Below, piece after piece: positions 1 to 64,000 of a stretch of 64,000 nt of DNA; the first letter of the stretch is position 1, and each line of letters begins with the position of its first letter. The stretch comes from Carboxylicivirga sediminis (GTDB lineage: Bacteria; Bacteroidota; Bacteroidia; Bacteroidales; Marinilabiliaceae). The stretch spans positions 1 to 64,000 of the forward strand of contig NZ_JAGTAR010000017.1 in assembly GCF_018156225.1 (NCBI RefSeq), read 5' to 3'. Made by a program: the position numbers and the translations under genes. The notes beneath the pieces are model-generated. The model worked only from the letters and a program-made list of their open reading frames with translations. It was not told where the DNA came from and searched no databases.

Positions 1-243
1 TTTGTAAAGGCCGTTAAAGCCCCCATGCCTTGGACCGATGTCATGCCAACAGGTGGCGTTACCTGTGAGAAGGAGAACTTATCAGAATGGTTTGCTGTAG
101 GAGTGACTTGTGTGGGCATTGGCTCTAATCTGTTTTCCAAAGCGATTATGGAAAGGCAGGACTGGGAAATGCTTGAAGAAAAAGCTAAGGAATTAATAGT
201 GATAATAGGTGATATTTGCTCAAGAGAGAATTTGAATATTTAG
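1..243 (+). CDS. eda: KDPG/KHG aldolase, C-terminal fragment
   Basis: This is the last 80 codons of a reading frame already open at the window edge. The start and the catalytic lysine lie outside. The visible part contains PTGGV followed by an NL-x-EWF segment and a VGIGSNLF motif, which form the C-terminal phosphate-binding part of class I 2-keto-3-deoxy-6-phosphogluconate aldolases of the bifunctional KDPG/KHG family. These cytosolic enzymes split KDPG into pyruvate and glyceraldehyde 3-phosphate, typically in uronate or gluconate catabolism. The upstream context (often a sugar kinase) is not visible. No clear terminator follows directly. Family assignment is fairly sure from the C-terminal motifs; substrate preference is not determinable. 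Confidence 0.82.
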   Translation, partial: FVKAVKAPMPWTDVMPTGGVTCEKENLSEWFAVGVTCVGIGSNLFSKAIMERQDWEMLEEKAKELIVIIGDICSRENLNI

Positions 244-621
244 CTTGACTTTTTATTTCTATTAGAAATCTGTTCTTTTGGGGACTGTAATCTAAACTCT
301 GTCTGGATTCGATTTAGTAGTTTCTTCCTTATTTATTAGTGCAGTAGGTTCTGCAAAAGCGTTGATTTAAGTCTTTGCTTCAAATGGTGTTTCACATTGC
401 TAACATATTTCTGGAATCTTCAGCTTGCTAAATGAGGATGAAATAAGACTGATTAAGGCGCACATTGTCATCAATTAGCGCGCGGTACAGTTATGGTACA
501 AATGCCAGGTTAAAATCAATGAAATTTCAATACTATTTATAATTGATTAAATACAAAAATCCCGGTAAAACGCTGTCTTACCGGGATTTTGTTATTGTTG
601 TCTATCGTTTGTGATAGTCGT
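244..621. other. Gene-free interval between eda and dnaK
   Basis: About 380 bases between two convergent genes. It holds the dnaK terminator near 555-590. I see no further coding region, RNA gene or convincing promoter in the rest, which is AT-rich. Confidence 0.5.
547..592 (-). terminator. Intrinsic terminator of dnaK
   Basis: A perfect 13-bp stem is formed by 556-568 and 578-590 around a 9-nt loop. It is followed on the minus strand by a run of T. It lies about 30 bases downstream of the dnaK stop and could also stop transcripts arriving from the plus strand. Confidence 0.85.
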
Positions 622-2532
622 TTACTTCACTTCTTCGAAGTCCACATCTGTTACTTCGTCGTCTTTACCACCCTGAGCTTCTGCTCCTGCCTGTGCACCT
701 GCATCAGGTCCTGGCTGAGCACCTGCCTGCTGGCTAGCGTTGTACATCTCTTGCGAGGCAGCCTGGAATACAGTATTTAGCTCAGTAGTTGCCGCGTCAA
801 TAGCTGCAATGTCCTGTGCTTTGTGCGCTTCCTTCAGCTTTTCAAGAGCCGCTTCGATAGGTTGCTTTTTGTCAGCTGGCAATTTGTCACCAAACTCTTT
901 CAGTTGCTTTTCAGTTTGGAAAATCAAGCTGTCAGCACCATTCAACTTATCAATCTTTTCTTTGGCCTGCTTATCTGAATCAGCATTGGCTTCAGCTTCT
1001 TCTTTCATGCGTTTGATTTCGTCATCAGACAAACCAGAAGAGGCCTCGATACGGATACTTTGCTCTTTACCTGTTGCTTTATCCTTAGCAGTTACGTGCA
1101 AAATACCGTTAGCATCAATATCAAATGTTACTTCAATTTGAGGCGTGGCACGTGGTGCTGGTGGAATACCATCCAGGTGGAAACGGCCAATGGTTTTGTT
1201 GTCTTTAGCCATTGAGCGCTCGCCCTGTAACACGTGAATCTCTACCGAAGGCTGGTTGTCAACTGCTGTAGTAAAGGTCTCAGACTTTTTAGTAGGGATT
1301 GTTGTGTTGGCTTCAATCAGCTTAGTCATTACACCACCCATGGTTTCAATACCCAATGAAAGAGGCGTTACATCTAACAGAAGAACGTCTTTTACTTCAC
1401 CAGTTAATACACCACCCTGAATGGCTGCACCAATAGCTACTACCTCGTCAGGGTTAACACCTTTTGAAGGGGCTTTACCGAAGAAGTCCTCAACTACTTT
1501 CTGGATAGCAGGTATACGGGTTGAACCTCCTACTAAAATTACTTCGTCAATTTCTGATGGCGTCATGCCGGCATCTTTCAAAGCTGCTTTACATGGCTCC
1601 AGTGTGCGCTGAATCAGGTTGTCTGACAATTGCTCGAACTGAGCACGTGACAAGCTACGAACCAAGTGCTTTGGAATACCGTCAACCGGCATAATGTATG
1701 GCAAGTTGATTTCAGTGCTTGTTGATGATGATAACTCAATTTTAGCTTTTTCAGCCGCATCTTTCAAACGCTGAAGAGCCATTGGGTCTTTGCGTAAGTC
1801 GATGTTTTCATCTTTCATAAACTCATCAGCCAGCCAGTTGATGATTACATCATCGAAGTCATCACCACCCAGGTGAGTATCACCGTTGGTTGATTTTACT
1901 TCGAATACACCATCACCTAATTCTAATACTGAGATATCGAAAGTACCACCACCAAGGTCAAACACGGCCACTTTCATGTCGCGGTCCATCTTATCTAAAC
2001 CATAAGCTAACGAAGCAGCTGTAGGCTCGTTGATGATACGGCTCACTTTCAAACCTGCAATCTCACCAGCTTCTTTGGTAGCCTGACGCTGTGCATCATT
2101 AAAGTAAGCAGGCACTGTAATCACAGCCTCTGTTACTTCCTGACCAAGGTAATCTTCAGCTGTCTTCTTCATTTTCTGAAGTGTCATGGCTGAGATTTCC
2201 TGAGCCGAATATAAGCGATCGTCAATTTTAACACGAGGGGTGTTGTTGTCACCTTTTACAACCTCGTAAGGCACACGTTTCACTTCGTTTGGAATCTCAT
2301 CAAACATAGAGCCCATGAAGCGCTTAATCGAGTATATTGTTTTATGTGGGTTGGTGATTGCCTGACGCTTAGCCGGATCACCTACTTTACGTTCACCACC
2401 TTCAACAAAAGCTACGATTGAAGGAGTGGTTCTTTTACCTTCGCTGTTTGGAATCACAACCGGCTCGTTTCCTTCCATTACAGAAACACAAGAGTTAGTT
2501 GTTCCTAAGTCGATACCAATAATTTTTCCCAT
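622..2532 (-). CDS. dnaK: Chaperone protein DnaK (Hsp70)
   Basis: Cytosolic Hsp70 chaperone that binds exposed hydrophobic peptides in an ATP-driven cycle with DnaJ and GrpE. The 636-residue length fits the family (E. coli 638). Visible motifs are [10 protein letters not shown] at residues 5-14 (phosphate 1), DLGGGTFD near 190-200 (phosphate 2), GGSTRIP in the second lobe, the substrate-binding domain with [10 protein letters not shown], and an acidic tail ending in DVDFEEVK after a Gly/Ala/Gln-rich linker. The gene stands alone: neither grpE nor dnaJ is next to it. A possible -7 element (CAAAATTA on the plus strand, 2572-2579) lies 40 bases upstream. I see no CIRCE-type inverted repeat in the upstream gap. 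Confidence 0.98.
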
Positions 2533-2699
2533 TGTTATGTAATTATCTTGTTATTCTTTTAATGTTTGCTTCAAAATTACGGGGAGCAATAATCAAATGG
2601 TATGCCATTGCAAAATGTGCCGTTTTTTGTGCAAATATGACAGAGAAGAATACAAGAAATGGAAAAGTCTGTCAGGTTGAGTGACAGAATGACAAATTT

Positions 2700-3944
2700 C
2701 TATTGCAATCTGATGGTATCGAGCTGGGCAGCATTCTCTGGTTCGACGGTTAAGACGATGTCTTTTTCATCGAGCCCTTGTAGTATCTCAAAAAACTGTT
2801 CGTTTTCAATGCCAACAGTTACTTCTTGTCTTACGACCGATAGTCCGCTTTTTTTGAAAACATATTTTAACGAGTCGCTACCTCTGACTGCACTTTTCTC
2901 AATAAATAAGGTATTGCTCTTGCTTTGGGTAATAATGGTGTTACTGGTTGTCATGTTTGGCAGTAGGGCTGCCGTATAGTCATCCAGCTTCACTTTTACT
3001 TTAAAGCCGTTCTGAAATTCGCCCGGAATTTCCTGTCCGATGTTAGCGATACTAATGATTTGCCCTTTAAACACCTCCTTGGGGAATGCATCAATAGTAA
3101 TGTTCACCTGCTGACCGGTTTTAACTTTAGCAATATCAATCTCTTTAACATACATTTCTGAGATAATGGAACTAAGGTCGGGCAGGGTGGCAATCAGAGG
3201 CATCCATCGTCCTACGCGGGAGCCTACCTTCACCTTTTGACCTTCGTAGCTATTGCCGTAAATAATCATGCCATCAGCGGGTGATTTAATGGTGAGCTCG
3301 CTTCGCAGTTGTTCCAATAAGGCCTTTTTACGCTCGTAGCGATCCAATTTTCTTTGGTTGCGGGCTATTTTGGTTTTGTGCTTTTGTGTTTTAGTTATTA
3401 AGTCGCGTTGTGCTTTTGATAACGAACGTTGTGCTTTTTCAAGTTCGATTTGTGTTTGTCGCTGCACAGCTTTTGATTCAAAGGTTGATTGTTCAACTTT
3501 TATTTTAGTATCCAATACCAAATCTTTCTCCTTCTGTATGGTTTCTCTTTGTGCTGCCAGCTCAAGGCTGGAGTCAATTTTGGCATCTTCCACTAAAGTA
3601 TAGTGTTCATTCAGCTTTTCATTAACACTGGCCAGGTTTTCTTCAACCTCGGTTGGCTCAAGTTGAGCCACCTGGTCACCCGCCTTTACAATCTTTCCTT
3701 CTTCAACAATGCTGAGGATTTTCATAGCCCATATATCTACCTCGTCGTTGAAGCTGACCTCAGGTACCAGAATATCTACAGCTTTTTCGGCCTTTAATTC
3801 GCCAGTAACAACCACAGTGGCTTCAATAATTCCTTTTTTTACAGTAACCGTTCTGTCTGAGTTTTTAAGCAGATGCCATGGTTGCCATATGATGATAGCT
3901 ACCAGTGTAATGCCTCCTAATATGCCAATGGTCTTTTTATTCAT
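2700..3944 (-). CDS. HlyD/MacA-type periplasmic adaptor, last gene of efflux operon
   Basis: Membrane-fusion protein expected to link an inner-membrane transporter to a TolC channel. Of 414 residues, positions 5-22 are a hydrophobic N-terminal anchor. A lipoyl-like half-motif follows, then a long charged coiled coil (about 95-205, rich in Lys/Glu/Gln), a second lipoyl half (SPADGMIIYG) and beta-barrel domains to about 330. It starts 3 bases after the TolC-like gene stop and is the last gene of the operon. It is a paralogue of the adaptor at 6837-8147; both share an ELPDLSS or TLPDLSS segment and a QEIPG/QVIPD-type stretch. Two adaptors in one operon is unusual. The substrate is unknown. Confidence 0.85.
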   Translation of the reverse strand: MNKKTIGILGGITLVAIIIWQPWHLLKNSDRTVTVKKGIIEATVVVTGELKAEKAVDILVPEVSFNDEVDIWAMKILSIVEEGKIVKAGDQVAQLEPTEVEENLASVNEKLNEHYTLVEDAKIDSSLELAAQRETIQKEKDLVLDTKIKVEQSTFESKAVQRQTQIELEKAQRSLSKAQRDLITKTQKHKTKIARNQRKLDRYERKKALLEQLRSELTIKSPADGMIIYGNSYEGQKVKVGSRVGRWMPLIATLPDLSSIISEMYVKEIDIAKVKTGQQVNITIDAFPKEVFKGQIISIANIGQEIPGEFQNGFKVKVKLDDYTAALLPNMTTSNTIITQSKSNTLFIEKSAVRGSDSLKYVFKKSGLSVVRQEVTVGIENEQFFEILQGLDEKDIVLTVEPENAAQLDTIRLQ

Positions 3945-3947
3945 AGT

Positions 3948-5444
3948 TTAGTTTTCCAAAAGGTAGTCCAGCGATTTGATTAAGCTCTCATTTCGGTCAA
4001 AATCATAAAGTGTAATTTGACGAATCGAATAGTAGCCTCTCCAGAATTCCGATAAGGCCACAATGTACTGGCGACGGGCATTGTCAAGGGAGTTACGGGC
4101 AGCGTTGAGTTTAATAACATCTACCTTATCAATCATAAAGCGCTGTTTGGTCACATTGTATCCCAGTTGTGCCACAGTATCAGCTTTTGCCGAAATGTCC
4201 ACTTGTTCTTCCTGCAGGTTGAATTGAAGGATGCGCATAACAATATCTTGTTCGAAATCAATCAAAGCCTGTTTGACCTCTGCTTCTGCCACTTGCTTGT
4301 TTGACTTGGCCATCAATATCTTTCCTCGGCGAGTTCCCCAATCAATGATAGGCGCATTGAGTGTTACTCCCAAACCTCTGTCATCGCCATAGGGTGGGGT
4401 GTAGAGGTCGCTTATGTTATCCGCCTGCTTATTGATTCCAATATTAGCGCTTAAGTCTGCACTTAAACCACTGGTGGATCGTGTTCGGGCAATGTCTTCA
4501 TTTGCTCGTATTAACTTTGCCTCCAGTTCTAAAATTGTTGGATTATTCTCTTTAGCTAAGTCAAGAGCCCTGTCGGCATTGATTTTTAATCCGGGAATAG
4601 TATTTGGGATTAGTGGTGTGATAACTATTTCTTTATCAAAGCCTAAGAATGAATTTAGTTGGTTTTGTGTCTGCTTTAGTGTGACCTCGGCTTGTGTTCT
4701 TGACATTTTGGCATTCAGGTATGATAGTTCGAGGTCCAACAGTTCATCCTGCGTAACAGTACCTATCTGAAAGCGTCCTTTACCAACATTATAAAGCGTA
4801 TCGGCATTAGCGAGATTGGTTTCGGCAATATTAAGGTCAATGTGGGCGGCAACTACATTAAAAAATATTCTGACCGTCTGTTGTGAAAGGGCTTCCATTT
4901 CGGCCAGGAATTGCTTTTTAGCCTGTTCAAATTCTAAGGGTCTGAGTTTAGATTCCCATTTGAACTTATTGTATCCGGTTAATGGTTGGCTGAGGCGAAT
5001 ACTAATGGGCACGGAAGTATAGCTGGTATTTTCAGAGCGCATATTTTCAAGCCGTCTGGCATTAGATGAAAGGCTCAACTCACCACCTGTAAATGTAATA
5101 TTTTGATTCACAGAAAGTCCAATATCACTAGAGATGCGCTCATCGGGTACGAATATAAAATCGCCTGATTCGGAATCGTACTGTGGTGTAACCGAACGGT
5201 TGTAATTAAATGGCGTTGTATTGAGACGTAAACCTGGTAACTGCGACGCTTTAAAACTCCTGAAGTCCCAGTAGCTTGCCAGGTACATGTTTTTTGATTT
5301 AAAGCTGGAGATGGATTGCAGCTTGGCAAGCTGTATGGCCTCATTGAGTGTCAAACTCATTTTTTGTTTTAACGAGTCGGCTGAGACTTGCGCACCGACT
5401 TGTAAATAACCAGTTAATAGGATTAGAGATAGGATGTAACGCAT
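3948..5444 (-). CDS. TolC-family outer-membrane efflux channel
   Basis: 498 residues with a signal peptide at 1-20 ending in VGAQ and two OEP repeats rich in alpha-helical heptads (about 30-230 and 265-470). This is the layout of TolC-like trimers that form a beta-barrel in the outer membrane and an alpha tunnel in the periplasm. It begins 4 bases after the permease stop and lies immediately upstream of the second adaptor, so it is co-transcribed with both. It would give this efflux system its exit duct. Family assignment is secure from layout and context; the transported substrate is not known. Confidence 0.86.
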   Translation of the reverse strand: MRYILSLILLTGYLQVGAQVSADSLKQKMSLTLNEAIQLAKLQSISSFKSKNMYLASYWDFRSFKASQLPGLRLNTTPFNYNRSVTPQYDSESGDFIFVPDERISSDIGLSVNQNITFTGGELSLSSNARRLENMRSENTSYTSVPISIRLSQPLTGYNKFKWESKLRPLEFEQAKKQFLAEMEALSQQTVRIFFNVVAAHIDLNIAETNLANADTLYNVGKGRFQIGTVTQDELLDLELSYLNAKMSRTQAEVTLKQTQNQLNSFLGFDKEIVITPLIPNTIPGLKINADRALDLAKENNPTILELEAKLIRANEDIARTRSTSGLSADLSANIGINKQADNISDLYTPPYGDDRGLGVTLNAPIIDWGTRRGKILMAKSNKQVAEAEVKQALIDFEQDIVMRILQFNLQEEQVDISAKADTVAQLGYNVTKQRFMIDKVDVIKLNAARNSLDNARRQYIVALSEFWRGYYSIRQITLYDFDRNESLIKSLDYLLEN

Positions 5445-5448
5445 GAGT

Positions 5449-6825
5449 TTAGTGTCTTAATGATTCAACAGGATCCTGGCTGGCAGCACTTTTAGCCGGG
5501 ATGTATCCGAATATGATACCTACCGTCGCTGATACGCCAAAGGCAACAATAACAGAAAAGAATGAAACGATGGTTTTAATATCGGCCATCAGGTGAATAA
5601 GGTGAGCCAGTAAAACCCCCAGTATGATGCCGATTAATCCACCGGAGATACTGATTAAGGTTGATTCGGCCAAAAACTGAACAATGATGTCCTTACGTGA
5701 TGCTCCAATGGCCTGTCGAGTTCCTATTTCGCGAATACGTTCCCACACTGAGGCCAGCATGATGTTCATGATGCCAATGCCACCTACAATAAGTGAGATG
5801 CCAGCAATAGCACCCAAAACTATATTGAATATTTCATTGGTTTTTTGTTGTTGTTTCAACAGTAGCTCAGGCACGGTTACTTCAAAATCGTAAATATTTG
5901 AATGCCGTCTTAAGATGAGTCGTTTAATGACATCGGCTGTGGCCGATAACTGTTCCGTTTCATCCACCTGAACAATTATCTTATCAAGCTGGTTGGTGGT
6001 TTTTCCCGAAGCTTTGGGTGCTTCATCCTCCGGGTTACCGCCCATGAAAAAGACAAATCCGCCACCTGCCATGTTGTCCATTACCTCAGGTTTTATGGCG
6101 CCTCTGTCCTTAAAACGCATCAGCATGGTTTTAATGGGGATGATTATTTTGTTGTCACTACTGCTGATGCCCATTTCATCAGATGCAGAAGCTGTAAAGT
6201 CGCGTTTTTCGATAGTGCCTATTACTTGCAGCCATACCTGGCCACACTTGATATACTGCCCAACAGGATCACTTTGATTGAAAAAGCGGTTACGTATGTT
6301 GTCACCAATTATACAAACGGGCGTTCCCATGTCAGAGTGTTGTTCGCTGAAATGCTTGCCCTGATCAATAACAATATTAAGCATTTCGAAATAGTCTGGT
6401 GATACACCTTCAAGCGTTACAGGGTAACTTTTACCCTTTTTAATGGCATGATAGTTCAGTGAAACAACCGGACTGACCTTTTTGACGGATGGTATGGTTT
6501 CAATAATGGAATTGGCATCCAATTGATGAAGGCCTTTGGAGAATTTCTTTTTTTTATTGCCGTTGTCGGCGTTTACGCCATTGCCATCTATTGATTGGTC
6601 CACAGGAGTAATAATTATATTATTGACACCTACCAGCTTTATCTGTTCGAGCACCTCTTGTTGGGCACCTTTACCAATGGCCAGCATACTAATAACCGCT
6701 GCAACGCCAAACATAATACCAAGTGCTGTGAGAAACGATTTTACTTTATTGGATAAAATGGCTTCTATGGCAATGGTAATATTATGAGCATAGCGCAAGT
6801 ATATTTGAAACGGAGTTTTTCTCAT
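5449..6825 (-). CDS. MacB/FtsX-like ABC transporter permease
   Basis: 458 residues. The start is placed at the ATG at 6825, 11 bases after the preceding stop; an in-frame TTG at 6840 would overlap the upstream gene. One N-terminal membrane segment (about 25-48) is followed by a large periplasmic MacB_PCD domain (about 50-320), then three membrane segments (about 335-450) carrying the FtsX-domain pattern GGIGIMNIML and RTREIG-like RIREIGTRQAIGA. Such permeases do not pump but transmit ATPase movements to the periplasm (mechanotransmission). No ATP-binding domain is fused and none is encoded in the operon, so the partner ATPase must be supplied elsewhere. Confidence 0.88.
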   Translation of the reverse strand: MRKTPFQIYLRYAHNITIAIEAILSNKVKSFLTALGIMFGVAAVISMLAIGKGAQQEVLEQIKLVGVNNIIITPVDQSIDGNGVNADNGNKKKKFSKGLHQLDANSIIETIPSVKKVSPVVSLNYHAIKKGKSYPVTLEGVSPDYFEMLNIVIDQGKHFSEQHSDMGTPVCIIGDNIRNRFFNQSDPVGQYIKCGQVWLQVIGTIEKRDFTASASDEMGISSSDNKIIIPIKTMLMRFKDRGAIKPEVMDNMAGGGFVFFMGGNPEDEAPKASGKTTNQLDKIIVQVDETEQLSATADVIKRLILRRHSNIYDFEVTVPELLLKQQQKTNEIFNIVLGAIAGISLIVGGIGIMNIMLASVWERIREIGTRQAIGASRKDIIVQFLAESTLISISGGLIGIILGVLLAHLIHLMADIKTIVSFFSVIVAFGVSATVGIIFGYIPAKSAASQDPVESLRH

Positions 6826-6836
6826 GGTCGGTGGTA

Positions 6837-8147
6837 TCAAATATTAGCAGGTTCATTGTTTAGGCTGTCTGCCTTTGCTTTTAACTCACGCTCATATATT
6901 TCAATGCCGCTAAATAGCTTCTTATCTGCGTCTGTGGGGGTATTCATTAACAGTTCATCGGCCTCATTCACACCATCAATCAGCTGCACATGGTTTTCGT
7001 TACTGATGCCCAACTGCACTATCTGTTTACGATATGCATTGCCACCTTCTTTAATAAATACAAAGCTCAAAGAGTCGTTGGAGAATATGCATTCAAGTGG
7101 TGCGTATATAATATCCTCCAAATAAGCTGTATTAATAATATTGCTGGTGGTCATGGCTGGGCGTAGGTCTTTATCAGTACCATCAATTTTGACAGAAACT
7201 TCAAACACCTTTGCGTCGCCATCGGGAATGACCTGCCCGATATTAGCCACCGAAATGACTTCGCCATCAAAACTTTTTTCAGGAAAGGCATCAATGCCTA
7301 CTTTGACTGATTGCCCCACCTTAACTTTTGAAATATCTATTTCGTTGATAAAGGTTTTGGAGAGCATTGAACTTAGATCAGGTAATTCGGCTATTTGCGG
7401 GCGCCATCGACTGATGGTTGAGCCTGCTTTAATCTTTTTGCCAAAGCGATCGTAACTATAAATAACCAATCCTGGTTTTGGAGCTTTTACCTCAAGTACT
7501 TTGAATAGCTTATCAATGTCATTGACCTTATCCTGCTTTACTTTAACTTTTTCCCACGCACGGTAAACTTTAAACTCGTCTTGCTTTTGTTTTAGCTTGT
7601 AGTTCCGTTTCTTCTGCTCCAGATCGCGCTCCGAACGTTCAACGTCAAGTTTTGCCTTTCGCTTAACGGCCGGCGACTCGTAAATGGATTGCTCCAGAAT
7701 CAGCTTTTTTTCTTCCAAATCAACATCAGCATTAAGCAACTCGTCGCGCAATGTGCTTAGGTTTAGGTTAGTATCGATTTTAGCATCTTCGTAGGCATTA
7801 AGCGACGTTTCAAGTTCCTCCTGTGCCTTTGTTCTAAGTTCTTCTACGGCAGCATGGTCGAGCGTAGCAACATAACCGCCTGAGTCAACAACCGTTCCTT
7901 CTTCAACAATGTTCGATACTTTAATCTCGTACATATCTATGTTACGGCTCGACATTTCTTTAGGCAGAACTATAAGTTCAGAGTTTTCGGTCTGTAACTG
8001 TCCTGTCGAATATACACGTGCCGTAAAGTCACCTTTTACTGCCTTGGTAGATAGATGATTATCATCCGATTGTTTTCTGGGGATAAGTAGTAGGGATAGG
8101 GTACCTATAGCTATGCAGGCTATAATAATGTAATGCTTCTTCTTCAT
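6837..8147 (-). CDS. HlyD/MacA-type periplasmic adaptor, first gene of efflux operon
   Basis: 436 residues with an N-terminal membrane anchor (about 6-23), a lipoyl-like half, a long coiled coil (about 100-215, very rich in Lys, Glu and Gln), a second lipoyl half (KAPKPGLVIYS) and barrel domains. It belongs to the efflux periplasmic adaptor family that connects MacB-type permeases with TolC channels. It is the first gene of the order adaptor, permease, channel, adaptor, all on the minus strand with gaps of 15 bases or less. The upstream gap of about 110 bases to glmM contains the glmM terminator and presumably this operon's promoter. Confidence 0.86.
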   Translation of the reverse strand: MKKKHYIIIACIAIGTLSLLLIPRKQSDDNHLSTKAVKGDFTARVYSTGQLQTENSELIVLPKEMSSRNIDMYEIKVSNIVEEGTVVDSGGYVATLDHAAVEELRTKAQEELETSLNAYEDAKIDTNLNLSTLRDELLNADVDLEEKKLILEQSIYESPAVKRKAKLDVERSERDLEQKKRNYKLKQKQDEFKVYRAWEKVKVKQDKVNDIDKLFKVLEVKAPKPGLVIYSYDRFGKKIKAGSTISRWRPQIAELPDLSSMLSKTFINEIDISKVKVGQSVKVGIDAFPEKSFDGEVISVANIGQVIPDGDAKVFEVSVKIDGTDKDLRPAMTTSNIINTAYLEDIIYAPLECIFSNDSLSFVFIKEGGNAYRKQIVQLGISNENHVQLIDGVNEADELLMNTPTDADKKLFSGIEIYERELKAKADSLNNEPANI

Positions 8148-8204
8148 AATACGTTAGATGCAGGTTTAGCAACTACGATTTTAGTTAAAAACTATATAAC
8201 GGCA

Positions 8205-8236
8205 CAAAAAAAAGCCCGTTTTTCAACGAGCTTTTT
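8205..8236 (-). terminator. Intrinsic terminator of glmM
   Basis: The stem pairs 8211-8220 with 8225-8234. Read on the minus strand it has one G-U wobble and a GAAA tetraloop, followed by eight T. It separates glmM from the efflux operon that follows on the same strand. Confidence 0.85.
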
Positions 8237-8258
8237 GTTAAATAATGTTAATACGCTA

Positions 8259-9641
8259 TTAAATCAAAGCTTTAATATCATTTATTATTGTTTGCGCTAA
8301 CTCATCAGCAGCTGCCATTGATTGAGCTTCGGCATAAATACGTATGATTGGTTCGGTGTTTGACTTACGCAATTGCACCCATTTATCAGGAAAATCTATT
8401 TTTAAACCATCAATGGTGTTGATGTCTTCGTTTTTATATTTCTCCTCAATGTTTTTTAAGATGCCATCTACATCAATGTCAGGTGTTAATTCAATCTTGT
8501 TCTTTGATATGTGGTACTCTGGGTATTTTGCACGCAGTTCGGAGCATTTGATGCCTGATTTTGCCAGATGTGTCAGGAATAAGCCAATACCAACCAATGC
8601 ATCACGACCATAGTGACTTTCAGGATAAATAACGCCGCCATTGCCTTCGCCTCCAATCAAGGCGTTTGTAGCTTTCATGGTGGCAACTACGTTAACTTCA
8701 CCAACAGCAGCCGGTGAATATTCGCCACCAAAGCTGCGCGTTACATCGGCTAAGGCACGTGATGATGACAGGTTGGATACTGTGTTACCAACTTGCTCTG
8801 ATAACAGATAGTCAGCTACGGCAACAAGTGTGTACTCTTCACCAAACATGCTGCCATCTTCATTAACAATAGCCAGTCGATCTACATCCGGGTCTACCAC
8901 AAAACCTACATCGGCTTTTTTCTCCTTAATAACCTTAGATATTTCAGTCAGATTTTCGGGCAGTGGCTCAGGGTTGTGTGGAAAGTGACCATTAGGTTCG
9001 CAATAAAGCTCAATGATATTGTTTACGCCCAATGCATTCAGAAGTTTTGGCAGTGCAACTCCACCAACACTATTTACGCAGTCAATGGCAACCGTAAAAT
9101 TTGCCTTTTTAATGGCATCCACGTCAACCATTCTCAGGTTAAGCACATGCTCTACGTGTAAGTCAGTATAGTTATCCAGTTCGCTTACTTGTCCCAAGTC
9201 ATCTACGTCGGCGAAAACAAAACTTTCGTCCTCTGCAATTTTTAGCACCTCGGCACCATCAGCTGCCGTTAAGAATTCACCTTTTTCATTTAAAAGCTTC
9301 AGGGCGTTCCATTGCTTAGGGTTATGACTGGCAGTAAGAATAATGCCACCGTGCGCTTTTTCTTCTGTTACAGCTATTTCGGTAGTAGGAGTGGTGGCTA
9401 AGCCAATATTTACAACATCAATACCTAATCCCTGAAGACTGCCGATCACCAGGTTTTTAACCATATCGCCCGAGATGCGTGCATCGCGTCCTACAACTAC
9501 TTTAATTTTACCTTTATGGCGCAGTTTAGCCCATTGCCCATATGCCGATGCAAATTTAACTACGTCAAGAGGTGACAGGCCTTCACCTACCTGGCCGCCT
9601 ATTGTACCTCTGATTCCAGAAATGGATTTAATTAATGTCAT
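8259..9641 (-). CDS. glmM: Phosphoglucosamine mutase (phosphohexomutase family)
   Basis: Cytosolic enzyme of the alpha-D-phosphohexomutase family. GlmM converts glucosamine 6-phosphate to glucosamine 1-phosphate on the way to UDP-GlcNAc for peptidoglycan and lipopolysaccharide. The 460-residue protein has the catalytic phosphoserine loop TASHNPKQ with Ser105, the metal-binding loop DPDVDR near 245, the sugar-binding loop GEGNGGV and a C-terminal phosphate-binding segment RKSNTEPIIRIY. GlmM is the most common annotation for this Bacteroidota type; a phosphomannomutase or phosphoglucomutase activity cannot be excluded from motifs alone. It is monocistronic, with its own terminator. Confidence 0.88.
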   Translation of the reverse strand: MTLIKSISGIRGTIGGQVGEGLSPLDVVKFASAYGQWAKLRHKGKIKVVVGRDARISGDMVKNLVIGSLQGLGIDVVNIGLATTPTTEIAVTEEKAHGGIILTASHNPKQWNALKLLNEKGEFLTAADGAEVLKIAEDESFVFADVDDLGQVSELDNYTDLHVEHVLNLRMVDVDAIKKANFTVAIDCVNSVGGVALPKLLNALGVNNIIELYCEPNGHFPHNPEPLPENLTEISKVIKEKKADVGFVVDPDVDRLAIVNEDGSMFGEEYTLVAVADYLLSEQVGNTVSNLSSSRALADVTRSFGGEYSPAAVGEVNVVATMKATNALIGGEGNGGVIYPESHYGRDALVGIGLFLTHLAKSGIKCSELRAKYPEYHISKNKIELTPDIDVDGILKNIEEKYKNEDINTIDGLKIDFPDKWVQLRKSNTEPIIRIYAEAQSMAAADELAQTIINDIKALI

Positions 9642-9908
9642 AAATAAATTGCTTTTAAAGATAAGTACGCAAAATTGGTTGTAATTTTTTAAAAAGCCAA
9701 TAATTTCTTACGAAACATTTTATAATAATTAAATATCGAATTTATTTTCTTACGTAAGGTTTCGAAAGCCATAAATCTTAGCTGTATGTTGACGGGCTTT
9801 ATTTTTTATTGTGTATTCAGCTAATTTTAGCTGGTTTTTTATCAACTTTGCACAGTTAAATATTTGAGTTTGCCACTGTTGGTAAGCTGATGCAACGAAT
9901 TGAACTAA

Positions 9909-10793
9909 ATGAAGAAAGAACGAAATAGTGGAGGTCGGCGACGATTTGATGGAGAAGCCAGACAGGAACATAAACCAAAAGCATTCAGACGCAAGGACTC
10001 GGAAGAAAGCGGGATGGATGCTTCGCGTCGAAAGCCCTTTGTCAAAAAAGAAGCTAAGCCGGTTGAGGTCGTTTCCGAAACTATGCGCTTAAATAAATAC
10101 ATCGCGAATGCGGGCGTTTGCAGTCGCCGCGATGCAGATAAGCTTATTGAGAAAGGTGAAATAACCGTTAATGGCAAGTTGGTGACCCAGCTGGGAACTT
10201 CAGTAGGACGTAAAGATGATGTTCGTTTCCAGGGACGACGTCTAAATCCGGAGGAAAAAGTATATGTGCTTTTAAATAAACCTAAAGGTTACGTAACAAC
10301 TGTTGAAGATAAACATGCCAAACAAACCGTGATGGATTTGGTGGAGGATGCCTGTGAGCAGCGAATCTATCCGGTTGGCAGACTGGATAAACAAACAACA
10401 GGTTTGCTTTTGCTTACCAACGATGGTGAACTGACCAAGATGTTAACTCATCCGAAATATAATGCCAAGAAGATATATCATGTATTCACTGATAAACCGG
10501 TTTTTGCCAATCATCTGGAACAGTTAGCGTCAGGTATTACTTTGGAGGATGGTCCCATCCATGCGGATGCCATCAGTTATGCAGAGAAAGATGATAAAAC
10601 ACAGGTGGGTATTGAGATTCATTCAGGACGGAACCGAATTGTGCGCCGTATGTTTGAGCACCTGGGTTATAAAGTGATGAAGCTCGACAGGGTTTATTTT
10701 GCAGGTTTAACAAAAAAAGGTGTACCCCGGGGTAAATGGCGTTATTTATCCGATAAAGAAGTTACCAGGCTTAAGGCAGGCATGCTGAAATAG
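9909..10793 (+). CDS. rRNA pseudouridine synthase, RsuA/RluB family
   Basis: 294 residues. The first 55 are a basic, disordered extension rich in Arg, Lys and Glu. An S4 RNA-binding domain follows (about 58-105, starting MRLNKYIANAGVCSRRDAD), then the catalytic domain with GRLDKQTTGLLLLT, where Asp160 is the expected nucleophile. The family isomerises specific uridines in 16S or 23S rRNA; RluB (23S position 2605) or RluE/RsuA type cannot be told apart with certainty, RluB being most likely. The basic N-terminal extension is common in Bacteroidota homologues and probably aids RNA binding. It is followed by its own terminator. Confidence 0.92.
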   Translation: MKKERNSGGRRRFDGEARQEHKPKAFRRKDSEESGMDASRRKPFVKKEAKPVEVVSETMRLNKYIANAGVCSRRDADKLIEKGEITVNGKLVTQLGTSVGRKDDVRFQGRRLNPEEKVYVLLNKPKGYVTTVEDKHAKQTVMDLVEDACEQRIYPVGRLDKQTTGLLLLTNDGELTKMLTHPKYNAKKIYHVFTDKPVFANHLEQLASGITLEDGPIHADAISYAEKDDKTQVGIEIHSGRNRIVRRMFEHLGYKVMKLDRVYFAGLTKKGVPRGKWRYLSDKEVTRLKAGMLK

Positions 10794-10810
10794 TCTCATT
10801 GAACGATATA

Positions 10811-10847
10811 ATCCCTTGTTATTTAATTATAGCAAGGGATATTTTTT
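10811..10847 (+). terminator. Terminator after pseudouridine synthase gene
   Basis: An 8-bp stem (10811-10818 with 10833-10840) around a 14-nt AT-rich loop, followed by a T run. Confidence 0.75.
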
Positions 10848-10904
10848 AAAATCCATTAGTGTTTTATAATTTAGAACGGTTAACCAATCTAAACAATATC
10901 CCTG

Positions 10905-13274
10905 ATGAAAGTATCATCAATAATACTTTTGCTATTTCTGCAGTTTTGTCAGTTAGTATCAACTGCTCAAACCTACAAAGGCATAGTGGCCGATGAGCAA
11001 ACCAAAGAGCCGATCGCCTTCGTTAATATTGTGTATAGTGAAGGTGCAGGAACTGTTACAGATATTGATGGTCGCTTTGAAATCAGAACCAATATAGAGG
11101 TGACTGAATTCAGAGTGAGTTGCTTAGGGTATGAACCAAAAGTCATCGATGTTAGCGAGTTTGCAAATAAAGCTACCATTTATTTACAGCCCTTAGAGTA
11201 TCATTTGCCAGCGGTTAACGTATTGCCTACAGAAAATCCTGCTGTTATTATTATGAAGCAGGTGGTGAAAAACAGGTATCGGCATAATCCGGATAATTAC
11301 GATCCATTTAGCTGCATTATTTATCACAAAATGACCCTCGATTTTGAATGGCCGTCTAACTTAAGTTTAGAAGAAAGAGCTGAGTTAAGGGACTCGCTGG
11401 GTTTGATAAATGATAGTTTCCTTTTTCTTTTCGAATCAGTTTCTGAAAAGAAGCACGTGAAGAAAGGAGTGGGAAAGGAAAAGATTTTATCGGGCCGAGT
11501 AAGTGGTTTAAAAGATCCAATATTAGCTTCATTTCCTGCCATGCTGCAGCCGTTCTCTTTTTATAATCAATATGTGAAGTTATTGGGTTATTCTTATCTC
11601 AATCCTGCATCTAAACCTGGATTGGCAGCATATCAGTTTGTATTGGAAGATACTTATACAACTGCTACTAATGATTCCATCTACTACATTTCTTACCGTC
11701 CGCGTAATGATAAAAACTTCAGAGGTTTAACTGGTGCTTTTCATATCGATGGTAGTTCATTCGCCATTAAGACGGTATCGGCCACTACTGCCGGGACCGA
11801 AAACGGAATGCGTTTGTTTATCAGGCAAAATTACCAGCCGGTTGCCAATGGTGCCTGGTACCCAAAGCAACTGGAAAGTAGTCTGGAGCTGGGAGGAATG
11901 GGCGCATTGCGAAAACTACCATTCCCGCTGGTTGGCAAAGGCAAGAGTTATGTGACGGCTATTAATACGCAGCCTCAATTTTCGGCCAAAGAATTTGATA
12001 ATGTAGTGATGGAAGATTTGAATATTGCTGATGATGCCCCAGATATCGCACATTTTCGTTATGAGCCATTGACGGCAAGGGATTCATTAACCTATCAATA
12101 CCTCGATAGTATTGGCAGAAAAAATCACCTGGATGCAATACTCAAAACCCAAATTTCTCTGGTGAAAGGTTACGTGCCAATGGGGAAGCTACAGCTGGAT
12201 GTTTCCAGGTTAATCGATTACAACGATTATGAAGGGCTAAAGCTTGGTGCAGGTCTTTATACCAGTCCTCGGCTGTCAAAGAATTTCTCTACTGGTGGCT
12301 ATTATACCTATGGCTTTGGAGATAAAGCCAGCAAATATGGACTTGAATTTACGTTGTCTCCATTTCGAAATAAAGAGAACCGCTTATATGTGAAGTATCA
12401 GGATGATGTTTATGCTACTGGTTCATTTGAATTCATTGACGGCGTAAAAGCACTATCAAGTGAGCGTTTTAGTCGGTTTTTAACAGAAACAATGGATTTG
12501 TCAAGAGGGTGGACCACCGGAGCGGAGTTTCGGTTTGTGAAATACTTTAAGGCAGGTATCTACTATAGTAATCATGAGTTGAATCCACAGCGATCGTATC
12601 GTTTTGTGGTTGATGGTAATGTGGCTCCGGCATTTGAGATGAATGAAGTTGGCCTTAAACTTAAATGGGCCAATAAAGAGACTTTTTCCAATTCTCCGTT
12701 GGGTAAAATATCTAATGGAACAAACTGGCCCGTTGTTTGGTTAAATGCTTCAGCAGGCAGATGGGCGAGTGATAGTCAATATGAGTACACCCGCTTGGAG
12801 TCAAGGGTGCATAAGCGCTTTAACTATCCCAACTCCATGTATACGGTTTTACGATTCGAGGGTGGCTATATGTCTGGCGATTACCCAAGTACGTTACTAT
12901 ATAGTGCTTTAGGTAGCTATAAGTCATTTACAGTATTGGTACCTTATACTTTTGGCACAATGCGTTTAAATGAGTTTGGAGCCAATCGGTTTACTGCCAT
13001 GTATTTTAGTCATGGTTTTCCCTTGGGACTCAATACAAATAATCGTATCAAGCCCGAGATTGTTGTAAGTACCAATGTGGCTTTTGGGGACGCGCCTGTA
13101 GGGATTTCAACTATCAATAAAGGCTACTACGAATCGGGTTTATACCTGAAAAATCTCTTTTCAAATTTTATCTTCCAGTATGGTTTATCTGTACATTACC
13201 GTTATGGAACTTACAGGTTGCCGGAAGCGATTGATAACTGGGCATTTAAATTGGGGCTTGAATTTGCCTTCTAA
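10905..13274 (+). CDS. DUF5686 / carboxypeptidase-regulatory-domain outer-membrane protein
   Basis: 789 residues. A signal peptide (1-21, ending STAQ) is followed by a CarboxypepD_reg-like beta-sandwich (about 23-100, with TYKGIVADEQTKEPIAF and a GTVTDIDG turn), then a long beta-rich region matching the DUF5686 type, ending in a C-terminal aromatic residue (LGLEFAF) typical of outer-membrane barrels. It is likely an outer-membrane protein of unknown role, widespread in Bacteroidota. It is monocistronic and converges with the next gene: the two stop regions overlap by 4 bases with no terminator hairpin between them. Location is inferred from the signal peptide and the C-terminal pattern. Confidence 0.8.
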   Translation: MKVSSIILLLFLQFCQLVSTAQTYKGIVADEQTKEPIAFVNIVYSEGAGTVTDIDGRFEIRTNIEVTEFRVSCLGYEPKVIDVSEFANKATIYLQPLEYHLPAVNVLPTENPAVIIMKQVVKNRYRHNPDNYDPFSCIIYHKMTLDFEWPSNLSLEERAELRDSLGLINDSFLFLFESVSEKKHVKKGVGKEKILSGRVSGLKDPILASFPAMLQPFSFYNQYVKLLGYSYLNPASKPGLAAYQFVLEDTYTTATNDSIYYISYRPRNDKNFRGLTGAFHIDGSSFAIKTVSATTAGTENGMRLFIRQNYQPVANGAWYPKQLESSLELGGMGALRKLPFPLVGKGKSYVTAINTQPQFSAKEFDNVVMEDLNIADDAPDIAHFRYEPLTARDSLTYQYLDSIGRKNHLDAILKTQISLVKGYVPMGKLQLDVSRLIDYNDYEGLKLGAGLYTSPRLSKNFSTGGYYTYGFGDKASKYGLEFTLSPFRNKENRLYVKYQDDVYATGSFEFIDGVKALSSERFSRFLTETMDLSRGWTTGAEFRFVKYFKAGIYYSNHELNPQRSYRFVVDGNVAPAFEMNEVGLKLKWANKETFSNSPLGKISNGTNWPVVWLNASAGRWASDSQYEYTRLESRVHKRFNYPNSMYTVLRFEGGYMSGDYPSTLLYSALGSYKSFTVLVPYTFGTMRLNEFGANRFTAMYFSHGFPLGLNTNNRIKPEIVVSTNVAFGDAPVGISTINKGYYESGLYLKNLFSNFIFQYGLSVHYRYGTYRLPEAIDNWAFKLGLEFAF

Positions 13275-14101
13275 ATTAAAGAAGCTGCCATTGTTATCAG
13301 TAACCAGAGAATAGGGAGCCCTTCTATATAAAAGTTGATGAATGCAGCTGATGGGCCCACAGCTACTTTTCTTATAAATAGTATTCCCAAAGTCAAAAAG
13401 AGGGTATTACCAATGATGATATTTACAGTGTTGTTTGATATAGTCAATAATATCAAACTAACTAAAATACACCCAATGGAAAGCCAGGTGGCCACATTGG
13501 TGCCTGTGAGTTGAGGAATTGTTTTTAAAGCTTTGGGGTCAGTTGCAATATCTCGTATGTCAAACGGGATGGTGAGGCCAATAATGAAAAGCCATGTTGC
13601 CAATATGGCTACGGCATTAAACTCAATTGATTGCTGGAGTGGAAGCGTAGCTAATAAGGTCCAACAGCTGGCAATAACTAAAATTTTTAGACCTGGAATC
13701 CAGCGTAATCCTATGTTTTTTCGGCTTGGGATGATGTAAAGTACAGAGGTAATAACAAAAAGCAATATGTTATTCTGATAACCTGATTCCAGATGCAAAA
13801 ATACATACCCACTAATTAATGCTGCAACTAATGTGATAGTGATAATGAGGGTTTTGTGTTTATATAGCCATTGTAGTCGTGACGCTTTTAATTTATACGG
13901 GCTGACAATAAAAACAGCAAGATACATATAGTTATAACCCGCCAATGCCGCGCAAAAATTGAATATTACAATAAGAAGGTTGTCAATTTGGGTATGAATA
14001 TTTAGTACCTTTGTTAAAGATGCTACTGAAAGTGCTACCCATATATTTGAATAAACCAGAAGATTCCGAACATTTCGGAAGAGTGCTTTTTTTACAATCA
14101 T
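13271..14101 (-). CDS. UbiA-like polytopic membrane protein
   Basis: 276 residues with about eight hydrophobic segments. The second half holds PFDIRDIATD, which matches the second Asp-rich motif of UbiA-type prenyltransferases (DxxxD). The first motif, normally NDxxDxxxD, is not recognisable: the equivalent place reads GYNYMYLAVF. It may be a diverged prenyltransferase acting on a quinone or heme precursor, or a non-catalytic relative. The ATG begins immediately after the stop of the Crp/Fnr gene, so the two are almost certainly co-transcribed. Activity is uncertain. Confidence 0.6.
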   Translation of the reverse strand: MIVKKALFRNVRNLLVYSNIWVALSVASLTKVLNIHTQIDNLLIVIFNFCAALAGYNYMYLAVFIVSPYKLKASRLQWLYKHKTLIITITLVAALISGYVFLHLESGYQNNILLFVITSVLYIIPSRKNIGLRWIPGLKILVIASCWTLLATLPLQQSIEFNAVAILATWLFIIGLTIPFDIRDIATDPKALKTIPQLTGTNVATWLSIGCILVSLILLTISNNTVNIIIGNTLFLTLGILFIRKVAVGPSAAFINFYIEGLPILWLLITMAASLI

Positions 14102-14800
14102 TTAACCAACCCGACTGATGTTTTCGAGGGTTTTGGGGGAGTTAATTTCAATTTGATTACCATTAATCGAAATAATGCCACTTTCTTTAAAATCTTTCAG
14201 CACTCTAATTAAGCTTTCTTTTGACACGCTTGAAAGATCTGCAATGTCTTGCCTACTTAGCGTTGTATAGAAATTGCGGGAGTGATAGATTTTTTCAGAA
14301 AGGTACAGGATCGTATTGGCAATTCTGCCTGTCATTTTTTTGTGCGAAAAATTAATGAGTTGGTGGTATAAGTCTGTCGTAATCTGATGATTTAGTTTTA
14401 GTATTTGTTCCGCGAAGCAAATGTTGTTCCTAAAGGCATTGGTAAAAGCTTCAACGCTAATAAGGCAAGTGTCCATTTCAGTCAGGGCACTTACCGAAAA
14501 GTGGTTCAGGTTATCGGTAAAAAGTCCCGGACTAACAATGAAATCTCCCTCTTTAAGTACTTTTATGATGATATTTTTATTCTCTAGTCCTTTGATAAAA
14601 AGTTTGGCATACCCCTTTTTGATGCAAATGATATTATTGCATCGGGTGCCTTCCTTAATTATAGTTTCACCCTTTTGGTAAACGACCTTACAGTGAGATT
14701 CCTTGAACGCATTTAGCTCATCTTCATTAAGCGTTTCAAAGCCATTGAATTTGATATTGCACTTGCTACATCCGGTAATGTCACTCATTGTTTTTGTCAT
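14102..14800 (-). CDS. Crp/Fnr-family transcriptional regulator
   Basis: 232 residues: cyclic-nucleotide-binding-like sensor fold (about 25-145), dimer helix, and a C-terminal Crp-type winged helix (about 155-225). The recognition helix reads VSKESLIRVLKDF. It keeps the Glu and Arg that contact the TTGA/TGTGA half-site in FNR and CRP, while the FNR Ser is replaced by Ile. The N-terminus has Cys11-x2-Cys14 and further Cys at 37, 54 and 59, a spread that could carry an iron-sulfur cluster or other redox sensor, but it does not match the E. coli FNR spacing. It is divergent from the cytochrome cluster and most likely controls it. Ligand and sensing mode are inferred, not shown. Confidence 0.88.
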   Translation of the reverse strand: MTKTMSDITGCSKCNIKFNGFETLNEDELNAFKESHCKVVYQKGETIIKEGTRCNNIICIKKGYAKLFIKGLENKNIIIKVLKEGDFIVSPGLFTDNLNHFSVSALTEMDTCLISVEAFTNAFRNNICFAEQILKLNHQITTDLYHQLINFSHKKMTGRIANTILYLSEKIYHSRNFYTTLSRQDIADLSSVSKESLIRVLKDFKESGIISINGNQIEINSPKTLENISRVG

Positions 14801-14829
14801 ATTAGTACCTAATTGATGAATTGTTGCTG

Positions 14830-14859
14830 AAATTGAAAGTATAAAGTTTCTTTCAATTT
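14830..14859 (-). promoter_or_regulatory. 10-bp perfect inverted repeat in leader of the Crp/Fnr gene
   Basis: 14830-14839 (AAATTGAAAG) is the exact reverse complement of 14850-14859, with a 10-base spacer. It lies 30-60 bases upstream of the regulator start. It could be an operator or an mRNA hairpin; there is no T run, so it is not a terminator. Confidence 0.5.
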
Positions 14860-15011
14860 ACCAAATCGCTAACGCTTGTACGTTATGCGCAGTTTTTGGT
14901 CGGTTTCAAATTAATTATCACATTCATAGAATAATAAGATTACTCTTTAGATGGACTGAATTTAAATAACGAGAAGCTTCGTTAATCAAATTGTAAATTC
15001 TAATATACCAA

Positions 15012-15026
15012 ATATCAATTAGATAT
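15012..15026. promoter_or_regulatory. ATATC-N5-GATAT palindrome beside FNR box
   Basis: A 5+5 palindrome with a 5-base AATTA spacer, 10 bases upstream of the FNR-type box. In AT-rich DNA this could be chance; position next to the FNR box makes it worth recording. Confidence 0.3.
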
Positions 15027-15036
15027 GCAATTTGTA

Positions 15037-15050
15037 TTGATTTATATCAA
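15037..15050 (+). promoter_or_regulatory. FNR-type operator TTGAT-N4-ATCAA
   Basis: The sequence TTGATTTATATCAA is a perfect match to the classical FNR/Anr consensus palindrome. It sits 110 bases upstream of the hexaheme cytochrome start and about 240 bases upstream of the divergent Crp/Fnr start. A weak -7-like element (TAACTTAC, 15063-15070) follows 12 bases downstream, so the box would overlap the -33 region, a position compatible with activation or repression. Confidence 0.65.
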
Positions 15051-15159
15051 TCATTAGGCGTATAACTTACATCGTGTTAATTAACAAGGAAATATTTAAA
15101 ATTGTTAAAAAGTATTTTAAAATTAAGAAACCGCGTAATCACAATTAAGTCCAAGAGTT

Positions 15160-16272
15160 ATGAAAAAACTAAAACAATTTATTTGGCTTGTAGTAATGGC
15201 ATTAGCTGTTGTATTCGCTAGCTGTACAAAAGAAGGTCCTCAAGGCCCTCCGGGATCAGACGGTACCAATGGGACTGATGGAATCAATGGTGTTGATGGC
15301 ACTGCAGGATGTATTACCTGTCACACTAACGATAGTGAATTGGCCATTAAGTCGGCTCAATTTGCACATTCAACACATTTCATAGGTGGTCAGGAGCATG
15401 TTGGCTATGGAGGAAGAAGTTCTTGTTCAATGTGTCACTCACATAATGGCTTCTTAACTGCAGTTACTGATGGTACAAACTCAGGGGGTGAGCATCCTGA
15501 AGCTGCATCTATGTCATGTTACACTTGTCACCAGATTCACACAAGTTATACTCGTGATGATTATGGATTACATTACACTGATGCTGTAGATTTTTACTTG
15601 AATGAAAATGATAATGGTGTATTTGCAGGATTAGAAGTGGATGCAACCAATCAATACAGTGATCCTGATGGATTAAGCAATACTTGTATTAAATGTCACC
15701 AACCTCGCCACAGGGGAACAAGTCAGCCAGATCCTAGTGTTGAAGGCTCAATTGAAATTTCAGCAGGTTCTGCTGCTCACTGGGGACCTCACTATGGCGC
15801 TCAAGGTGCTATATTCGGTGGTGTAGGTGGATACATTGGTACAGATAACCCAACTGCTCCTTCAGGCACAAAAGGACATCATAGTTGTAAGAGTTGTCAC
15901 ATGTCGTTCAATGCTTTAACAGGCAATTACGGGGAGTATGTTGGTGGTCACTCATTCAAAATGACCGATGCAGATGGCTTACCAGTGTTTACTGCTTGTG
16001 ATGAGTGTCATACAGATAGAGGTGCTACTATTGACCTGCCAGGTAAAATGGCTGCAAATAAGATTTTATTAGATGCACTTCATGCAGATTTAATGGCTGC
16101 CGGTATTGCTGATGCAGATGGTCACTTAGTTGGAGGTACATGGACAAATCAGCAACTTGCTGCCTACTGGAATTTTGCACTTGTTAAGAATGATCATAGC
16201 TATGGTATCCATAATGAGGAATATACTCAGAGTTTGATTAATGCTGCAAGAACTTATTTAGGAACGAATTAG
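15160..16272 (+). CDS. Hexaheme c-type cytochrome lipoprotein with collagen-like stalk
   Basis: 370 residues. The signal peptide ends in a lipobox with Cys22 (FASC). Eight collagen-type Gly-X-Y triplets follow (26-49), then six CxxCH heme-binding motifs at 51-55, 89-93, 120-124, 176-180, 243-247 and 280-284, with many extra His residues available as distal ligands. It is probably an outer-membrane or surface electron-transfer protein held away from the membrane by the Gly-rich stalk. It heads the cytochrome cluster downstream of an FNR-type box. A hairpin follows directly after the stop. I do not recognise a named family such as OmcA or MtrC; redox partner and acceptor are unknown. Confidence 0.88.
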   Translation: MKKLKQFIWLVVMALAVVFASCTKEGPQGPPGSDGTNGTDGINGVDGTAGCITCHTNDSELAIKSAQFAHSTHFIGGQEHVGYGGRSSCSMCHSHNGFLTAVTDGTNSGGEHPEAASMSCYTCHQIHTSYTRDDYGLHYTDAVDFYLNENDNGVFAGLEVDATNQYSDPDGLSNTCIKCHQPRHRGTSQPDPSVEGSIEISAGSAAHWGPHYGAQGAIFGGVGGYIGTDNPTAPSGTKGHHSCKSCHMSFNALTGNYGEYVGGHSFKMTDADGLPVFTACDECHTDRGATIDLPGKMAANKILLDALHADLMAAGIADADGHLVGGTWTNQQLAAYWNFALVKNDHSYGIHNEEYTQSLINAARTYLGTN

Positions 16273-16281
16273 TAAATTCAT

Positions 16282-16320
16282 TGGATGGCTATCGTATGTG
16301 ATAGCCATCCAGTCTTTTGT
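16282..16320 (+). terminator. Hairpin between first and second cytochrome genes
   Basis: A perfect 12-bp stem (16282-16293 with 16300-16311) has a 6-nt loop and is followed by a T-rich stretch. It lies 10 bases after the hexaheme stop and 30 bases before the next gene. It may act as a partial terminator or mRNA stabiliser that sets a high ratio of the first product. Confidence 0.7.
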
Positions 16321-16341
16321 TTAACTAACTAAATAGGTCAT

Positions 16342-16722
16342 ATGAAAGCATTACAAGTATTATTTGTTTCTATATTATTCCTTTCGGTGCTGGGTGCTGG
16401 GTGTGATTATAAATTTATCAAGCCTGACACAGGTGATCCGGTAGATCCTGAAGAGCCAATCAGTTTTTCTGAGCAGGTAGAGCCAATATGGACAACACAG
16501 AGTTGTACTAACTGTCATAACGGAAGTGTTACATTTAGTTTAGAACCAGGTAAAGCCTATCAATCGCTGACGAGTTTAAATCTTATGGATTTAGACAATG
16601 CGCCAAATAGTTTAATTGTTAAGGTACCTGGTACTAGTGCTCCGCACACTAACTATAACTATGTTGGTAATCAGAAAACGCTAATTATCACCTGGATTGA
16701 GCAAGGTGCAGAGGATAACTAA
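16342..16722 (+). CDS. Monoheme c-type cytochrome lipoprotein
   Basis: 126 residues. The signal peptide carries a lipobox with Cys21 (GAGCDY), and a short Pro/Asp/Glu-rich linker follows. There is one CxxCH motif at 55-59 (CTNCH) in a context, EQVEPIWTTQSCTNCHNGS, typical of small cytochrome-like domains found in planctomycete and Bacteroidota lipoproteins. It ends with a WIEQGAEDN tail. It is likely a membrane-anchored periplasmic or surface electron carrier. It sits 69 bases after the hexaheme gene and 12 bases before the beta-barrel gene, in the same operon. The sixth heme ligand is not identified. Confidence 0.85.
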   Translation: MKALQVLFVSILFLSVLGAGCDYKFIKPDTGDPVDPEEPISFSEQVEPIWTTQSCTNCHNGSVTFSLEPGKAYQSLTSLNLMDLDNAPNSLIVKVPGTSAPHTNYNYVGNQKTLIITWIEQGAEDN

Positions 16723-16734
16723 AAAACGATTACA

Positions 16735-17613
16735 ATGAAAAAAATAGTATATCTGATTGTTTTGGTGTTGTTATCTGGTCACTTTGTAATGGCTCAGGAA
16801 GAAGCACCAGTTGAAAAAAAAGTAGATAAGCCGGTTAGAGCGCCATGGGAGTCTGGGACTCTGGTAAATCACCAGACCAGTATTACTCAGTATAAAAATA
16901 CATTGGAAATGGTGATTAGTCACCGTTTTGGACCTGTAGAAAATGGTATTAGTGATGTATTTGGTATTATGGCGCCGGGTGCAAACATCCGGATTGGCTT
17001 TAATTATTCGATTTTAGATAATTTAAGTGTAGGTTTTGGAACGAACAGCCAGAAAAAGTATCAGGATTTTCAGGCCAAATACACCCCATTTCAGCAGACA
17101 CGTGAAAATACCATTCCGGTGAGTTTAACGCTATATGGTAATGCTGCCATAGATGGTAGAGAAGACGCTGCTTTTGGCGTAGATTATGCCTTTTCCGATA
17201 GATTATCATACTTTTCAGAGGTGATAGTAGGTCGTAAGGTTAATGATTGGTTGTCGGTTCAGGCAAGTGCCAACTTTACTCATTACAATTCGGTAGATAG
17301 TTTGCTGGATAATGATAAGATTGGGCTTGGTTTCGGTGGACGTATTAAGTTTAGTCCTCAATCGTCATTGACTTTAGAGTTGGGTGTTCCACTTAAGATT
17401 GAAAGCATTTCGCAACACACATCTTTTACCAACCACTCAAAACCACATTTCTCAATCGGTTATGAGGTATCAACGAGTACACACGCTTTTCAAATATTTG
17501 TGACAAACGGATTAGGTATCTTGGCACAAGAGTTGTATATGTATAATACAAATGAGTTTGATAGCAAGAGCATTCGCTTTGGTTTTAATATAACGCGATT
17601 GTGGAATTTCTAG
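16735..17613 (+). CDS. DUF5777-type outer-membrane beta-barrel protein
   Basis: 292 residues. A cleavable signal peptide (1-20, ending VMAQ) precedes a stretch of alternating polar and hydrophobic residues with repeated aromatic girdles, and a C-terminal aromatic residue (FNITRLWNF). The segment SHRFGPVENGISDVFGI and the spacing of strands resemble the DUF5777 family of Bacteroidota barrels, which are often found beside cytochromes and YceI-type proteins. In this operon it could be the porin component that lets a cytochrome cross the outer membrane, or a barrel for a soluble electron acceptor. The role is inferred from neighbours only. Confidence 0.75.
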   Translation: MKKIVYLIVLVLLSGHFVMAQEEAPVEKKVDKPVRAPWESGTLVNHQTSITQYKNTLEMVISHRFGPVENGISDVFGIMAPGANIRIGFNYSILDNLSVGFGTNSQKKYQDFQAKYTPFQQTRENTIPVSLTLYGNAAIDGREDAAFGVDYAFSDRLSYFSEVIVGRKVNDWLSVQASANFTHYNSVDSLLDNDKIGLGFGGRIKFSPQSSLTLELGVPLKIESISQHTSFTNHSKPHFSIGYEVSTSTHAFQIFVTNGLGILAQELYMYNTNEFDSKSIRFGFNITRLWNF

Positions 17614-17635
17614 ATAATTATTAAAAACTAATAGT

Positions 17636-18049
17636 ATGAAAAAGTTGAAGATGTCTATGATGGTTAGCTGTGCATTAGTAATGCTAAGCTTTGTGTTAAT
17701 GTCTTTTGTGCAGGAAAAGAAACCTTGGGATGTGCCAGCCAAATATCAGAGCATGACAAACCCTCAGGCTGCTGATGATGCTGAGATGATAAAAATTGGT
17801 AAGATGAATTATGCACGTCATTGTAAATCGTGCCATGGAAATATTGGAAAAGGTGATGGTCCGAAAGCAAGGAGTATTGATGCAGATTTAGGAGACTTTA
17901 CTTCAGCTGAATTTCAGGCTCAAAAAGATGGCGTGATTTATTATCAGTCTTTTATTGGTCGTGATGATATGCCAAATTTCGAAAAGAAAATTGTTGATGA
18001 AGAAGATCGATGGGCAATCGTTACGTATTTACGTACGCTTAAAAAATAA
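17636..18049 (+). CDS. Soluble class I monoheme cytochrome c
   Basis: 137 residues. An N-terminal hydrophobic segment (about 8-25, signal peptide or anchor) is followed by a class I cytochrome c domain: CKSCH at 63-67, GKGDGPKA after it, the expected axial Met in GRDDMPNFE and the C-terminal helix WAIVTYLRTL. It is a periplasmic electron shuttle. In this operon it is well placed to carry electrons between the inner-membrane heptaheme/cytochrome b module and the outer-membrane components. A hairpin terminator follows, so the next genes may have their own promoter or depend on read-through. Confidence 0.92.
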   Translation: MKKLKMSMMVSCALVMLSFVLMSFVQEKKPWDVPAKYQSMTNPQAADDAEMIKIGKMNYARHCKSCHGNIGKGDGPKARSIDADLGDFTSAEFQAQKDGVIYYQSFIGRDDMPNFEKKIVDEEDRWAIVTYLRTLKK

Positions 18050-18067
18050 ATAAATCACCATTATTAC

Positions 18068-18116
18068 AAACTGCCCGCGCAAGAGGTATTTACCTTTTAT
18101 GCTGGCAGTTTTTTGT
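18068..18116 (+). terminator. Hairpin after monoheme cytochrome c
   Basis: An 8-bp outer stem (18068-18075 with 18104-18111) encloses a short inner GGT/ACC hairpin and is followed by a T run. It divides the cytochrome cluster into an outer-membrane half and an inner-membrane half. Confidence 0.65.
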
Positions 18117-18140
18117 TTTATCCAATAGTATTCAGATACA

Positions 18141-19082
18141 ATGGTTCAAAAGTTAAAAATAATCCCGATTTACCTGCTGGTTCTTTTGTTTGGTCATCAG
18201 ATATGGGCAAATGGAGTAGCTGACAATTCGCAATGTTTAAAGTGTCATGGTCAGGTGTTTTATGAATACCACAATGAGTGGACCGATCAAACTGATCGGA
18301 AACCTCTTAATCCATTTCACCATATTGATAGTACAAAACTGCACACCTCAGTTCATAAGATGTTTGCATGTGTTGATTGTCACTCAATGGAGTATGAGAC
18401 ATTTCCACATAGTGGCGAATTAAGACTGGAAGAGAAGTATCAGTGTATGGATTGTCATGGAGGTGATGAAACCTTTGCTAAATTTAACTTTGAAGGTATT
18501 GAGGCTGCTTTTATGGAAAGCGTCCACTATAAAGCTTCTGATGAGCGCTTTAATTGCTGGATGTGTCATGATGCACACGGATATGAATTAGCATTAAGAG
18601 AAGATAAGCCAATAACTGAGGTTGTAGCATTGAGTAATAATATGTGCTTAAGCTGTCATGATAACAAGTTTAAGTACGGTCTGTTATCTGATGATGAACC
18701 ACAGGATATTGCAAGTATTCATTCGTGGTTGCCAAATCAGAGCAGGCACTTTACAAAAGTGAGGTGTATTGATTGTCATACCAAGGTACAGTCAGACCTG
18801 CTCATTTCCCATAATATATTACCAAAAGAGGAAGCAGTGCATAATTGCGTGGAGTGTCACAGTTCTAATTCAGTATTAATGGAATCACTTTATGCACACC
18901 GGGCTAAAGAAAGTAGAGCTGAATCTGGCTTCTTTAACGCAGTGGTGTTGAATGAGGGGTATATTATTGGTGCCAATAGAAACAGAACATTAAACTTTGT
19001 TAGCATTGCCTTGTTTGGCATGTTGGTGTTAGGATTATTGGTGCATGCCACCTTACGTTTCATCGTTTCAAAAAAGAAGTAG
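18141..19082 (+). CDS. Heptaheme c-type cytochrome with C-terminal membrane anchor
   Basis: 313 residues: signal peptide (1-24), seven CxxCH motifs with first Cys at 32, 77, 102, 139, 169, 209 and 236, and one C-terminal membrane segment (about 285-307) ended by a short Lys-rich tail. Many spare His residues (for example 68, 72, 90, 129, 194, 203, 224) could be distal ligands, as in NapC/NrfH-like and tetraheme c3-type relatives. The next gene, one base downstream, encodes a cytochrome b561. Together they look like a quinol-oxidising b/c pair that passes electrons into the periplasm. No catalytic heme (CxxCK) is seen, so it is probably not an NrfA-type nitrite reductase. Confidence 0.87.
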   Translation: MVQKLKIIPIYLLVLLFGHQIWANGVADNSQCLKCHGQVFYEYHNEWTDQTDRKPLNPFHHIDSTKLHTSVHKMFACVDCHSMEYETFPHSGELRLEEKYQCMDCHGGDETFAKFNFEGIEAAFMESVHYKASDERFNCWMCHDAHGYELALREDKPITEVVALSNNMCLSCHDNKFKYGLLSDDEPQDIASIHSWLPNQSRHFTKVRCIDCHTKVQSDLLISHNILPKEEAVHNCVECHSSNSVLMESLYAHRAKESRAESGFFNAVVLNEGYIIGANRNRTLNFVSIALFGMLVLGLLVHATLRFIVSKKK

Positions 19083-19083
19083 T

Positions 19084-19701
19084 ATGAGTGATAAACTTTA
19101 TTTATATCCAGTTTGGATTAGAATTTGGCACGCAGTTAATGCCTTATGCTTTCTAGTTTTATTAATCTCCGGTATTAGTATGCAGTATTCTAACCCAGCA
19201 TACCCATTATTACCATTTGATGTAGCAGTGTCTAGTCATAATATGTCGGGAATTATAATATTCCTAGCCTACTTATTCTTTCTAGTGGCTTTTGCTTTTA
19301 CTTCCAATAAAAAGCACTATAAACTTAGATTTAAGGGCTTGACTGAAAGACTTGTTAAGCAGATTAGGTATTATACATTTGGCGTTTTTAAGGGTGAAAG
19401 TTCACCTTATCCTACAACGGAAGACGCAAAATTTAATCCATTGCAGCAAGTAACCTATGTTGGGGTTATTTTTGTACTGTACCCAATTTTAATTGTTACA
19501 GGTTTAGCTCTGATGTTTCCAGAGGCCATTATTGATAATTTCTTTGGGATAGGAGGCACTTTGTTAACAGCACTACTTCATGCCAGTGCTGGGTTTTTAG
19601 CCAGTTTATTCTTGGTGATTCATTTGTATTTTGCTACTATGGGTGCTTCTGTTAGTGCCAATTTTAAGAGTATTGTTAACGGTTATCACGAATCTCATTG
19701 A
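19084..19701 (+). CDS. Cytochrome b561-type membrane subunit
   Basis: 205 residues, starting at the ATG one base after the previous stop (a longer in-frame start would overlap that gene). Four membrane segments carry His16, His52, His156 and His170, the arrangement expected for two b hemes in the PF01292 family (hydrogenase, formate dehydrogenase or thiosulfate-reductase cytochrome b subunits). It should exchange electrons with menaquinol in the inner membrane. Adjacent genes encode the heptaheme cytochrome c and a ResB-like protein, pointing to a quinol-to-periplasm electron path and not a classical molybdoenzyme subunit, since no such enzyme is present. Confidence 0.85.
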   Translation: MSDKLYLYPVWIRIWHAVNALCFLVLLISGISMQYSNPAYPLLPFDVAVSSHNMSGIIIFLAYLFFLVAFAFTSNKKHYKLRFKGLTERLVKQIRYYTFGVFKGESSPYPTTEDAKFNPLQQVTYVGVIFVLYPILIVTGLALMFPEAIIDNFFGIGGTLLTALLHASAGFLASLFLVIHLYFATMGASVSANFKSIVNGYHESH

Positions 19702-19704
19702 TCT

Positions 19705-20556
19705 ATGGATGATTTATCGATTAAAAGAGGGTACCTGCCTGGTATCCTCATTTCTTTTGGTTTACTATTAATTGGTTATTTTTTAAATCCAGTTTTATCG
19801 ACATTGGGGATTGCACAACTTGTGTGGCCGCAAAATCTTTATTTTATATTGCTTGTTGCCGCTATAGGGCTGGCTGTAGGAATTATCTCCGATTCAGAAA
19901 AAGTTAAGTTTATTGGGAGTAAAGAAATCTTATTGCCCATTTGTATCGTGGCTGTTTTTCTTGGAATTCAGATTCTAATCAGGCCCGATGGATTTGAGGT
20001 TTCTTTTGTAAATCGCTTACGGGCTGTGCCAGCCATGCTTCTTGCTATATGCGCATTTTTTGCCGGAGGTGTTTTCATAGGGTTAAACAGTCGCCAGTTT
20101 AAAGCTAAATGGTCATCACTCCTTATTGTAATTGCTACCCTCGTATTTGTATTTTCAACAGTTGTAGGGCAGCATGATTATTATAACCTGTCTATGCGCA
20201 CTGGTGCTGATAGGGCGCTGTTTGAGGCAGAAGCTGAAAGTGGTAAATTCTACCGCTTGCCTTTTGCTGTTAAGTTGCTAGGAAATGAAGGTGTTGACGA
20301 AAGCGTGATAAGTGAATCTGGTGAGATTAAGGTTCGCTTTTTCGATACTGTTAGTGAATATACTGATGTTGTAATGGGAACTGATGATGTTTATAATCTG
20401 AAAGGTTGGGTGGTAAAAAGAATTAATACACCTGTTATTAGCGAAGATTCGGCTGAATTAATAGATTTAAGTCTGGTGTTTGATCGCTGGGTTGAGTTAA
20501 AATACATTAGTCTTGGATTATTATTGCTTAGTCTGGGGTTAAAGATTAAATTTTAG
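19705..20556 (+). CDS. ResB-like membrane protein of the cytochrome cluster
   Basis: 283 residues. Five predicted membrane segments (about 12-30, 43-60, 74-93, 106-126, 137-154) precede an extracytoplasmic domain of about 100 residues starting QHDYYNLSMRTG and containing FYRLPFAVKLL, then one last C-terminal hydrophobic segment. The LPF-type motif and layout recall the ResB half of system II cytochrome c maturation proteins (CcsBA), but the ResC/CcsA heme-handling part with its WWD motif is absent. It starts 3 bases after the cytochrome b stop. It may help heme attachment to the cluster's cytochromes or be a structural subunit. Assignment is tentative. Confidence 0.55.
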   Translation: MDDLSIKRGYLPGILISFGLLLIGYFLNPVLSTLGIAQLVWPQNLYFILLVAAIGLAVGIISDSEKVKFIGSKEILLPICIVAVFLGIQILIRPDGFEVSFVNRLRAVPAMLLAICAFFAGGVFIGLNSRQFKAKWSSLLIVIATLVFVFSTVVGQHDYYNLSMRTGADRALFEAEAESGKFYRLPFAVKLLGNEGVDESVISESGEIKVRFFDTVSEYTDVVMGTDDVYNLKGWVVKRINTPVISEDSAELIDLSLVFDRWVELKYISLGLLLLSLGLKIKF

Positions 20557-20566
20557 TGTTGAGTTA

Positions 20567-20609
20567 TAAAAAAAGAGGCTGTTCATTGTATGAACAGCCT
20601 CTTTTGTAT
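20567..20609. terminator. Bidirectional terminator between cytochrome cluster and oxoamine synthase
   Basis: A perfect 15-bp stem (20571-20585 with 20591-20605) and a 5-nt loop, flanked by A and T runs. It serves two convergent genes. Confidence 0.9.
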
Positions 20610-20624
20610 ACTTGAATTGATAGC

Positions 20625-21878
20625 TTAAAATACGCTGGCAATCTTATCGCTCTTGTATTTACCATCTTTTAGTTTTTCTTGCACTTCACGGAATGCCTTT
20701 ATTGTATAATCAACATCCTCCATTGTGTGAACAGCGGTAGGAATAATACGCAGCATAATCTGGTCTTTAGGAATTACCGGATAAACAACAATAGAGCAGA
20801 AAATATTGTAGTTTTCACGTAAGTCCATTGTTAACTGAGTTGCTTCAGCAACATTACCTTCAAGGAATACTGGGGTAACAGGAGATTCCGTTTTTCCAAG
20901 GTTAAAACCGGCTTCTTTAAGGCCTGATTGAAGTCTTTCAACTACTTTCCATAGGTTAGCTTTGTGTTCAGGCTCGTCACGCAACATTTCTAATCGCTTA
21001 AGTGCACCTACTACCATTGGCATTGGTAATGACTTAGCAAAAATCTGCGAACGCATATTATAGCGTAAATAGTTGATAACTTCTTCGGTACTGGCAACAA
21101 AACCGCCAATGCCAGCCATTGACTTGGCAAAAGTATTGAAAACAACATCAATTTGGTCAACTACATCATAGTGTTCAGCAACACCGGCACCTGTTTTACC
21201 CATGGTGCCAAATCCGTGTGCATCATCTACTAAAATGCGGAAGTTATATTTCTCTTTTAGCTTAACTATGCCCTTAAGATTACCAAGGTCACCAGCCATG
21301 CCAAATACACCCTCTGTAATTACAACGATGCCTCCGCCTGTTTCTTTTACTCTTTTAGTGGCGAACTGAAGCATCTTTTCGCATTTATCCATTTCATTGT
21401 GGGCAAATACGAAACTCTTACCTCCTTTGGCTTTGTGAAGAAAGATACCGTCCATAATGCAAGCATGTGACTCAGAGTCATATACTATAACATCATTGCG
21501 GCCAATTAAGGTATCAATGATTGATACCATTCCCTGGTAACCAAAGTTTAGCAGGTAGGCATCTTCTTTACCCACAAATTCGGCCAGTTTAGATTCCAAC
21601 TCTTCATGTTTGCTTGTTTGACCTGACATCATCCGAGCACCCATTGGATAGGCCATTCCGTATTCTGCAGCGGCATCAGCATCTGCTTTACGCACTGCAG
21701 GGTGGTTCGCTAATCCAAGGTAGTTGTTTAAACTCCATGTAAGTACTTCTTTTCCACGGAATTTCATTTTTGGACTAATTTCGCCCTCTAATTTTGGGAA
21801 AGTGAAGTATCCATGTGCTTCTTTACTATATTGACCCAATGGGCCCATATGTTTCTTTATTTTATCGAAAATATCCAC
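20625..21878 (-). CDS. Alpha-oxoamine synthase (serine/cysteate acyltransferase type)
   Basis: 417-residue PLP-dependent enzyme of the alpha-oxoamine synthase family (serine palmitoyltransferase, KBL, BioF, HemA). His138 in SESHAC would stack on PLP, DDAHG at 218-222 holds Asp218 and His221, and Lys252 in FNTFAKSMAG should form the Schiff base. BioF or glycine C-acetyltransferase activity is possible. However, the sequence type with an N-terminal HGYFTFPKLEG segment is widespread in Bacteroidota, where homologues make 3-keto-sphinganine or the cysteate-based precursor of sulfonolipids. No bio or tdh gene lies nearby. A -7-like element (21906-21913) lies upstream. The exact amino-acid substrate is undetermined. 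Confidence 0.8.
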   Translation of the reverse strand: MDIFDKIKKHMGPLGQYSKEAHGYFTFPKLEGEISPKMKFRGKEVLTWSLNNYLGLANHPAVRKADADAAAEYGMAYPMGARMMSGQTSKHEELESKLAEFVGKEDAYLLNFGYQGMVSIIDTLIGRNDVIVYDSESHACIMDGIFLHKAKGGKSFVFAHNEMDKCEKMLQFATKRVKETGGGIVVITEGVFGMAGDLGNLKGIVKLKEKYNFRILVDDAHGFGTMGKTGAGVAEHYDVVDQIDVVFNTFAKSMAGIGGFVASTEEVINYLRYNMRSQIFAKSLPMPMVVGALKRLEMLRDEPEHKANLWKVVERLQSGLKEAGFNLGKTESPVTPVFLEGNVAEATQLTMDLRENYNIFCSIVVYPVIPKDQIMLRIIPTAVHTMEDVDYTIKAFREVQEKLKDGKYKSDKIASVF

Positions 21879-22239
21879 TATACTGAGCTTTTAAAATTTT
21901 CGCTGCAAATGTAATGTTTTTACTTATCTTTTTGAAAGAAACCCGGTTAAAAAAGAGATGTGGCCGATTGATGTTAAGCAGGATTAGGCATGAACTGTTA
22001 GTAAGGTTCAATCTAACAGGTGTTTAGTGCTTTTTTCTTGTTTGTTAGTGTATTTTTCTTTACGCTGCAGTTTGTTGAAGTAATATGAGTGCTTGTAGGT
22101 GCAAATTGTTGTGCTTGTTGATTATATCTGTTTCGGGGTTGTGAGGTTAAATCCTAAAGATTATCTTTGCACGTTGTAAAAGCAGCTAAAAAGAACTGGC
22201 TTGTTACGTATTTTTTTGAATCTCAAAAATTTCAAATAT
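21879..22239. other. Divergent promoter region between oxoamine synthase and bamD
   Basis: 361 bases without a gene. On the minus strand, CAAATGTA (plus-strand reading, 21906-21913) fits a -7 element for the oxoamine synthase. On the plus strand a good -33/-7 pair for bamD lies at 22139-22169. I see nothing else of note in between. Confidence 0.5.
22139..22169 (+). promoter_or_regulatory. Bacteroidota-type promoter of the bamD operon
   Basis: TTG at 22139-22141, a 20-base spacer and TATCTTTG at 22162-22169 match the -33/-7 consensus (TTTG, TAnnTTTG) of the primary sigma factor in this phylum. The start codon is about 70 bases downstream. Confidence 0.7.
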
Positions 22240-23073
22240 ATGAAGTTGAAATACTTACTGATTGTTGTTGCATTACTAGGGATAATTGGTTCTGGTTGTA
22301 GTAAATATCAGAAACTACTTAAAAGCCAGGATTATGAGCTTTGGTATGCTGAAGCGATGAAGTATTATGAGCAGGAGGATTATACGCGTGCAGCCACCCT
22401 TTTAGGGCAATTGGTAAATATTTACAGGGGTACCGATAAGGCAGAGGAAGCAAACTATGTATATGCTAATTGTTTATATGGCTTAAATGATTTTTTAACT
22501 GCGGGGCATTATTACAGAGAGTATGTCAAGAACTTTCCGGCGGGGGATTATGCTGAAGAATGTCAGTATATGAGTGCCTATTGTTATTATATGCGTTCGC
22601 CTAAACCTCGTTTGGACCAAACAACAACAGAAGAAGCAATACAGGAGTTTCAGTTGTTTATTAATATGTATCCGAATAGTGCCAGAGTTGATGAATCGAC
22701 GCGCTTGATGGATGAGTTGCGTGATAAGTTAGTATATAAGTCGTATCTTAATGCCAAGTTGTATTATAATTTGGGTGATTATCTAGGTAATAATTATCAA
22801 TCGGCAGTCATTGCGGCTCAAAACAGTCTGAAGGATTTTCCGGATACTAAATATAGAGAAGAGTTATCATTCCTGATTTTGGAATCAAAATATATTCAGG
22901 CAGTTAATAGTGTTGAGGAAAAGAAAGAGGAGCGTGTGCGAGACACTATTGATGAGTATTATTCGTTTGTAAACGAATTTCCGGAAGGAAAATATAAGAA
23001 GAAGGCAGATCGGATATTTGAAGACACCGATAAGATGCTGAAAGGATATAATAACGAAGTTGCAGTAAATTAA
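22240..23073 (+). CDS. bamD: Outer-membrane protein assembly factor BamD (lipoprotein)
   Basis: 277 residues, starting at the ATG at 22240 because it gives a clean lipoprotein signal peptide (MKLKYLLIVVALLGIIGSGC, Cys20); an in-frame TTG upstream does not. The mature part is a chain of TPR-like helical repeats: LWYAEAMKYYEQEDYTRAA, then repeats with AGHYYREYVKNFPAGDYAEE and FQLFINMYPNS. This is the BamD/YfiO pattern. It works with BamA at the inner face of the outer membrane to insert beta-barrel proteins. It is first in the bamD-rpoZ-coaBC-DUF4835-recN run. Confidence 0.92.
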   Translation: MKLKYLLIVVALLGIIGSGCSKYQKLLKSQDYELWYAEAMKYYEQEDYTRAATLLGQLVNIYRGTDKAEEANYVYANCLYGLNDFLTAGHYYREYVKNFPAGDYAEECQYMSAYCYYMRSPKPRLDQTTTEEAIQEFQLFINMYPNSARVDESTRLMDELRDKLVYKSYLNAKLYYNLGDYLGNNYQSAVIAAQNSLKDFPDTKYREELSFLILESKYIQAVNSVEEKKEERVRDTIDEYYSFVNEFPEGKYKKKADRIFEDTDKMLKGYNNEVAVN

Positions 23074-23083
23074 AAATTTTCAT

Positions 23084-23422
23084 ATGTCAATCGACTACAA
23101 AAAAACAAATGCACCGGTATCGACAGTGACTTGGGATAAAAATGTTTTATCTGAGCCAACCGGTAACATCTACGAATCAATCGTAGTTTTGGGTAAACGT
23201 GCCAATCAGATTAGCTCTGAAATGAAGGAAGAGTTAAACAAGAAGCTTCAGGAGTTTGCGTCGTATACCGATAACTTAGAGGAGGTATTTGAAAACAGGG
23301 AGCAGATTGAGATTTCGCGTTTCTATGAGCGCTTACCAAAACCTGTATGTATTGCTACGCAGGAGTTTGTAGAAGGTAATGTATACCATCGTAATCCGGA
23401 TAAGGAAGAAAACGAAGAGTAA
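23084..23422 (+). CDS. rpoZ: DNA-directed RNA polymerase omega subunit, Bacteroidota type
   Basis: 112 residues with the Rpb6/omega core: NIYESIVVLGKRANQIS followed by EMKEELNKKLQEF, then a phylum-specific C-terminal part. It supports assembly and stability of RNA polymerase. It starts 10 bases after bamD; this bamD-rpoZ-coaBC linkage is a recurring arrangement in Bacteroidota, which supports the call despite the low similarity to the proteobacterial omega. Confidence 0.9.
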   Translation: MSIDYKKTNAPVSTVTWDKNVLSEPTGNIYESIVVLGKRANQISSEMKEELNKKLQEFASYTDNLEEVFENREQIEISRFYERLPKPVCIATQEFVEGNVYHRNPDKEENEE

Positions 23423-23519
23423 TCAGATTTACTCTGGTTAATTCAACGACTTAATAAGAATAATAATAAAAGGTAAAGGAGGATAGTATATTCTCTTTTA
23501 TCTTTTTTTATTTTTGAGT

Positions 23520-24734
23520 ATGCTAAAAGGTAAGAAGTTTATTCTCGGAATATCAGGTGGTATTGCTGCTTATAAGTGTGCCACGCTAGCACGTTTGCTG
23601 GTCAAAGAAGGAGCAGAAGTGCAGGTCATCATGACGAAATTGGCGAAACAGTTTATAACGCCGCTCACCATGGCAACCTTATCTAAACGACCGATTCTGG
23701 TGGAGTTTTTTAATCCTGAAAACGGCGATTGGAATAGTCATGTGGATAGTGGATTGTGGGCTGATGCTATGATTATTGCGCCAGCCACAGCTAATACAAT
23801 GGGTAAGATGGCCAATGGGGTGGCTGATAATTTGTTGATCACTACTTATCTTTCTGCACGTTGCCCGGTGTTTATTGCCCCAACAATGGATCTGGATATG
23901 TACCAGCACCCATCAACGCAGCGTAACATGGCCACACTACGTTCTTATGGTAATCATTTGATTGAGCCTAACTCAGGTGAGTTGGCCAGTGGGCTGATTG
24001 GTAAAGGGCGAATGGCTGAGCCCGAAGAGATTGTGGAAGAACTAAGGGTGTTCTTTAATAAAAAAGAAACGCTGGAGTTGGACGGGAAAAAAGTACTAGT
24101 GTCAGCCGGACCAACTCATGAGAAAATTGATCCTGTGCGCTTTATTGGCAACTACTCGTCTGGTAAGATGGGGTACGCGATTGCGGAGGAACTAGCTCAG
24201 CGAGGTGCTCTTGTAACTTTGGTGAGCGGACCAACCAGTCTTCCTGTAGATCATCCGAATATCGACCGTGTAGATGTTGTTAGTGCCAATGATATGTATA
24301 ATGCATGTGAGAAGGTATTCTCAGATATGGATGGGGCCATTATGTCAGCGGCAGTAGCGGACTATACGCCGAAGAACAAGGCTGATGAAAAGATTAAGCG
24401 TACATCTGAAAATATGGCCATTAACCTGGAAGCAACAGTTGATGTAGCCGCTTCATTAGGGAAAAAGAAAACGGATAAGCAGGTTTTAGTGGGATTTGCT
24501 TTAGAAACGCAGGATGCCCTAAATAATGCCCTAAAAAAGCTTCAAAAGAAAAACTTAGATTTTATTGTTTTAAATAGTCTGGAGGATAAAGGGGCTGGTT
24601 TTAATTCTGATACAAATAAAATTACGATTATTGACAAGGATAATAAGACCACGGAATTTGCGTTAAAAGCTAAAGATGAAGTTGCTCGTGATATCGTTGA
24701 TGAGTTCGTTGCTTGTATACGAGGGCGAGAGTAA
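23520..24734 (+). CDS. coaBC: Bifunctional phosphopantothenoylcysteine decarboxylase / phosphopantothenate-cysteine ligase
   Basis: 404 residues. The N-terminal flavoprotein domain CoaC (about 4-180) has GISGGIAAYK, a substrate-binding segment NGVADNLL and an active-site His in the SHVDSG-like stretch. The C-terminal CoaB domain (about 187-400) begins KKVLVSAGPTHEKIDPVRFI and contains SSGKMGYAIAEE. Together they perform two steps of coenzyme A synthesis from 4-phosphopantothenate, forming 4-phosphopantetheine. The ATG at 23520 is preferred over a TTG two codons upstream. TATTTTTG ends 3 bases before this ATG. Confidence 0.95.
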   Translation: MLKGKKFILGISGGIAAYKCATLARLLVKEGAEVQVIMTKLAKQFITPLTMATLSKRPILVEFFNPENGDWNSHVDSGLWADAMIIAPATANTMGKMANGVADNLLITTYLSARCPVFIAPTMDLDMYQHPSTQRNMATLRSYGNHLIEPNSGELASGLIGKGRMAEPEEIVEELRVFFNKKETLELDGKKVLVSAGPTHEKIDPVRFIGNYSSGKMGYAIAEELAQRGALVTLVSGPTSLPVDHPNIDRVDVVSANDMYNACEKVFSDMDGAIMSAAVADYTPKNKADEKIKRTSENMAINLEATVDVAASLGKKKTDKQVLVGFALETQDALNNALKKLQKKNLDFIVLNSLEDKGAGFNSDTNKITIIDKDNKTTEFALKAKDEVARDIVDEFVACIRGRE

Positions 24735-24749
24735 AAACCGTAAATAGCT

Positions 24750-25646
24750 ATGAGATATTTAATCAGTATTCTTCTTTTGGTGTATGGGCTATCGTTGTCG
24801 GCGCAGGAGTTTCAGTGTGCGGTTCAGGTAGTGTCACCACAAATTCAAGGTTCAAATAAGAAGGTTTTTGAAACGCTTCAAACGGCCATTATGGAGTTCA
24901 TGAATAATCAAAAGTGGACTAATGATAAGTTTGCCCCGGAAGAACGTATTGATTGTAATATAATGATTAACGTCGCTGAAATGATCTCCATTGATGAATT
25001 TAAAGGTTCATTTCAGATTCAGGCTCGGCGACCGATTTATAACTCAAATTATTATACAGTACTGTTCAATCATCAGGATCAGGATTTTCATTTTAAGTAT
25101 GTAGAGTTTGAGCCGTTGATTTATAATCCGAATAATTTTGAATCAAACTTGATAGCCGTGTTGGCTTTTTATGCCAATGTTGTACTCGGTTTAGATTACG
25201 ACTCCTATAGTAATAATGGAGGAACGCCTTACTTCCAGGAAGCTGAACGTATAGTTAACAGAGCCCAGGGAGCCAGGGAGGCTGGCTGGAAATCGTTTGA
25301 AGGTCAGCGCAATCGTTACTGGTTGATCGAGAATATTCTTAATGAATACCATCGTCCTTTGCGACAGTGTATGTATGAATATCACCGAAAAGGCCTGGAT
25401 AAAATGAGTGATAAGGTCGAGGAGGGGCGTGCCGAAATTGTAAAGGCTCTGGAGTTGACCAGAAAGGTGCATCGTCAAAGGCCCAGTTCATTTTTCACAC
25501 AGGTGTTTTTTACTGCAAAATCTGATGAATTAGTGAAGATTTTTGAAGAATCCTTTTCAATGGAAAAAGGAAGAATTGTAGAGTTATTACAGGAGGTAGA
25601 TCCTGCCAATAATAAGAAGTACGAAAAGATATTATCATCAAACTAA
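24750..25646 (+). CDS. DUF4835 family protein
   Basis: 298 residues with a signal peptide (1-18, ending LSAQ). The start of the mature chain, EFQCAVQVVSPQIQGSNKK, is the hallmark of the DUF4835 family, which is almost confined to Bacteroidota and encoded between coaBC and recN, as here. Function is unknown; export to the periplasm is expected. Later parts hold YYTVLFNHQDQDFHF and a charged helical C-terminus. It is spaced 15 bases after coaBC and 1 base before recN, so it is translationally close to both. Confidence 0.88.
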   Translation: MRYLISILLLVYGLSLSAQEFQCAVQVVSPQIQGSNKKVFETLQTAIMEFMNNQKWTNDKFAPEERIDCNIMINVAEMISIDEFKGSFQIQARRPIYNSNYYTVLFNHQDQDFHFKYVEFEPLIYNPNNFESNLIAVLAFYANVVLGLDYDSYSNNGGTPYFQEAERIVNRAQGAREAGWKSFEGQRNRYWLIENILNEYHRPLRQCMYEYHRKGLDKMSDKVEEGRAEIVKALELTRKVHRQRPSSFFTQVFFTAKSDELVKIFEESFSMEKGRIVELLQEVDPANNKKYEKILSSN

Positions 25647-25647
25647 T

Positions 25648-27303
25648 ATGCTCAAGTCATTATCTATATCTAATTACGCCTTAATCGATAAGGTTGAAGT
25701 GACATTTGACGGCGGCTTAACCGTTATTACCGGCGAAACAGGTGCGGGTAAGTCTGTTCTGCTTGGAGCCCTTTCGTTGATTTTAGGTCAGCGAAGTGAT
25801 GTAAATGCTTTGCTTAACAAGGAGCAGAAGTGTGTGGTTGAAGGAGAGTTTTATATTGGCAATTATGGTTTGCTTGATTTCTTCAATGAGCATGATGTGG
25901 ATTATGAGGAGGTAACAATCATCCGACGCGAGTTGCTGCCTTCAGGTAAATCGCGGGCCTTTGTCAACGATACACCTGTTAATCTTGGTTTTTTGAAAAG
26001 TATTAGTGCTCAGTTGATAGATGTGCACTCTCAACATCAAAACCTGCTGCTTGATGATAATGGATTTCATAGGATGGTGGTTGATACCTTAGCTGGCAAT
26101 AAGACGTTGCTTGAGGAATACCGCATTAACTATGTTGCCTATAAAGCCTTACAAAAGGAAATTGAGGAGCTGATTGCGGAGAATGAGAAACAAAAGGCAG
26201 ATCTGGATTATATGCAGTTTCAGTTTGAGCAGCTGGATAGTGCTAAATTACAGAACGGTGAGCAGGAAGAGCAGGAACAATTACTTGAGCAATTATCTCA
26301 TGCCGAAGAGATTAAGATGAATTTAGTGGAGGTGGTTAATAACCTCAGTCAGGAACCGGCACCAGTATTAGGACTATTAACAGATTCTGTTAATAAGCTT
26401 GGCCGGATAGCTAATTATTTACCTGATGGGGAGGAGTTGATTCAACGTTTGGAGTCGGCTCGCATCGATCTGAAAGATTTGGCGGACGATATTGAAGCAC
26501 GCTCTGAAGATCTGGATTATAACCCTGAGCTGATTCAGCAAGTGCAAGAGCGTCTTAATCTGATTTATAGTTTACAGCAGAAGCATCGGGTTGATAGCGT
26601 TGAAAAGTTAATGGCACTCAGAGATGAGTTGGGACAGGCTATTGATAAGGTAAATTTCTTTGATGATGAGCTGAAAGCAAAGCAAGGGAAACTGCAGCAG
26701 CTTGAAAAGGAACTGGTGAAGGCAGGTAAAGCCATTACCAAGAGCCGAACAGGTGTTTTTGAACTGGTTAAATCAAACATTGAGAAGCAGCTGCAAACTC
26801 TCGGTATTCCGCATGCTAATTTTGTGATTCAGCACCAGGTAAGTAAACATTTTACGAATGATGGTGTTGATGAAATTGAGTTTCTGTTTTCTGGCAATAA
26901 AGGCGGTCGGCCGTCGCCCATTAATAAGGTCGCCTCTGGAGGGGAAATATCACGTGTGATGTTGTCTATTAAATCTCTTCTGTCGTCATCAAAGGGTTTA
27001 CCAACTATTATTTTTGATGAGATAGATACCGGAGTTTCGGGTGAGGTGGCTGATCAGATGGGTGGTATCATGGCTCAAATGGGAAACTCTATGCAGGTAA
27101 TTAGTATCACTCATTTACCGCAAATTACAGTCAAGGGCGATCATCATTTTAAAGTGTTTAAAACGGATGAGGCCGAAAAAACAATATCTAATATCCGAAA
27201 ACTTTCACACGAAGATAGGGTCGTAGAGGTGGCAAAGATGTTAAGTGGATCAACTTTATCGGAGGCCGCTATCGAAAATGCACGTTCGCTATTGAATAAC
27301 TAA
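25648..27303 (+). CDS. recN: DNA repair protein RecN
   Basis: 551-residue SMC-like ATPase that helps join and repair double-strand breaks. It has a Walker A motif GETGAGKSVLLGAL near residue 30, a long coiled coil (about 150-370), the ABC signature VASGGEISRVM near 425-436, Walker B PTIIFDEIDTGVSG near 450, and a QVISITHLPQI switch segment. Length fits the family (E. coli 553). It is the last gene of the bamD operon. Only a weak hairpin follows before fabI, which has its own promoter. Confidence 0.97.
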   Translation: MLKSLSISNYALIDKVEVTFDGGLTVITGETGAGKSVLLGALSLILGQRSDVNALLNKEQKCVVEGEFYIGNYGLLDFFNEHDVDYEEVTIIRRELLPSGKSRAFVNDTPVNLGFLKSISAQLIDVHSQHQNLLLDDNGFHRMVVDTLAGNKTLLEEYRINYVAYKALQKEIEELIAENEKQKADLDYMQFQFEQLDSAKLQNGEQEEQEQLLEQLSHAEEIKMNLVEVVNNLSQEPAPVLGLLTDSVNKLGRIANYLPDGEELIQRLESARIDLKDLADDIEARSEDLDYNPELIQQVQERLNLIYSLQQKHRVDSVEKLMALRDELGQAIDKVNFFDDELKAKQGKLQQLEKELVKAGKAITKSRTGVFELVKSNIEKQLQTLGIPHANFVIQHQVSKHFTNDGVDEIEFLFSGNKGGRPSPINKVASGGEISRVMLSIKSLLSSSKGLPTIIFDEIDTGVSGEVADQMGGIMAQMGNSMQVISITHLPQITVKGDHHFKVFKTDEAEKTISNIRKLSHEDRVVEVAKMLSGSTLSEAAIENARSLLNN

Positions 27304-27383
27304 TCAGCTATTTATAACTTACAAGAACCTTTTTAATAATTAATTGTTAAAGAAGGTTAGGTATAGAATATTAACATTGAAAC

Positions 27384-27413
27384 TTGTGTTGTGCAACATA
27401 TGCAGTATATTTG
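27384..27413 (+). promoter_or_regulatory. Bacteroidota-type promoter of fabI
   Basis: TTG at 27384-27386, a 19-base spacer and TATATTTG at 27406-27413 give a textbook -33/-7 pair. The start codon is 22 bases after the -7 element. Confidence 0.8.
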
Positions 27414-27434
27414 TGCGCTCAAAATTAAATTAAT

Positions 27435-28280
27435 ATGGGATTTGATCTTTTAAAAGGAAAAAGAGGGATTATTTTTGGTGCCCTAAATGACATGTCTATC
27501 GCATGGAAAGTAGCTGAAAGAGCTTACGAAGAAGGAGCACGTTTTACTTTATCTAATACTCCGGTAGCTTGCCGCATGGGTGAGGTGGTTGAATTAGGTA
27601 AGAAATGTGAAGCAGAAATTATTCCTGCTGATGCTACCAATGTAGCCGACCTTGAAAATGTTTTCCAGAAATCGATGGATGTGCTTGGAGGTAAAGTTGA
27701 CTTCGTATTGCACTCAATCGGTATGTCGCTAAACGTTCGTAAAAAGCGGGTTTATCATGATTTAGACTATAACTATCTAACTAAAACATTAGATATTTCG
27801 GCTATTTCATTTCATAAAATGTTGCAGGTAGCTTTCAAGATGGATGCTGTAAGTGAGTGGGGCTCTGTTCTTGGGTTAAGCTATGTGGCTGCACAGCGCA
27901 CATTCTATGGTTACAACGATATGGCTGATGCCAAAGCTTTATTAGAGTCAATTGGCCGTAGCTTTGGTTATATTTATGGTCGCGAGCGAAAAGTGCGTGT
28001 TAACACTATTTCGCAGTCGCCTACAGTAACGACAGCTGGTAGTGGAGTGAAAGGTATTGATGGCCTTATCGACTTCTCTGACCGTATGTCGCCACTTGGC
28101 AATGCTGATGCAGCCGACTGTGCTGACTACTGTTTGACTATGTTCTCAGACTTAACTCGTAAGGTGACCATGCAGAACCTGTTCCACGATGGCGGTTTCT
28201 CAAATGTGGGGATGAGCCTCAGGGCCATGACACAGTATAATAAGAGTTTTGATACCGATGATATTGAAACCAAATACTAA
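27435..28280 (+). CDS. fabI: Enoyl-[acyl-carrier-protein] reductase FabI
   Basis: 281-residue short-chain dehydrogenase that reduces the enoyl-ACP double bond in the last step of each fatty-acid elongation cycle. The NADH-binding start KRGIIFGALNDMSIAWKVA replaces the usual Gly-rich loop in the manner of FabI. The catalytic pair is Tyr160 and Lys167 with the FabI-specific six-residue spacing (YNDMADAK). The segment VRVNTISQSPTVTTAGSGV matches the substrate loop. It is monocistronic with its own promoter and terminator. It is the expected target of triclosan-type inhibitors; no resistance-type feature is judged here. Confidence 0.95.
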   Translation: MGFDLLKGKRGIIFGALNDMSIAWKVAERAYEEGARFTLSNTPVACRMGEVVELGKKCEAEIIPADATNVADLENVFQKSMDVLGGKVDFVLHSIGMSLNVRKKRVYHDLDYNYLTKTLDISAISFHKMLQVAFKMDAVSEWGSVLGLSYVAAQRTFYGYNDMADAKALLESIGRSFGYIYGRERKVRVNTISQSPTVTTAGSGVKGIDGLIDFSDRMSPLGNADAADCADYCLTMFSDLTRKVTMQNLFHDGGFSNVGMSLRAMTQYNKSFDTDDIETKY

Positions 28281-28287
28281 AACATTG

Positions 28288-28317
28288 TGAAAGGGTGCCG
28301 AAAGCACCCTTTTTTTA
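28288..28317 (+). terminator. Terminator of fabI
   Basis: A 9-bp stem (28290-28298 with 28304-28312) with a CGAAA loop, followed by a T run. Confidence 0.88.
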
Positions 28318-28375
28318 TAGGGTTAATTTCCTAAAAGCACTGCTCTCAAAATTTTCAAAGTCTTTTATTTATCAT

Positions 28376-28383
28376 TAAATTTG
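28376..28383 (+). promoter_or_regulatory. Probable -7 element of cysDN
   Basis: TAAATTTG matches TAnnTTTG; the -33 region has only a TTTTC match about 20 bases upstream. It lies 74 bases before the chosen cysD start. Confidence 0.45.
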
Positions 28384-28456
28384 GCGTCGTTTTTGTTAAG
28401 AGATGGCAGACGACAGCATATCTGTCAAGTTATATTGTAAGACAAATCAACTTATC

Positions 28457-29362
28457 ATGGATCAATACCGAATAAATCACCTTAAGGAACTGGAAGCAGA
28501 GTCTATCTATGTTATTCGAGAGGTTGCAGCTCAATTTGAAAATCCTGTGATGTTATTCTCCGGAGGAAAAGACTCAATTGTAATGTTTCATTTGGCGCGC
28601 AAGGCTTTTTGGCCGGGCAAAGTCCCTTTTCCTTTAATGCACATCGATACAGGCCATAACTTCCCCGAAGCGTTGGAATACCGCGATCGTATTATGGAGG
28701 AAACAGGTACTAAATGTATTGTTGCATTGGTGCAGGATTCAATTGATCAGGGCCGCGTAGTAGAAGAAAAAGGCGTTAATGCCAGTCGTAATAAGCTTCA
28801 GACCGTAACACTTCTGGATGCGATAGAAAATCATAAGTTTGATGCAGCCATGGGTGGCGGGCGCCGTGATGAAGAAAAGGCACGTGCTAAAGAACGTTTC
28901 TTCTCACACCGTGACGAATTTGGACAGTGGGATCCAAAGAATCAACGTCCCGAACTTTGGAATATCTTCAATGGTCGTAAAAACATGGGCGAGCACTTCC
29001 GTGTATTCCCAATCAGTAACTGGACCGAAATGGACGTGTGGCAATACATCTATATGGAACAAATTGACTTACCAAGTCTTTATTTTACGCACAAGCGTGA
29101 GGTATTTAATCGCGATGGTGTTTGGTTGGCTAAATTGCCCTTTATGCAGTTGAAAGATACTGAAAAAGTAGAGACGCTTGATGTACGTTGTCGTACCATT
29201 GGTGATGTTACTTGTACAGGTCTAACACTATCAACAGCTAATACATTAGAGGATATCATTCATGAAGTGGCATCAACAAGAACAACCGAGCGTGGAGGAC
29301 GTGCTGATGATAAGCGTTCTGAATCGGCCATGGAAGATCGTAAGCGTGAAGGTTATTTCTAA
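28457..29362 (+). CDS. cysD: Sulfate adenylyltransferase subunit 2 (CysD)
   Basis: 301 residues from the ATG at 28457, the length and N-terminus (MDQYRINHLKELEAES) expected for the family; an in-frame ATG at 28403 would add 18 unconserved residues but is also possible given the promoter position. The PP-loop LFSGGKDSIVMFHLA binds ATP. Later conserved parts are HIDTGHNFPEAL, GGGRRDEEKARAKERFFS and ISNWTEMDVWQYI. Together with CysN it makes adenosine 5'-phosphosulfate from sulfate and ATP in the cytosol. cysN follows after 28 bases. No cysC, cysH or sulfite reductase genes are in the window. Confidence 0.95.
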   Translation: MDQYRINHLKELEAESIYVIREVAAQFENPVMLFSGGKDSIVMFHLARKAFWPGKVPFPLMHIDTGHNFPEALEYRDRIMEETGTKCIVALVQDSIDQGRVVEEKGVNASRNKLQTVTLLDAIENHKFDAAMGGGRRDEEKARAKERFFSHRDEFGQWDPKNQRPELWNIFNGRKNMGEHFRVFPISNWTEMDVWQYIYMEQIDLPSLYFTHKREVFNRDGVWLAKLPFMQLKDTEKVETLDVRCRTIGDVTCTGLTLSTANTLEDIIHEVASTRTTERGGRADDKRSESAMEDRKREGYF

Positions 29363-29390
29363 ACTTTGTTAAATCTGAAAATTCAATAAT

Positions 29391-30668
29391 ATGTCCGGAA
29401 AAGAATCAGGATATCTCGATATGGAGCTTTTACGATTCACCACTGCAGGTAGTGTTGATGATGGTAAAAGTACATTAATAGGTCGTTTATTATACGATAG
29501 TAAAGCCATCTTTGAAGATCAGATGGAAGCTATTGAGCGTGTTAGTGAACGCTCGGGGCATGAAGAGGTGAATCTGGCTTTGTTAACAGATGGTTTGCGC
29601 TCGGAGCGTGAACAGGGTATTACCATTGATGTGGCTTATCGTTATTTTGCAACGCCTAAGCGTAAGTTCATTATTGCCGATACGCCGGGGCACATTCAGT
29701 ATACCCGTAACATGGTAACTGGTGCAAGTACCGCTAACGTGGCCTTGATTTTGGTGGATGCCCGTCATGGTGTTTTGGAGCAGACTTTGCGTCATGCCTA
29801 CATTGCTTCTTTGTTGCAGATTCCTCATGTTATTTTCTGTATCAACAAAATGGATTTGGTTGATTACAGCCAGGAAACTTTTGAGAAGATTAAATCTGAT
29901 ATTGATGCAGTGTCATCAAAATTATCAGTCAAAGATATTCGCTTTGTGCCAATTAGTGCCTTAAAGGGTGATAACGTTGTCGATCGTTCTGAGGTAATGG
30001 ATTGGTACGATGGTCCAACTTTAATGTATCTGCTGGAGAATATCCACATCAGCAGCGATATTAATCACGATGACTTCCGTTTTCCAGTGCAGTATGTGAT
30101 TCGTCCTCAGTCAGCTGAGTGGCCAGATTACCGTGGCTATGCCGGACGAATTGCCAGTGGTGCTATTAAGGTGGGCGACGAGGTAGGTGTATTGCCAAGT
30201 GGTTTTACTTCTAAAGTGAAAACCATTGATATGATGGAGGAATCTTTGGATGTTGGTTTTGCGCCTCAGTCGGTTTCTATTACTCTGGAGGATGAGATTG
30301 ACATTAGCCGTGGTGATATGCTGATTAAGAGAAATAATGGCTCTGAGCCGAAAAATAGTCAGGATATTGAAGCGATGGTGTGCTGGTTTAATGAGCGTAA
30401 GCTGATGCCGCGTGGTAAGTATGTGATTAAACATACTTCTTCAGATGCCCGTTGTATGGTGACTGATATTCAGTATAAGATGAATATTAATACACTTGAA
30501 AAGAATGAAGAAGATAAAGAGGTTGGTATGAATGATATTGCGCGTATCAAGATTCGCTCAACAAAGCCTTTGTTCTTCGATTCGTATAGTCGTAATCGCA
30601 TCACAGGTAGTATAATACTGGTTGATGAAGCAACTAACGAAACGGTAGCTGCCGGTATGATTATTTAA
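29391..30668 (+). CDS. cysN: Sulfate adenylyltransferase subunit 1 (CysN GTPase)
   Basis: 425-residue translation-factor-type GTPase that drives the CysD reaction. GTP motifs are GSVDDGKST at 17-25 (G1), DTPGH (G3) and NKMD (G4), followed by two beta-barrel domains. The length matches a stand-alone CysN; no APS kinase domain (CysC) is fused at the C-terminus. It is the second gene of the cysDN pair and is followed by a bidirectional hairpin. Sulfate activation may feed cysteine synthesis or sulfated/sulfonated products; the window does not show which. Confidence 0.95.
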   Translation: MSGKESGYLDMELLRFTTAGSVDDGKSTLIGRLLYDSKAIFEDQMEAIERVSERSGHEEVNLALLTDGLRSEREQGITIDVAYRYFATPKRKFIIADTPGHIQYTRNMVTGASTANVALILVDARHGVLEQTLRHAYIASLLQIPHVIFCINKMDLVDYSQETFEKIKSDIDAVSSKLSVKDIRFVPISALKGDNVVDRSEVMDWYDGPTLMYLLENIHISSDINHDDFRFPVQYVIRPQSAEWPDYRGYAGRIASGAIKVGDEVGVLPSGFTSKVKTIDMMEESLDVGFAPQSVSITLEDEIDISRGDMLIKRNNGSEPKNSQDIEAMVCWFNERKLMPRGKYVIKHTSSDARCMVTDIQYKMNINTLEKNEEDKEVGMNDIARIKIRSTKPLFFDSYSRNRITGSIILVDEATNETVAAGMII

Positions 30669-30687
30669 GCAAAATGTTTAGTTCAAA

Positions 30688-30724
30688 TAAAAGGCCGCTT
30701 CTCGTTTGAGTAGCGGCCTTTCTT
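30688..30724. terminator. Bidirectional terminator between cysN and FadL-like gene
   Basis: A 10-bp GC-rich stem (30690-30699 with 30712-30721) flanked by A and T runs, between two convergent genes. Confidence 0.88.
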
Positions 30725-30749
30725 ATGGTTAAGAATAGGTTGGAGAAGG

Positions 30750-32315
30750 TTAAAATTTCCAACCAAAGGTAAAGCTAGCCTGATGGTTTCTGTATTCCAG
30801 CGCAACCGGATCAGTAAACGATAGTCCGTGTAGAAGTGACTGATCGCTCACAGTGTCTATATAATAGTTGTCTTTATTGAATTTATAGGCATAGGCCACG
30901 TCAAAGAAGAAGTTTTTACTGCGTACACCAATACCTCCTGTAGCCATCCATTTTGTGAGTTCCTGACCGATAAACTCCTTCTTAAGAGGCGAATCAAAAT
31001 AGGCTCCACCTGCGCGAATAGCCAAATAAGGAACGGGTTTAATTTCAAGGCCTGCCTTAAAGTCATGCGTCACCTTCATCGTTGTTTTGATAGCTTCGTT
31101 GGCATCCTTAATGTTAGTGGCAAATCGGCTTGATGAAAATTTTGACGAAGTATGATCGGTCATTTCATAGTCAAATGAGAGAAGCCCAAATTTTCCCAGG
31201 ATCATTGAAATGCTACCCTGGGCTCGGTAGGGAGTACGGTAGTCATATGAAAATTCACCATGTTCAAAGGGTTTGTCAAATGAACGATAATCAATGAAAT
31301 ATGAGCTAATACCCTTGTTGAATTTTTCATCAATATTATAGAAAGTTGGGGTGTGAAAAGATGCTCCTAAGCGAATGGGGAATAAGTTGACGATTAATCC
31401 AAACTTACCATTCACTCCAAATCCTTTTTGTGATAACTTGTTGTAGGCATCAAAGTAATTTACATCTTCGGGGCCGGATGGAACGAAGCTGTTATTGTTA
31501 ACTTCTCTGAAACTTTCTTTTTGCTCAAATCGGTAAGTTTGAAAGTTTAGAGAGGCACCAAGTAAGAGTACATGACTAATGTTAGCGCCAAAAGTAAGTC
31601 CGTACTCGCCAGAATAACCGCTGCGCTCTATTATATTGTATTGGTCAATTCCGTTAACATTACGATCAAAAATATAACCATCCGCATCAATGTCTTCGTA
31701 TTGGCTAAAGTACTCGTAGCTTCCTTCCTCAACAGGGTCAAAAAGATACGCTTCGTAAGCAAAATACTCTCTGTTTTTAAAACTCTCGGGAGCTTGACCG
31801 TTGGCATCCCAAACAATATTATTCAGTAATGTATTGAGTTGTGTCGGATAGCCCGACGCGTCGTAATAATCTTGTACGCCCCTGCCCATAAACATACTGG
31901 TGTTTTCGTTAAAATCGGCAGTGCGGGTGTAAGTTAATCCAAAGTGAGTACTGATTAGTCCTTTTTCTTTCTCCCTCATGGGCTTGTTGGTTGCCACTCC
32001 ACCTACCTGGTTGAATGGGAAGGCGTATTTATCATCTTTATCGGCCAATCCCATGTAATTTGTTTTGGATTGATTTAAAGAAATAGACGGTGTAAAAGCA
32101 AATTCTGAAGTGCGATATACTGCAATGCCCGCCGGGTTAATGCTTATACCGGTTAAGTCGCCTCCCAATGAGCCAAATGCGTTAGCCATGCCAAGAGAGC
32201 GAGACGTACCAGTGAGTTCTCTTTTATTAAACCTAAGGGCATCATCCAGGTTTTGTGCGTTTAAGAAACTGCTAACAAGCAGGCTAGCAAGCAGAATGTA
32301 TAATGACTTTTTCAT
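30750..32315 (-). CDS. OMPP1/FadL/TodX-type outer-membrane protein
   Basis: 521 residues. After the signal peptide (1-20, ending LNAQ) comes a segment RSLGMANAFGSLGGDLTGISINPAGIAVY, the typical FadL-family start in which a small N-terminal hatch fills the barrel. Amphipathic strands follow, and the chain ends in an aromatic residue (FTFGWKF). The family moves hydrophobic compounds such as long-chain fatty acids across the outer membrane; substrate is unknown here. The neighbouring lipoprotein gene (32350-33831) is on the same strand 34 bases upstream, so the two may be co-transcribed. Confidence 0.87.
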   Translation of the reverse strand: MKKSLYILLASLLVSSFLNAQNLDDALRFNKRELTGTSRSLGMANAFGSLGGDLTGISINPAGIAVYRTSEFAFTPSISLNQSKTNYMGLADKDDKYAFPFNQVGGVATNKPMREKEKGLISTHFGLTYTRTADFNENTSMFMGRGVQDYYDASGYPTQLNTLLNNIVWDANGQAPESFKNREYFAYEAYLFDPVEEGSYEYFSQYEDIDADGYIFDRNVNGIDQYNIIERSGYSGEYGLTFGANISHVLLLGASLNFQTYRFEQKESFREVNNNSFVPSGPEDVNYFDAYNKLSQKGFGVNGKFGLIVNLFPIRLGASFHTPTFYNIDEKFNKGISSYFIDYRSFDKPFEHGEFSYDYRTPYRAQGSISMILGKFGLLSFDYEMTDHTSSKFSSSRFATNIKDANEAIKTTMKVTHDFKAGLEIKPVPYLAIRAGGAYFDSPLKKEFIGQELTKWMATGGIGVRSKNFFFDVAYAYKFNKDNYYIDTVSDQSLLHGLSFTDPVALEYRNHQASFTFGWKF

Positions 32316-32349
32316 ATAGGTTAAATATTAGGGTAAATAGATTAAGTGC

Positions 32350-33831
32350 TTATCGTCTTCCTCCGCTTCGTGATGAGCCACTGCTTCGTGATGAACCAGA
32401 GCTTGAACTTGAGCTGCGTGAGCTCCCGCTTGAGCTACTTCCTGAATAGCTACTTGAACTACTCGAACTTCGGCTTGGCGTGTAAGAGCTGTGGCTGCTA
32501 CTACCAGATGAACGGCTAGGAGTATAGCTGCTTCGGCTACTACTTCCAGACGAACGACTTGGCGAATAGCTGCTTCGACCGCTATTGCTGTAGCTTTTAT
32601 TTGATGAACTACTGTTGCTTTGACTACGCGTTGTCATGCTTCTGTTTGTTGAGCTAGAGCTACGTGTTGAAGAAGGTCGACTGTAACTGCTGTTTCTATT
32701 ATAGGTAGCTCTGCTTGTGTTGCTCCTTGAATTAGAATAGCTGGGGGTGTAGCTTCTCCTGGTATTGCCCTGACTTCTTGAGGTTCCAACGGAACCTGAA
32801 CTCTTGGTAGTGTTATCTTGTCGGCCAACTCTGGTGTATGTATTGCCGGTTTTAGTACTGGTTATTGTCCGTTGGTTCTGACTGTTATGCGTTACACTGG
32901 TTGTGCCACGTATATAGGATTCTCTCGTAGGTGTAGTTTCAATGTAGCTTTTGGTGCTGGCAGTTCTGCCGCTTGAAATTCTGCTTGAGGAAACTCTGGA
33001 ACTACCTTCCGGACGCACAGATGTGGCCTGTCCACCTCTTGGTCTGTATTCGCGGGCGATACCACCGCCACCAGGGTTGTGAATGGGAGGGTAATAATTG
33101 CCATGCCAAGCATCATGATAAGAGTGGCAATAGTAGGGACCAAAAAATGGGTTGTACCATGGGCTATACCATGGTGTATACCATGGATAGTAATTGTGGC
33201 TGTAATAAGGGAATCCCCATCCCCAGCTCATAGATACATTCCAGCGCCATGGGTTGCGGTAGCCGTAATTCCATCGGTAGTCGTTGTACCAAGGATTGCT
33301 CCAGGTGGGGAAGGCATAGGCGTAGTTACCATCTACATATACGTTCCAGTCCCAGTTATTGAAATAAACCATGTCATTATATAGAGGCGACCAGTAGGGG
33401 ATGCCATTGAAAGGTCCATGAAATCTTATGAGTCGTTCGGCATAATCCTGATCCATGGTTGAACCATTGAATCCATCCACCCAGTAACCAGTTTCTTCAT
33501 TAAAATAGACTAATGTGTCCATTTGTGCCAGCGAATCATTGGCAAGCAGATCCATGTAATCAGCCTGTATTTGAGAGAAGTTTCTGTTGTCCTCTGTTGC
33601 CAGTTCTGATTGGTTGTACTGGTTTTTAAGTTGATTAACTGTTTTCTGATCTTCTTTTCTTATTGCTTTATCTTGTGCAATTGGCGCATAAGAATCGTTA
33701 ACTGCTACAGGATTGCTTTTGGGTTTATAATACAAATCATCATCGTAGTAACTGCTGTCAAGATACTGAGAAGAACTACATCCGCTTAAAAAAAGCAGGA
33801 TAAATAAGCCGAATACTGTATAGGTTTTCAT
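32350..33831 (-). CDS. Tyr/Trp-rich, Ser-rich low-complexity lipoprotein
   Basis: 493 residues from the ATG at 33831, chosen because it gives a lipoprotein signal (MKTYTVFGLFILLFLSGC, Cys18); a longer frame upstream lacks a signal. The N-terminal third is charged and Gln/Asn-rich. The middle (about 165-265) is extraordinarily rich in Trp, Tyr, Pro and Asn, with repeats such as PWYTPWYSPWYNP. The last 153 residues are mostly Ser, Arg, Thr and Tyr with near-repeats of SYTPSRSSGSSS. I know similar proteins in marine Bacteroidota only as hypothetical; no enzymatic motif is seen. Adhesive or surface-coat roles are speculation. Confidence 0.72.
   Translation of the reverse strand: MKTYTVFGLFILLFLSGCSSSQYLDSSYYDDDLYYKPKSNPVAVNDSYAPIAQDKAIRKEDQKTVNQLKNQYNQSELATEDNRNFSQIQADYMDLLANDSLAQMDTLVYFNEETGYWVDGFNGSTMDQDYAERLIRFHGPFNGIPYWSPLYNDMVYFNNWDWNVYVDGNYAYAFPTWSNPWYNDYRWNYGYRNPWRWNVSMSWGWGFPYYSHNYYPWYTPWYSPWYNPFFGPYYCHSYHDAWHGNYYPPIHNPGGGGIAREYRPRGGQATSVRPEGSSRVSSSRISSGRTASTKSYIETTPTRESYIRGTTSVTHNSQNQRTITSTKTGNTYTRVGRQDNTTKSSGSVGTSRSQGNTRRSYTPSYSNSRSNTSRATYNRNSSYSRPSSTRSSSSTNRSMTTRSQSNSSSSNKSYSNSGRSSYSPSRSSGSSSRSSYTPSRSSGSSSHSSYTPSRSSSSSSSYSGSSSSGSSRSSSSSSGSSRSSGSSRSGGRR
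32353..32811 (-). repeat. Ser/Arg-rich low-complexity repeat region
   Basis: This DNA encodes the C-terminal 153 residues of the lipoprotein. It includes three near-identical units of the type SY(S/T)PSRSSGSSS followed by poly-Ser with Gly and Arg. Such repeats can expand or shrink by slippage. Confidence 0.8.
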
Positions 33832-34017
33832 CGCTAATCCTCCGGATTTACAAGGTTTAATTACACATGAAAAGAAGCAAATACCGTGCCGTATATTAAA
33901 AAATGTAAATAATATTTCAATAAATGTTAAAGGTGGTTGTTTCGGTTGTTTCTCTTCTGATGTGTGCAATATTAAAAAATCAAGGGTTATGGCCTAACGA
34001 ATTGGCTTAAATTTTGT

Positions 34018-34025
34018 TATTTTTG
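34018..34025 (+). promoter_or_regulatory. Possible -7 element of proS
   Basis: TATTTTTG matches TAnnTTTG 41 bases before the proS start; no good -33 match at the right distance. Confidence 0.4.
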
Positions 34026-34066
34026 TGCCTCTTGTTTAGAAACGGATATAAATTAAGAATTAGAAG

Positions 34067-35539
34067 ATGGCAAAAGTTTTAACGCCTAGGAGTGAAAGTT
34101 ATTCACAATGGTACAACGACCTTGTACTGAAAGCAGATTTAGCTGAAAATTCAGCAGTACGTGGATGTATGGTAATTAAGCCTTATGGCTATGCCATATG
34201 GGAAAAAATGCAGAGTGTATTAGACCGCATGTTTAAAGATACAGGGCATGAAAATGCGTATTTCCCGATTTTTATTCCCAAGTCATTCTTTAGTAAAGAA
34301 GCCGATCATGTTGAAGGATTTGCTAAGGAATGTGCCGTTGTTACTCACTATCGCCTGATGAATGATCCAGATGGAAATGGAGTAGTGGTGGATCCGGAGG
34401 CAAAACTGGAGGAAGAATTGATTGTGCGTCCAACATCTGAAACCATTATCTGGAACACTTATAAAAATTGGATTCAATCGTACCGTGACCTGCCAATCAA
34501 ATGTAACCAATGGGCCAATGTGGTGCGCTGGGAAATGCGTACACGTCTGTTTCTGCGTACAGCAGAATTTTTATGGCAAGAAGGTCATACGGCCCATGCT
34601 ACAAAGCAAGAAGCCATTGAAGAGACTGAAACCATGATTAACGTGTATGGTGATTTTGCTGAGAAATTTATGGCGGTGCCGGTTGTGAAGGGTATCAAAT
34701 CAGCTAACGAGCGTTTTGCAGGAGCTCTTGAAACATATACAATTGAAGCATTGATGCAGGATGGAAAGGCATTGCAGTCAGGTACATCGCATTTCTTAGG
34801 TCAGAATTTTGCTAAGGCATTTGATGTGAAATTTGCCAGCAAAGAAGGAAAAGAAGATTATGTATGGGCAACATCTTGGGGTGTTTCAACACGCTTGATG
34901 GGTGCCTTAATTATGGCTCATTCCGATGATAATGGCTTGGTATTACCTCCAAAATTGGCACCAATTCAGGTAGTGATTGTACCTATCTTTCGCAAGCCTG
35001 AGGAGTTGGCTAAAATTAAAGAAGTGGCCGGCGGATTAATTGCAAAGCTCCGTGATAGAGGCATTGATGTGAAATTTGATGATAACGATAATAAGAAACC
35101 AGGCTGGAAATTTGCTGAGTACGAATTGAAAGGTGTACCGGTTCGTTTGGCTATGGGACCACGCGACCTGGAGAATGGAACAGTTGAAGTGGCTCGCCGT
35201 GATACTCTTAGTAAAGAAGTTGTTACACTGGATGGTGTTGATGAGCATATTGTCAAGCTATTGGATGATATTCAGACAAATATTTTCCAAAAGGCCTTGG
35301 AATTCAGAGCTGAGAAGACTGTATCGGTAGATACTTATGAAGAGTTTAAAGAACGATTGGAAGAAGGTGGCTTTATTATGGCTCATTGGGATGGAACGCC
35401 TGAAACAGAGCAGAAGATTAAAGAAGAAACGAAAGCAACAATACGCTGTATTCCACTAGATCAGCCTGATGAAGAGGGTCTATGTATCTACTCAGGAAAA
35501 CCATCGGGTAAGCGCGTAATGTTTGCAAGAGCCTACTAA
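34067..35539 (+). CDS. proS: Prolyl-tRNA synthetase
   Basis: 490-residue class II aminoacyl-tRNA synthetase of the short (archaeal/eukaryote-like, ProS type 3) form, without the large editing insertion of E. coli ProS. Class II motifs are visible: a motif 2-type segment [27 protein letters not shown], and [14 protein letters not shown]. The anticodon-binding domain spans about 290-390, and the C-terminal zinc-like domain ends in [10 protein letters not shown]. It charges tRNA-Pro in the cytosol. It is monocistronic with a clear terminator. Confidence 0.97.
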
Positions 35540-35560
35540 AAGCATTTTAAATGATATAGT

Positions 35561-35595
35561 AAAGGGAGACCATGATAAAGGTTTCCCTTTTTTTG
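35561..35595 (+). terminator. Terminator of proS
   Basis: An 11-bp stem with one G-U pair (35561-35571 with 35580-35590), 8-nt loop, followed by a T run. Confidence 0.85.
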
Positions 35596-35652
35596 TGCGA
35601 AAAAGTTTAAATTTAGCCAACCTTTTACTATTAAAACTTAAAAGTACACTCT

Positions 35653-36342
35653 ATGAATAATGAAGAAATTAAAAAGGGAATAGTCGATATACTGCAGACA
35701 AAAGCTGTTGTTAAACAAGATGTTTTTGAATCGACAAAGAAGAATTTTGACTTGCTCAAAGAGGTGCTTAAAAAAGTGCAGCATGAGTATAACCTGCAAT
35801 TGGATGATACTGACACGAGGATTCATCTGTTGTTTGAGGATAAAGGCGAGTTTGTTGCACAATTAAAGGTGGCAGGTGATGTGTTGGTGTTTCATATGCA
35901 TACCAATACTTTCGAATTTGATCGCGACCATGAGGTGTGGAAAAGCGACTATGTAAAAACCGATGAGAACAACTCCTATTGCGGCGTTGTTAATATCTAC
36001 AACTTTTTGTACGATTCTTTCAGGTATAACCGAGAGCATGATGCCGGTTACCTGATTGCCCGCGTATTTATCAATAAGGAGGGGCATTATTTCGTGGAAG
36101 GGAAACGACAAAAGGGCACTGGCATTAATCATTTTGGCAGTTCAATAATTAATGCAGAGAATTGGCAGAAGATTATTGAGACAGCCATCTTATATTCACT
36201 TGAATTTGACTTGTTGGTACCTCCTTATGACGATGTGAAAATCATTTCGATGATGCAGATGAATGGGGAGATACTCAGCTCAAAGATGCAAACGGGCAAA
36301 CGCTTGGGCTTTGTTTACAAAGCTGATGATGTGCAGCAGTGA
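35653..36342 (+). CDS. Conserved hypothetical protein, 229 aa
   Basis: I do not recognise a characterised family. The protein is soluble, without signal peptide or membrane segment. The N-terminus (about 1-45) is a charged helical region. A beta-rich part follows with FEDKGEFVAQLKVAGDVLVFHMHTN and EFDRDHEVWKSDYVKTD, then a Tyr-rich stretch and GHYFVEGKRQKGTGINHFG. Codon use and composition look like the neighbours, so it is a real gene. It stands alone between proS and pepT with no terminator visible on its 3' side. Cytosolic location is inferred from the lack of targeting signals. Confidence 0.8.
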   Translation: MNNEEIKKGIVDILQTKAVVKQDVFESTKKNFDLLKEVLKKVQHEYNLQLDDTDTRIHLLFEDKGEFVAQLKVAGDVLVFHMHTNTFEFDRDHEVWKSDYVKTDENNSYCGVVNIYNFLYDSFRYNREHDAGYLIARVFINKEGHYFVEGKRQKGTGINHFGSSIINAENWQKIIETAILYSLEFDLLVPPYDDVKIISMMQMNGEILSSKMQTGKRLGFVYKADDVQQ

Positions 36343-36459
36343 ATTTAGATAATATGACGCTTCGCTGTTGGATATTAGACAAATAAATAGCAAAGCAACT
36401 TAATAATTCAACAAACAACCAAGCTAGTGGTTATAGCCATTAGCTATCAGTATAAAATT

Positions 36460-37689
36460 ATGGAACAAGTATTGAATCGATTTTTGAAATATGTGGTGGT
36501 GGACACGCAGTCAGATACAGATACTGGTCTGACGCCTTCAACACCAGGGCAGATGGAATTTGCAATAGCATTGGCTGAAGAGTTAAAGACCATTGGTCTG
36601 GAGGAAGTAAGTGTGGATGATAATGGTTATGTAATGGCCACCGTGCCGGCCACAACAGATGAGGATGTGCCCGTTATTGGTTTTGTTGCACATATGGATA
36701 CCAGCCCCGATTTCACAGGTAAGAACGTTAAGCCGAGGGTGATTAGTAACTATCAGGGAGGTGATATCGTTTTAAATGAATCAGAAAATATTATTCTAAA
36801 GGCAGTTGACTTTCCTGAAGTTGAGCATTACATAGGACAGGATTTGGTGGTGACTGATGGTAAAACCCTCTTGGGAGCTGATGATAAAGCTGGAGTGGCC
36901 GAGATTGTAACAGCAGCTGAATACCTGATTAATCATCCTGAAATTAAGCATGGAAAGATACGCATCGGGTTTACACCTGATGAGGAAATTGGTGCCGGGG
37001 CCGACCATTTTGATGTGAAGCAGTTTGGTGCTGAGTTTGCCTATACCTTGGATGGTTCACAAATTGGTGAGTTGGAGTATGAAAACTTCAATGCGGCAGG
37101 AGCTAAGATTACAGTTAACGGACGAATGGTGCATCCGGGCTATGCCAAAAACAAGATGCGTAATTCAATCCGAATAGCAAATCAGATCATTACAATGTTA
37201 CCACGCCACGAGACACCTGAACATACTGAGGGTTACGAGGGTTTCTACCACCTGATGTCGTTTAATGGCGATGTGGAAAAAACGGAGCTGGTGTATATCA
37301 TTCGTGATTTTAAACGTGATCGTTTTGAAGACCGCAAGCGCGAGGTGCAGCACCTGATTAATAAGATAAATGCTGAATATGGTGAAGGCACTGCCAGTGT
37401 TGACATAAAAGATCAGTATTATAACATGCGCGAGAAGGTGGAGCCTGTAATGTACGTGGTTGATTTTGCCAAGCAGGCCATGGAGGAAGTAGGTGTTAAG
37501 CCAATTGTAAAGCCAATTCGCGGAGGAACTGATGGTTCGCGTCTTTCATACATGGGGCTGCCTTGTCCGAATATTTTTGCCGGAGGGCATAACTTCCATG
37601 GACGTTTTGAATTTGTGCCGGTGCAGAGCATGCATAAGGCCGTTGAGGTAATTCTTAAAATAGCTGAATTAGTTGCAAAAAAACACTAA
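36460..37689 (+). CDS. pepT: Peptidase T (tripeptide aminopeptidase)
   Basis: 409 residues from the ATG at 36460 (a GTG 33 bases upstream is less likely; the chosen length equals known PepT of about 408). Zinc-dependent M20 family exopeptidase removing the N-terminal residue of tripeptides in the cytosol. The motifs are [11 protein letters not shown] (metal His and Asp), [13 protein letters not shown] (bridging Asp), [16 protein letters not shown] (catalytic Glu), [12 protein letters not shown], and [15 protein letters not shown] near the end (metal His). Confidence 0.95.
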
Positions 37690-37770
37690 ATCGTTGAACA
37701 TCCCCTGACCATTTTTGTTTGAAGAGTGGTTTTAATTAAGAAAATAAGTTTAACGATTAAAAATAAAATT

Positions 37771-38403
37771 ATGGCTGTATTAGTAGGAAAACAAGCCCCT
37801 TCATTTAGCGCAAGTGCTGTGGTTAACGGCGGTGAAATTGTTGAGAACTTCTCATTGGAGCAGTTTAAAGGTAAGAAGTATGTTATTTTATATTTCTATC
37901 CGGCAGATTTTACTTTTGTTTGTCCAACAGAGATTATTGCATTTCAGGATAAAATGAAAGAGTTTGAAGCGCGTAATGTTGAAGTGGTAGGTGTTTCTGT
38001 TGATTCAGAATTCTCTCACTGGAAGTGGTTACAAACAGATCCTAAAGATGGCGGTATCAAAGGTGTTAAATACCCATTGGTGGCAGATAATAGCAAAACC
38101 ATCTCTGAAAACTACGATGTGTTGGCTGGTGAATATGACTACAACGAAGATGGACAGATTGTATTCAATGGCACGCCAATGGCTTATCGTGGATTGTTCT
38201 TGATTGATAAAGAAGGTGTTGTTCGTCACCAGGTGGTAAATGATATGCCGTTAGGTCGTAGCGTTGAAGAAGCTATCCGTATTGTTGATGCTTTGCAATT
38301 CTTTGAAGAAAACGGTGAGGTTTGTCCGGCTGACTGGCACAAAGGCGACAAAGGTCTGACTGCTACTCAGGAAGGTATTGCCGACTATTTGGGAAGCAAG
38401 TAA
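37771..38403 (+). CDS. Typical 2-Cys peroxiredoxin (AhpC/Prx1 type)
   Basis: 210 residues from the ATG at 37771, where the conserved start MAVLVGKQAPSF begins. The peroxidatic Cys51 sits in DFTFVCPTE and the resolving Cys185 in GEVCPADW, both expected for Prx1/AhpC-class enzymes that reduce hydrogen peroxide and organic hydroperoxides. No ahpF or thioredoxin gene is adjacent, so the reductant is unknown. It has its own terminator. It fits an organism that meets oxygen only at times. Confidence 0.95.
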   Translation: MAVLVGKQAPSFSASAVVNGGEIVENFSLEQFKGKKYVILYFYPADFTFVCPTEIIAFQDKMKEFEARNVEVVGVSVDSEFSHWKWLQTDPKDGGIKGVKYPLVADNSKTISENYDVLAGEYDYNEDGQIVFNGTPMAYRGLFLIDKEGVVRHQVVNDMPLGRSVEEAIRIVDALQFFEENGEVCPADWHKGDKGLTATQEGIADYLGSK

Positions 38404-38429
38404 TTTATACATTTATACTGAGTTATAAG

Positions 38430-38458
38430 AAGCACCTTCGTTTGAGGGTGCTTTTTTT
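38430..38458 (+). terminator. Terminator of peroxiredoxin gene
   Basis: A 7-bp stem (38430-38436 with 38447-38453) followed by a T run. Confidence 0.78.
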
Positions 38459-38581
38459 ATGCAAGTCAGTAACGCAATTCAGCTAGAATATCGATATAAT
38501 GTTGAAGGTTTCCTGATGGCTTATGCCATTTCTCATGCAAGTGAGAAAAGCTGACACAATTGTTTTTCTTATTTTTGTGAA

Positions 38582-39883
38582 ATGCGTAAGTACCTTAATA
38601 TTCATCCCGGTGATGAGCGTACATTCAAACAGCAAATATGCCAGGCTTCGCGTAACGAGGGGGCAGCTGTTATTTTAGATAGTAATGGTTTTCAGTCTCC
38701 TGCCTGCGTAAAAAGTGATATTAATTATGATTTTGTGGCTGGCTTGCAGAGTGTTGGTGATTGTACTAACGATATTCATCAGTTAAAGCTATTTCATGAT
38801 CAGTATCAAGACTGGATATTAGGCTTTTTGGCCTATGATGTCAAGAATCAATTAGAGGAGCTTTTATCTGATAACCCCGATCGCATTGAAATGCCTGATA
38901 TGTACTTCTTCAGGCCACGTTACTTATTTTTAAATGATGGTAATAGTTGGCAGGTGGGCTATCTTGATGATTATGACGATGAGTCATCTGTGAAAAACTA
39001 TATAAGTGAATTTGAAAGTATTTGCCTCACCGAGGAGCCCTTGGGAGATATTAAATTGAATCATCAGGTATCGCATGCCGAATACCTGGAGGCCATTGAG
39101 AAAGTGTTATGGCATATTCAACGTGGCGATATTTATGAGCTTAACTATTGCATGGAGTTCTTTATTCAGGATGTTGATTTAATGCCTCAATGCGTATACG
39201 AGCGATTAAAAACGATATCGCCAACGCCTTTTTCTTCCTTCGTTAAGTACCATGATAAGTTTTTGATGGGCGCTTCACCAGAGCGCTATCTTAAAAAGGA
39301 AGGTGCCCGAATGGTTTCTCAACCTATAAAGGGTACATCTCCCCGCGATAATAATCCTTTTATTGATAGAGCCAACAAACGCTATCTCATTAACTCGGAA
39401 AAGGAGCAGGCCGAAAATATCATGATTACTGATTTGGTGCGCAATGATTTGTCGAGGGTAGCCAGACGCGGTTCTGTGAAAGTAGATGAGCTTTGCGGTA
39501 TCTATTCTTTTAAGCAGGTGCACCAGATGATTTCAACTATCTCAGCAGAATTGGATGGATCTTATAATTGGCTGGATGCCATTAAAGCGTCTTTCCCGAT
39601 GGGATCAATGACCGGTGCGCCAAAGGTTAGTGCGATGCAGCTGATTGAGAAATACGAAAGCAGTAAACGAGGCCTGTATAGTGGTACTATTGGCTATGTA
39701 ACACCGGAGGGCGATTTTGATTTCAATGTGGTTATTCGTAGTTTACTATATAACCGTAAAAAGCAATGTGCTTCTTTTATGGTGGGTGGTGCTATAACAA
39801 ACCAGTCTGAGCCACAAAAGGAGTACGAAGAGTGTTTGTTGAAAGCATCTGCCATAATGAAAGTGTTTAACATTGAGCAATAG
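38582..39883 (+). CDS. pabB: Aminodeoxychorismate synthase component I-like (chorismate-binding enzyme)
   Basis: 433-residue chorismate-utilising enzyme. The C-terminal catalytic domain has GDIYELNYCMEF, PERYLKKEGARMVSQPIKGT, ENIMITDLVRNDLSRVA, FPMGSMTGAPKVSAMQLIEKYE and RGLYSGTIGYVTPEGDFDFNV. The pattern PIKGT with Lys fits PabB (4-amino-4-deoxychorismate for folate) more than TrpE. Isochorismate synthase is less likely. No glutaminase (pabA) or lyase (pabC) gene is adjacent. tilS starts 8 bases downstream, suggesting co-transcription. TATTTTTG ends 4 bases before the ATG. Confidence 0.85.
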   Translation: MRKYLNIHPGDERTFKQQICQASRNEGAAVILDSNGFQSPACVKSDINYDFVAGLQSVGDCTNDIHQLKLFHDQYQDWILGFLAYDVKNQLEELLSDNPDRIEMPDMYFFRPRYLFLNDGNSWQVGYLDDYDDESSVKNYISEFESICLTEEPLGDIKLNHQVSHAEYLEAIEKVLWHIQRGDIYELNYCMEFFIQDVDLMPQCVYERLKTISPTPFSSFVKYHDKFLMGASPERYLKKEGARMVSQPIKGTSPRDNNPFIDRANKRYLINSEKEQAENIMITDLVRNDLSRVARRGSVKVDELCGIYSFKQVHQMISTISAELDGSYNWLDAIKASFPMGSMTGAPKVSAMQLIEKYESSKRGLYSGTIGYVTPEGDFDFNVVIRSLLYNRKKQCASFMVGGAITNQSEPQKEYEECLLKASAIMKVFNIEQ

Positions 39884-39891
39884 AAGTTGAT

Positions 39892-41220
39892 ATGTATGCA
39901 ATAACGCCCCAGGCGATACAAAATATTTTAGCAGAAAAGTGTCAGGTGGCAGAAACCGATAAGCTGTTAGTGGCTGTTAGTGGCGGAGCTGATTCAATGG
40001 CCTTGTTGCATTTATTGCAGAAAGCTGGCTGCCAGCTGGCTGCTGCTCATTGTAATTTTCAGTTACGGGGCGATGCATCGGATAGTGATGAGCACTTGGT
40101 GACTGACTATTGTAATGCGAATGCAATACAGCTTTATAAAACCACCTTTGATACGCAAAGGTTTGCCGCTGATAATAAACTTTCGATTGAGATGGCAGCA
40201 CGTGAACTGCGCTATAACTGGTTTCAGGAAATAATCAATGATGAAGGATATAATACCATTGTGACCGGACATCATGGCAATGATTCCATCGAAACGTTTT
40301 TCCTTAATTTGGTGCGAGGAACCGGAGTAAAGGGACTTACAGGCATTAGCTTCCGTAATAATAATATTGCTCGGCCTTTGTTGCCTTTCACCAGGGAGCA
40401 AATAGAACGTTATTGTGAGAAAAATAATCTAGATTGGTGTCATGACGCTTCCAACGATGATTGCCGTTTCATACGCAATAAACTGCGTCATGAAGTGATA
40501 CCGGTGCTAGAGTCCATCAATCCTGCTTTTTTTGATACCATGCAAATGAATATGGCTCATTTACAGGATACCGAATTGATGCTGGAGGGGGAGGTTGAAC
40601 GTTTTCGAACCAATGAGGTTGTCGATGAAGAGGGTACGGTCATTATCCCCATCTCCAAATTAAAGCTGTATCCTTATTATGCTTCTCTGCTATTTGAGTT
40701 ACTGCGACCATATGGCTTTAATTCATCGGTCGTTAAGGAGGTGCTTGAGCATCTGGAAGGCTTATCAGGTAAGCAGTTTTTTAGTGATTCATATCGTTTG
40801 ATTAAAGATCGCCATAATCTGCTGGTATTGCCCATCGAGGAAATAGGGGTGCAGCACTTTTGGATTGAGGAAGGACTAAATGTTGGGGAGCAGACCCTGA
40901 CGATTCGGGTATATGAAAAACCGGCAGATTTTTCATTTTCACGAAAGCCAGAGCTCATTCATTTAGATGCAGACCTGGTAGATTTACCTTTGCTTGTGCG
41001 CAAATGGAAGCAAGGTGATGCGTTTATGCCATTGGGGATGAAAAATTTTAAGAAGCTCAGCGATTTTTTCATCGATGAAAAATATAGCCTGAAAGATAAA
41101 GAAGATGCCTGGCTGATATTAAGTGGTGAGAACATTGTATGGGTACTTGGCAAGCGCATTGATGAACGCTATAAAGTGATGAAACGTACCAAACGTATAC
41201 TGGAGATTCAGTTGCAATAA
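39892..41220 (+). CDS. tilS: tRNA(Ile)-lysidine synthetase
   Basis: 442-residue N-type PP-loop ATPase that converts C34 of the CAU anticodon of minor tRNA-Ile into lysidine. The loop LVAVSGGADSMALLHLL is near residues 23-39. TilS-typical downstream segments are AAHCNFQLRG, TGHHGNDSIETFFLNLVRGTG and RPLLPFTREQIERYC, followed by the C-terminal TilS domain (about 365-440) with VRKWKQGDAFMPLGM. It probably shares a transcript with pabB and ends at a strong bidirectional hairpin. Confidence 0.96.
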   Translation: MYAITPQAIQNILAEKCQVAETDKLLVAVSGGADSMALLHLLQKAGCQLAAAHCNFQLRGDASDSDEHLVTDYCNANAIQLYKTTFDTQRFAADNKLSIEMAARELRYNWFQEIINDEGYNTIVTGHHGNDSIETFFLNLVRGTGVKGLTGISFRNNNIARPLLPFTREQIERYCEKNNLDWCHDASNDDCRFIRNKLRHEVIPVLESINPAFFDTMQMNMAHLQDTELMLEGEVERFRTNEVVDEEGTVIIPISKLKLYPYYASLLFELLRPYGFNSSVVKEVLEHLEGLSGKQFFSDSYRLIKDRHNLLVLPIEEIGVQHFWIEEGLNVGEQTLTIRVYEKPADFSFSRKPELIHLDADLVDLPLLVRKWKQGDAFMPLGMKNFKKLSDFFIDEKYSLKDKEDAWLILSGENIVWVLGKRIDERYKVMKRTKRILEIQLQ

Positions 41221-41254
41221 AAAGGCCTTAAGAATATCTCTTAAGGCCTTTATT
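41219..41254. terminator. Bidirectional terminator between tilS and the 590-aa gene
   Basis: A perfect 13-bp stem (41221-41233 with 41239-41251), 5-nt loop, between convergent genes. Confidence 0.9.
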
Positions 41255-41259
41255 GTTTA

Positions 41260-43032
41260 TTATAGTTCCTTCTTTATTACAGGATAACTATTCAGTAGTT
41301 GTTCCAACTCAATCACTACTTCTTGTTTCTTTTCTTTAAAAAGCTCAGTGTAGTAATTAACTCCTTCCATTATGTTTTTACGGAAGGCTGTCAGCTGCTT
41401 CATTTCTTTGGTATCTTCCGGTTGGCTTAGAAATTCATCCATGCGTTTTTTGAAAATATCCAGATACATACCCAGCTCTTTTAAAAACATGTGTGGTCGC
41501 GGACGCTTATCCAATAAATCCTGGCGGCCATATATGTGGTCAACCATTTCAGTTAAACTGGATTCTTTTGAAAAATAAGCCAGGTTAGGTCCCGGACAAA
41601 CCGTTACCTTATCGGTTGGCCCGACAGGAATATTTTTCGATTCCAATAGAGACACACCTAAACCAACACATAAGCACTCTTTTTCAATAATATCAGCATA
41701 GGCTTTGTTGTGCGCTTCTTCGGGCAGATTTAAAGCATCCAGCTCAGCCAGTTTTTTACGTTGGTATTGCTTAGAAGCCGTACAGATAGGTTTCTCGGTA
41801 TATTCAGTATTGTACTTCAGAAATTGCTTGGTACAAGGCATGCCATGCTCACCTTTTTGCGCATTAGCCAGGCGTTGCTCACTCATTGATGCCCATTTAA
41901 CACTGTTGAACGGAACGCCCAATGGAGACAGGCCACTGAAATATAAATCTTTCTCCTTAGCATCTTTAAGAAGCTGCAGGGTAGCAGTGTCAATACTTAC
42001 TGCTTCAGGTACCAGCATAAAAGGTGTACCCCAGCCAACGCCGTCCATTTTGTAGTGATCCATTAGCAAACGGTGCTCCTCATTGGTGCCTACACCACCC
42101 TGGGCAGTCACTTTTATTTCTGGAGTTTGTGCAGGAGTGTTGAGTTCCTTCTTTGCCAGGGCTGACTCGTAAACGCCTCTGCAGGTTTCAATTAGCTTGT
42201 CCCTGTTTTTGCGGAATTCATCCAGTATGGGGCCAAATAAAACACCGTTGGTAGGGAAGGCATGTCCGCCACAATTGACCCCGCTCTCAATACGGTATTC
42301 AGATACCCACAGACCTTTGGCTGCAAGCATTTTTCCTTGTACCAGTGCCGATCTGAAATCACTAACTTTCAGAATAATCTTCTTTTTCAGTTCACCATTT
42401 ACATCAGGGAAGAAGTCTTTAAACTTCTCGATGTAACTGTATAAACGGGGGCTCATGCCTGCCGAAAGAACCAGTGAAGAACTTAAGTTACTGTTGGCAA
42501 ATCCCCTTAGTGCTGCGTGGGCATCGTTGAACTCAATAGGCAAAGCTTCGCCATCCTTATAGTTCACCTTATCCAGTTTTGTCATGATGTTGACATCAAT
42601 TTCACCAACATGCAAGTGGTTCTGAATCCAGTTGTTTACTTCTTCTTTTATCTGGCGGCTTTTGTCACTCAGCTTAAATTTCTCTTTTATGGAGCTTAAA
42701 TCGGGCAACATATTGAAATATTTTTCCAATTCACTGCCTTTATCAAGCGCCGATTTCTTTAAATCAGTCACTTTAGCCGTCACAATTTCATCTACCATGT
42801 TCAGGTAAGAAGTAATGCGCTTAGCTCTGAAATCATCTACTTTTTCCGAAATAGCTTTAAATGGCATGTCAAACTTCTCGCAATAGAACTCGCGTAATTG
42901 CTCCATAAGTTTGTCATCAACCAAGGAAATAACGGACGAAATGCCGTATGGAGCCACCTTAATAGGTGTATCCAGAGTGTATCCAAGTCCGAGTACCGGA
43001 ATATGGAAAGTGTGTTTGTTCAAAAAGTCCAT
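41260..43032 (-). CDS. Uncharacterised 590-aa protein, possible FMN-type TIM barrel
   Basis: No characterised family is recognised with confidence. The start reads FHIPVLGLGYTLDTPIKVAPYGISSVISLVDD, like the opening strand and phosphate-proximal loop of nitronate monooxygenase or glutamate-synthase-type barrels. The middle has SGVNCGGHAFPTNGVLFGPI and VTAQGGVGTNEEHRL followed by VGWGTPFMLVPEAVS, again like FMN phosphate-binding loops. The C-terminal third has several Cys (about 399, 416, 453, 455, 478) that could bind a metal or Fe-S cluster, and the tail is helical. It has no signal peptide or membrane segment, so is probably cytosolic. It is monocistronic on the minus strand. The fold idea is inference. 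Confidence 0.55.
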   Translation of the reverse strand: MDFLNKHTFHIPVLGLGYTLDTPIKVAPYGISSVISLVDDKLMEQLREFYCEKFDMPFKAISEKVDDFRAKRITSYLNMVDEIVTAKVTDLKKSALDKGSELEKYFNMLPDLSSIKEKFKLSDKSRQIKEEVNNWIQNHLHVGEIDVNIMTKLDKVNYKDGEALPIEFNDAHAALRGFANSNLSSSLVLSAGMSPRLYSYIEKFKDFFPDVNGELKKKIILKVSDFRSALVQGKMLAAKGLWVSEYRIESGVNCGGHAFPTNGVLFGPILDEFRKNRDKLIETCRGVYESALAKKELNTPAQTPEIKVTAQGGVGTNEEHRLLMDHYKMDGVGWGTPFMLVPEAVSIDTATLQLLKDAKEKDLYFSGLSPLGVPFNSVKWASMSEQRLANAQKGEHGMPCTKQFLKYNTEYTEKPICTASKQYQRKKLAELDALNLPEEAHNKAYADIIEKECLCVGLGVSLLESKNIPVGPTDKVTVCPGPNLAYFSKESSLTEMVDHIYGRQDLLDKRPRPHMFLKELGMYLDIFKKRMDEFLSQPEDTKEMKQLTAFRKNIMEGVNYYTELFKEKKQEVVIELEQLLNSYPVIKKEL

Positions 43033-43079
43033 TGATAATTATGGTTTATTAGATGCCCGAAGATACATCAATATTGGGT

Positions 43080-43107
43080 ACAAAAAAAACGACCTGCAGG
43101 TCGTTTC
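43080..43107 (-). terminator. Terminator of plsC
   Basis: Stem 43087-43094 with 43099-43106 and a TGCA loop forms a 20-base perfect palindrome, followed on the minus strand by eight T. Confidence 0.88.
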
Positions 43108-43147
43108 TTATTCAATCTCAATATTTTAGAATATTTGTTGCTTTTGT

Positions 43148-43888
43148 TCAAACAGACTGTTCTAATTTATTTTTTATTAACTGCTGAATATCAGCAGTCA
43201 ACTCTTCTACATCTTTACCTTTTGGCTCTATTGGCTCAAGGGCGGTATAGCTTATTTTTTCGCCAAATTTCAGGGGAAACATGCCTTTATACATCATTCG
43301 GCTATGACCGTCTATTACAAATGGAATGATAATAGCATCGGGAGCTGCTCTTAAAAGGGTGTTAAGGCCAGCCGTCATAAACTTTTTCACACGACCCGTT
43401 TTGCTTCTGGTGCCTTCAGGAAAAATGCAGGCAGCATAGTTATTTGCCTGAATCAATCGGCCCAGTTTGAATATTTCTTTAACCGATTGAGAGCCGTTTT
43501 TACGATCAATTAAGGCTGATTTACCATGAATGAGGTTATAAGAGATACTTGGCAAGTTTTTGCCCAGTTCAATCTTTGATATAAATTTAGGATAGTATTT
43601 TCTGAACCCATGCACAACAGCCGGTATATCATACAAGCTTTGGTGGTTGGAAACGATGATGACGGGGCGTCCCTCAGGTAGCTGCTCAAAACCCGAAAAT
43701 TTGATCCGGCAACCCATAATATAAAGGCCTTTAACTAAAAAGAAATTGAGTGTATCCACTACTTTTCGTCGTGCATGGTCGCCAAATAGCTTATGTCCGA
43801 TTACCTGGAAGGGGTGAAAGATAACTAATACCAGTCCAAAATAAAGGTGGAATATGGGAGTTAAAAGAAACCCTAAAACTTTTCTCAT
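43148..43888 (-). CDS. plsC: 1-acyl-sn-glycerol-3-phosphate acyltransferase
   Basis: 246 residues, with an N-terminal hydrophobic segment (about 5-25). The PlsC motifs are NHQSLYD (H-x4-D catalytic pair), IFPEGTRSKTG (glycerophosphate binding) and later IIPFVIDGH. It transfers an acyl chain to lysophosphatidic acid at the inner membrane, giving phosphatidic acid. It is monocistronic with its own terminator; CAAAAATA (43923-43930, plus-strand reading) is a candidate -7 element. Confidence 0.9.
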   Translation of the reverse strand: MRKVLGFLLTPIFHLYFGLVLVIFHPFQVIGHKLFGDHARRKVVDTLNFFLVKGLYIMGCRIKFSGFEQLPEGRPVIIVSNHQSLYDIPAVVHGFRKYYPKFISKIELGKNLPSISYNLIHGKSALIDRKNGSQSVKEIFKLGRLIQANNYAACIFPEGTRSKTGRVKKFMTAGLNTLLRAAPDAIIIPFVIDGHSRMMYKGMFPLKFGEKISYTALEPIEPKGKDVEELTADIQQLIKNKLEQSV

Positions 43889-44040
43889 TGGTGTGCTTAT
43901 TATTTATTAAGCCACAAAAAAACAAAAATACAACGATAATCGCCGCATATGTTACTATTATCTATTGTTGTAAACCATTAAAATCTGTTACACGTCTGAT
44001 AATTCGTTATATTTCGCAAATTTGACATAAACTACTTGGC

Positions 44041-44580
44041 ATGCAAATAGAAGTTAACCAACATATTATCCTAAAGGAGATCAATCAGGCAGATGCACCT
44101 GTTATTTTTTCAGTTATTGACCAGCAGCGGGACTATTTGGGTAAATGGCTGCCATTTGTGGCTGGAACAAAGGAACAGCGAAATACAGATGAATTTATAA
44201 AATCAATACTGCAGCAGCCAGCAGGTGAGCGCGAACAAATCTTTACCATTTGGTTTGAGGATGAGTTTGCCGGTATTGTAGGTTTTAAAGATACGGATCG
44301 CTTAAATCGTAAGTCAGAAATAGGTTATTGGTTATCAGAGGGGTATCAAAAGAAAGGGATTGTAACCCTTTGTGCACGAATACTGTGTGGTTATGCTTTT
44401 AGTAGATTGGGATTAAATAGAGTGCAAATCAAGTGTGCTGTAGGTAATGTTCCCAGTCAGAAGATTCCCGAACGGCTGGGCTTCGTTTTTGAAGGCGTAG
44501 AAAGAGCAGGTGAGCGATTCGGGGAAAATAAGTATTTTGACTTAAGAGTGTATAGTAAGTTGAAAGATGATTTGTGTTAG
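44041..44580 (+). CDS. GNAT acetyltransferase, RimJ/RimL type
   Basis: 179 residues. The N-terminal half resembles RimL/YdaF proteins: HIILKEINQADAPVIFSVIDQQRDYLGKWLP has the typical layout. The acetyl-CoA site is around GYWLSEGYQKKGIVTLC, and the motif B part NRVQIKCAVGNVPSQKIPERLGFVFEGV is complete. Such enzymes acetylate N-termini of ribosomal proteins or small amines; the substrate cannot be read from sequence. It stands alone; no terminator is obvious. Confidence 0.88.
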   Translation: MQIEVNQHIILKEINQADAPVIFSVIDQQRDYLGKWLPFVAGTKEQRNTDEFIKSILQQPAGEREQIFTIWFEDEFAGIVGFKDTDRLNRKSEIGYWLSEGYQKKGIVTLCARILCGYAFSRLGLNRVQIKCAVGNVPSQKIPERLGFVFEGVERAGERFGENKYFDLRVYSKLKDDLC

Positions 44581-44884
44581 CAGGCTCCTCTTTACATTGT
44601 CGTTGAGGACGCGCAGCCGGCGTTGTACATAGAGAGAACTTACAACCGTCTGCACCAATCAGCAGGGTAATTTTTAATATTTGCGTAAGTGCTTTTGTAT
44701 TGAAATCAGAATGATAAATTAGCACTTATTGCCTTGTTAACATTAATTAACAAATCTTGAGGTGTACTGTTATTACTGCATTACGGAAGCTTTAGTAATA
44801 TGTTTGTTTAATAAATGATAAAAATAAATAAACAAAAATACATATCTACAGTTAGGTTGGTGTAAACACTTTAAACTTAGAGAT
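44581..44884. other. Gene-free interval before the fasciclin gene
   Basis: 304 bases, AT-rich towards the 3' end. I see no gene, RNA or convincing terminator; AATATTTG near 44677-44684 is a poor -7 match. The leader of the fasciclin gene probably begins in the second half. Confidence 0.4.
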
Positions 44885-45922
44885 ATGGATAAGTCGATGA
44901 TTAAGAGTAACAGACTAGTGAGCCAATTTTTCCTGGTAGGTTTTTTGGCCGTCGCCGTAATTTTTGCAGGATGTGAGAAAGATGCAAGCGTAGCTCCTGA
45001 GAACGACACAGAAGAGCAACTGTATGATATCGAAACTACCCTTGAGATGATTACAGAGAACCCTGAATTTTTGCAGGAAGACGGAAATAGTGATTTAAAG
45101 CGGTGGAGAAAATTCCCAACTTTCAGAAACCTGACGTATGCCTTATTTAAAACTCGTCTATTCGGTACGGTTGTTCGTAATCAGTTCACAGTTTTTGCTC
45201 CAACAGATGAAGCATTTGAAAAGCTTTTTGACCAAATTGGTGTTAAAAGTATCAGGGAAGTGCCTAGCGAACAATTAAAAACTATACTTCTATACCATGT
45301 TGTTGCTGGTAAAGTTAAATCCACTCAATTAAGTAATGGTTTTGTTCCCACATTAAATGGAGCGGCTTTTGAGGTTAACCTCGATAATGGCGTGATGATT
45401 AACAATGCCGAAGTGCAATATGCAGACATACGAGCCCTGAATGGTATAATTCATATCATTGATGAGGTGTTACTTCCTCCTACTCAAAATCTTGTTGAAA
45501 TTGCTCAGGCAAATGAAGCATTTTCGATTTTAGTGCAGGCTGTTATCAAGGCTGATTTAGCAGAAACGCTTGCAGCAGGTGGACCTTTTACTGTTTTTGC
45601 ACCAACTGATGATGCATTTGTGGCTTTGTTAGATGAACTTGGTCCTGATGTAAATAGTTTAGACGATATTCCGGTTGATTTATTAACTCAGGTTTTATTG
45701 TATCACGTAGTTGATGGCAGGGTTTATTCAAGTGACTTGCCTGCTGGACCGGCGGATGTACCAACCTTACAAGGCGAAACATTTGCTATTGATGTGACCA
45801 TTCCCTCTATTACTGATGCAAATAGCAGGGAAGCCGGATTAGTAGGTACATTGCTAAATATTCAGGGAACAAATGGTGTCATTCATGTTATTGACCGTGT
45901 GATATTACCAACACTTCCATAG
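44885..45922 (+). CDS. Lipoprotein with two fasciclin (FAS1) domains
   Basis: 345 residues. The signal peptide ends in the lipobox FAGC, with an acidic run EKDASVAPENDTEE after the Cys, a composition that in Bacteroidota often leads to surface display. Two FAS1 domains follow (about 70-200 and 205-342), each with the H1 motif FTVFAPTDEAFEKL or FTVFAPTDDAFVAL and an ILLYHVV or VLLYHVV H2-type segment, ending in VIHVIDRVILP. FAS1 proteins act in adhesion or as cell-envelope anchors. It is a single gene ending at a bidirectional terminator. Confidence 0.93.
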   Translation: MDKSMIKSNRLVSQFFLVGFLAVAVIFAGCEKDASVAPENDTEEQLYDIETTLEMITENPEFLQEDGNSDLKRWRKFPTFRNLTYALFKTRLFGTVVRNQFTVFAPTDEAFEKLFDQIGVKSIREVPSEQLKTILLYHVVAGKVKSTQLSNGFVPTLNGAAFEVNLDNGVMINNAEVQYADIRALNGIIHIIDEVLLPPTQNLVEIAQANEAFSILVQAVIKADLAETLAAGGPFTVFAPTDDAFVALLDELGPDVNSLDDIPVDLLTQVLLYHVVDGRVYSSDLPAGPADVPTLQGETFAIDVTIPSITDANSREAGLVGTLLNIQGTNGVIHVIDRVILPTLP

Positions 45923-45943
45923 GTACCTTAAATCATTCAAATA

Positions 45944-45980
45944 AAAAAGGGGTAAACAGCTACAGTTTTACCCCTTTCCC
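45944..45980. terminator. Bidirectional terminator between fasciclin and ABC-F genes
   Basis: An 11-bp stem (45946-45956 with 45967-45977) around a 10-nt loop between convergent genes. Confidence 0.85.
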
Positions 45981-46009
45981 TTATTGTAGTATATCGGTTT
46001 GTTGTGTGC

Positions 46010-47689
<1,680 letters not shown>

Positions 47690-47736
47690 TTAAAAAAGGT
47701 TGGAATGATGGATGTTAAGTTTCTCAAGTGTTACTA

Positions 47737-50700
47737 TTAATAATCTTGTTTCGAGTCAGTTTTGTATTCACGAGGTGTTTTTTGATATTCCTTCTTAAAG
47801 CACTTGGAGAAATATTTTGGGTCGTTAAAGCCTACACGAAAAGCAATCTCAGCAATGGTGAAATTGTATTTTTCAAGGAGAGAAGCCGCTTTTTGCAACC
47901 TGAAAGAGCGAAGGAAGTCAACCAGTGTTTTACCTGTGAGGGTTTGGAACTTGCGGTAGATATTTGAATAACTCATGTTTAGCTTAGAAGCCAACTCTTC
48001 TAATCTGAAGTCAGGATCTTCAAAGTTGTTTTCCAATTCACGTAAAATTGATTCGAGAAATACTTCGTCAGGAGAGTCTACCTCTATTTCTTTGCTATTA
48101 GTGAGAATGTCAGTGCGGTATTTTTCAATTAAGTTTTCTTGTGAGCTAAGTATGTTATTAACTTTTAATAGCAGTTCCTTTACAATAAACGGTTTGTTAA
48201 TGTACTCGATGGCGCCAAATTTAAGGCCTTCTAATTTGGAACTGACGGCATGTTTCGTAGTTAATAATATAATAGGAATGTGGCGTGTGTTTTTTTGCTG
48301 TTTGAGCGTTTTACAAAGCGTTATCCCATCCATTAAGGGCATCATCACATCACTGATTATAATATCTGGAGTAAATTTGCCGATTGAGCTAAGGGCTTCC
48401 TTGCCATTTTGAACACTACATACGTTATAGTCTGGCCGAAAGCTGTCTTCAAGAAACATCAGCATTTCGTAGTTGTCCTCAACCAACATTATATTTTTTT
48501 TGTTTTTGTCATTTGTTGGTTGTTCTACTCTTTGGTTGTCAGATGTTTCAATTTTAGTCTGAACAAAATTCTTGTTTTCAACCTGAACAGGTACTATTTC
48601 TTCATTGCCGAAATGTTGGTTGCCTAATGGAAGGGAGATAGTTACGGTGGTTCCTTTGTTAACTTGTGAACGTACATTAATTTCTCCTTTATGCAGAGCT
48701 ACTAGTTCGTTGCAAAGTGCTAATCCGATGCCGGTTCCCCCAATCCTTTCTCCATCTGGTGATTGGTAGAACAGGTCAAATACTTTTTGCAAGTCTTTTT
48801 GAGGAATACCAATGCCTGTATCTGATACCGTTATTACTGCTGCATTTAGAGAAGTATCTTCGGATATCGTTAATGTAATCTCACCTTCAGGTTGTGTGAA
48901 TTTAAAGGCATTGGTTAGTAAATTGTAAACGACGTGTTCGATTTTATCCTTGTCGTACCACACCCATATTTCCTGATTAGAAACACCTTCTATGTTAAAA
49001 TTGATTCTTTTATATTGAGCTTGTTCTGTAAAGGAAAGAGCAATATTATCAATTTCCTGAGCCAGGTTATTTCTGCTGGCTTTGATCTTTAGTTTACCAA
49101 CTTCCTTATTTCTAATGGTTGCCAGTTCATACGCAATCTTGGATAAACGTTTGGCATTATTTCTGATTATTTTTAAACGCTGACTTAATAACAGGTTACC
49201 TTCAGCCCTGTCAATCATGTTTTCCAGAGGTGACAAAATTAAGGTCAGTGGTGTTTGAATTTCATGTGACATTTTAGCAAAGAAATTCATTTTCATTGCA
49301 TATACTTCTTTGTTTTTTTCATTTTGCCACTCTTCCATCATTAGTTTTCTTTTTAGCCTGGTCCACAAAAGAAAGTAGCGTATGATAAAATAGCCGATGA
49401 CGACTGCCAGTATAATGTAAAGAGTAATTGCCCACCATCGAAAACCTATTGGTGTCAGAATTTTAATCGTTAACGACTGTGGGGCAATATCCCACTCATT
49501 TCTTGTGCTTCCAGCCTTAACTTCAAAAGTATATTCGCCGGGCGGAATATTAGTATAGGTTGCAGTGCGCTGGTTGTCATTAGCCATCCAATTATTATCA
49601 AATCCTTTTAGTCTGTAGGCATAATAATAGTCAGGCTCAAGGTAGTCGTCAATCACCGAAAACTGTATGGTGAAAGAATTATGATTGGGCTTTAGTGTTA
49701 TCGATTCCAAGTGTTCTATGCCTTCAGTCAATTGATTAGGTATGAGCTGTTGAGCATCGCGATTAATAATGGTTAGGTGATTGATGTAGAGATGGTGTTT
49801 TGTTCGCTGTGTTTTCATGAGCGAGGGATCAAAAAAATTAACACCATCAACACCTCCAAAGTATAAAATTTTATTCTTGTCATTATAAACACTACCTGTA
49901 AGATAGCCTCCCTTTAGTGCGCCACTTTTTTGGGTGTACTTATAGTATTCTTTATTTGCCAAATCAATATGCGCAATGCCATCTGTTCTTGATGTCCATA
50001 TATTGTCTTTATCAGTCATTATAATGCTAAGCACCTGGCTAAGCTTGTCGTTAGTAAAACCCTCGATTGGAACGATTTTTTTACTGGCAATATTAAATTT
50101 AATAAGTTCTGAATTTGAATTAATGAGATATAGGTTACCAAGCTTATCGGCAACGCCATTATATACACTGTTTCCTGCCGGATTGTTACTAATGGAAATG
50201 TTATGATTTATGAATGTAGATTTGTTAAGGTCCTCTGCTTCATTAAACTGGGCAATGCCACCGCCATACATGCCAATCCATATGTTAGAATTTTCATCTT
50301 CCATAAAAACTTCAGCGATATCACCTATAAGACCGTTTTTATTTTTGGGAAAGTAGGCTAGTTGTTTAGCGTCTTTAGAAAAAATAAAAATACCGGTATT
50401 ACTGCCAGCCCATACTCTTTCCTGTTTGTCGATGTAAAGAGACCGGATGTCTGTAGATGGCTGGTCTGTGTAATTAGAAGTCGGCACGTGTGAAAAAATG
50501 CCTGCTTTGTCGTCGTAGATTGCTAATCCATTCAGGTATGTTCCAATCCAGATATTACCTTGTTTATCCTCTTGCATTGCCTGGATATAATTTCCAGGAA
50601 GACCATTTGCAGTTTTAGAGCCAGCTAAATATTGCCTTTGCGGAACACCATTTTCATCAATAATAGTTATTCCTTCACCATCTGTTCCAAGCCACAGCCT

Positions 50701-51813
50701 ATTGCTGCGTGTTTTTAATACAGATAAAATTCTGCTGGGGGAGCCTGAGATACTGCCACTATGATAGCCTATTGTTGAAGATTCGGCAGGAAGAATATTT
50801 ATGTTACCATAATTTGTAAAGACCCAAATGTCATCGTTCTTCGATTGACTGATCCCAATTACTGTGTTGCTTTGAAGAGAGAATTGATTAGCTTTAGAAT
50901 GGTTATATACCTTTAGGTTATGAGTTTGAGGGTCTATTCGGTATAAACCGCCGCCATCGGTGCCAGCCCAAATAATGCCCTGTCTGTCATTAAAAATGGT
51001 AATAATCATGTTACTGGGCACTAAGCGGGAAGCGTTTGATTTATTATTAAACTGTTTAAATGTTGAAGATTTGGTATCATAGAAGTATAGACCAAATAGT
51101 TCTGTTCCAATCCATAAGTTCCCATTTATATCGGTAGTAAGCATAACATTGTTGTACTGATTGCTTCGAGGGAGCTTTAGCTCAACGAATTCTTTGGTGC
51201 TTAGGTTGCCATTAAATACACGGCCTTTATTGGTGCTAAACCAAATTGTATTGTTGTTAGCTTTTGAAACTGATATTATTGATTCATTTGGAGTGTGTAT
51301 ATCGAAGGTGATGTTTGAAGAATCTTTAAGGTTTAATCCAAGCACAGCGCCTCTATTAGTGCCAATCCATAAACGCTTTTCGGTCATCTGCATGCAGGTC
51401 AGCTCACTTTTATCCTTTAAATGAACATAGCCTAATCTGTACTGTTCAAAATGTTCTGAATTAAGCAGTTTTGAAATTTTTCCATTTTTTGCAACAAACC
51501 AAATTTGTCCTTTACTATCTTTTGTTATGCCTAGTATTGAGGAAGTATAACCATCAAAACCAAATATCTGGTTATTGCTGTAGTGTTTATAGTCATATCC
51601 ATCAAAACGAAGTATGCCCATTTTTGATTCCATCCATAAGTAACCCAAGGAATCTTCAACTACATTGGTAATGATGGTTTGCTTCCGACCTACTTCAGCC
51701 GTTAGATGAATAAAGTTTGCTAATTCCGAAGCATTACTGTTAGTAGTATTATTCAGAGAGATGAATACGATGATAATGTTTAGGATAGTTTTTAAGACTT
51801 TCTGTTGCATCAT
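47737..51813 (-). CDS. Hybrid two-component system sensor/regulator (HTCS) of PUL type
   Basis: 1358 residues joining a periplasmic sensor, kinase and DNA-binding regulator in one chain. A signal peptide or first membrane segment (about 8-28) is followed by two beta-propeller blocks of Reg_prop repeats (about 30-690), a Y_Y_Y domain (about 695-780) and a membrane segment (about 792-815). Next come HisKA with His near 848 (AKMSHEIQTP), HATPase_c (about 940-1060, with NAFKF and DTGIGIP), a receiver with Asp near 1153 (ISDVMMPLMDG) and a C-terminal AraC-type HTH (about 1250-1355). In Bacteroidota these sense a glycan fragment and switch on the adjacent polysaccharide locus. The gene is divergent from the ECF sigma gene and locus. 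Confidence 0.95.
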   Translation of the reverse strand: MMQQKVLKTILNIIIVFISLNNTTNSNASELANFIHLTAEVGRKQTIITNVVEDSLGYLWMESKMGILRFDGYDYKHYSNNQIFGFDGYTSSILGITKDSKGQIWFVAKNGKISKLLNSEHFEQYRLGYVHLKDKSELTCMQMTEKRLWIGTNRGAVLGLNLKDSSNITFDIHTPNESIISVSKANNNTIWFSTNKGRVFNGNLSTKEFVELKLPRSNQYNNVMLTTDINGNLWIGTELFGLYFYDTKSSTFKQFNNKSNASRLVPSNMIITIFNDRQGIIWAGTDGGGLYRIDPQTHNLKVYNHSKANQFSLQSNTVIGISQSKNDDIWVFTNYGNINILPAESSTIGYHSGSISGSPSRILSVLKTRSNRLWLGTDGEGITIIDENGVPQRQYLAGSKTANGLPGNYIQAMQEDKQGNIWIGTYLNGLAIYDDKAGIFSHVPTSNYTDQPSTDIRSLYIDKQERVWAGSNTGIFIFSKDAKQLAYFPKNKNGLIGDIAEVFMEDENSNIWIGMYGGGIAQFNEAEDLNKSTFINHNISISNNPAGNSVYNGVADKLGNLYLINSNSELIKFNIASKKIVPIEGFTNDKLSQVLSIIMTDKDNIWTSRTDGIAHIDLANKEYYKYTQKSGALKGGYLTGSVYNDKNKILYFGGVDGVNFFDPSLMKTQRTKHHLYINHLTIINRDAQQLIPNQLTEGIEHLESITLKPNHNSFTIQFSVIDDYLEPDYYYAYRLKGFDNNWMANDNQRTATYTNIPPGEYTFEVKAGSTRNEWDIAPQSLTIKILTPIGFRWWAITLYIILAVVIGYFIIRYFLLWTRLKRKLMMEEWQNEKNKEVYAMKMNFFAKMSHEIQTPLTLILSPLENMIDRAEGNLLLSQRLKIIRNNAKRLSKIAYELATIRNKEVGKLKIKASRNNLAQEIDNIALSFTEQAQYKRINFNIEGVSNQEIWVWYDKDKIEHVVYNLLTNAFKFTQPEGEITLTISEDTSLNAAVITVSDTGIGIPQKDLQKVFDLFYQSPDGERIGGTGIGLALCNELVALHKGEINVRSQVNKGTTVTISLPLGNQHFGNEEIVPVQVENKNFVQTKIETSDNQRVEQPTNDKNKKNIMLVEDNYEMLMFLEDSFRPDYNVCSVQNGKEALSSIGKFTPDIIISDVMMPLMDGITLCKTLKQQKNTRHIPIILLTTKHAVSSKLEGLKFGAIEYINKPFIVKELLLKVNNILSSQENLIEKYRTDILTNSKEIEVDSPDEVFLESILRELENNFEDPDFRLEELASKLNMSYSNIYRKFQTLTGKTLVDFLRSFRLQKAASLLEKYNFTIAEIAFRVGFNDPKYFSKCFKKEYQKTPREYKTDSKQDY

Positions 51814-51847
51814 GTGTCAGCAGTGTTTCGGGTTGACAAATCTGAAG

Positions 51848-51855
51848 CAAATATA
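51848..51855 (-). promoter_or_regulatory. Possible -7 element of the HTCS gene
   Basis: CAAATATA on the plus strand reads TATATTTG on the minus strand, 35 bases before the start; no clear -33 match. Confidence 0.4.
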
Positions 51856-52036
51856 TAGGAAAATATTAGTTGGATATAAATCCCTGAATATAGTAAGGAA
51901 TCACGTACTGCTTTTAAAAGTTTTTCCATTTTTGCGAAATATGGGTGTTTATAACTAATGCATAGATTAGCATAGAGGTATGTTGAAATGTGGCTCTGGA
52001 TTGCAATATTTGAAGCCATATACCTGTGTTCATGTC

Positions 52037-52068
52037 TTTGAATTGTGGATCTTTTATTTTTATATTTG
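52037..52068 (+). promoter_or_regulatory. Bacteroidota-type promoter of the ECF sigma gene
   Basis: TTTG at 52037-52040, a 20-base spacer and TATATTTG at 52061-52068 match the -33/-7 consensus well. It predicts a short leader of about 20 bases and supports the TTG start at 52094. Confidence 0.75.
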
Positions 52069-52093
52069 AGTCGAATTTATTCATAATCGGCAG

Positions 52094-52672
52094 TTGGGGT
52101 ACAATAGCAGCGATTTTATATTACACGAGCTAAAAAGTGGTCAGGAAAGAGCTTTTGACTACATCTTCAGAAAGCACTATAAAGGACTTTGTGCGCAAGC
52201 TATGCTGTACCTGAAAGATTTGGATACAGCTCAAGGCCTGGTGCAAAATTGCTTTATTAAATTCTGGGAAAAGCGCAGTGAGGTAACCGAGATACAAAAC
52301 ATTCCCGCCTATCTATCCTTCATGGTTAGAAATCAGTGTATCGATTATTTGCGAAAAGAGAAAGTGATTGCAAAAGCTCATAATGAGCATGAATCAGGTA
52401 AAACCCATGCTGAAAATTCAACCGAGAATGTGGTTATGCTTCATGAATTTGAAGAGGAGTTAGTGATTGCTCTGTCTAATTTGCCCGAACGCTGCCGGAT
52501 GGCTTTCGAATACAGCCGTTTTGAAGACTTAACCTATCCCGAAATTGCTAAAAAAATGAATATCTCTGTAAAAGCGGTTGAAGCCTTGCTGAGTAGGGCT
52601 TTAAAATCTTTGAGGTCAGAGCTTAAAGAGTATTTTCCTTTGTTGCTTCTACTGTTGGGTGTCATCCGATGA
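52094..52672 (+). CDS. ECF-type RNA polymerase sigma-70 factor
   Basis: 192 residues. The start is a TTG at 52094: a stop codon lies at 52067-52069, no ATG exists before the sigma domain, and the promoter just upstream leaves a suitable short leader. Region 2 (about 12-80) begins GQERAFDYIFRKHYKGLC and includes the -10-recognising stretch IPAYLSFMVRNQCIDYLRKE. Region 4 (about 125-180) has LPERCRMAFEYSRFEDLTYPEIAKKMNISVKAVEALLSRAL. It is typical of the Bacteroidota ECF-sigma/FecR/SusC systems. The FecR gene is not next to it but 7.4 kb downstream. Confidence 0.93.
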   Translation: MGYNSSDFILHELKSGQERAFDYIFRKHYKGLCAQAMLYLKDLDTAQGLVQNCFIKFWEKRSEVTEIQNIPAYLSFMVRNQCIDYLRKEKVIAKAHNEHESGKTHAENSTENVVMLHEFEEELVIALSNLPERCRMAFEYSRFEDLTYPEIAKKMNISVKAVEALLSRALKSLRSELKEYFPLLLLLLGVIR

Positions 52673-52883
52673 TTTCTTCTCATTAACTTTTTTTATAGTT
52701 CTTTAAAAATTTATTAAGACCGCAATGTATTGTTTGTCAATGCTTTATGTGGTTTTCTTTCTTGAATTTTAATTTATTTTAACATCGCATATAGGGTGTC
52801 CTTCTTTTGGTTTCGTCAGAGTTGTAAATGAAACGAACTGAAAGTTTACATCTGTATTAATGTTAATCTAAAAATTAAATTTT

Positions 52884-53801
52884 ATGAAAAAAAGAAGAAT
52901 TAGTGAAGGTAAATGTCCAAAGATTCCGAAGCGGAATTTTATTGGGATTTATTTTTTCGCCATGGCCTTAATGGTTTTTTCATTAACGAGTTGTGAAAGT
53001 GATGATGAAGGAGGTAGTTTACCGGTTACAACAACTGTAAGTGTTACAGACATAAAGGATGTTAGCGCTGTGGTTAACGGAGCTGTTACTTCTGATGGCG
53101 GTTCAAACATTTTAGCTATCGGTGTTTGTTGGATAAAAGGAGAAGGCGAGCCTACCATTGATGATAATTATATCCCAGTGGGTGAGTATACTAAAGATGG
53201 GATTTTAGAAGAAGATTGGGATTACTCAATAGATTTTAAGGATTTATCTTCAAAAACTGATTATAGTGTTCGTTCATATGTGGCTAATGCCGCAGGTGTT
53301 TCTTATGGCGAAACAATAACATTTACCAGTAAGGCAGGAAAAACCTTCCATACATTGACTGCTGATATGATTGAAACACATGTTCAGGAACCATATGAAG
53401 GACCAAAAGAAGGTCTTGTGGATGGTGATCCGGCTACTTTCTGGCACTCAGCATGGTCGATTGCTGGAGTTACTTTGCCTGCACATATTCAAATCAATTT
53501 CTCTGAGGAAAAAAGCATTGGTGGATTTAATTTTATGACTCGCTTTGGAGGAGCTAATGGTAATGATGCTGATCAGTTTGATCTGCAAACCAGTTCTGAT
53601 GGAGTGAATTTTACAACCGTTTGGGAGTCTGCTGAAGTTATTAACGCGCTAGTACAACCAGAAGTAAACGTTATTGCCTTTGACAAGAATTATACATCCA
53701 AGTACTTCCGAATCCGGATTTTGAATACGCGAAGTCGTGTAGGTACATGTACGCACATGGCTGAATTGCAGGTGTTTGAAGATGGTTTACTGCCTTACTA
53801 A
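52884..53801 (+). CDS. Lipoprotein with C-terminal discoidin (F5/8 type C) domain
   Basis: 305 residues. It has a long basic N-region (RRISEGKCPKIPKR) before the hydrophobic core and a lipobox (SLTSC) followed by ESDDEGG, an acidic tract typical of surface-exported Bacteroidota lipoproteins. A beta-sandwich of fibronectin/Ig type with conserved GVCW and Y-x-V-R-S-Y pattern (about 52-148) precedes a discoidin-like carbohydrate-binding domain (about 155-302), with WHSAW, INFSEEKSIGGFNF, YFRIRI and MAELQVF. It stands first in the SusCD operon, where surface glycan-binding proteins are more often placed after SusD. It may bind the glycan target. Confidence 0.87.
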   Translation: MKKRRISEGKCPKIPKRNFIGIYFFAMALMVFSLTSCESDDEGGSLPVTTTVSVTDIKDVSAVVNGAVTSDGGSNILAIGVCWIKGEGEPTIDDNYIPVGEYTKDGILEEDWDYSIDFKDLSSKTDYSVRSYVANAAGVSYGETITFTSKAGKTFHTLTADMIETHVQEPYEGPKEGLVDGDPATFWHSAWSIAGVTLPAHIQINFSEEKSIGGFNFMTRFGGANGNDADQFDLQTSSDGVNFTTVWESAEVINALVQPEVNVIAFDKNYTSKYFRIRILNTRSRVGTCTHMAELQVFEDGLLPY

Positions 53802-53827
53802 TAGCTAACAAGATTAAACGATAAATA

Positions 53828-56797
53828 ATGAATTATATAAAGTCAATAATATTAAAAGGGCGATTCAAGGTTTTAAACCTTTTGATCGTTATGCTGCTGG
53901 CATCGTTTTGTGCCAATGCGCAGACGTTTGAAGTGAGTGGAAAGGTTACAGATGCTGCCACACAGGAGGCGCTACCTGGAGTTTCCATTGCAATTGTAGG
54001 AACAACCACAGGTACGATCACTGATTTTGATGGAAATTATAGTCTTGAGATAAGTGATAAGCAAGCCGTTTTAGCATTTTCTTTTATAGGTTACGAAACA
54101 CAAGAAATACCTGTTGCCGGCCAGTCTGTGATTAATGTGGCTCTTAATCCTGATACAGAGAGTCTGGATGAAGTTATGGTTGTGGCTTATGGTACCATCA
54201 AAAAATCTAACTTGACTGGTTCGGCTGTTGCGATTGATAACAAGGAGCTTAAAGATGTTTTTACACCTAGTGTATCATCCATGTTACAAGGTAAGGTTGC
54301 CGGTGTTTATGCTTCTTCAACAAGTGGTAGACCAGGCGCCTCTACGGATATTACCATTCGTGGTAAAGGTTCTCTATCAGGTCCTACAGCACCGCTTTGG
54401 GTAGTAGATGGCATTATATATGGTAATTTTGATCCAGGAATTAGTCCTAATGATGTAGAGAGTATCACTGTACTTAAGGATGCATCTGCAACATCGTTAT
54501 ACGGTTCTTTAGGTGCCAATGGAGTAATACTGGTACAGACCAAGACAGGTGATGGCGTGTCGAGAATTAGTGTGAATGCTTCGCGTGGATACTCTAAATT
54601 CAACATGGGTAACTTTTCTCTTATGAATTCACAGGAGTTGTACGACTATCAAAAGACCTGGAATCCAAATGTTACTGAAGATGTCTTAGGAACAGACACT
54701 GATTGGCTTGAAAATGGCACGCAAACAGGTGTTGCTCAGGAGTATAATGTTAGTTATTCGGGTGGTAGTGAGAAAATTAGCACCTATCTGTCCGGAACCT
54801 ATTACGGGGAAACTGGTACCATAAAGGGGTTTGAATACGACCGATATTCAGCGCTAGGTAACGTGAATATTAATGCGACTGATAAACTATCAATCAGATT
54901 AAACCTTTCAGGTGATTACAGTACAACGTACAATCAGGAGCATTCGCTTTATAACATGTTTACCTACATGCCATGGGATGAGCCATATCTTCCAGATGGT
55001 TCTGTATTGGATCCACGAACTGAAGCAGGAGAAGACTATCTGCTAGAGAATGGTAAGGTTTGGTATGGTCGTGACAATAACAACTACCTTTACGATTTGC
55101 AATACAACTACGGTACTTCACGTGGTAACAATTTCCGTATAAATGTTGGGGGGGATTATAAAATTAACGATTGGTTGACATTCTCCTCAATGAATAATGT
55201 TACGCTTACCTTTGGTCAGAGCGATTATTATACGGATCCACGTTCATTCGCAGGAATGGCCAATAACGGTAGTTATTCTGAATCACATAGTTTTACTCAA
55301 CGACGCTTTACCAACCAGTTACTTCGCCTGCAAAAAGATTTTGGACTTCATTCGGTAAATACTTTTGTGGCCTGGGAATATAGTGATTATTACACAGAGA
55401 ATACATCAGCTGCCGGAAAAGGTGTTGGTGGTGGTCTTCAGGTGCTTAACACTACTGCTGAAGCATTAAGCGTTGGTGGTTATAAAGGTGAGAGTGCCAA
55501 ACAAAACCTGATGGCGAATGTTCAGTATGCCTATGATAACAAATACCTCGCTACAGCTTCATTTAGTCGTCAGGGCTCAAGTAGTTTCGGTCCTAACAAT
55601 AAATATGGTAACTTCTGGTCTGCCAGTTTAGGATGGAATGCTCACCACGAATACTTTATTCAAAATATTGAGTGGTTAAATGTACTGAAGCTTTCTGCGA
55701 GTATGGGTCAAATTGGTAATGCACCAAGTGGATTTCAGTATCTTGGTTATTATGCTTTTGTTGACCAGTATAACGGAAAGGGTGCTGCCACACCTTATCA
55801 AAAAGGAAATCCAGATATTAGCTGGGAAAAAGTAACCACTTATAATACGGCCATTAACGCACGTTTATTCAACCGCGTTGGATTAAACTTGGATTTGTAT
55901 TACAAGAATAGTGACGGTCTGTTGACATATGTGCCACTGCCTGCAATGACTGGGTATAATGGTGTTTGGATGAACGTTGGACAGGTTAGTAACAGAGGAT
56001 ATGAATTAAGTATTTCACCAGAAATCATTAAAGGAAATCGCTTCTCATGGGATATGACCATTAACCTGGCATACAATAAAAACCGAGTTGAAGAATTATA
56101 CGATGATCAGGCAGTGAATCGTGGTAATACCCGGTTTGAAGTAGGCTACGATATGGATTCATATTATCAGCGCGTATGGTATGGAGTGAATCCTAACAAT
56201 GGTGATCCGCTGTGGGAGAAAGTTGAAGAACAAGTGGATGAAGAAGGGAATGTGATTGGTGAAACAGTGAGTCTGACTTCTGATTATGCAGACGCAACCC
56301 TTCAGTTCACAGGAACTAAAGGTACACCTAGCTATATTGGAGGTATATTAAACTCTTTCACTTTTGATAACTTTACTTTGACGGCCAATATTTCTTTCGT
56401 CAGTGATGTGTATAAATATAACAGCAACCGCGAGTTATTCGACAGTGATGGTTCTTATGTCGGATTCAATAACATGAACCTGATGGATGGCTGGAGCCGT
56501 TGGGAAAAACCAGGTGATATTGCTACTCATCCAAGACCATTTGATGGTGGTGTGAATGCCAACAAAGTGTCATCCCGTTATCTCGAAGATGCCAGTTTCA
56601 TTCGTTTACGTAATGTGAACCTGTCGTACACAATTCCGGAAACTTTGGCGGAACGTTTAAAAATTAAAAATGCCTCGGTATATGTCAGCGCTGATAACCT
56701 GATTACGATTACCGATTGGTCGGGAATGGATCCTGAATCAGGCGCTCTGTATCCCTTGTCGAAAAAGGTACTGTTTGGCGTAAAAGTAGATTTTTAA
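53828..56797 (+). CDS. SusC/RagA-type TonB-dependent transporter
   Basis: 989 residues. Signal peptide (about 1-32, ending CANAQ), then a CarboxypepD_reg beta-sandwich (about 33-120, EVSGKVTDAATQEALPGVS), a TonB-box-like segment LDEVMVVAYGT, a plug domain (about 130-245, with RGKGSLSGPTAPLWVVDGII) and a large beta-barrel ending FGVKVDF. There is no N-terminal STN domain, as is usual for HTCS-controlled SusC. It imports oligosaccharides through the outer membrane with the SusD lid encoded next. It is the first of two SusC genes in the window. Confidence 0.96.
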   Translation: MNYIKSIILKGRFKVLNLLIVMLLASFCANAQTFEVSGKVTDAATQEALPGVSIAIVGTTTGTITDFDGNYSLEISDKQAVLAFSFIGYETQEIPVAGQSVINVALNPDTESLDEVMVVAYGTIKKSNLTGSAVAIDNKELKDVFTPSVSSMLQGKVAGVYASSTSGRPGASTDITIRGKGSLSGPTAPLWVVDGIIYGNFDPGISPNDVESITVLKDASATSLYGSLGANGVILVQTKTGDGVSRISVNASRGYSKFNMGNFSLMNSQELYDYQKTWNPNVTEDVLGTDTDWLENGTQTGVAQEYNVSYSGGSEKISTYLSGTYYGETGTIKGFEYDRYSALGNVNINATDKLSIRLNLSGDYSTTYNQEHSLYNMFTYMPWDEPYLPDGSVLDPRTEAGEDYLLENGKVWYGRDNNNYLYDLQYNYGTSRGNNFRINVGGDYKINDWLTFSSMNNVTLTFGQSDYYTDPRSFAGMANNGSYSESHSFTQRRFTNQLLRLQKDFGLHSVNTFVAWEYSDYYTENTSAAGKGVGGGLQVLNTTAEALSVGGYKGESAKQNLMANVQYAYDNKYLATASFSRQGSSSFGPNNKYGNFWSASLGWNAHHEYFIQNIEWLNVLKLSASMGQIGNAPSGFQYLGYYAFVDQYNGKGAATPYQKGNPDISWEKVTTYNTAINARLFNRVGLNLDLYYKNSDGLLTYVPLPAMTGYNGVWMNVGQVSNRGYELSISPEIIKGNRFSWDMTINLAYNKNRVEELYDDQAVNRGNTRFEVGYDMDSYYQRVWYGVNPNNGDPLWEKVEEQVDEEGNVIGETVSLTSDYADATLQFTGTKGTPSYIGGILNSFTFDNFTLTANISFVSDVYKYNSNRELFDSDGSYVGFNNMNLMDGWSRWEKPGDIATHPRPFDGGVNANKVSSRYLEDASFIRLRNVNLSYTIPETLAERLKIKNASVYVSADNLITITDWSGMDPESGALYPLSKKVLFGVKVDF

Positions 56798-56824
56798 CAA
56801 TGAATCCTTTTTTAATTTAAGAGT

Positions 56825-58495
56825 ATGATAACTAAAAAAATATATTCTATTATTGCAATTTTGCTGGCATTTTCAATAACTGCCTGCGATATTACCAGAG
56901 AACCTTTTCAGGATTTATCAGATGACAAAGTGTTTGCTGATGAGTTAGGAATTGAAGCAGCTGCTTTGGGTACTTATGCCTTGTTGAAAAAGAATGAATT
57001 TATGCGTCCATACCATTTTCATGGTGAATTTGGAGGTGATAACATTGCATTAAGCGGTTCTACTACTGACCCTTTGTTTTACATGTACAACTATCAGCAT
57101 ATTCCAACTAATGGGCATTTGAATAGTTTGTGGTCAACCTGTTATCAGGGTATTGTAAATGCTAATAAAGTTATTGCTAATGCAGAAGAGGGTACGCCTC
57201 GCATGAACCATGTGATTGGAGAGATGTATTATTTGCGTTCATTCTTCTACCTGAATCTTGTAACTATTTGGGGAAGACCTTACAACCAGGATCCTGATGG
57301 AAATATGGGTGTGCCTATTATCCTGGATGCAGAACCAGATGTTGATAATTTACCAGGAAGAGCTAGTGTGAAAGAGGTTTATGAGCAAATAATTTTAGAC
57401 CTTGAAACGGCTGCTGATTTGATGAATGAGTTTAAACGAGTGGATAGTGAGTATCCGATTTATGCTTCTGAGCAGGCTGCGAATGCTTTGTTGTCGCGCG
57501 TTTATCTTTATATGGAAGAAAATGTAAAGGCTGCTGAATATGCAACTAAAGTAATTGAATCTGGTAATTTCTCTTTACTTACAGGTTCAGCTTATGAAAC
57601 TTTTCCAACAATGGTGCCAGAGGATAATCCGGAAGTAATTTTTGCCTGTCGTGCCCTGAAAGATGAAGATGACTACGGCTGGTATGCCTTTGGAGGTATG
57701 TATGCTACCATTGATGGTGTTGGTTGGGGAGAAATGTATGCTTCAGAACCATACCGCGATTTGTTGGACAAGAATCCAGAGGACCGCAGACATAAGTTTA
57801 TTGAGCCGCAGTACGTGGATGATGGTACCTATGAGTTAACTTATTCATATGATAAAGCATCTCCAGCTGGTTCAAGAATGTTTCAGATGTACGCAGTAAC
57901 TGATAATGCAGGTACCTGGGAGTATGAATACAATGGGGGTACTCATGCTGTGATGACTGAAGAGGTGAATGGAGTAATGAAGTATTATATTACCGAAGGT
58001 GATCATATTAATGGAAAGACATATGTACGTATCGATAAGAAGATGAAAGTTCGTAATGGTTATCCTAAGTATTTCGTTATTAAATGTTCGAACCAGGAAG
58101 GACAACCACAACTTTTCTCACCGATTATTTCTCGTTTGGCAGAAATGTATCTGAATCGTGCAGAAGTAAAAGCAAAAGCTAATGATGTGGATGGTGCTTT
58201 GGCAGATGTAAATGTAATCAGAGAACGTGCGGGTATTCCAACTTATACAGAAGTGCCAGATGGTATGACTATACTTGAAGTGGTATTGGAAGAGCGTCGC
58301 CTGGAGTTGGCCTATGAAGCTCACCGTCGTTACGATATCTTCCGTAATGGTCTGACACTTGATCGCAAATACCCGGGTACACACGATAAAGGTTCAAATG
58401 CCTTACTGACAGTACCGGCTAATCATCCGAGGGTAGTTGATTATATTCCTGAAGCACAGATTCTGGCGATGCCAAATCTGATTCAGAATCCATAA
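56825..58495 (+). CDS. SusD/RagB-type glycan-binding lipoprotein
   Basis: 556 residues. Lipoprotein signal (lipobox ITAC, Cys near 19, followed by DITREPFQDLS), then the SusD fold with N-terminal TPR-like helices (for example EMYYLRSFFYLNLVTIWGRPY) and a C-terminal segment LAEMYLNRAEVKAKANDVDGALADVNVIRERAG that is typical of RagB/SusD. It caps the SusC barrel on the cell surface and closes on the glycan. It starts 27 bases after SusC. A hairpin follows before the DUF3472 gene. Substrate is unknown. Confidence 0.95.
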   Translation: MITKKIYSIIAILLAFSITACDITREPFQDLSDDKVFADELGIEAAALGTYALLKKNEFMRPYHFHGEFGGDNIALSGSTTDPLFYMYNYQHIPTNGHLNSLWSTCYQGIVNANKVIANAEEGTPRMNHVIGEMYYLRSFFYLNLVTIWGRPYNQDPDGNMGVPIILDAEPDVDNLPGRASVKEVYEQIILDLETAADLMNEFKRVDSEYPIYASEQAANALLSRVYLYMEENVKAAEYATKVIESGNFSLLTGSAYETFPTMVPEDNPEVIFACRALKDEDDYGWYAFGGMYATIDGVGWGEMYASEPYRDLLDKNPEDRRHKFIEPQYVDDGTYELTYSYDKASPAGSRMFQMYAVTDNAGTWEYEYNGGTHAVMTEEVNGVMKYYITEGDHINGKTYVRIDKKMKVRNGYPKYFVIKCSNQEGQPQLFSPIISRLAEMYLNRAEVKAKANDVDGALADVNVIRERAGIPTYTEVPDGMTILEVVLEERRLELAYEAHRRYDIFRNGLTLDRKYPGTHDKGSNALLTVPANHPRVVDYIPEAQILAMPNLIQNP

Positions 58496-58512
58496 TATTT
58501 GCCTGAATAATT

Positions 58513-58562
58513 TTAAAGAGACTTTGCCAGGTATAATCATGCCAGGTAAAGTCTCTTTTTCT
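58513..58562 (+). terminator. Hairpin after SusD
   Basis: An 11-bp stem (58515-58525 with 58548-58558) around a loop of about 22 bases, followed by five T. It may end or attenuate the SusCD transcript. Confidence 0.75.
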
Positions 58563-58577
58563 AAAAAATAAAGACAT

Positions 58578-59933
58578 ATGCAATATTCAAAACAATTCAT
58601 TGCGTTTATTTTATCCATTTTCCTGGCGAGCTTTATTATTTCTTGCGATGGAGCTAATGGAGATGAAGATACCGATCCTCAACCGGAGACAAAAGAACCT
58701 CCGAAAATGTTGACTCAAGTTCCTGCAGAAGGAAATAGTTGGTTTCTAACAAACGTGGGGACAGCTCAAATGCACTCGAAAGATTTTAAAGGTAATAGCT
58801 GGTCATCAACTCAATCGGTTTTACGTACTTATTTTCATCTCGAGAAGGCAGGCACAGTACATATTGGCATTAAAGGAAAGGTAGTTTCCGGGACTTCTAC
58901 AATTGAAGCAACTTTTCAGGGGGAATCAAAAGAGGTTACCATGAAAGATTCATATACAGGAGTGGTTTATATTGGTTCTTATGAGGTGGCATCTGCCGGG
59001 TATTATCACCTCGACTTAAAGGGGATAAAAAAAGTGGATGTTCAATTTGCTGAACTTGACCATATTGCCCTGGGGGGGGATGCTACCAGTGCAGGCGTTA
59101 ACTTTTCTAATGAAGATTATTTTTACTGGGGACGCCGCGGGCCTTCAGTACATCTAGGGTATCAGGTGCCAACAGAAGCGAGCGATGTGCAGTGGTTTTA
59201 TAGTGAGGTGCAGGTGCCGGAAGGCAATGATGTGATAGGCTCATACTACATGGCCAATGGCTTTGGACAGGGGTATTTTGGAATGCAGGTGAATTCAAGC
59301 ACCGAAAGACGTGTGCTATTTTCTGTTTGGAGCCCATACCACACCGATGATCCCAACAGTATTCCTGAAGATCAGAGAGTGAAGCTAATCTCTAAAGGGG
59401 AGCTGACAATTACCAACGATTTTGGCAATGAGGGTTCCGGAGGCCAAAGCTACATGGTACATAATTGGGAAGTTGGTCGTAAGTATGGTTTTCTGCTGAG
59501 AGGTGAACCAGCAGCCGATAATAAAACAGAGTACAAAGCTTACTTTTTTGATTCGAAAGATGAGAAGTGGTATTTCATTGCGCACTGGAGTCGACCAGAA
59601 ACTTCAACCTATTTAACCAACTTATATTCTTTTCTTGAGAATTTTAATACGGCAACTGGCCCGCTGGGGCGCATGGCTTTTTATGGTAATCAGTGGGTTT
59701 ATGATACAACTGGCAAATGGTATGAGGTAACAAGTGCCAAATTTACAGCTGATGCCACAGCGCGTGATAAAGCCCGTATGGATTATGCCGGAGGCTATGT
59801 GGCTGGTGATGATGGTTTTTACCTTAAAAACTGTGGGTTTTTCAGTGAAGTTTCTACGTTGGATGTTGTTCATAATCGTCCTGCAGGTGGCACTGCACCC
59901 GTTATCGATTTTGACGCGCTCCCATTGAATTAG
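58578..59933 (+). CDS. DUF5077/DUF3472 lipoprotein
   Basis: 451 residues. The signal sequence ends in a lipobox (FIISC), and an acidic run DGANGDEDTD follows, suggesting surface display. The N-terminal half (about 40-185, NSWFLTNVGTAQMHSK...) resembles the DUF5077 domain and the second half (about 195-385, FYWGRRGPSVHLGYQVP, FGMQVNSSTERRVLFSVWSP) the DUF3472 domain. This pair occurs in Bacteroidota polysaccharide loci; no catalytic residues are established. A ligand-binding or substrate-modifying role at the surface is likely. It is the last gene of the first SusCD group, 82 bases after SusD. Confidence 0.82.
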   Translation: MQYSKQFIAFILSIFLASFIISCDGANGDEDTDPQPETKEPPKMLTQVPAEGNSWFLTNVGTAQMHSKDFKGNSWSSTQSVLRTYFHLEKAGTVHIGIKGKVVSGTSTIEATFQGESKEVTMKDSYTGVVYIGSYEVASAGYYHLDLKGIKKVDVQFAELDHIALGGDATSAGVNFSNEDYFYWGRRGPSVHLGYQVPTEASDVQWFYSEVQVPEGNDVIGSYYMANGFGQGYFGMQVNSSTERRVLFSVWSPYHTDDPNSIPEDQRVKLISKGELTITNDFGNEGSGGQSYMVHNWEVGRKYGFLLRGEPAADNKTEYKAYFFDSKDEKWYFIAHWSRPETSTYLTNLYSFLENFNTATGPLGRMAFYGNQWVYDTTGKWYEVTSAKFTADATARDKARMDYAGGYVAGDDGFYLKNCGFFSEVSTLDVVHNRPAGGTAPVIDFDALPLN

Positions 59934-60082
59934 TAAATAGGACAGGAAAAGTGAAATAAACTAAAAAATATGATTTCTTCTTGAAATATCGTATTATTTT
60001 GGTTTATTTCACACCTTTGTTATAGGGTGTAGGGCCCCTGGAACCGTCTTACAGATAAGAAACAAACAATGTAATAGTGCTG

Positions 60083-61120
60083 ATGGATTTTAAGAAGGAT
60101 ACAGATCATCTTATTATAAAATCTTTATCCAACAATTTGAATAAAGAAGAACAGTCGCGTCTGGATCAATGGTTAGCTGATTCAGAGCATAATAAAGATG
60201 AGTATTCTGCTTACTCCGAATTGTGGAAGCGTTCAGAAAAACTTGCTTTATCTGATGAGATTGATGTAGACACGTCTCTTGCCGCTACCAAAAGTCGGAT
60301 GAACTTCAATTCCAATAAGCAAATTTGGTTGAATCGTTTACAGCAAATTGCAGCCATATTGGTTATTTCTATTGCTATCTCAACTGTTTTACATTTCTGG
60401 ACGAGATCTGAAGCTGAAGAAGCCGTTTATCAGGAAATCGCAACCGCCTTTGGTGTTCAAACCAATGTTACCCTGGCCGACGGAACTGTTGTATGGCTCA
60501 ACTCCGATAGTAAACTTCGATTTCCGGTTTCTTTTGACAATATGACTGAAAGAAGGGTTGAATTGTTAGGTGAAGCTTTTTTTAAGGTAGCACATAATGC
60601 TGAGGTGCCTTTTATTGTTAATGCCGATGAGTTGGATGTTAAAGTTTTGGGAACTTCTTTTAATGTCACAGCTTGGCCTGAATATGATAAATTGAGTGTT
60701 GCTTTAGAGGAGGGAAAAGTTAGCCTGTTTAATGCTAAATCCGACTCTAAGAAAGCGTTACTTACTATGAAACCCAATGAATTGGTAACGTTTGATCGTG
60801 AATCAAGAAGTTTAAATGTGGCTCATGTAAAGGACCTTGAAAGGTATAGCGAGTGGAAGGACGGCCGTTTAGTATTTTTGGGAGATGACATCGAAACAGT
60901 GATGCAAAAGCTGGATAAGTGGTATAATGTGGAAACAGTTATTGCGGATGAAGCACTCAAAGACTTTCACTTTACTGCTACTTTTACTAAAGAAACACTC
61001 AACCAGGCTTTAAGTTTGTTATGTAGTACCTCAGGTATAGCTTTCAAGATAGAGGCTGCTGTACAAATGCCAGACGGAAACTACACAAAGCGTAAGGTGG
61101 TACTGTCTTCGATAAAATAA
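60083..61120 (+). CDS. FecR-type anti-sigma factor
   Basis: 345 residues from the ATG at 60083 (a GTG two codons upstream is possible). A cytosolic N-terminal region binds the sigma factor (about 1-80, with EEQSRLDQWLADSEHNKDEY). One membrane segment follows (about 91-110), then the periplasmic FecR domain (about 120-225; VTLADGTVVWLNSDSKL, GEAFFKV, VKVLGTSFNV) and a C-terminal STN-like DUF4974 domain (about 265-340; FTATFTKETLNQALSLL). It should hold an ECF sigma factor inactive until the STN domain of a SusC contacts it. It sits directly upstream of the STN-containing SusC; the sigma gene itself is at 52094. Confidence 0.93.
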   Translation: MDFKKDTDHLIIKSLSNNLNKEEQSRLDQWLADSEHNKDEYSAYSELWKRSEKLALSDEIDVDTSLAATKSRMNFNSNKQIWLNRLQQIAAILVISIAISTVLHFWTRSEAEEAVYQEIATAFGVQTNVTLADGTVVWLNSDSKLRFPVSFDNMTERRVELLGEAFFKVAHNAEVPFIVNADELDVKVLGTSFNVTAWPEYDKLSVALEEGKVSLFNAKSDSKKALLTMKPNELVTFDRESRSLNVAHVKDLERYSEWKDGRLVFLGDDIETVMQKLDKWYNVETVIADEALKDFHFTATFTKETLNQALSLLCSTSGIAFKIEAAVQMPDGNYTKRKVVLSSIK

Positions 61121-61139
61121 ACTGGAAAATAATAAAAAA

Positions 61140-61172
61140 AGCAGAGGAGTGGTGACGCACTCCTCTGTTTTG
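61140..61172 (+). terminator. Hairpin between FecR and second SusC
   Basis: A perfect 10-bp stem (61142-61151 with 61158-61167) with a 6-nt loop followed by a T-rich stretch. It may separate the regulator transcript from the strongly expressed transporter. Confidence 0.78.
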
Positions 61173-61264
61173 CAACTAATACCCAAATGTTAATCAGGTA
61201 AAATAAATGTTAATTTAAGCTAAAGGCAAAAATATGAAAAAATAGAAACAACCGGTTATTTCCG

Positions 61265-64000
61265 ATGAGATATATAGAAAAAAAAGTGTCAGTTTGGAGA
61301 AGCTTATTGTTGACAATCATATTGTTGGTCAATGCCTCTCTAGCACCTGATCTGTGTGCGCAGGAAAATGGGATTCACCTGGATGAAAAAGGTGTTTCCA
61401 TTAAGGATGTATTGCGGAAAATTGAAAGAATGAATGGTTATTTCTTCCTCTACAACAACAACCTGATTGATGTGGAGCGTAAGATTGATATACAAGTCTC
61501 CAATGCTGGAATTGATCAGGTTATTCCTCTTATTTTCAGTAACCAAAAAGTTAATTACGTCATTCATGACAGGCAAATTGTACTTTCACCCTATGAGCTA
61601 CAGGCATTTAAAGGTCGTGAATATATAGCACAAGGGAGGGTTATTGATGAACAAGGGCAGCCGCTCATTGGCGTTGCCATTGGGGTGTTAGGCACAACGC
61701 GAGGTACAATTACGAATATGGAAGGACAGTTTAAAATTGAACTGGATCGTCCGGTTGCTGAATTGATATTTTCTTTTGTTGGCATGAATACAATTCGTTT
61801 TGACTATCAGGGCAAAGATGATATTCAGGTCGTGATGTCGCCCAAAAATAAATTGATTGATGAGGTGATTGTTGTAGCTTATGGTCGGCAGGCGGCCATG
61901 ACTGTCACTGGGGCTGTACATTCCATCAATATGCAAAAAGTTGAGAATGCAGGTGTGCCTCAGGTGGCCAATTTGGTGCAAGGAGTTGCACCCGGATTGT
62001 TGGTGATTAATTCGTCAGGTATGCCGGGTGAAAAGCCTAAAATGCGTATCCATGGCGAAGGTTCGTTCAACTATTCCAACGAGCCTCTGTGGGTGATTGA
62101 TGGTATAATTTATGGGCACTCTTCGCCGGATATTAATCCAACCGATATAGAGTCGGTTTCTGTATTGAAAGATGCTGCTGCTACAGCACTGTACGGTTCC
62201 AGGGCTTCAAATGGCATCATTATGGTTGAAACAAAGGTTGGAAAGTCTGGGCATAATGCCTTTACTTTTAACTCCAATGTGGGTATTACCCAGCTCAACC
62301 AAGGGCGTTTTCAGATGATGAACGGGAAGGAGTTATATGATTATACCATTGGTTTTGTAAATGATCAAAACCAATTTACCATGCCAGATCCTGATTCTGA
62401 TAATGTTCTTAAAAGTACCAATTGGCTAGATATTGTATCAAAAACTGGTGTTGTACAAGATTATAATTTGTCATATGAAGGCGGCCGAAAGGGAGTGCTT
62501 ATTTATGCCAACCTGGGATATTTCGAAGAAAAGGGTGCTGTTATTGGGCATGAGTGGAATAAGATTTCCGGGCGAATTAACTTTGACTACCAGGTGTCAG
62601 AAAAAGTAAAGATGGAGGCCCGCCTAAGCGGAGTGTTTCAGGATCGATTCAATAAAGAAAACGGTATGCTTCACTATTCATACCTGATGTTACCATGGGA
62701 TAACCCTTATCACGAAGATGGAAGTATTAAATTGATTACCAGCGATGACTCCAGCTTAGAGTGGTATAGTCGTTATCAATTGAATCCGTTATATAATCAG
62801 CAATATAATTATACGCAAAGCAAAAATTACCAATACATGTCAGACCTTAAACTGGAACTTAAGCTGACTGACTGGTTGAATTTCTCTTCCGCAAATCGAC
62901 TGCATAACACACACAGCCGATATGAGAGCATTGTTGATGCACGCACTTCTGCTGGTATTGCTAATAATGGTTCTATTGAAAATCATTATGCTCAACGACA
63001 TTACTTTTCAACCAGTAATATCTTCCGTTTCAATATTGAACAGGAGAAACATCACCTGTTCGGATTGGCTGCTTATGAGTATTCAAAATCATACTTCAAT
63101 AATATGAATGGAGCAGGCAGAGGTGTGTATTTCGATCTTGAGACCTTGAATAATACCTCGGTGCCCATGTGGCTGAATGGGACCAAATCAGAATCGGCAT
63201 TTTTATCTGGCCTGTGCAATTTTCAGTATAACTACGATCAAAAATATATGATGAATGCTTCATTTAGAAGTGATGGTTCATCTCGTTTTGGCAAAAATAA
63301 TCGCTTCGGAAATTTCTACTCTGTTGGTTTAGCATGGGCACTACACCGTGAGAAATTTATGAGTGCTGCCGGTTTCATTGATCATCTGCGAATCAGAGCG
63401 AGTTATGGCTCGGTGGGTAATGCTAATATCAATGAATATGTGGCTTATGGGGTATATAATATGAATAACGTGCAGTACAATGGCGAACCTGGAGGTCACC
63501 CCAGACGCTTATCAAACCCTGATCTAACATGGGAATCAAATTATAATGCAAACTTTGCCATTGATGCTGGTTTATTTCGTCGATTAAACCTGACCCTGGA
63601 TATTTACAGTAAGAAAACTGCGAATCTTATACAGGATATACCAATGCCCCTTGTGAGTGGCTTCTACTGGTACACCGACAATGTAGGCTCTATTCAAAAC
63701 AGAGGAATAGACATTCTTATGGAAGGTAGTATTGCTGAGGGAAGGTCTTTTGAATGGAGAGCCAATTTTAATGTTAGCTTTAATAAGAATAAAGTGATAG
63801 AACTAAATGAAGGTGAAGAAATATTTATCGGTAATAAAATAATTCATGAAGGTTGGGATATGAATACCTTATATCTGCGCAAGTGGGTTGGTGTGAATCC
63901 CGAAAATGGAGATCCTTTATGGGAGAAGGTCGTCATCAACGAGAATGGAGAGGAGATAATAGAAATCACCAATAATTATAGCGATGCCACGATGCAGCCC
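61265..64000 (+). CDS. SusC/RagA-type TonB-dependent transducer with STN domain (3' end outside window)
   Basis: Open frame of 912 codons running off the right edge without a stop, so the C-terminus is missing. It has a signal peptide (about 1-37, ending LCAQ). The STN secretin/TonB signalling domain (about 38-118; VSIKDVLRKIERMNGYFFLYN) is followed by a CarboxypepD_reg sandwich (about 122-205; GRVIDEQGQPLIGVAIGV), a TonB-box-like IDEVIVVAYGR, a plug (about 215-330; NEPLWVIDGIIYG, TALYGSRASNGIIMVE) and beta-barrel strands. The STN domain makes it the partner of the upstream FecR protein. A SusD gene probably lies just beyond the window. Confidence 0.94.
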   Translation, partial: MRYIEKKVSVWRSLLLTIILLVNASLAPDLCAQENGIHLDEKGVSIKDVLRKIERMNGYFFLYNNNLIDVERKIDIQVSNAGIDQVIPLIFSNQKVNYVIHDRQIVLSPYELQAFKGREYIAQGRVIDEQGQPLIGVAIGVLGTTRGTITNMEGQFKIELDRPVAELIFSFVGMNTIRFDYQGKDDIQVVMSPKNKLIDEVIVVAYGRQAAMTVTGAVHSINMQKVENAGVPQVANLVQGVAPGLLVINSSGMPGEKPKMRIHGEGSFNYSNEPLWVIDGIIYGHSSPDINPTDIESVSVLKDAAATALYGSRASNGIIMVETKVGKSGHNAFTFNSNVGITQLNQGRFQMMNGKELYDYTIGFVNDQNQFTMPDPDSDNVLKSTNWLDIVSKTGVVQDYNLSYEGGRKGVLIYANLGYFEEKGAVIGHEWNKISGRINFDYQVSEKVKMEARLSGVFQDRFNKENGMLHYSYLMLPWDNPYHEDGSIKLITSDDSSLEWYSRYQLNPLYNQQYNYTQSKNYQYMSDLKLELKLTDWLNFSSANRLHNTHSRYESIVDARTSAGIANNGSIENHYAQRHYFSTSNIFRFNIEQEKHHLFGLAAYEYSKSYFNNMNGAGRGVYFDLETLNNTSVPMWLNGTKSESAFLSGLCNFQYNYDQKYMMNASFRSDGSSRFGKNNRFGNFYSVGLAWALHREKFMSAAGFIDHLRIRASYGSVGNANINEYVAYGVYNMNNVQYNGEPGGHPRRLSNPDLTWESNYNANFAIDAGLFRRLNLTLDIYSKKTANLIQDIPMPLVSGFYWYTDNVGSIQNRGIDILMEGSIAEGRSFEWRANFNVSFNKNKVIELNEGEEIFIGNKIIHEGWDMNTLYLRKWVGVNPENGDPLWEKVVINENGEEIIEITNNYSDATMQP

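Follow-up and report, generated by a model that had tools for sequence, protein, structure and literature searches.

The window, a 64,000-nucleotide stretch of the Carboxylicivirga sediminis genome, contains a seven-gene cytochrome cluster (A to G, Table 1). Our preferred reading, to which we give an about even chance, is that the cluster encodes an FNR-controlled anaerobic respiratory module, in which electrons would pass from menaquinol through F/E, D and B/C to A, for reduction of extracellular acceptors at the cell surface.

Table 1. Features of the cluster, with window coordinates
Feature	Coordinates	Strand	Description
R	14102..14800	-	CRP/FNR-family regulator, divergent from operon; C11, C14 and C112 nearly invariant
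FNR-type palindrome TTGATTTATATCAA	15037..15050		Exact; 109 bases before gene A
A	15160..16272	+	Hexaheme lipoprotein with collagen-like GXX stretch; by sequence, OcwA/OmhA/NrfA superfamily; candidate terminal reductase; swappable
B	16342..16722	+	Monoheme c lipoprotein; constant partner of C; probable His/His heme
C	16735..17613	+	DUF5777; predicted 12-stranded outer-membrane beta-barrel
D	17636..18049	+	Class I monoheme cytochrome c; probable periplasmic shuttle
E	18141..19082	+	Heptaheme c cytochrome, C-terminal hydrophobic tail
F	19084..19701	+	Cytochrome b561-type subunit; probable diheme quinol oxidase
G	19705..20556	+	Fast-evolving membrane protein; not detectably ResB

The seven open reading frames lie on one strand with operon-like spacing, as an earlier note on this DNA had described. 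It had also counted 15 CxxCH hemes, and the motif counts in A, B, C, D and E (6, 1, 0, 1 and 7) give the same sum. A and E matched C7/c3-type cytochrome domains of Pfam; B had a sub-threshold match only. The lipoboxes proposed for A and B agree with a lipobox-like Cys in 55/61 and 75/79 relatives, respectively, found with a loose pattern. Pfam likewise confirmed the proposed identities of C (PF19089, DUF5777; 244.9 bits, cut-off 23.1, E 9.4e-73), D (class I cytochrome c, E 1.2e-10) and F (Ni_hydr_CYTB/b561, E 6.3e-24). No tRNA or Rfam family scored above threshold in the 64-kb window.

The nearest named relative was Carboxylicivirga mesophila, whose E is 98% identical (very near records may be left out). 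E was found at E <= 1e-40 in 67 of 295 sampled genomes of the order, and hexaheme A matches in 21 of 60 relatives. The search for the gene order across Bacteroidota, which the earlier note had suggested, was carried out by scanning contigs with the E alignment. The best 80 of 332 relatives were taken, all titled Bacteroidota, some no more precisely, and are referred to here as Bacteroidales loci; 77 of them passed the E-ORF filter (L101, L107 and L118 were left out), and order was counted in the 59 loci with >3.5 kb upstream and >2.5 kb downstream. The loci were sampled by similarity to E, and the counts describe E's closest relatives. B, C, E and F occurred together in 58 of these 59 loci: C upstream of E in 58, B before C in 58 and F after E in all 59. 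In the exception, L098, C and B lie apart from E within the locus. This order is far beyond chance. D stands between C and E in 39/59 loci, and a CRP-type regulator of R's family is present in 51/59. A, usually near the core and swappable, was found anywhere in the locus in 53/59 loci and directly upstream of B in 39/59; of the 20 remaining loci, six had no A in the stretch examined. A six-heme protein of 480-530 aa was present in 22/59 loci and a protein with at least 14 hemes in 7/59; the one six-heme protein tested (L086) was NapC/NirT-like.

E and F probably form an inner-membrane pair with the architecture of a quinol oxidase. In F, H16, H52, H166 and H180 are conserved in >95% of 79 sequences; four conserved His fit two b hemes, in keeping with the four-His cytochrome and two likely b hemes of the earlier note. 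The best NCBIfam model for F was thiosulfate reductase cytochrome b (4e-52, under the cut-off). The ORF list starts F at 19045; the ATG at 19084 fits the 205 aa length of 10/16 relatives. Reading of the E alignment revealed one hydrophobic stretch at the C-terminus followed by charged residues, as expected of the tail-anchored heptaheme protein proposed earlier. H302 and R306 of E are invariant in 19 sequences, and the best match to a solved structure was 28pb (6.4e-7). The combination of a b561-type diheme subunit with a multiheme membrane cytochrome c resembles the CbcBA/CbcL type of Geobacter, a likeness of architecture only. CbcA has seven hemes. The function of CbcBA and CbcL as inner-membrane quinol oxidases is described in PMC12307469.

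The ResB-like identity proposed for the seventh gene had to be abandoned. Neither G nor three homologues matched PF05140 (ResB); the PF05140 matches of C. sediminis lie in one ORF on contig C100, and hhalign of the G family against this ORF gave a probability of 0.2%. G was present in 15/80 named loci.

Sequence-profile and fold similarity, seen over the helices and the C-terminal heme region, places A in the OcwA/OmhA/NrfA superfamily as a divergent member. The cluster thus does hold a candidate terminal reductase, and A is the natural candidate for this role. The earlier note had found no terminal reductase of a known type. This holds in so far as the seven genes include no NrfA or molybdoenzyme (the genome has an NrfA match and one molybdopterin-family match, both on other contigs), and fails in that A itself belongs to this superfamily. 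A shares its fold and a C-terminal D-x-S...HN helix with OcwA of Thermincola (6i5b) and with the S-layer undecaheme cytochrome of Carboxydothermus (6qvm, presumably OmhA). It has six hemes compared with nine or 11 in these proteins and, unlike them, is a lipoprotein of a Gram-negative envelope, with a GXX stretch.

Five conserved His are candidate distal ligands for the six hemes of A, one of them in an OcwA-like His-His/Tyr motif. In the alignment, H211 is present in 51/51 sequences and the second His in 36/51; the A family shares the His-His motif with 6qvm, and A of the window has Tyr at the second position. The printed alignment covers the 6qvm position and leaves out OcwA's own. A was rejected as NrfA proper: it differs from NrfA and the octaheme nitrite reductases in having six CxxCH with no CxxCK counted, it had no PF02335 match at E 0.1, and the one PF02335 match of the genome lies on contig C41. 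Equating the six hemes with OcwA hemes 4-9, including one His-Met heme (M248, 50/51), fits the counts. We do not claim this mapping because it depends on alignment alone and CHM occurs in nitrite reductases too.

The optimal surface export signal of Capnocytophaga is C-X-K-(D/E)2-X (PMC5080379). In the 55 A proteins with a lipobox-like Cys, Lys is at +3 in 48, Glu at +4 in 47 and Gly at +5 in 48. With K-(E/D)-G in positions +3 to +5, A has half of this signal; the full Bacteroidota signal was not found in these 55 proteins, which mostly have Gly at +5. GXX repeats follow in 59/61 A proteins. No export motif was found on B. The partial export motif and the GXX repeats may point to A outside and B inside; the cell surface is the favoured, putative location of A.

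Comparison of related loci suggests that A is an exchangeable module on a fixed core. Mean pairwise identities in the Carboxylicivirga group (the window and 11 close loci, two titled only Marinilabiliaceae, others Saccharicrinis or Bacteroidales MAGs) were 60% for A, 58% for B, 81% for C, 78% for D, 74% for E, 71% for F and 39% for G. Between loci L081 and L083 the core is 84-86% identical, and A just 38%. A core tree (C, E and F; 59 loci) holds the Carboxylicivirga group together (support 1.0). The A tree does not: there all 59 leaves descend from the group's common ancestor, and L083 falls with two Marinifilum loci (support 0.97). For Geobacter, the fastest change is reported in cytochromes of the outer surface and the slowest in quinol oxidases (PMC12977616). 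A surface location of A cannot be proved from its rate alone, since B evolves just as fast.

The earlier note had linked the DUF5777 barrel to porin-cytochrome complexes and suggested modelling it with the hexaheme and monoheme proteins. We modelled C alone. The model has 12 strands (mean pLDDT 88), and we estimate a lumen of about 10-13 A, compared with about 36 A for 26 strands; the estimate is for the monomer, with assumed shear numbers and 11 A allowed for side chains. As modelled, the C monomer cannot pass electrons by holding a cytochrome in its lumen, and an Mtr-like sheath was rejected for the monomer. Since a cytochrome would not fit into this barrel, the step across the outer membrane is left unexplained. 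Among the fold matches listed for C there was no haem-barrel precedent, which proves nothing.

A phylum-wide sample of 296 genomes contained DUF5777 in 115, and one locus from each of 20 families was compared. Each of H63, R86, D111, K115, R203 and H250 is the prevailing residue at its position, kept in 70-100% of these 20 C proteins; R156 is found in 65%, and Y134 is not kept. YceI lies within 1.5 kb of C in 19/20 loci and a B-like monoheme protein within 2.5 kb in 17/20; an ORF with two or more CxxCH was found in none of the 20. YceI was absent from 100 cluster loci, 11 of which are second copies of others. The trio of B-like protein, YceI and DUF5777 in other Bacteroidota thus shares B and C with the cluster, with YceI where the cluster has D, E, F and A, and its B-like proteins carry a Met motif, unlike most cluster B proteins. 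In 18 B-like proteins from outside the clade, picked by their C-terminal motif, the distal-ligand stretch contains Met in all 18 (14 only Met, four also His). Among 79 Bacteroidales B proteins it contains only His in 60, both in eight and only Met in eight, and three did not fit. We infer from these motifs a change of the heme from His/Met to His/His in most Bacteroidales B. Such a change usually lowers the heme potential, and a lower potential would suit a chain fed by menaquinol. A second DUF5777 gene with a D-like cytochrome lies elsewhere in the C. sediminis genome.

Among known systems, MtrCAB has an outer-membrane barrel and a multiheme lipoprotein, as C and A would provide; its barrel has 26 strands compared with 12 in C, and the decaheme MtrA has no counterpart among the seven genes. 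Cyc2 ties a single-heme cytochrome to a small barrel, like B and C, in a fused chain with 16 predicted strands (PMC8406198), whereas B and C are separate genes with 12 strands and a lipidated cytochrome. Identity with Cyc2 was rejected on these grounds. A seven-gene cluster in a Bacteroidetes_1 MAG from a bioanode encodes one beta-barrel and six multiheme cytochromes, has no matches other than hypothetical ones and was proposed to transfer electrons to the anode (PMC8258643); compared by description only, it resembles our cluster in joining Bacteroidetes cytochromes to one barrel, and differs in that six of its seven genes encode multiheme proteins. The same paper describes a b-type and seven-heme pair beside MtrB/PioB and a decaheme cytochrome in Zoogloea (PMC8258643). 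The open-access matches listed included no paper naming the seven-gene cluster, DUF5777 was not found by name in the open-access literature searched, and the available parts of PMC7399161 and PMC8368055 contain nothing on such genes. It may be that B-C represents a third type of outer-membrane electron crossing, made up of a narrow heme-free barrel and a monoheme lipoprotein encoded apart from it, and that this type is widespread in Bacteroidota. Probably aerobic members would have YceI as partner, perhaps itself a carrier of lipids or quinone-like molecules, and a His/Met heme of higher potential; the Bacteroidales version would have been rewired to a menaquinol oxidase, with a lower-potential His/His heme and interchangeable OcwA-like heads for extracellular acceptors. 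We consider this proposal doubtful.

The cluster is probably regulated by oxygen through an FNR-like factor. An exact TTGATNNNNATCAA box at 15037-15050, between the divergent regulator R and A, is the one match in the whole window. In 46 named loci with a divergent regulator, the exact box occurred in 14 (0.03 expected from dinucleotide shuffles) and a box within one mismatch in 34 (1.8 expected); 12 had none. Another count gave 52/64 compared with 2.7 expected from simple shuffles, with some genomes counted twice. The loci in these counts are related and not independent. In the regulator, C11 is conserved in 55/57, C14 in 54/57, C112 in 55/57 and a fourth Cys in 39/57 sequences; we take C11, C14 and C112 to be like the Cys residues of FNR from E. 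coli.

In Labilibaculum filiforme 59.16B, R and the genes B to F are present, A lies some 6.6 kb further, and the only FNR-type box has two mismatches. This strain was shown to reduce Fe(III) oxides; Mn(IV) oxides, nitrate, nitrite and sulfate were not reduced, and L. manganireducens reduces Mn(IV) oxides (PMC5760507). To explain Fe(III) reduction, the authors could offer no more than a predicted ferric reductase and a cytochrome that had been annotated as NrfHA (PMC5760507), and a later study reported high transcription of putative Fe/Mn reductase genes and repeated the same point on mechanism (PMC9765461). L. filiforme also has a b/Rieske/octaheme locus, and a hexaheme gene next to a large gene of ferredoxin-like type, a layout that suggests alternative complex III. 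The link between the cluster and the iron-oxide phenotype is circumstantial, because there are other multiheme genes, Mn(IV) oxides are not reduced and only 2-3% of electrons go to Fe(III) oxides (PMC5760507).

In the proposed chain, F with its two b hemes would oxidise menaquinol at the inner membrane, and the electrons would pass to the seven c hemes of E, travel through the periplasm in part on D and be received at the outer membrane by B, beside the barrel C. A, a putative hexaheme OcwA-type reductase on a flexible GXX stalk, would end the chain, most likely on the cell surface, and would reduce Fe(III) oxides, metal chelates or other extracellular acceptors. It would be an exchangeable, acceptor-specific head on the fixed trunk B-C-(D)-E-F. 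We infer the direction of electron flow, the location of A, its acceptor and the passage of the outer membrane. Of the menaquinol-to-surface chain of the earlier note, the parts that stand are E/F, the lipoproteins and the barrel as one conserved unit, joined by the FNR box and an iron-reducing carrier; an Mtr-type conduit is not supported.

The extracellular reading is tempered by the narrow C barrel, the half export signal, the nitrite and hydroxylamine activity of OcwA and the occasional absence of A. A possible alternative, which we rate clearly below even, is a periplasmic reductase with its own porin: A would lie in the periplasm and a small soluble acceptor (an N-oxide, a sulfur oxyanion or a metal chelate) would come through C, with no electron crossing of the outer membrane. 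C is not specific to the cluster, however; six of its residues prevail in the 20 C proteins from other families, where YceI is near in 19/20 loci and multiheme ORFs were not found; other positions differ. The NrfA match elsewhere in the genome also speaks against this arrangement, as does A being swapped and fast-evolving, as reported for Geobacter surface cytochromes (PMC12977616).

OcwA reduces nitrite weakly and some hydroxylamine (PMC6703420), and Labilibaculum diverts a few percent of its electrons to iron oxides (PMC5760507); both would agree with a role in detoxification or redox poise, disposing of surplus fermentation electrons or removing NO, nitrite or hydroxylamine without energy coupling. 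We regard this as distinctly unlikely, since the quinol-oxidase-like E/F is the most constant part of the cluster, an argument that counts for F only (59/59) because the loci were chosen by E. Electron uptake, with the chain running inward from an extracellular donor to the quinone pool, has a parallel in CbcBA, proposed to run in reverse in Seep-SRB2 (PMC10553843). It appears highly improbable here: A resembles reductases, and the Labilibaculum carriers are described as iron-reducing fermenters (PMC5760507).

Read as an outward respiratory module, the cluster is a testable candidate for the Fe(III) reduction by fermentative marine Bacteroidota, which has been left without a mechanism. E/F may serve as a marker for such respiration in sediment genomes, and the cluster offers a first functional context for DUF5777.

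At several loci the cytochrome cluster is adjoined by multiheme proteins, which carry at least 14 hemes and mostly 19 (L037, L094, L096, L099, L105, L117, L127 and L141). The one protein of this set that was tested, from L037, also has a b561 match; its layout resembles that of CbcL, an inner-membrane quinol oxidase of Geobacter, but is larger.

The multi-pass membrane protein encoded beside the CRP/FNR-family regulator gave no match in the Pfam search and evolves very fast, with a mean identity of 34% (n = 9).

In two cluster loci the monoheme lipoprotein B binds its heme through a motif with wider spacing, such as CxxxxCH, in place of CxxCH. A monoheme lipoprotein and DUF5777 form a trio with YceI in other families of the phylum (L053-L072); at one locus, L054, an additional tRNA_anti-like protein is present.

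The C. sediminis genome holds a second pair of DUF5777 and D-like cytochrome genes, downstream of which lies an apparent chemotaxis receptor whose sensory region contains a CxxCH motif. Elsewhere in this genome a possible outer-membrane protein of 427 aa is encoded downstream of an NrfA match and a four-heme NrfH-like gene. In Labilibaculum filiforme three consecutive genes have an unusual bc-type layout.

Coordinates of the features described
Feature	Locus	Position
Multi-pass membrane protein, between DUF5686 and regulator	window	13271-14101
Multiheme protein with b561 match	L037	14366-17167
B with variant motif	L047	5868-6260
B with variant motif	L040	3851-4279
Second DUF5777/D-like pair and apparent chemotaxis receptor	L003, contig C53	8257-11268
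NrfA match, four-heme NrfH-like gene, possible outer-membrane protein	L158, contig C41	3435-6909
Cytochrome b-like, Rieske-like, octaheme-TPR	L176	1191-5251
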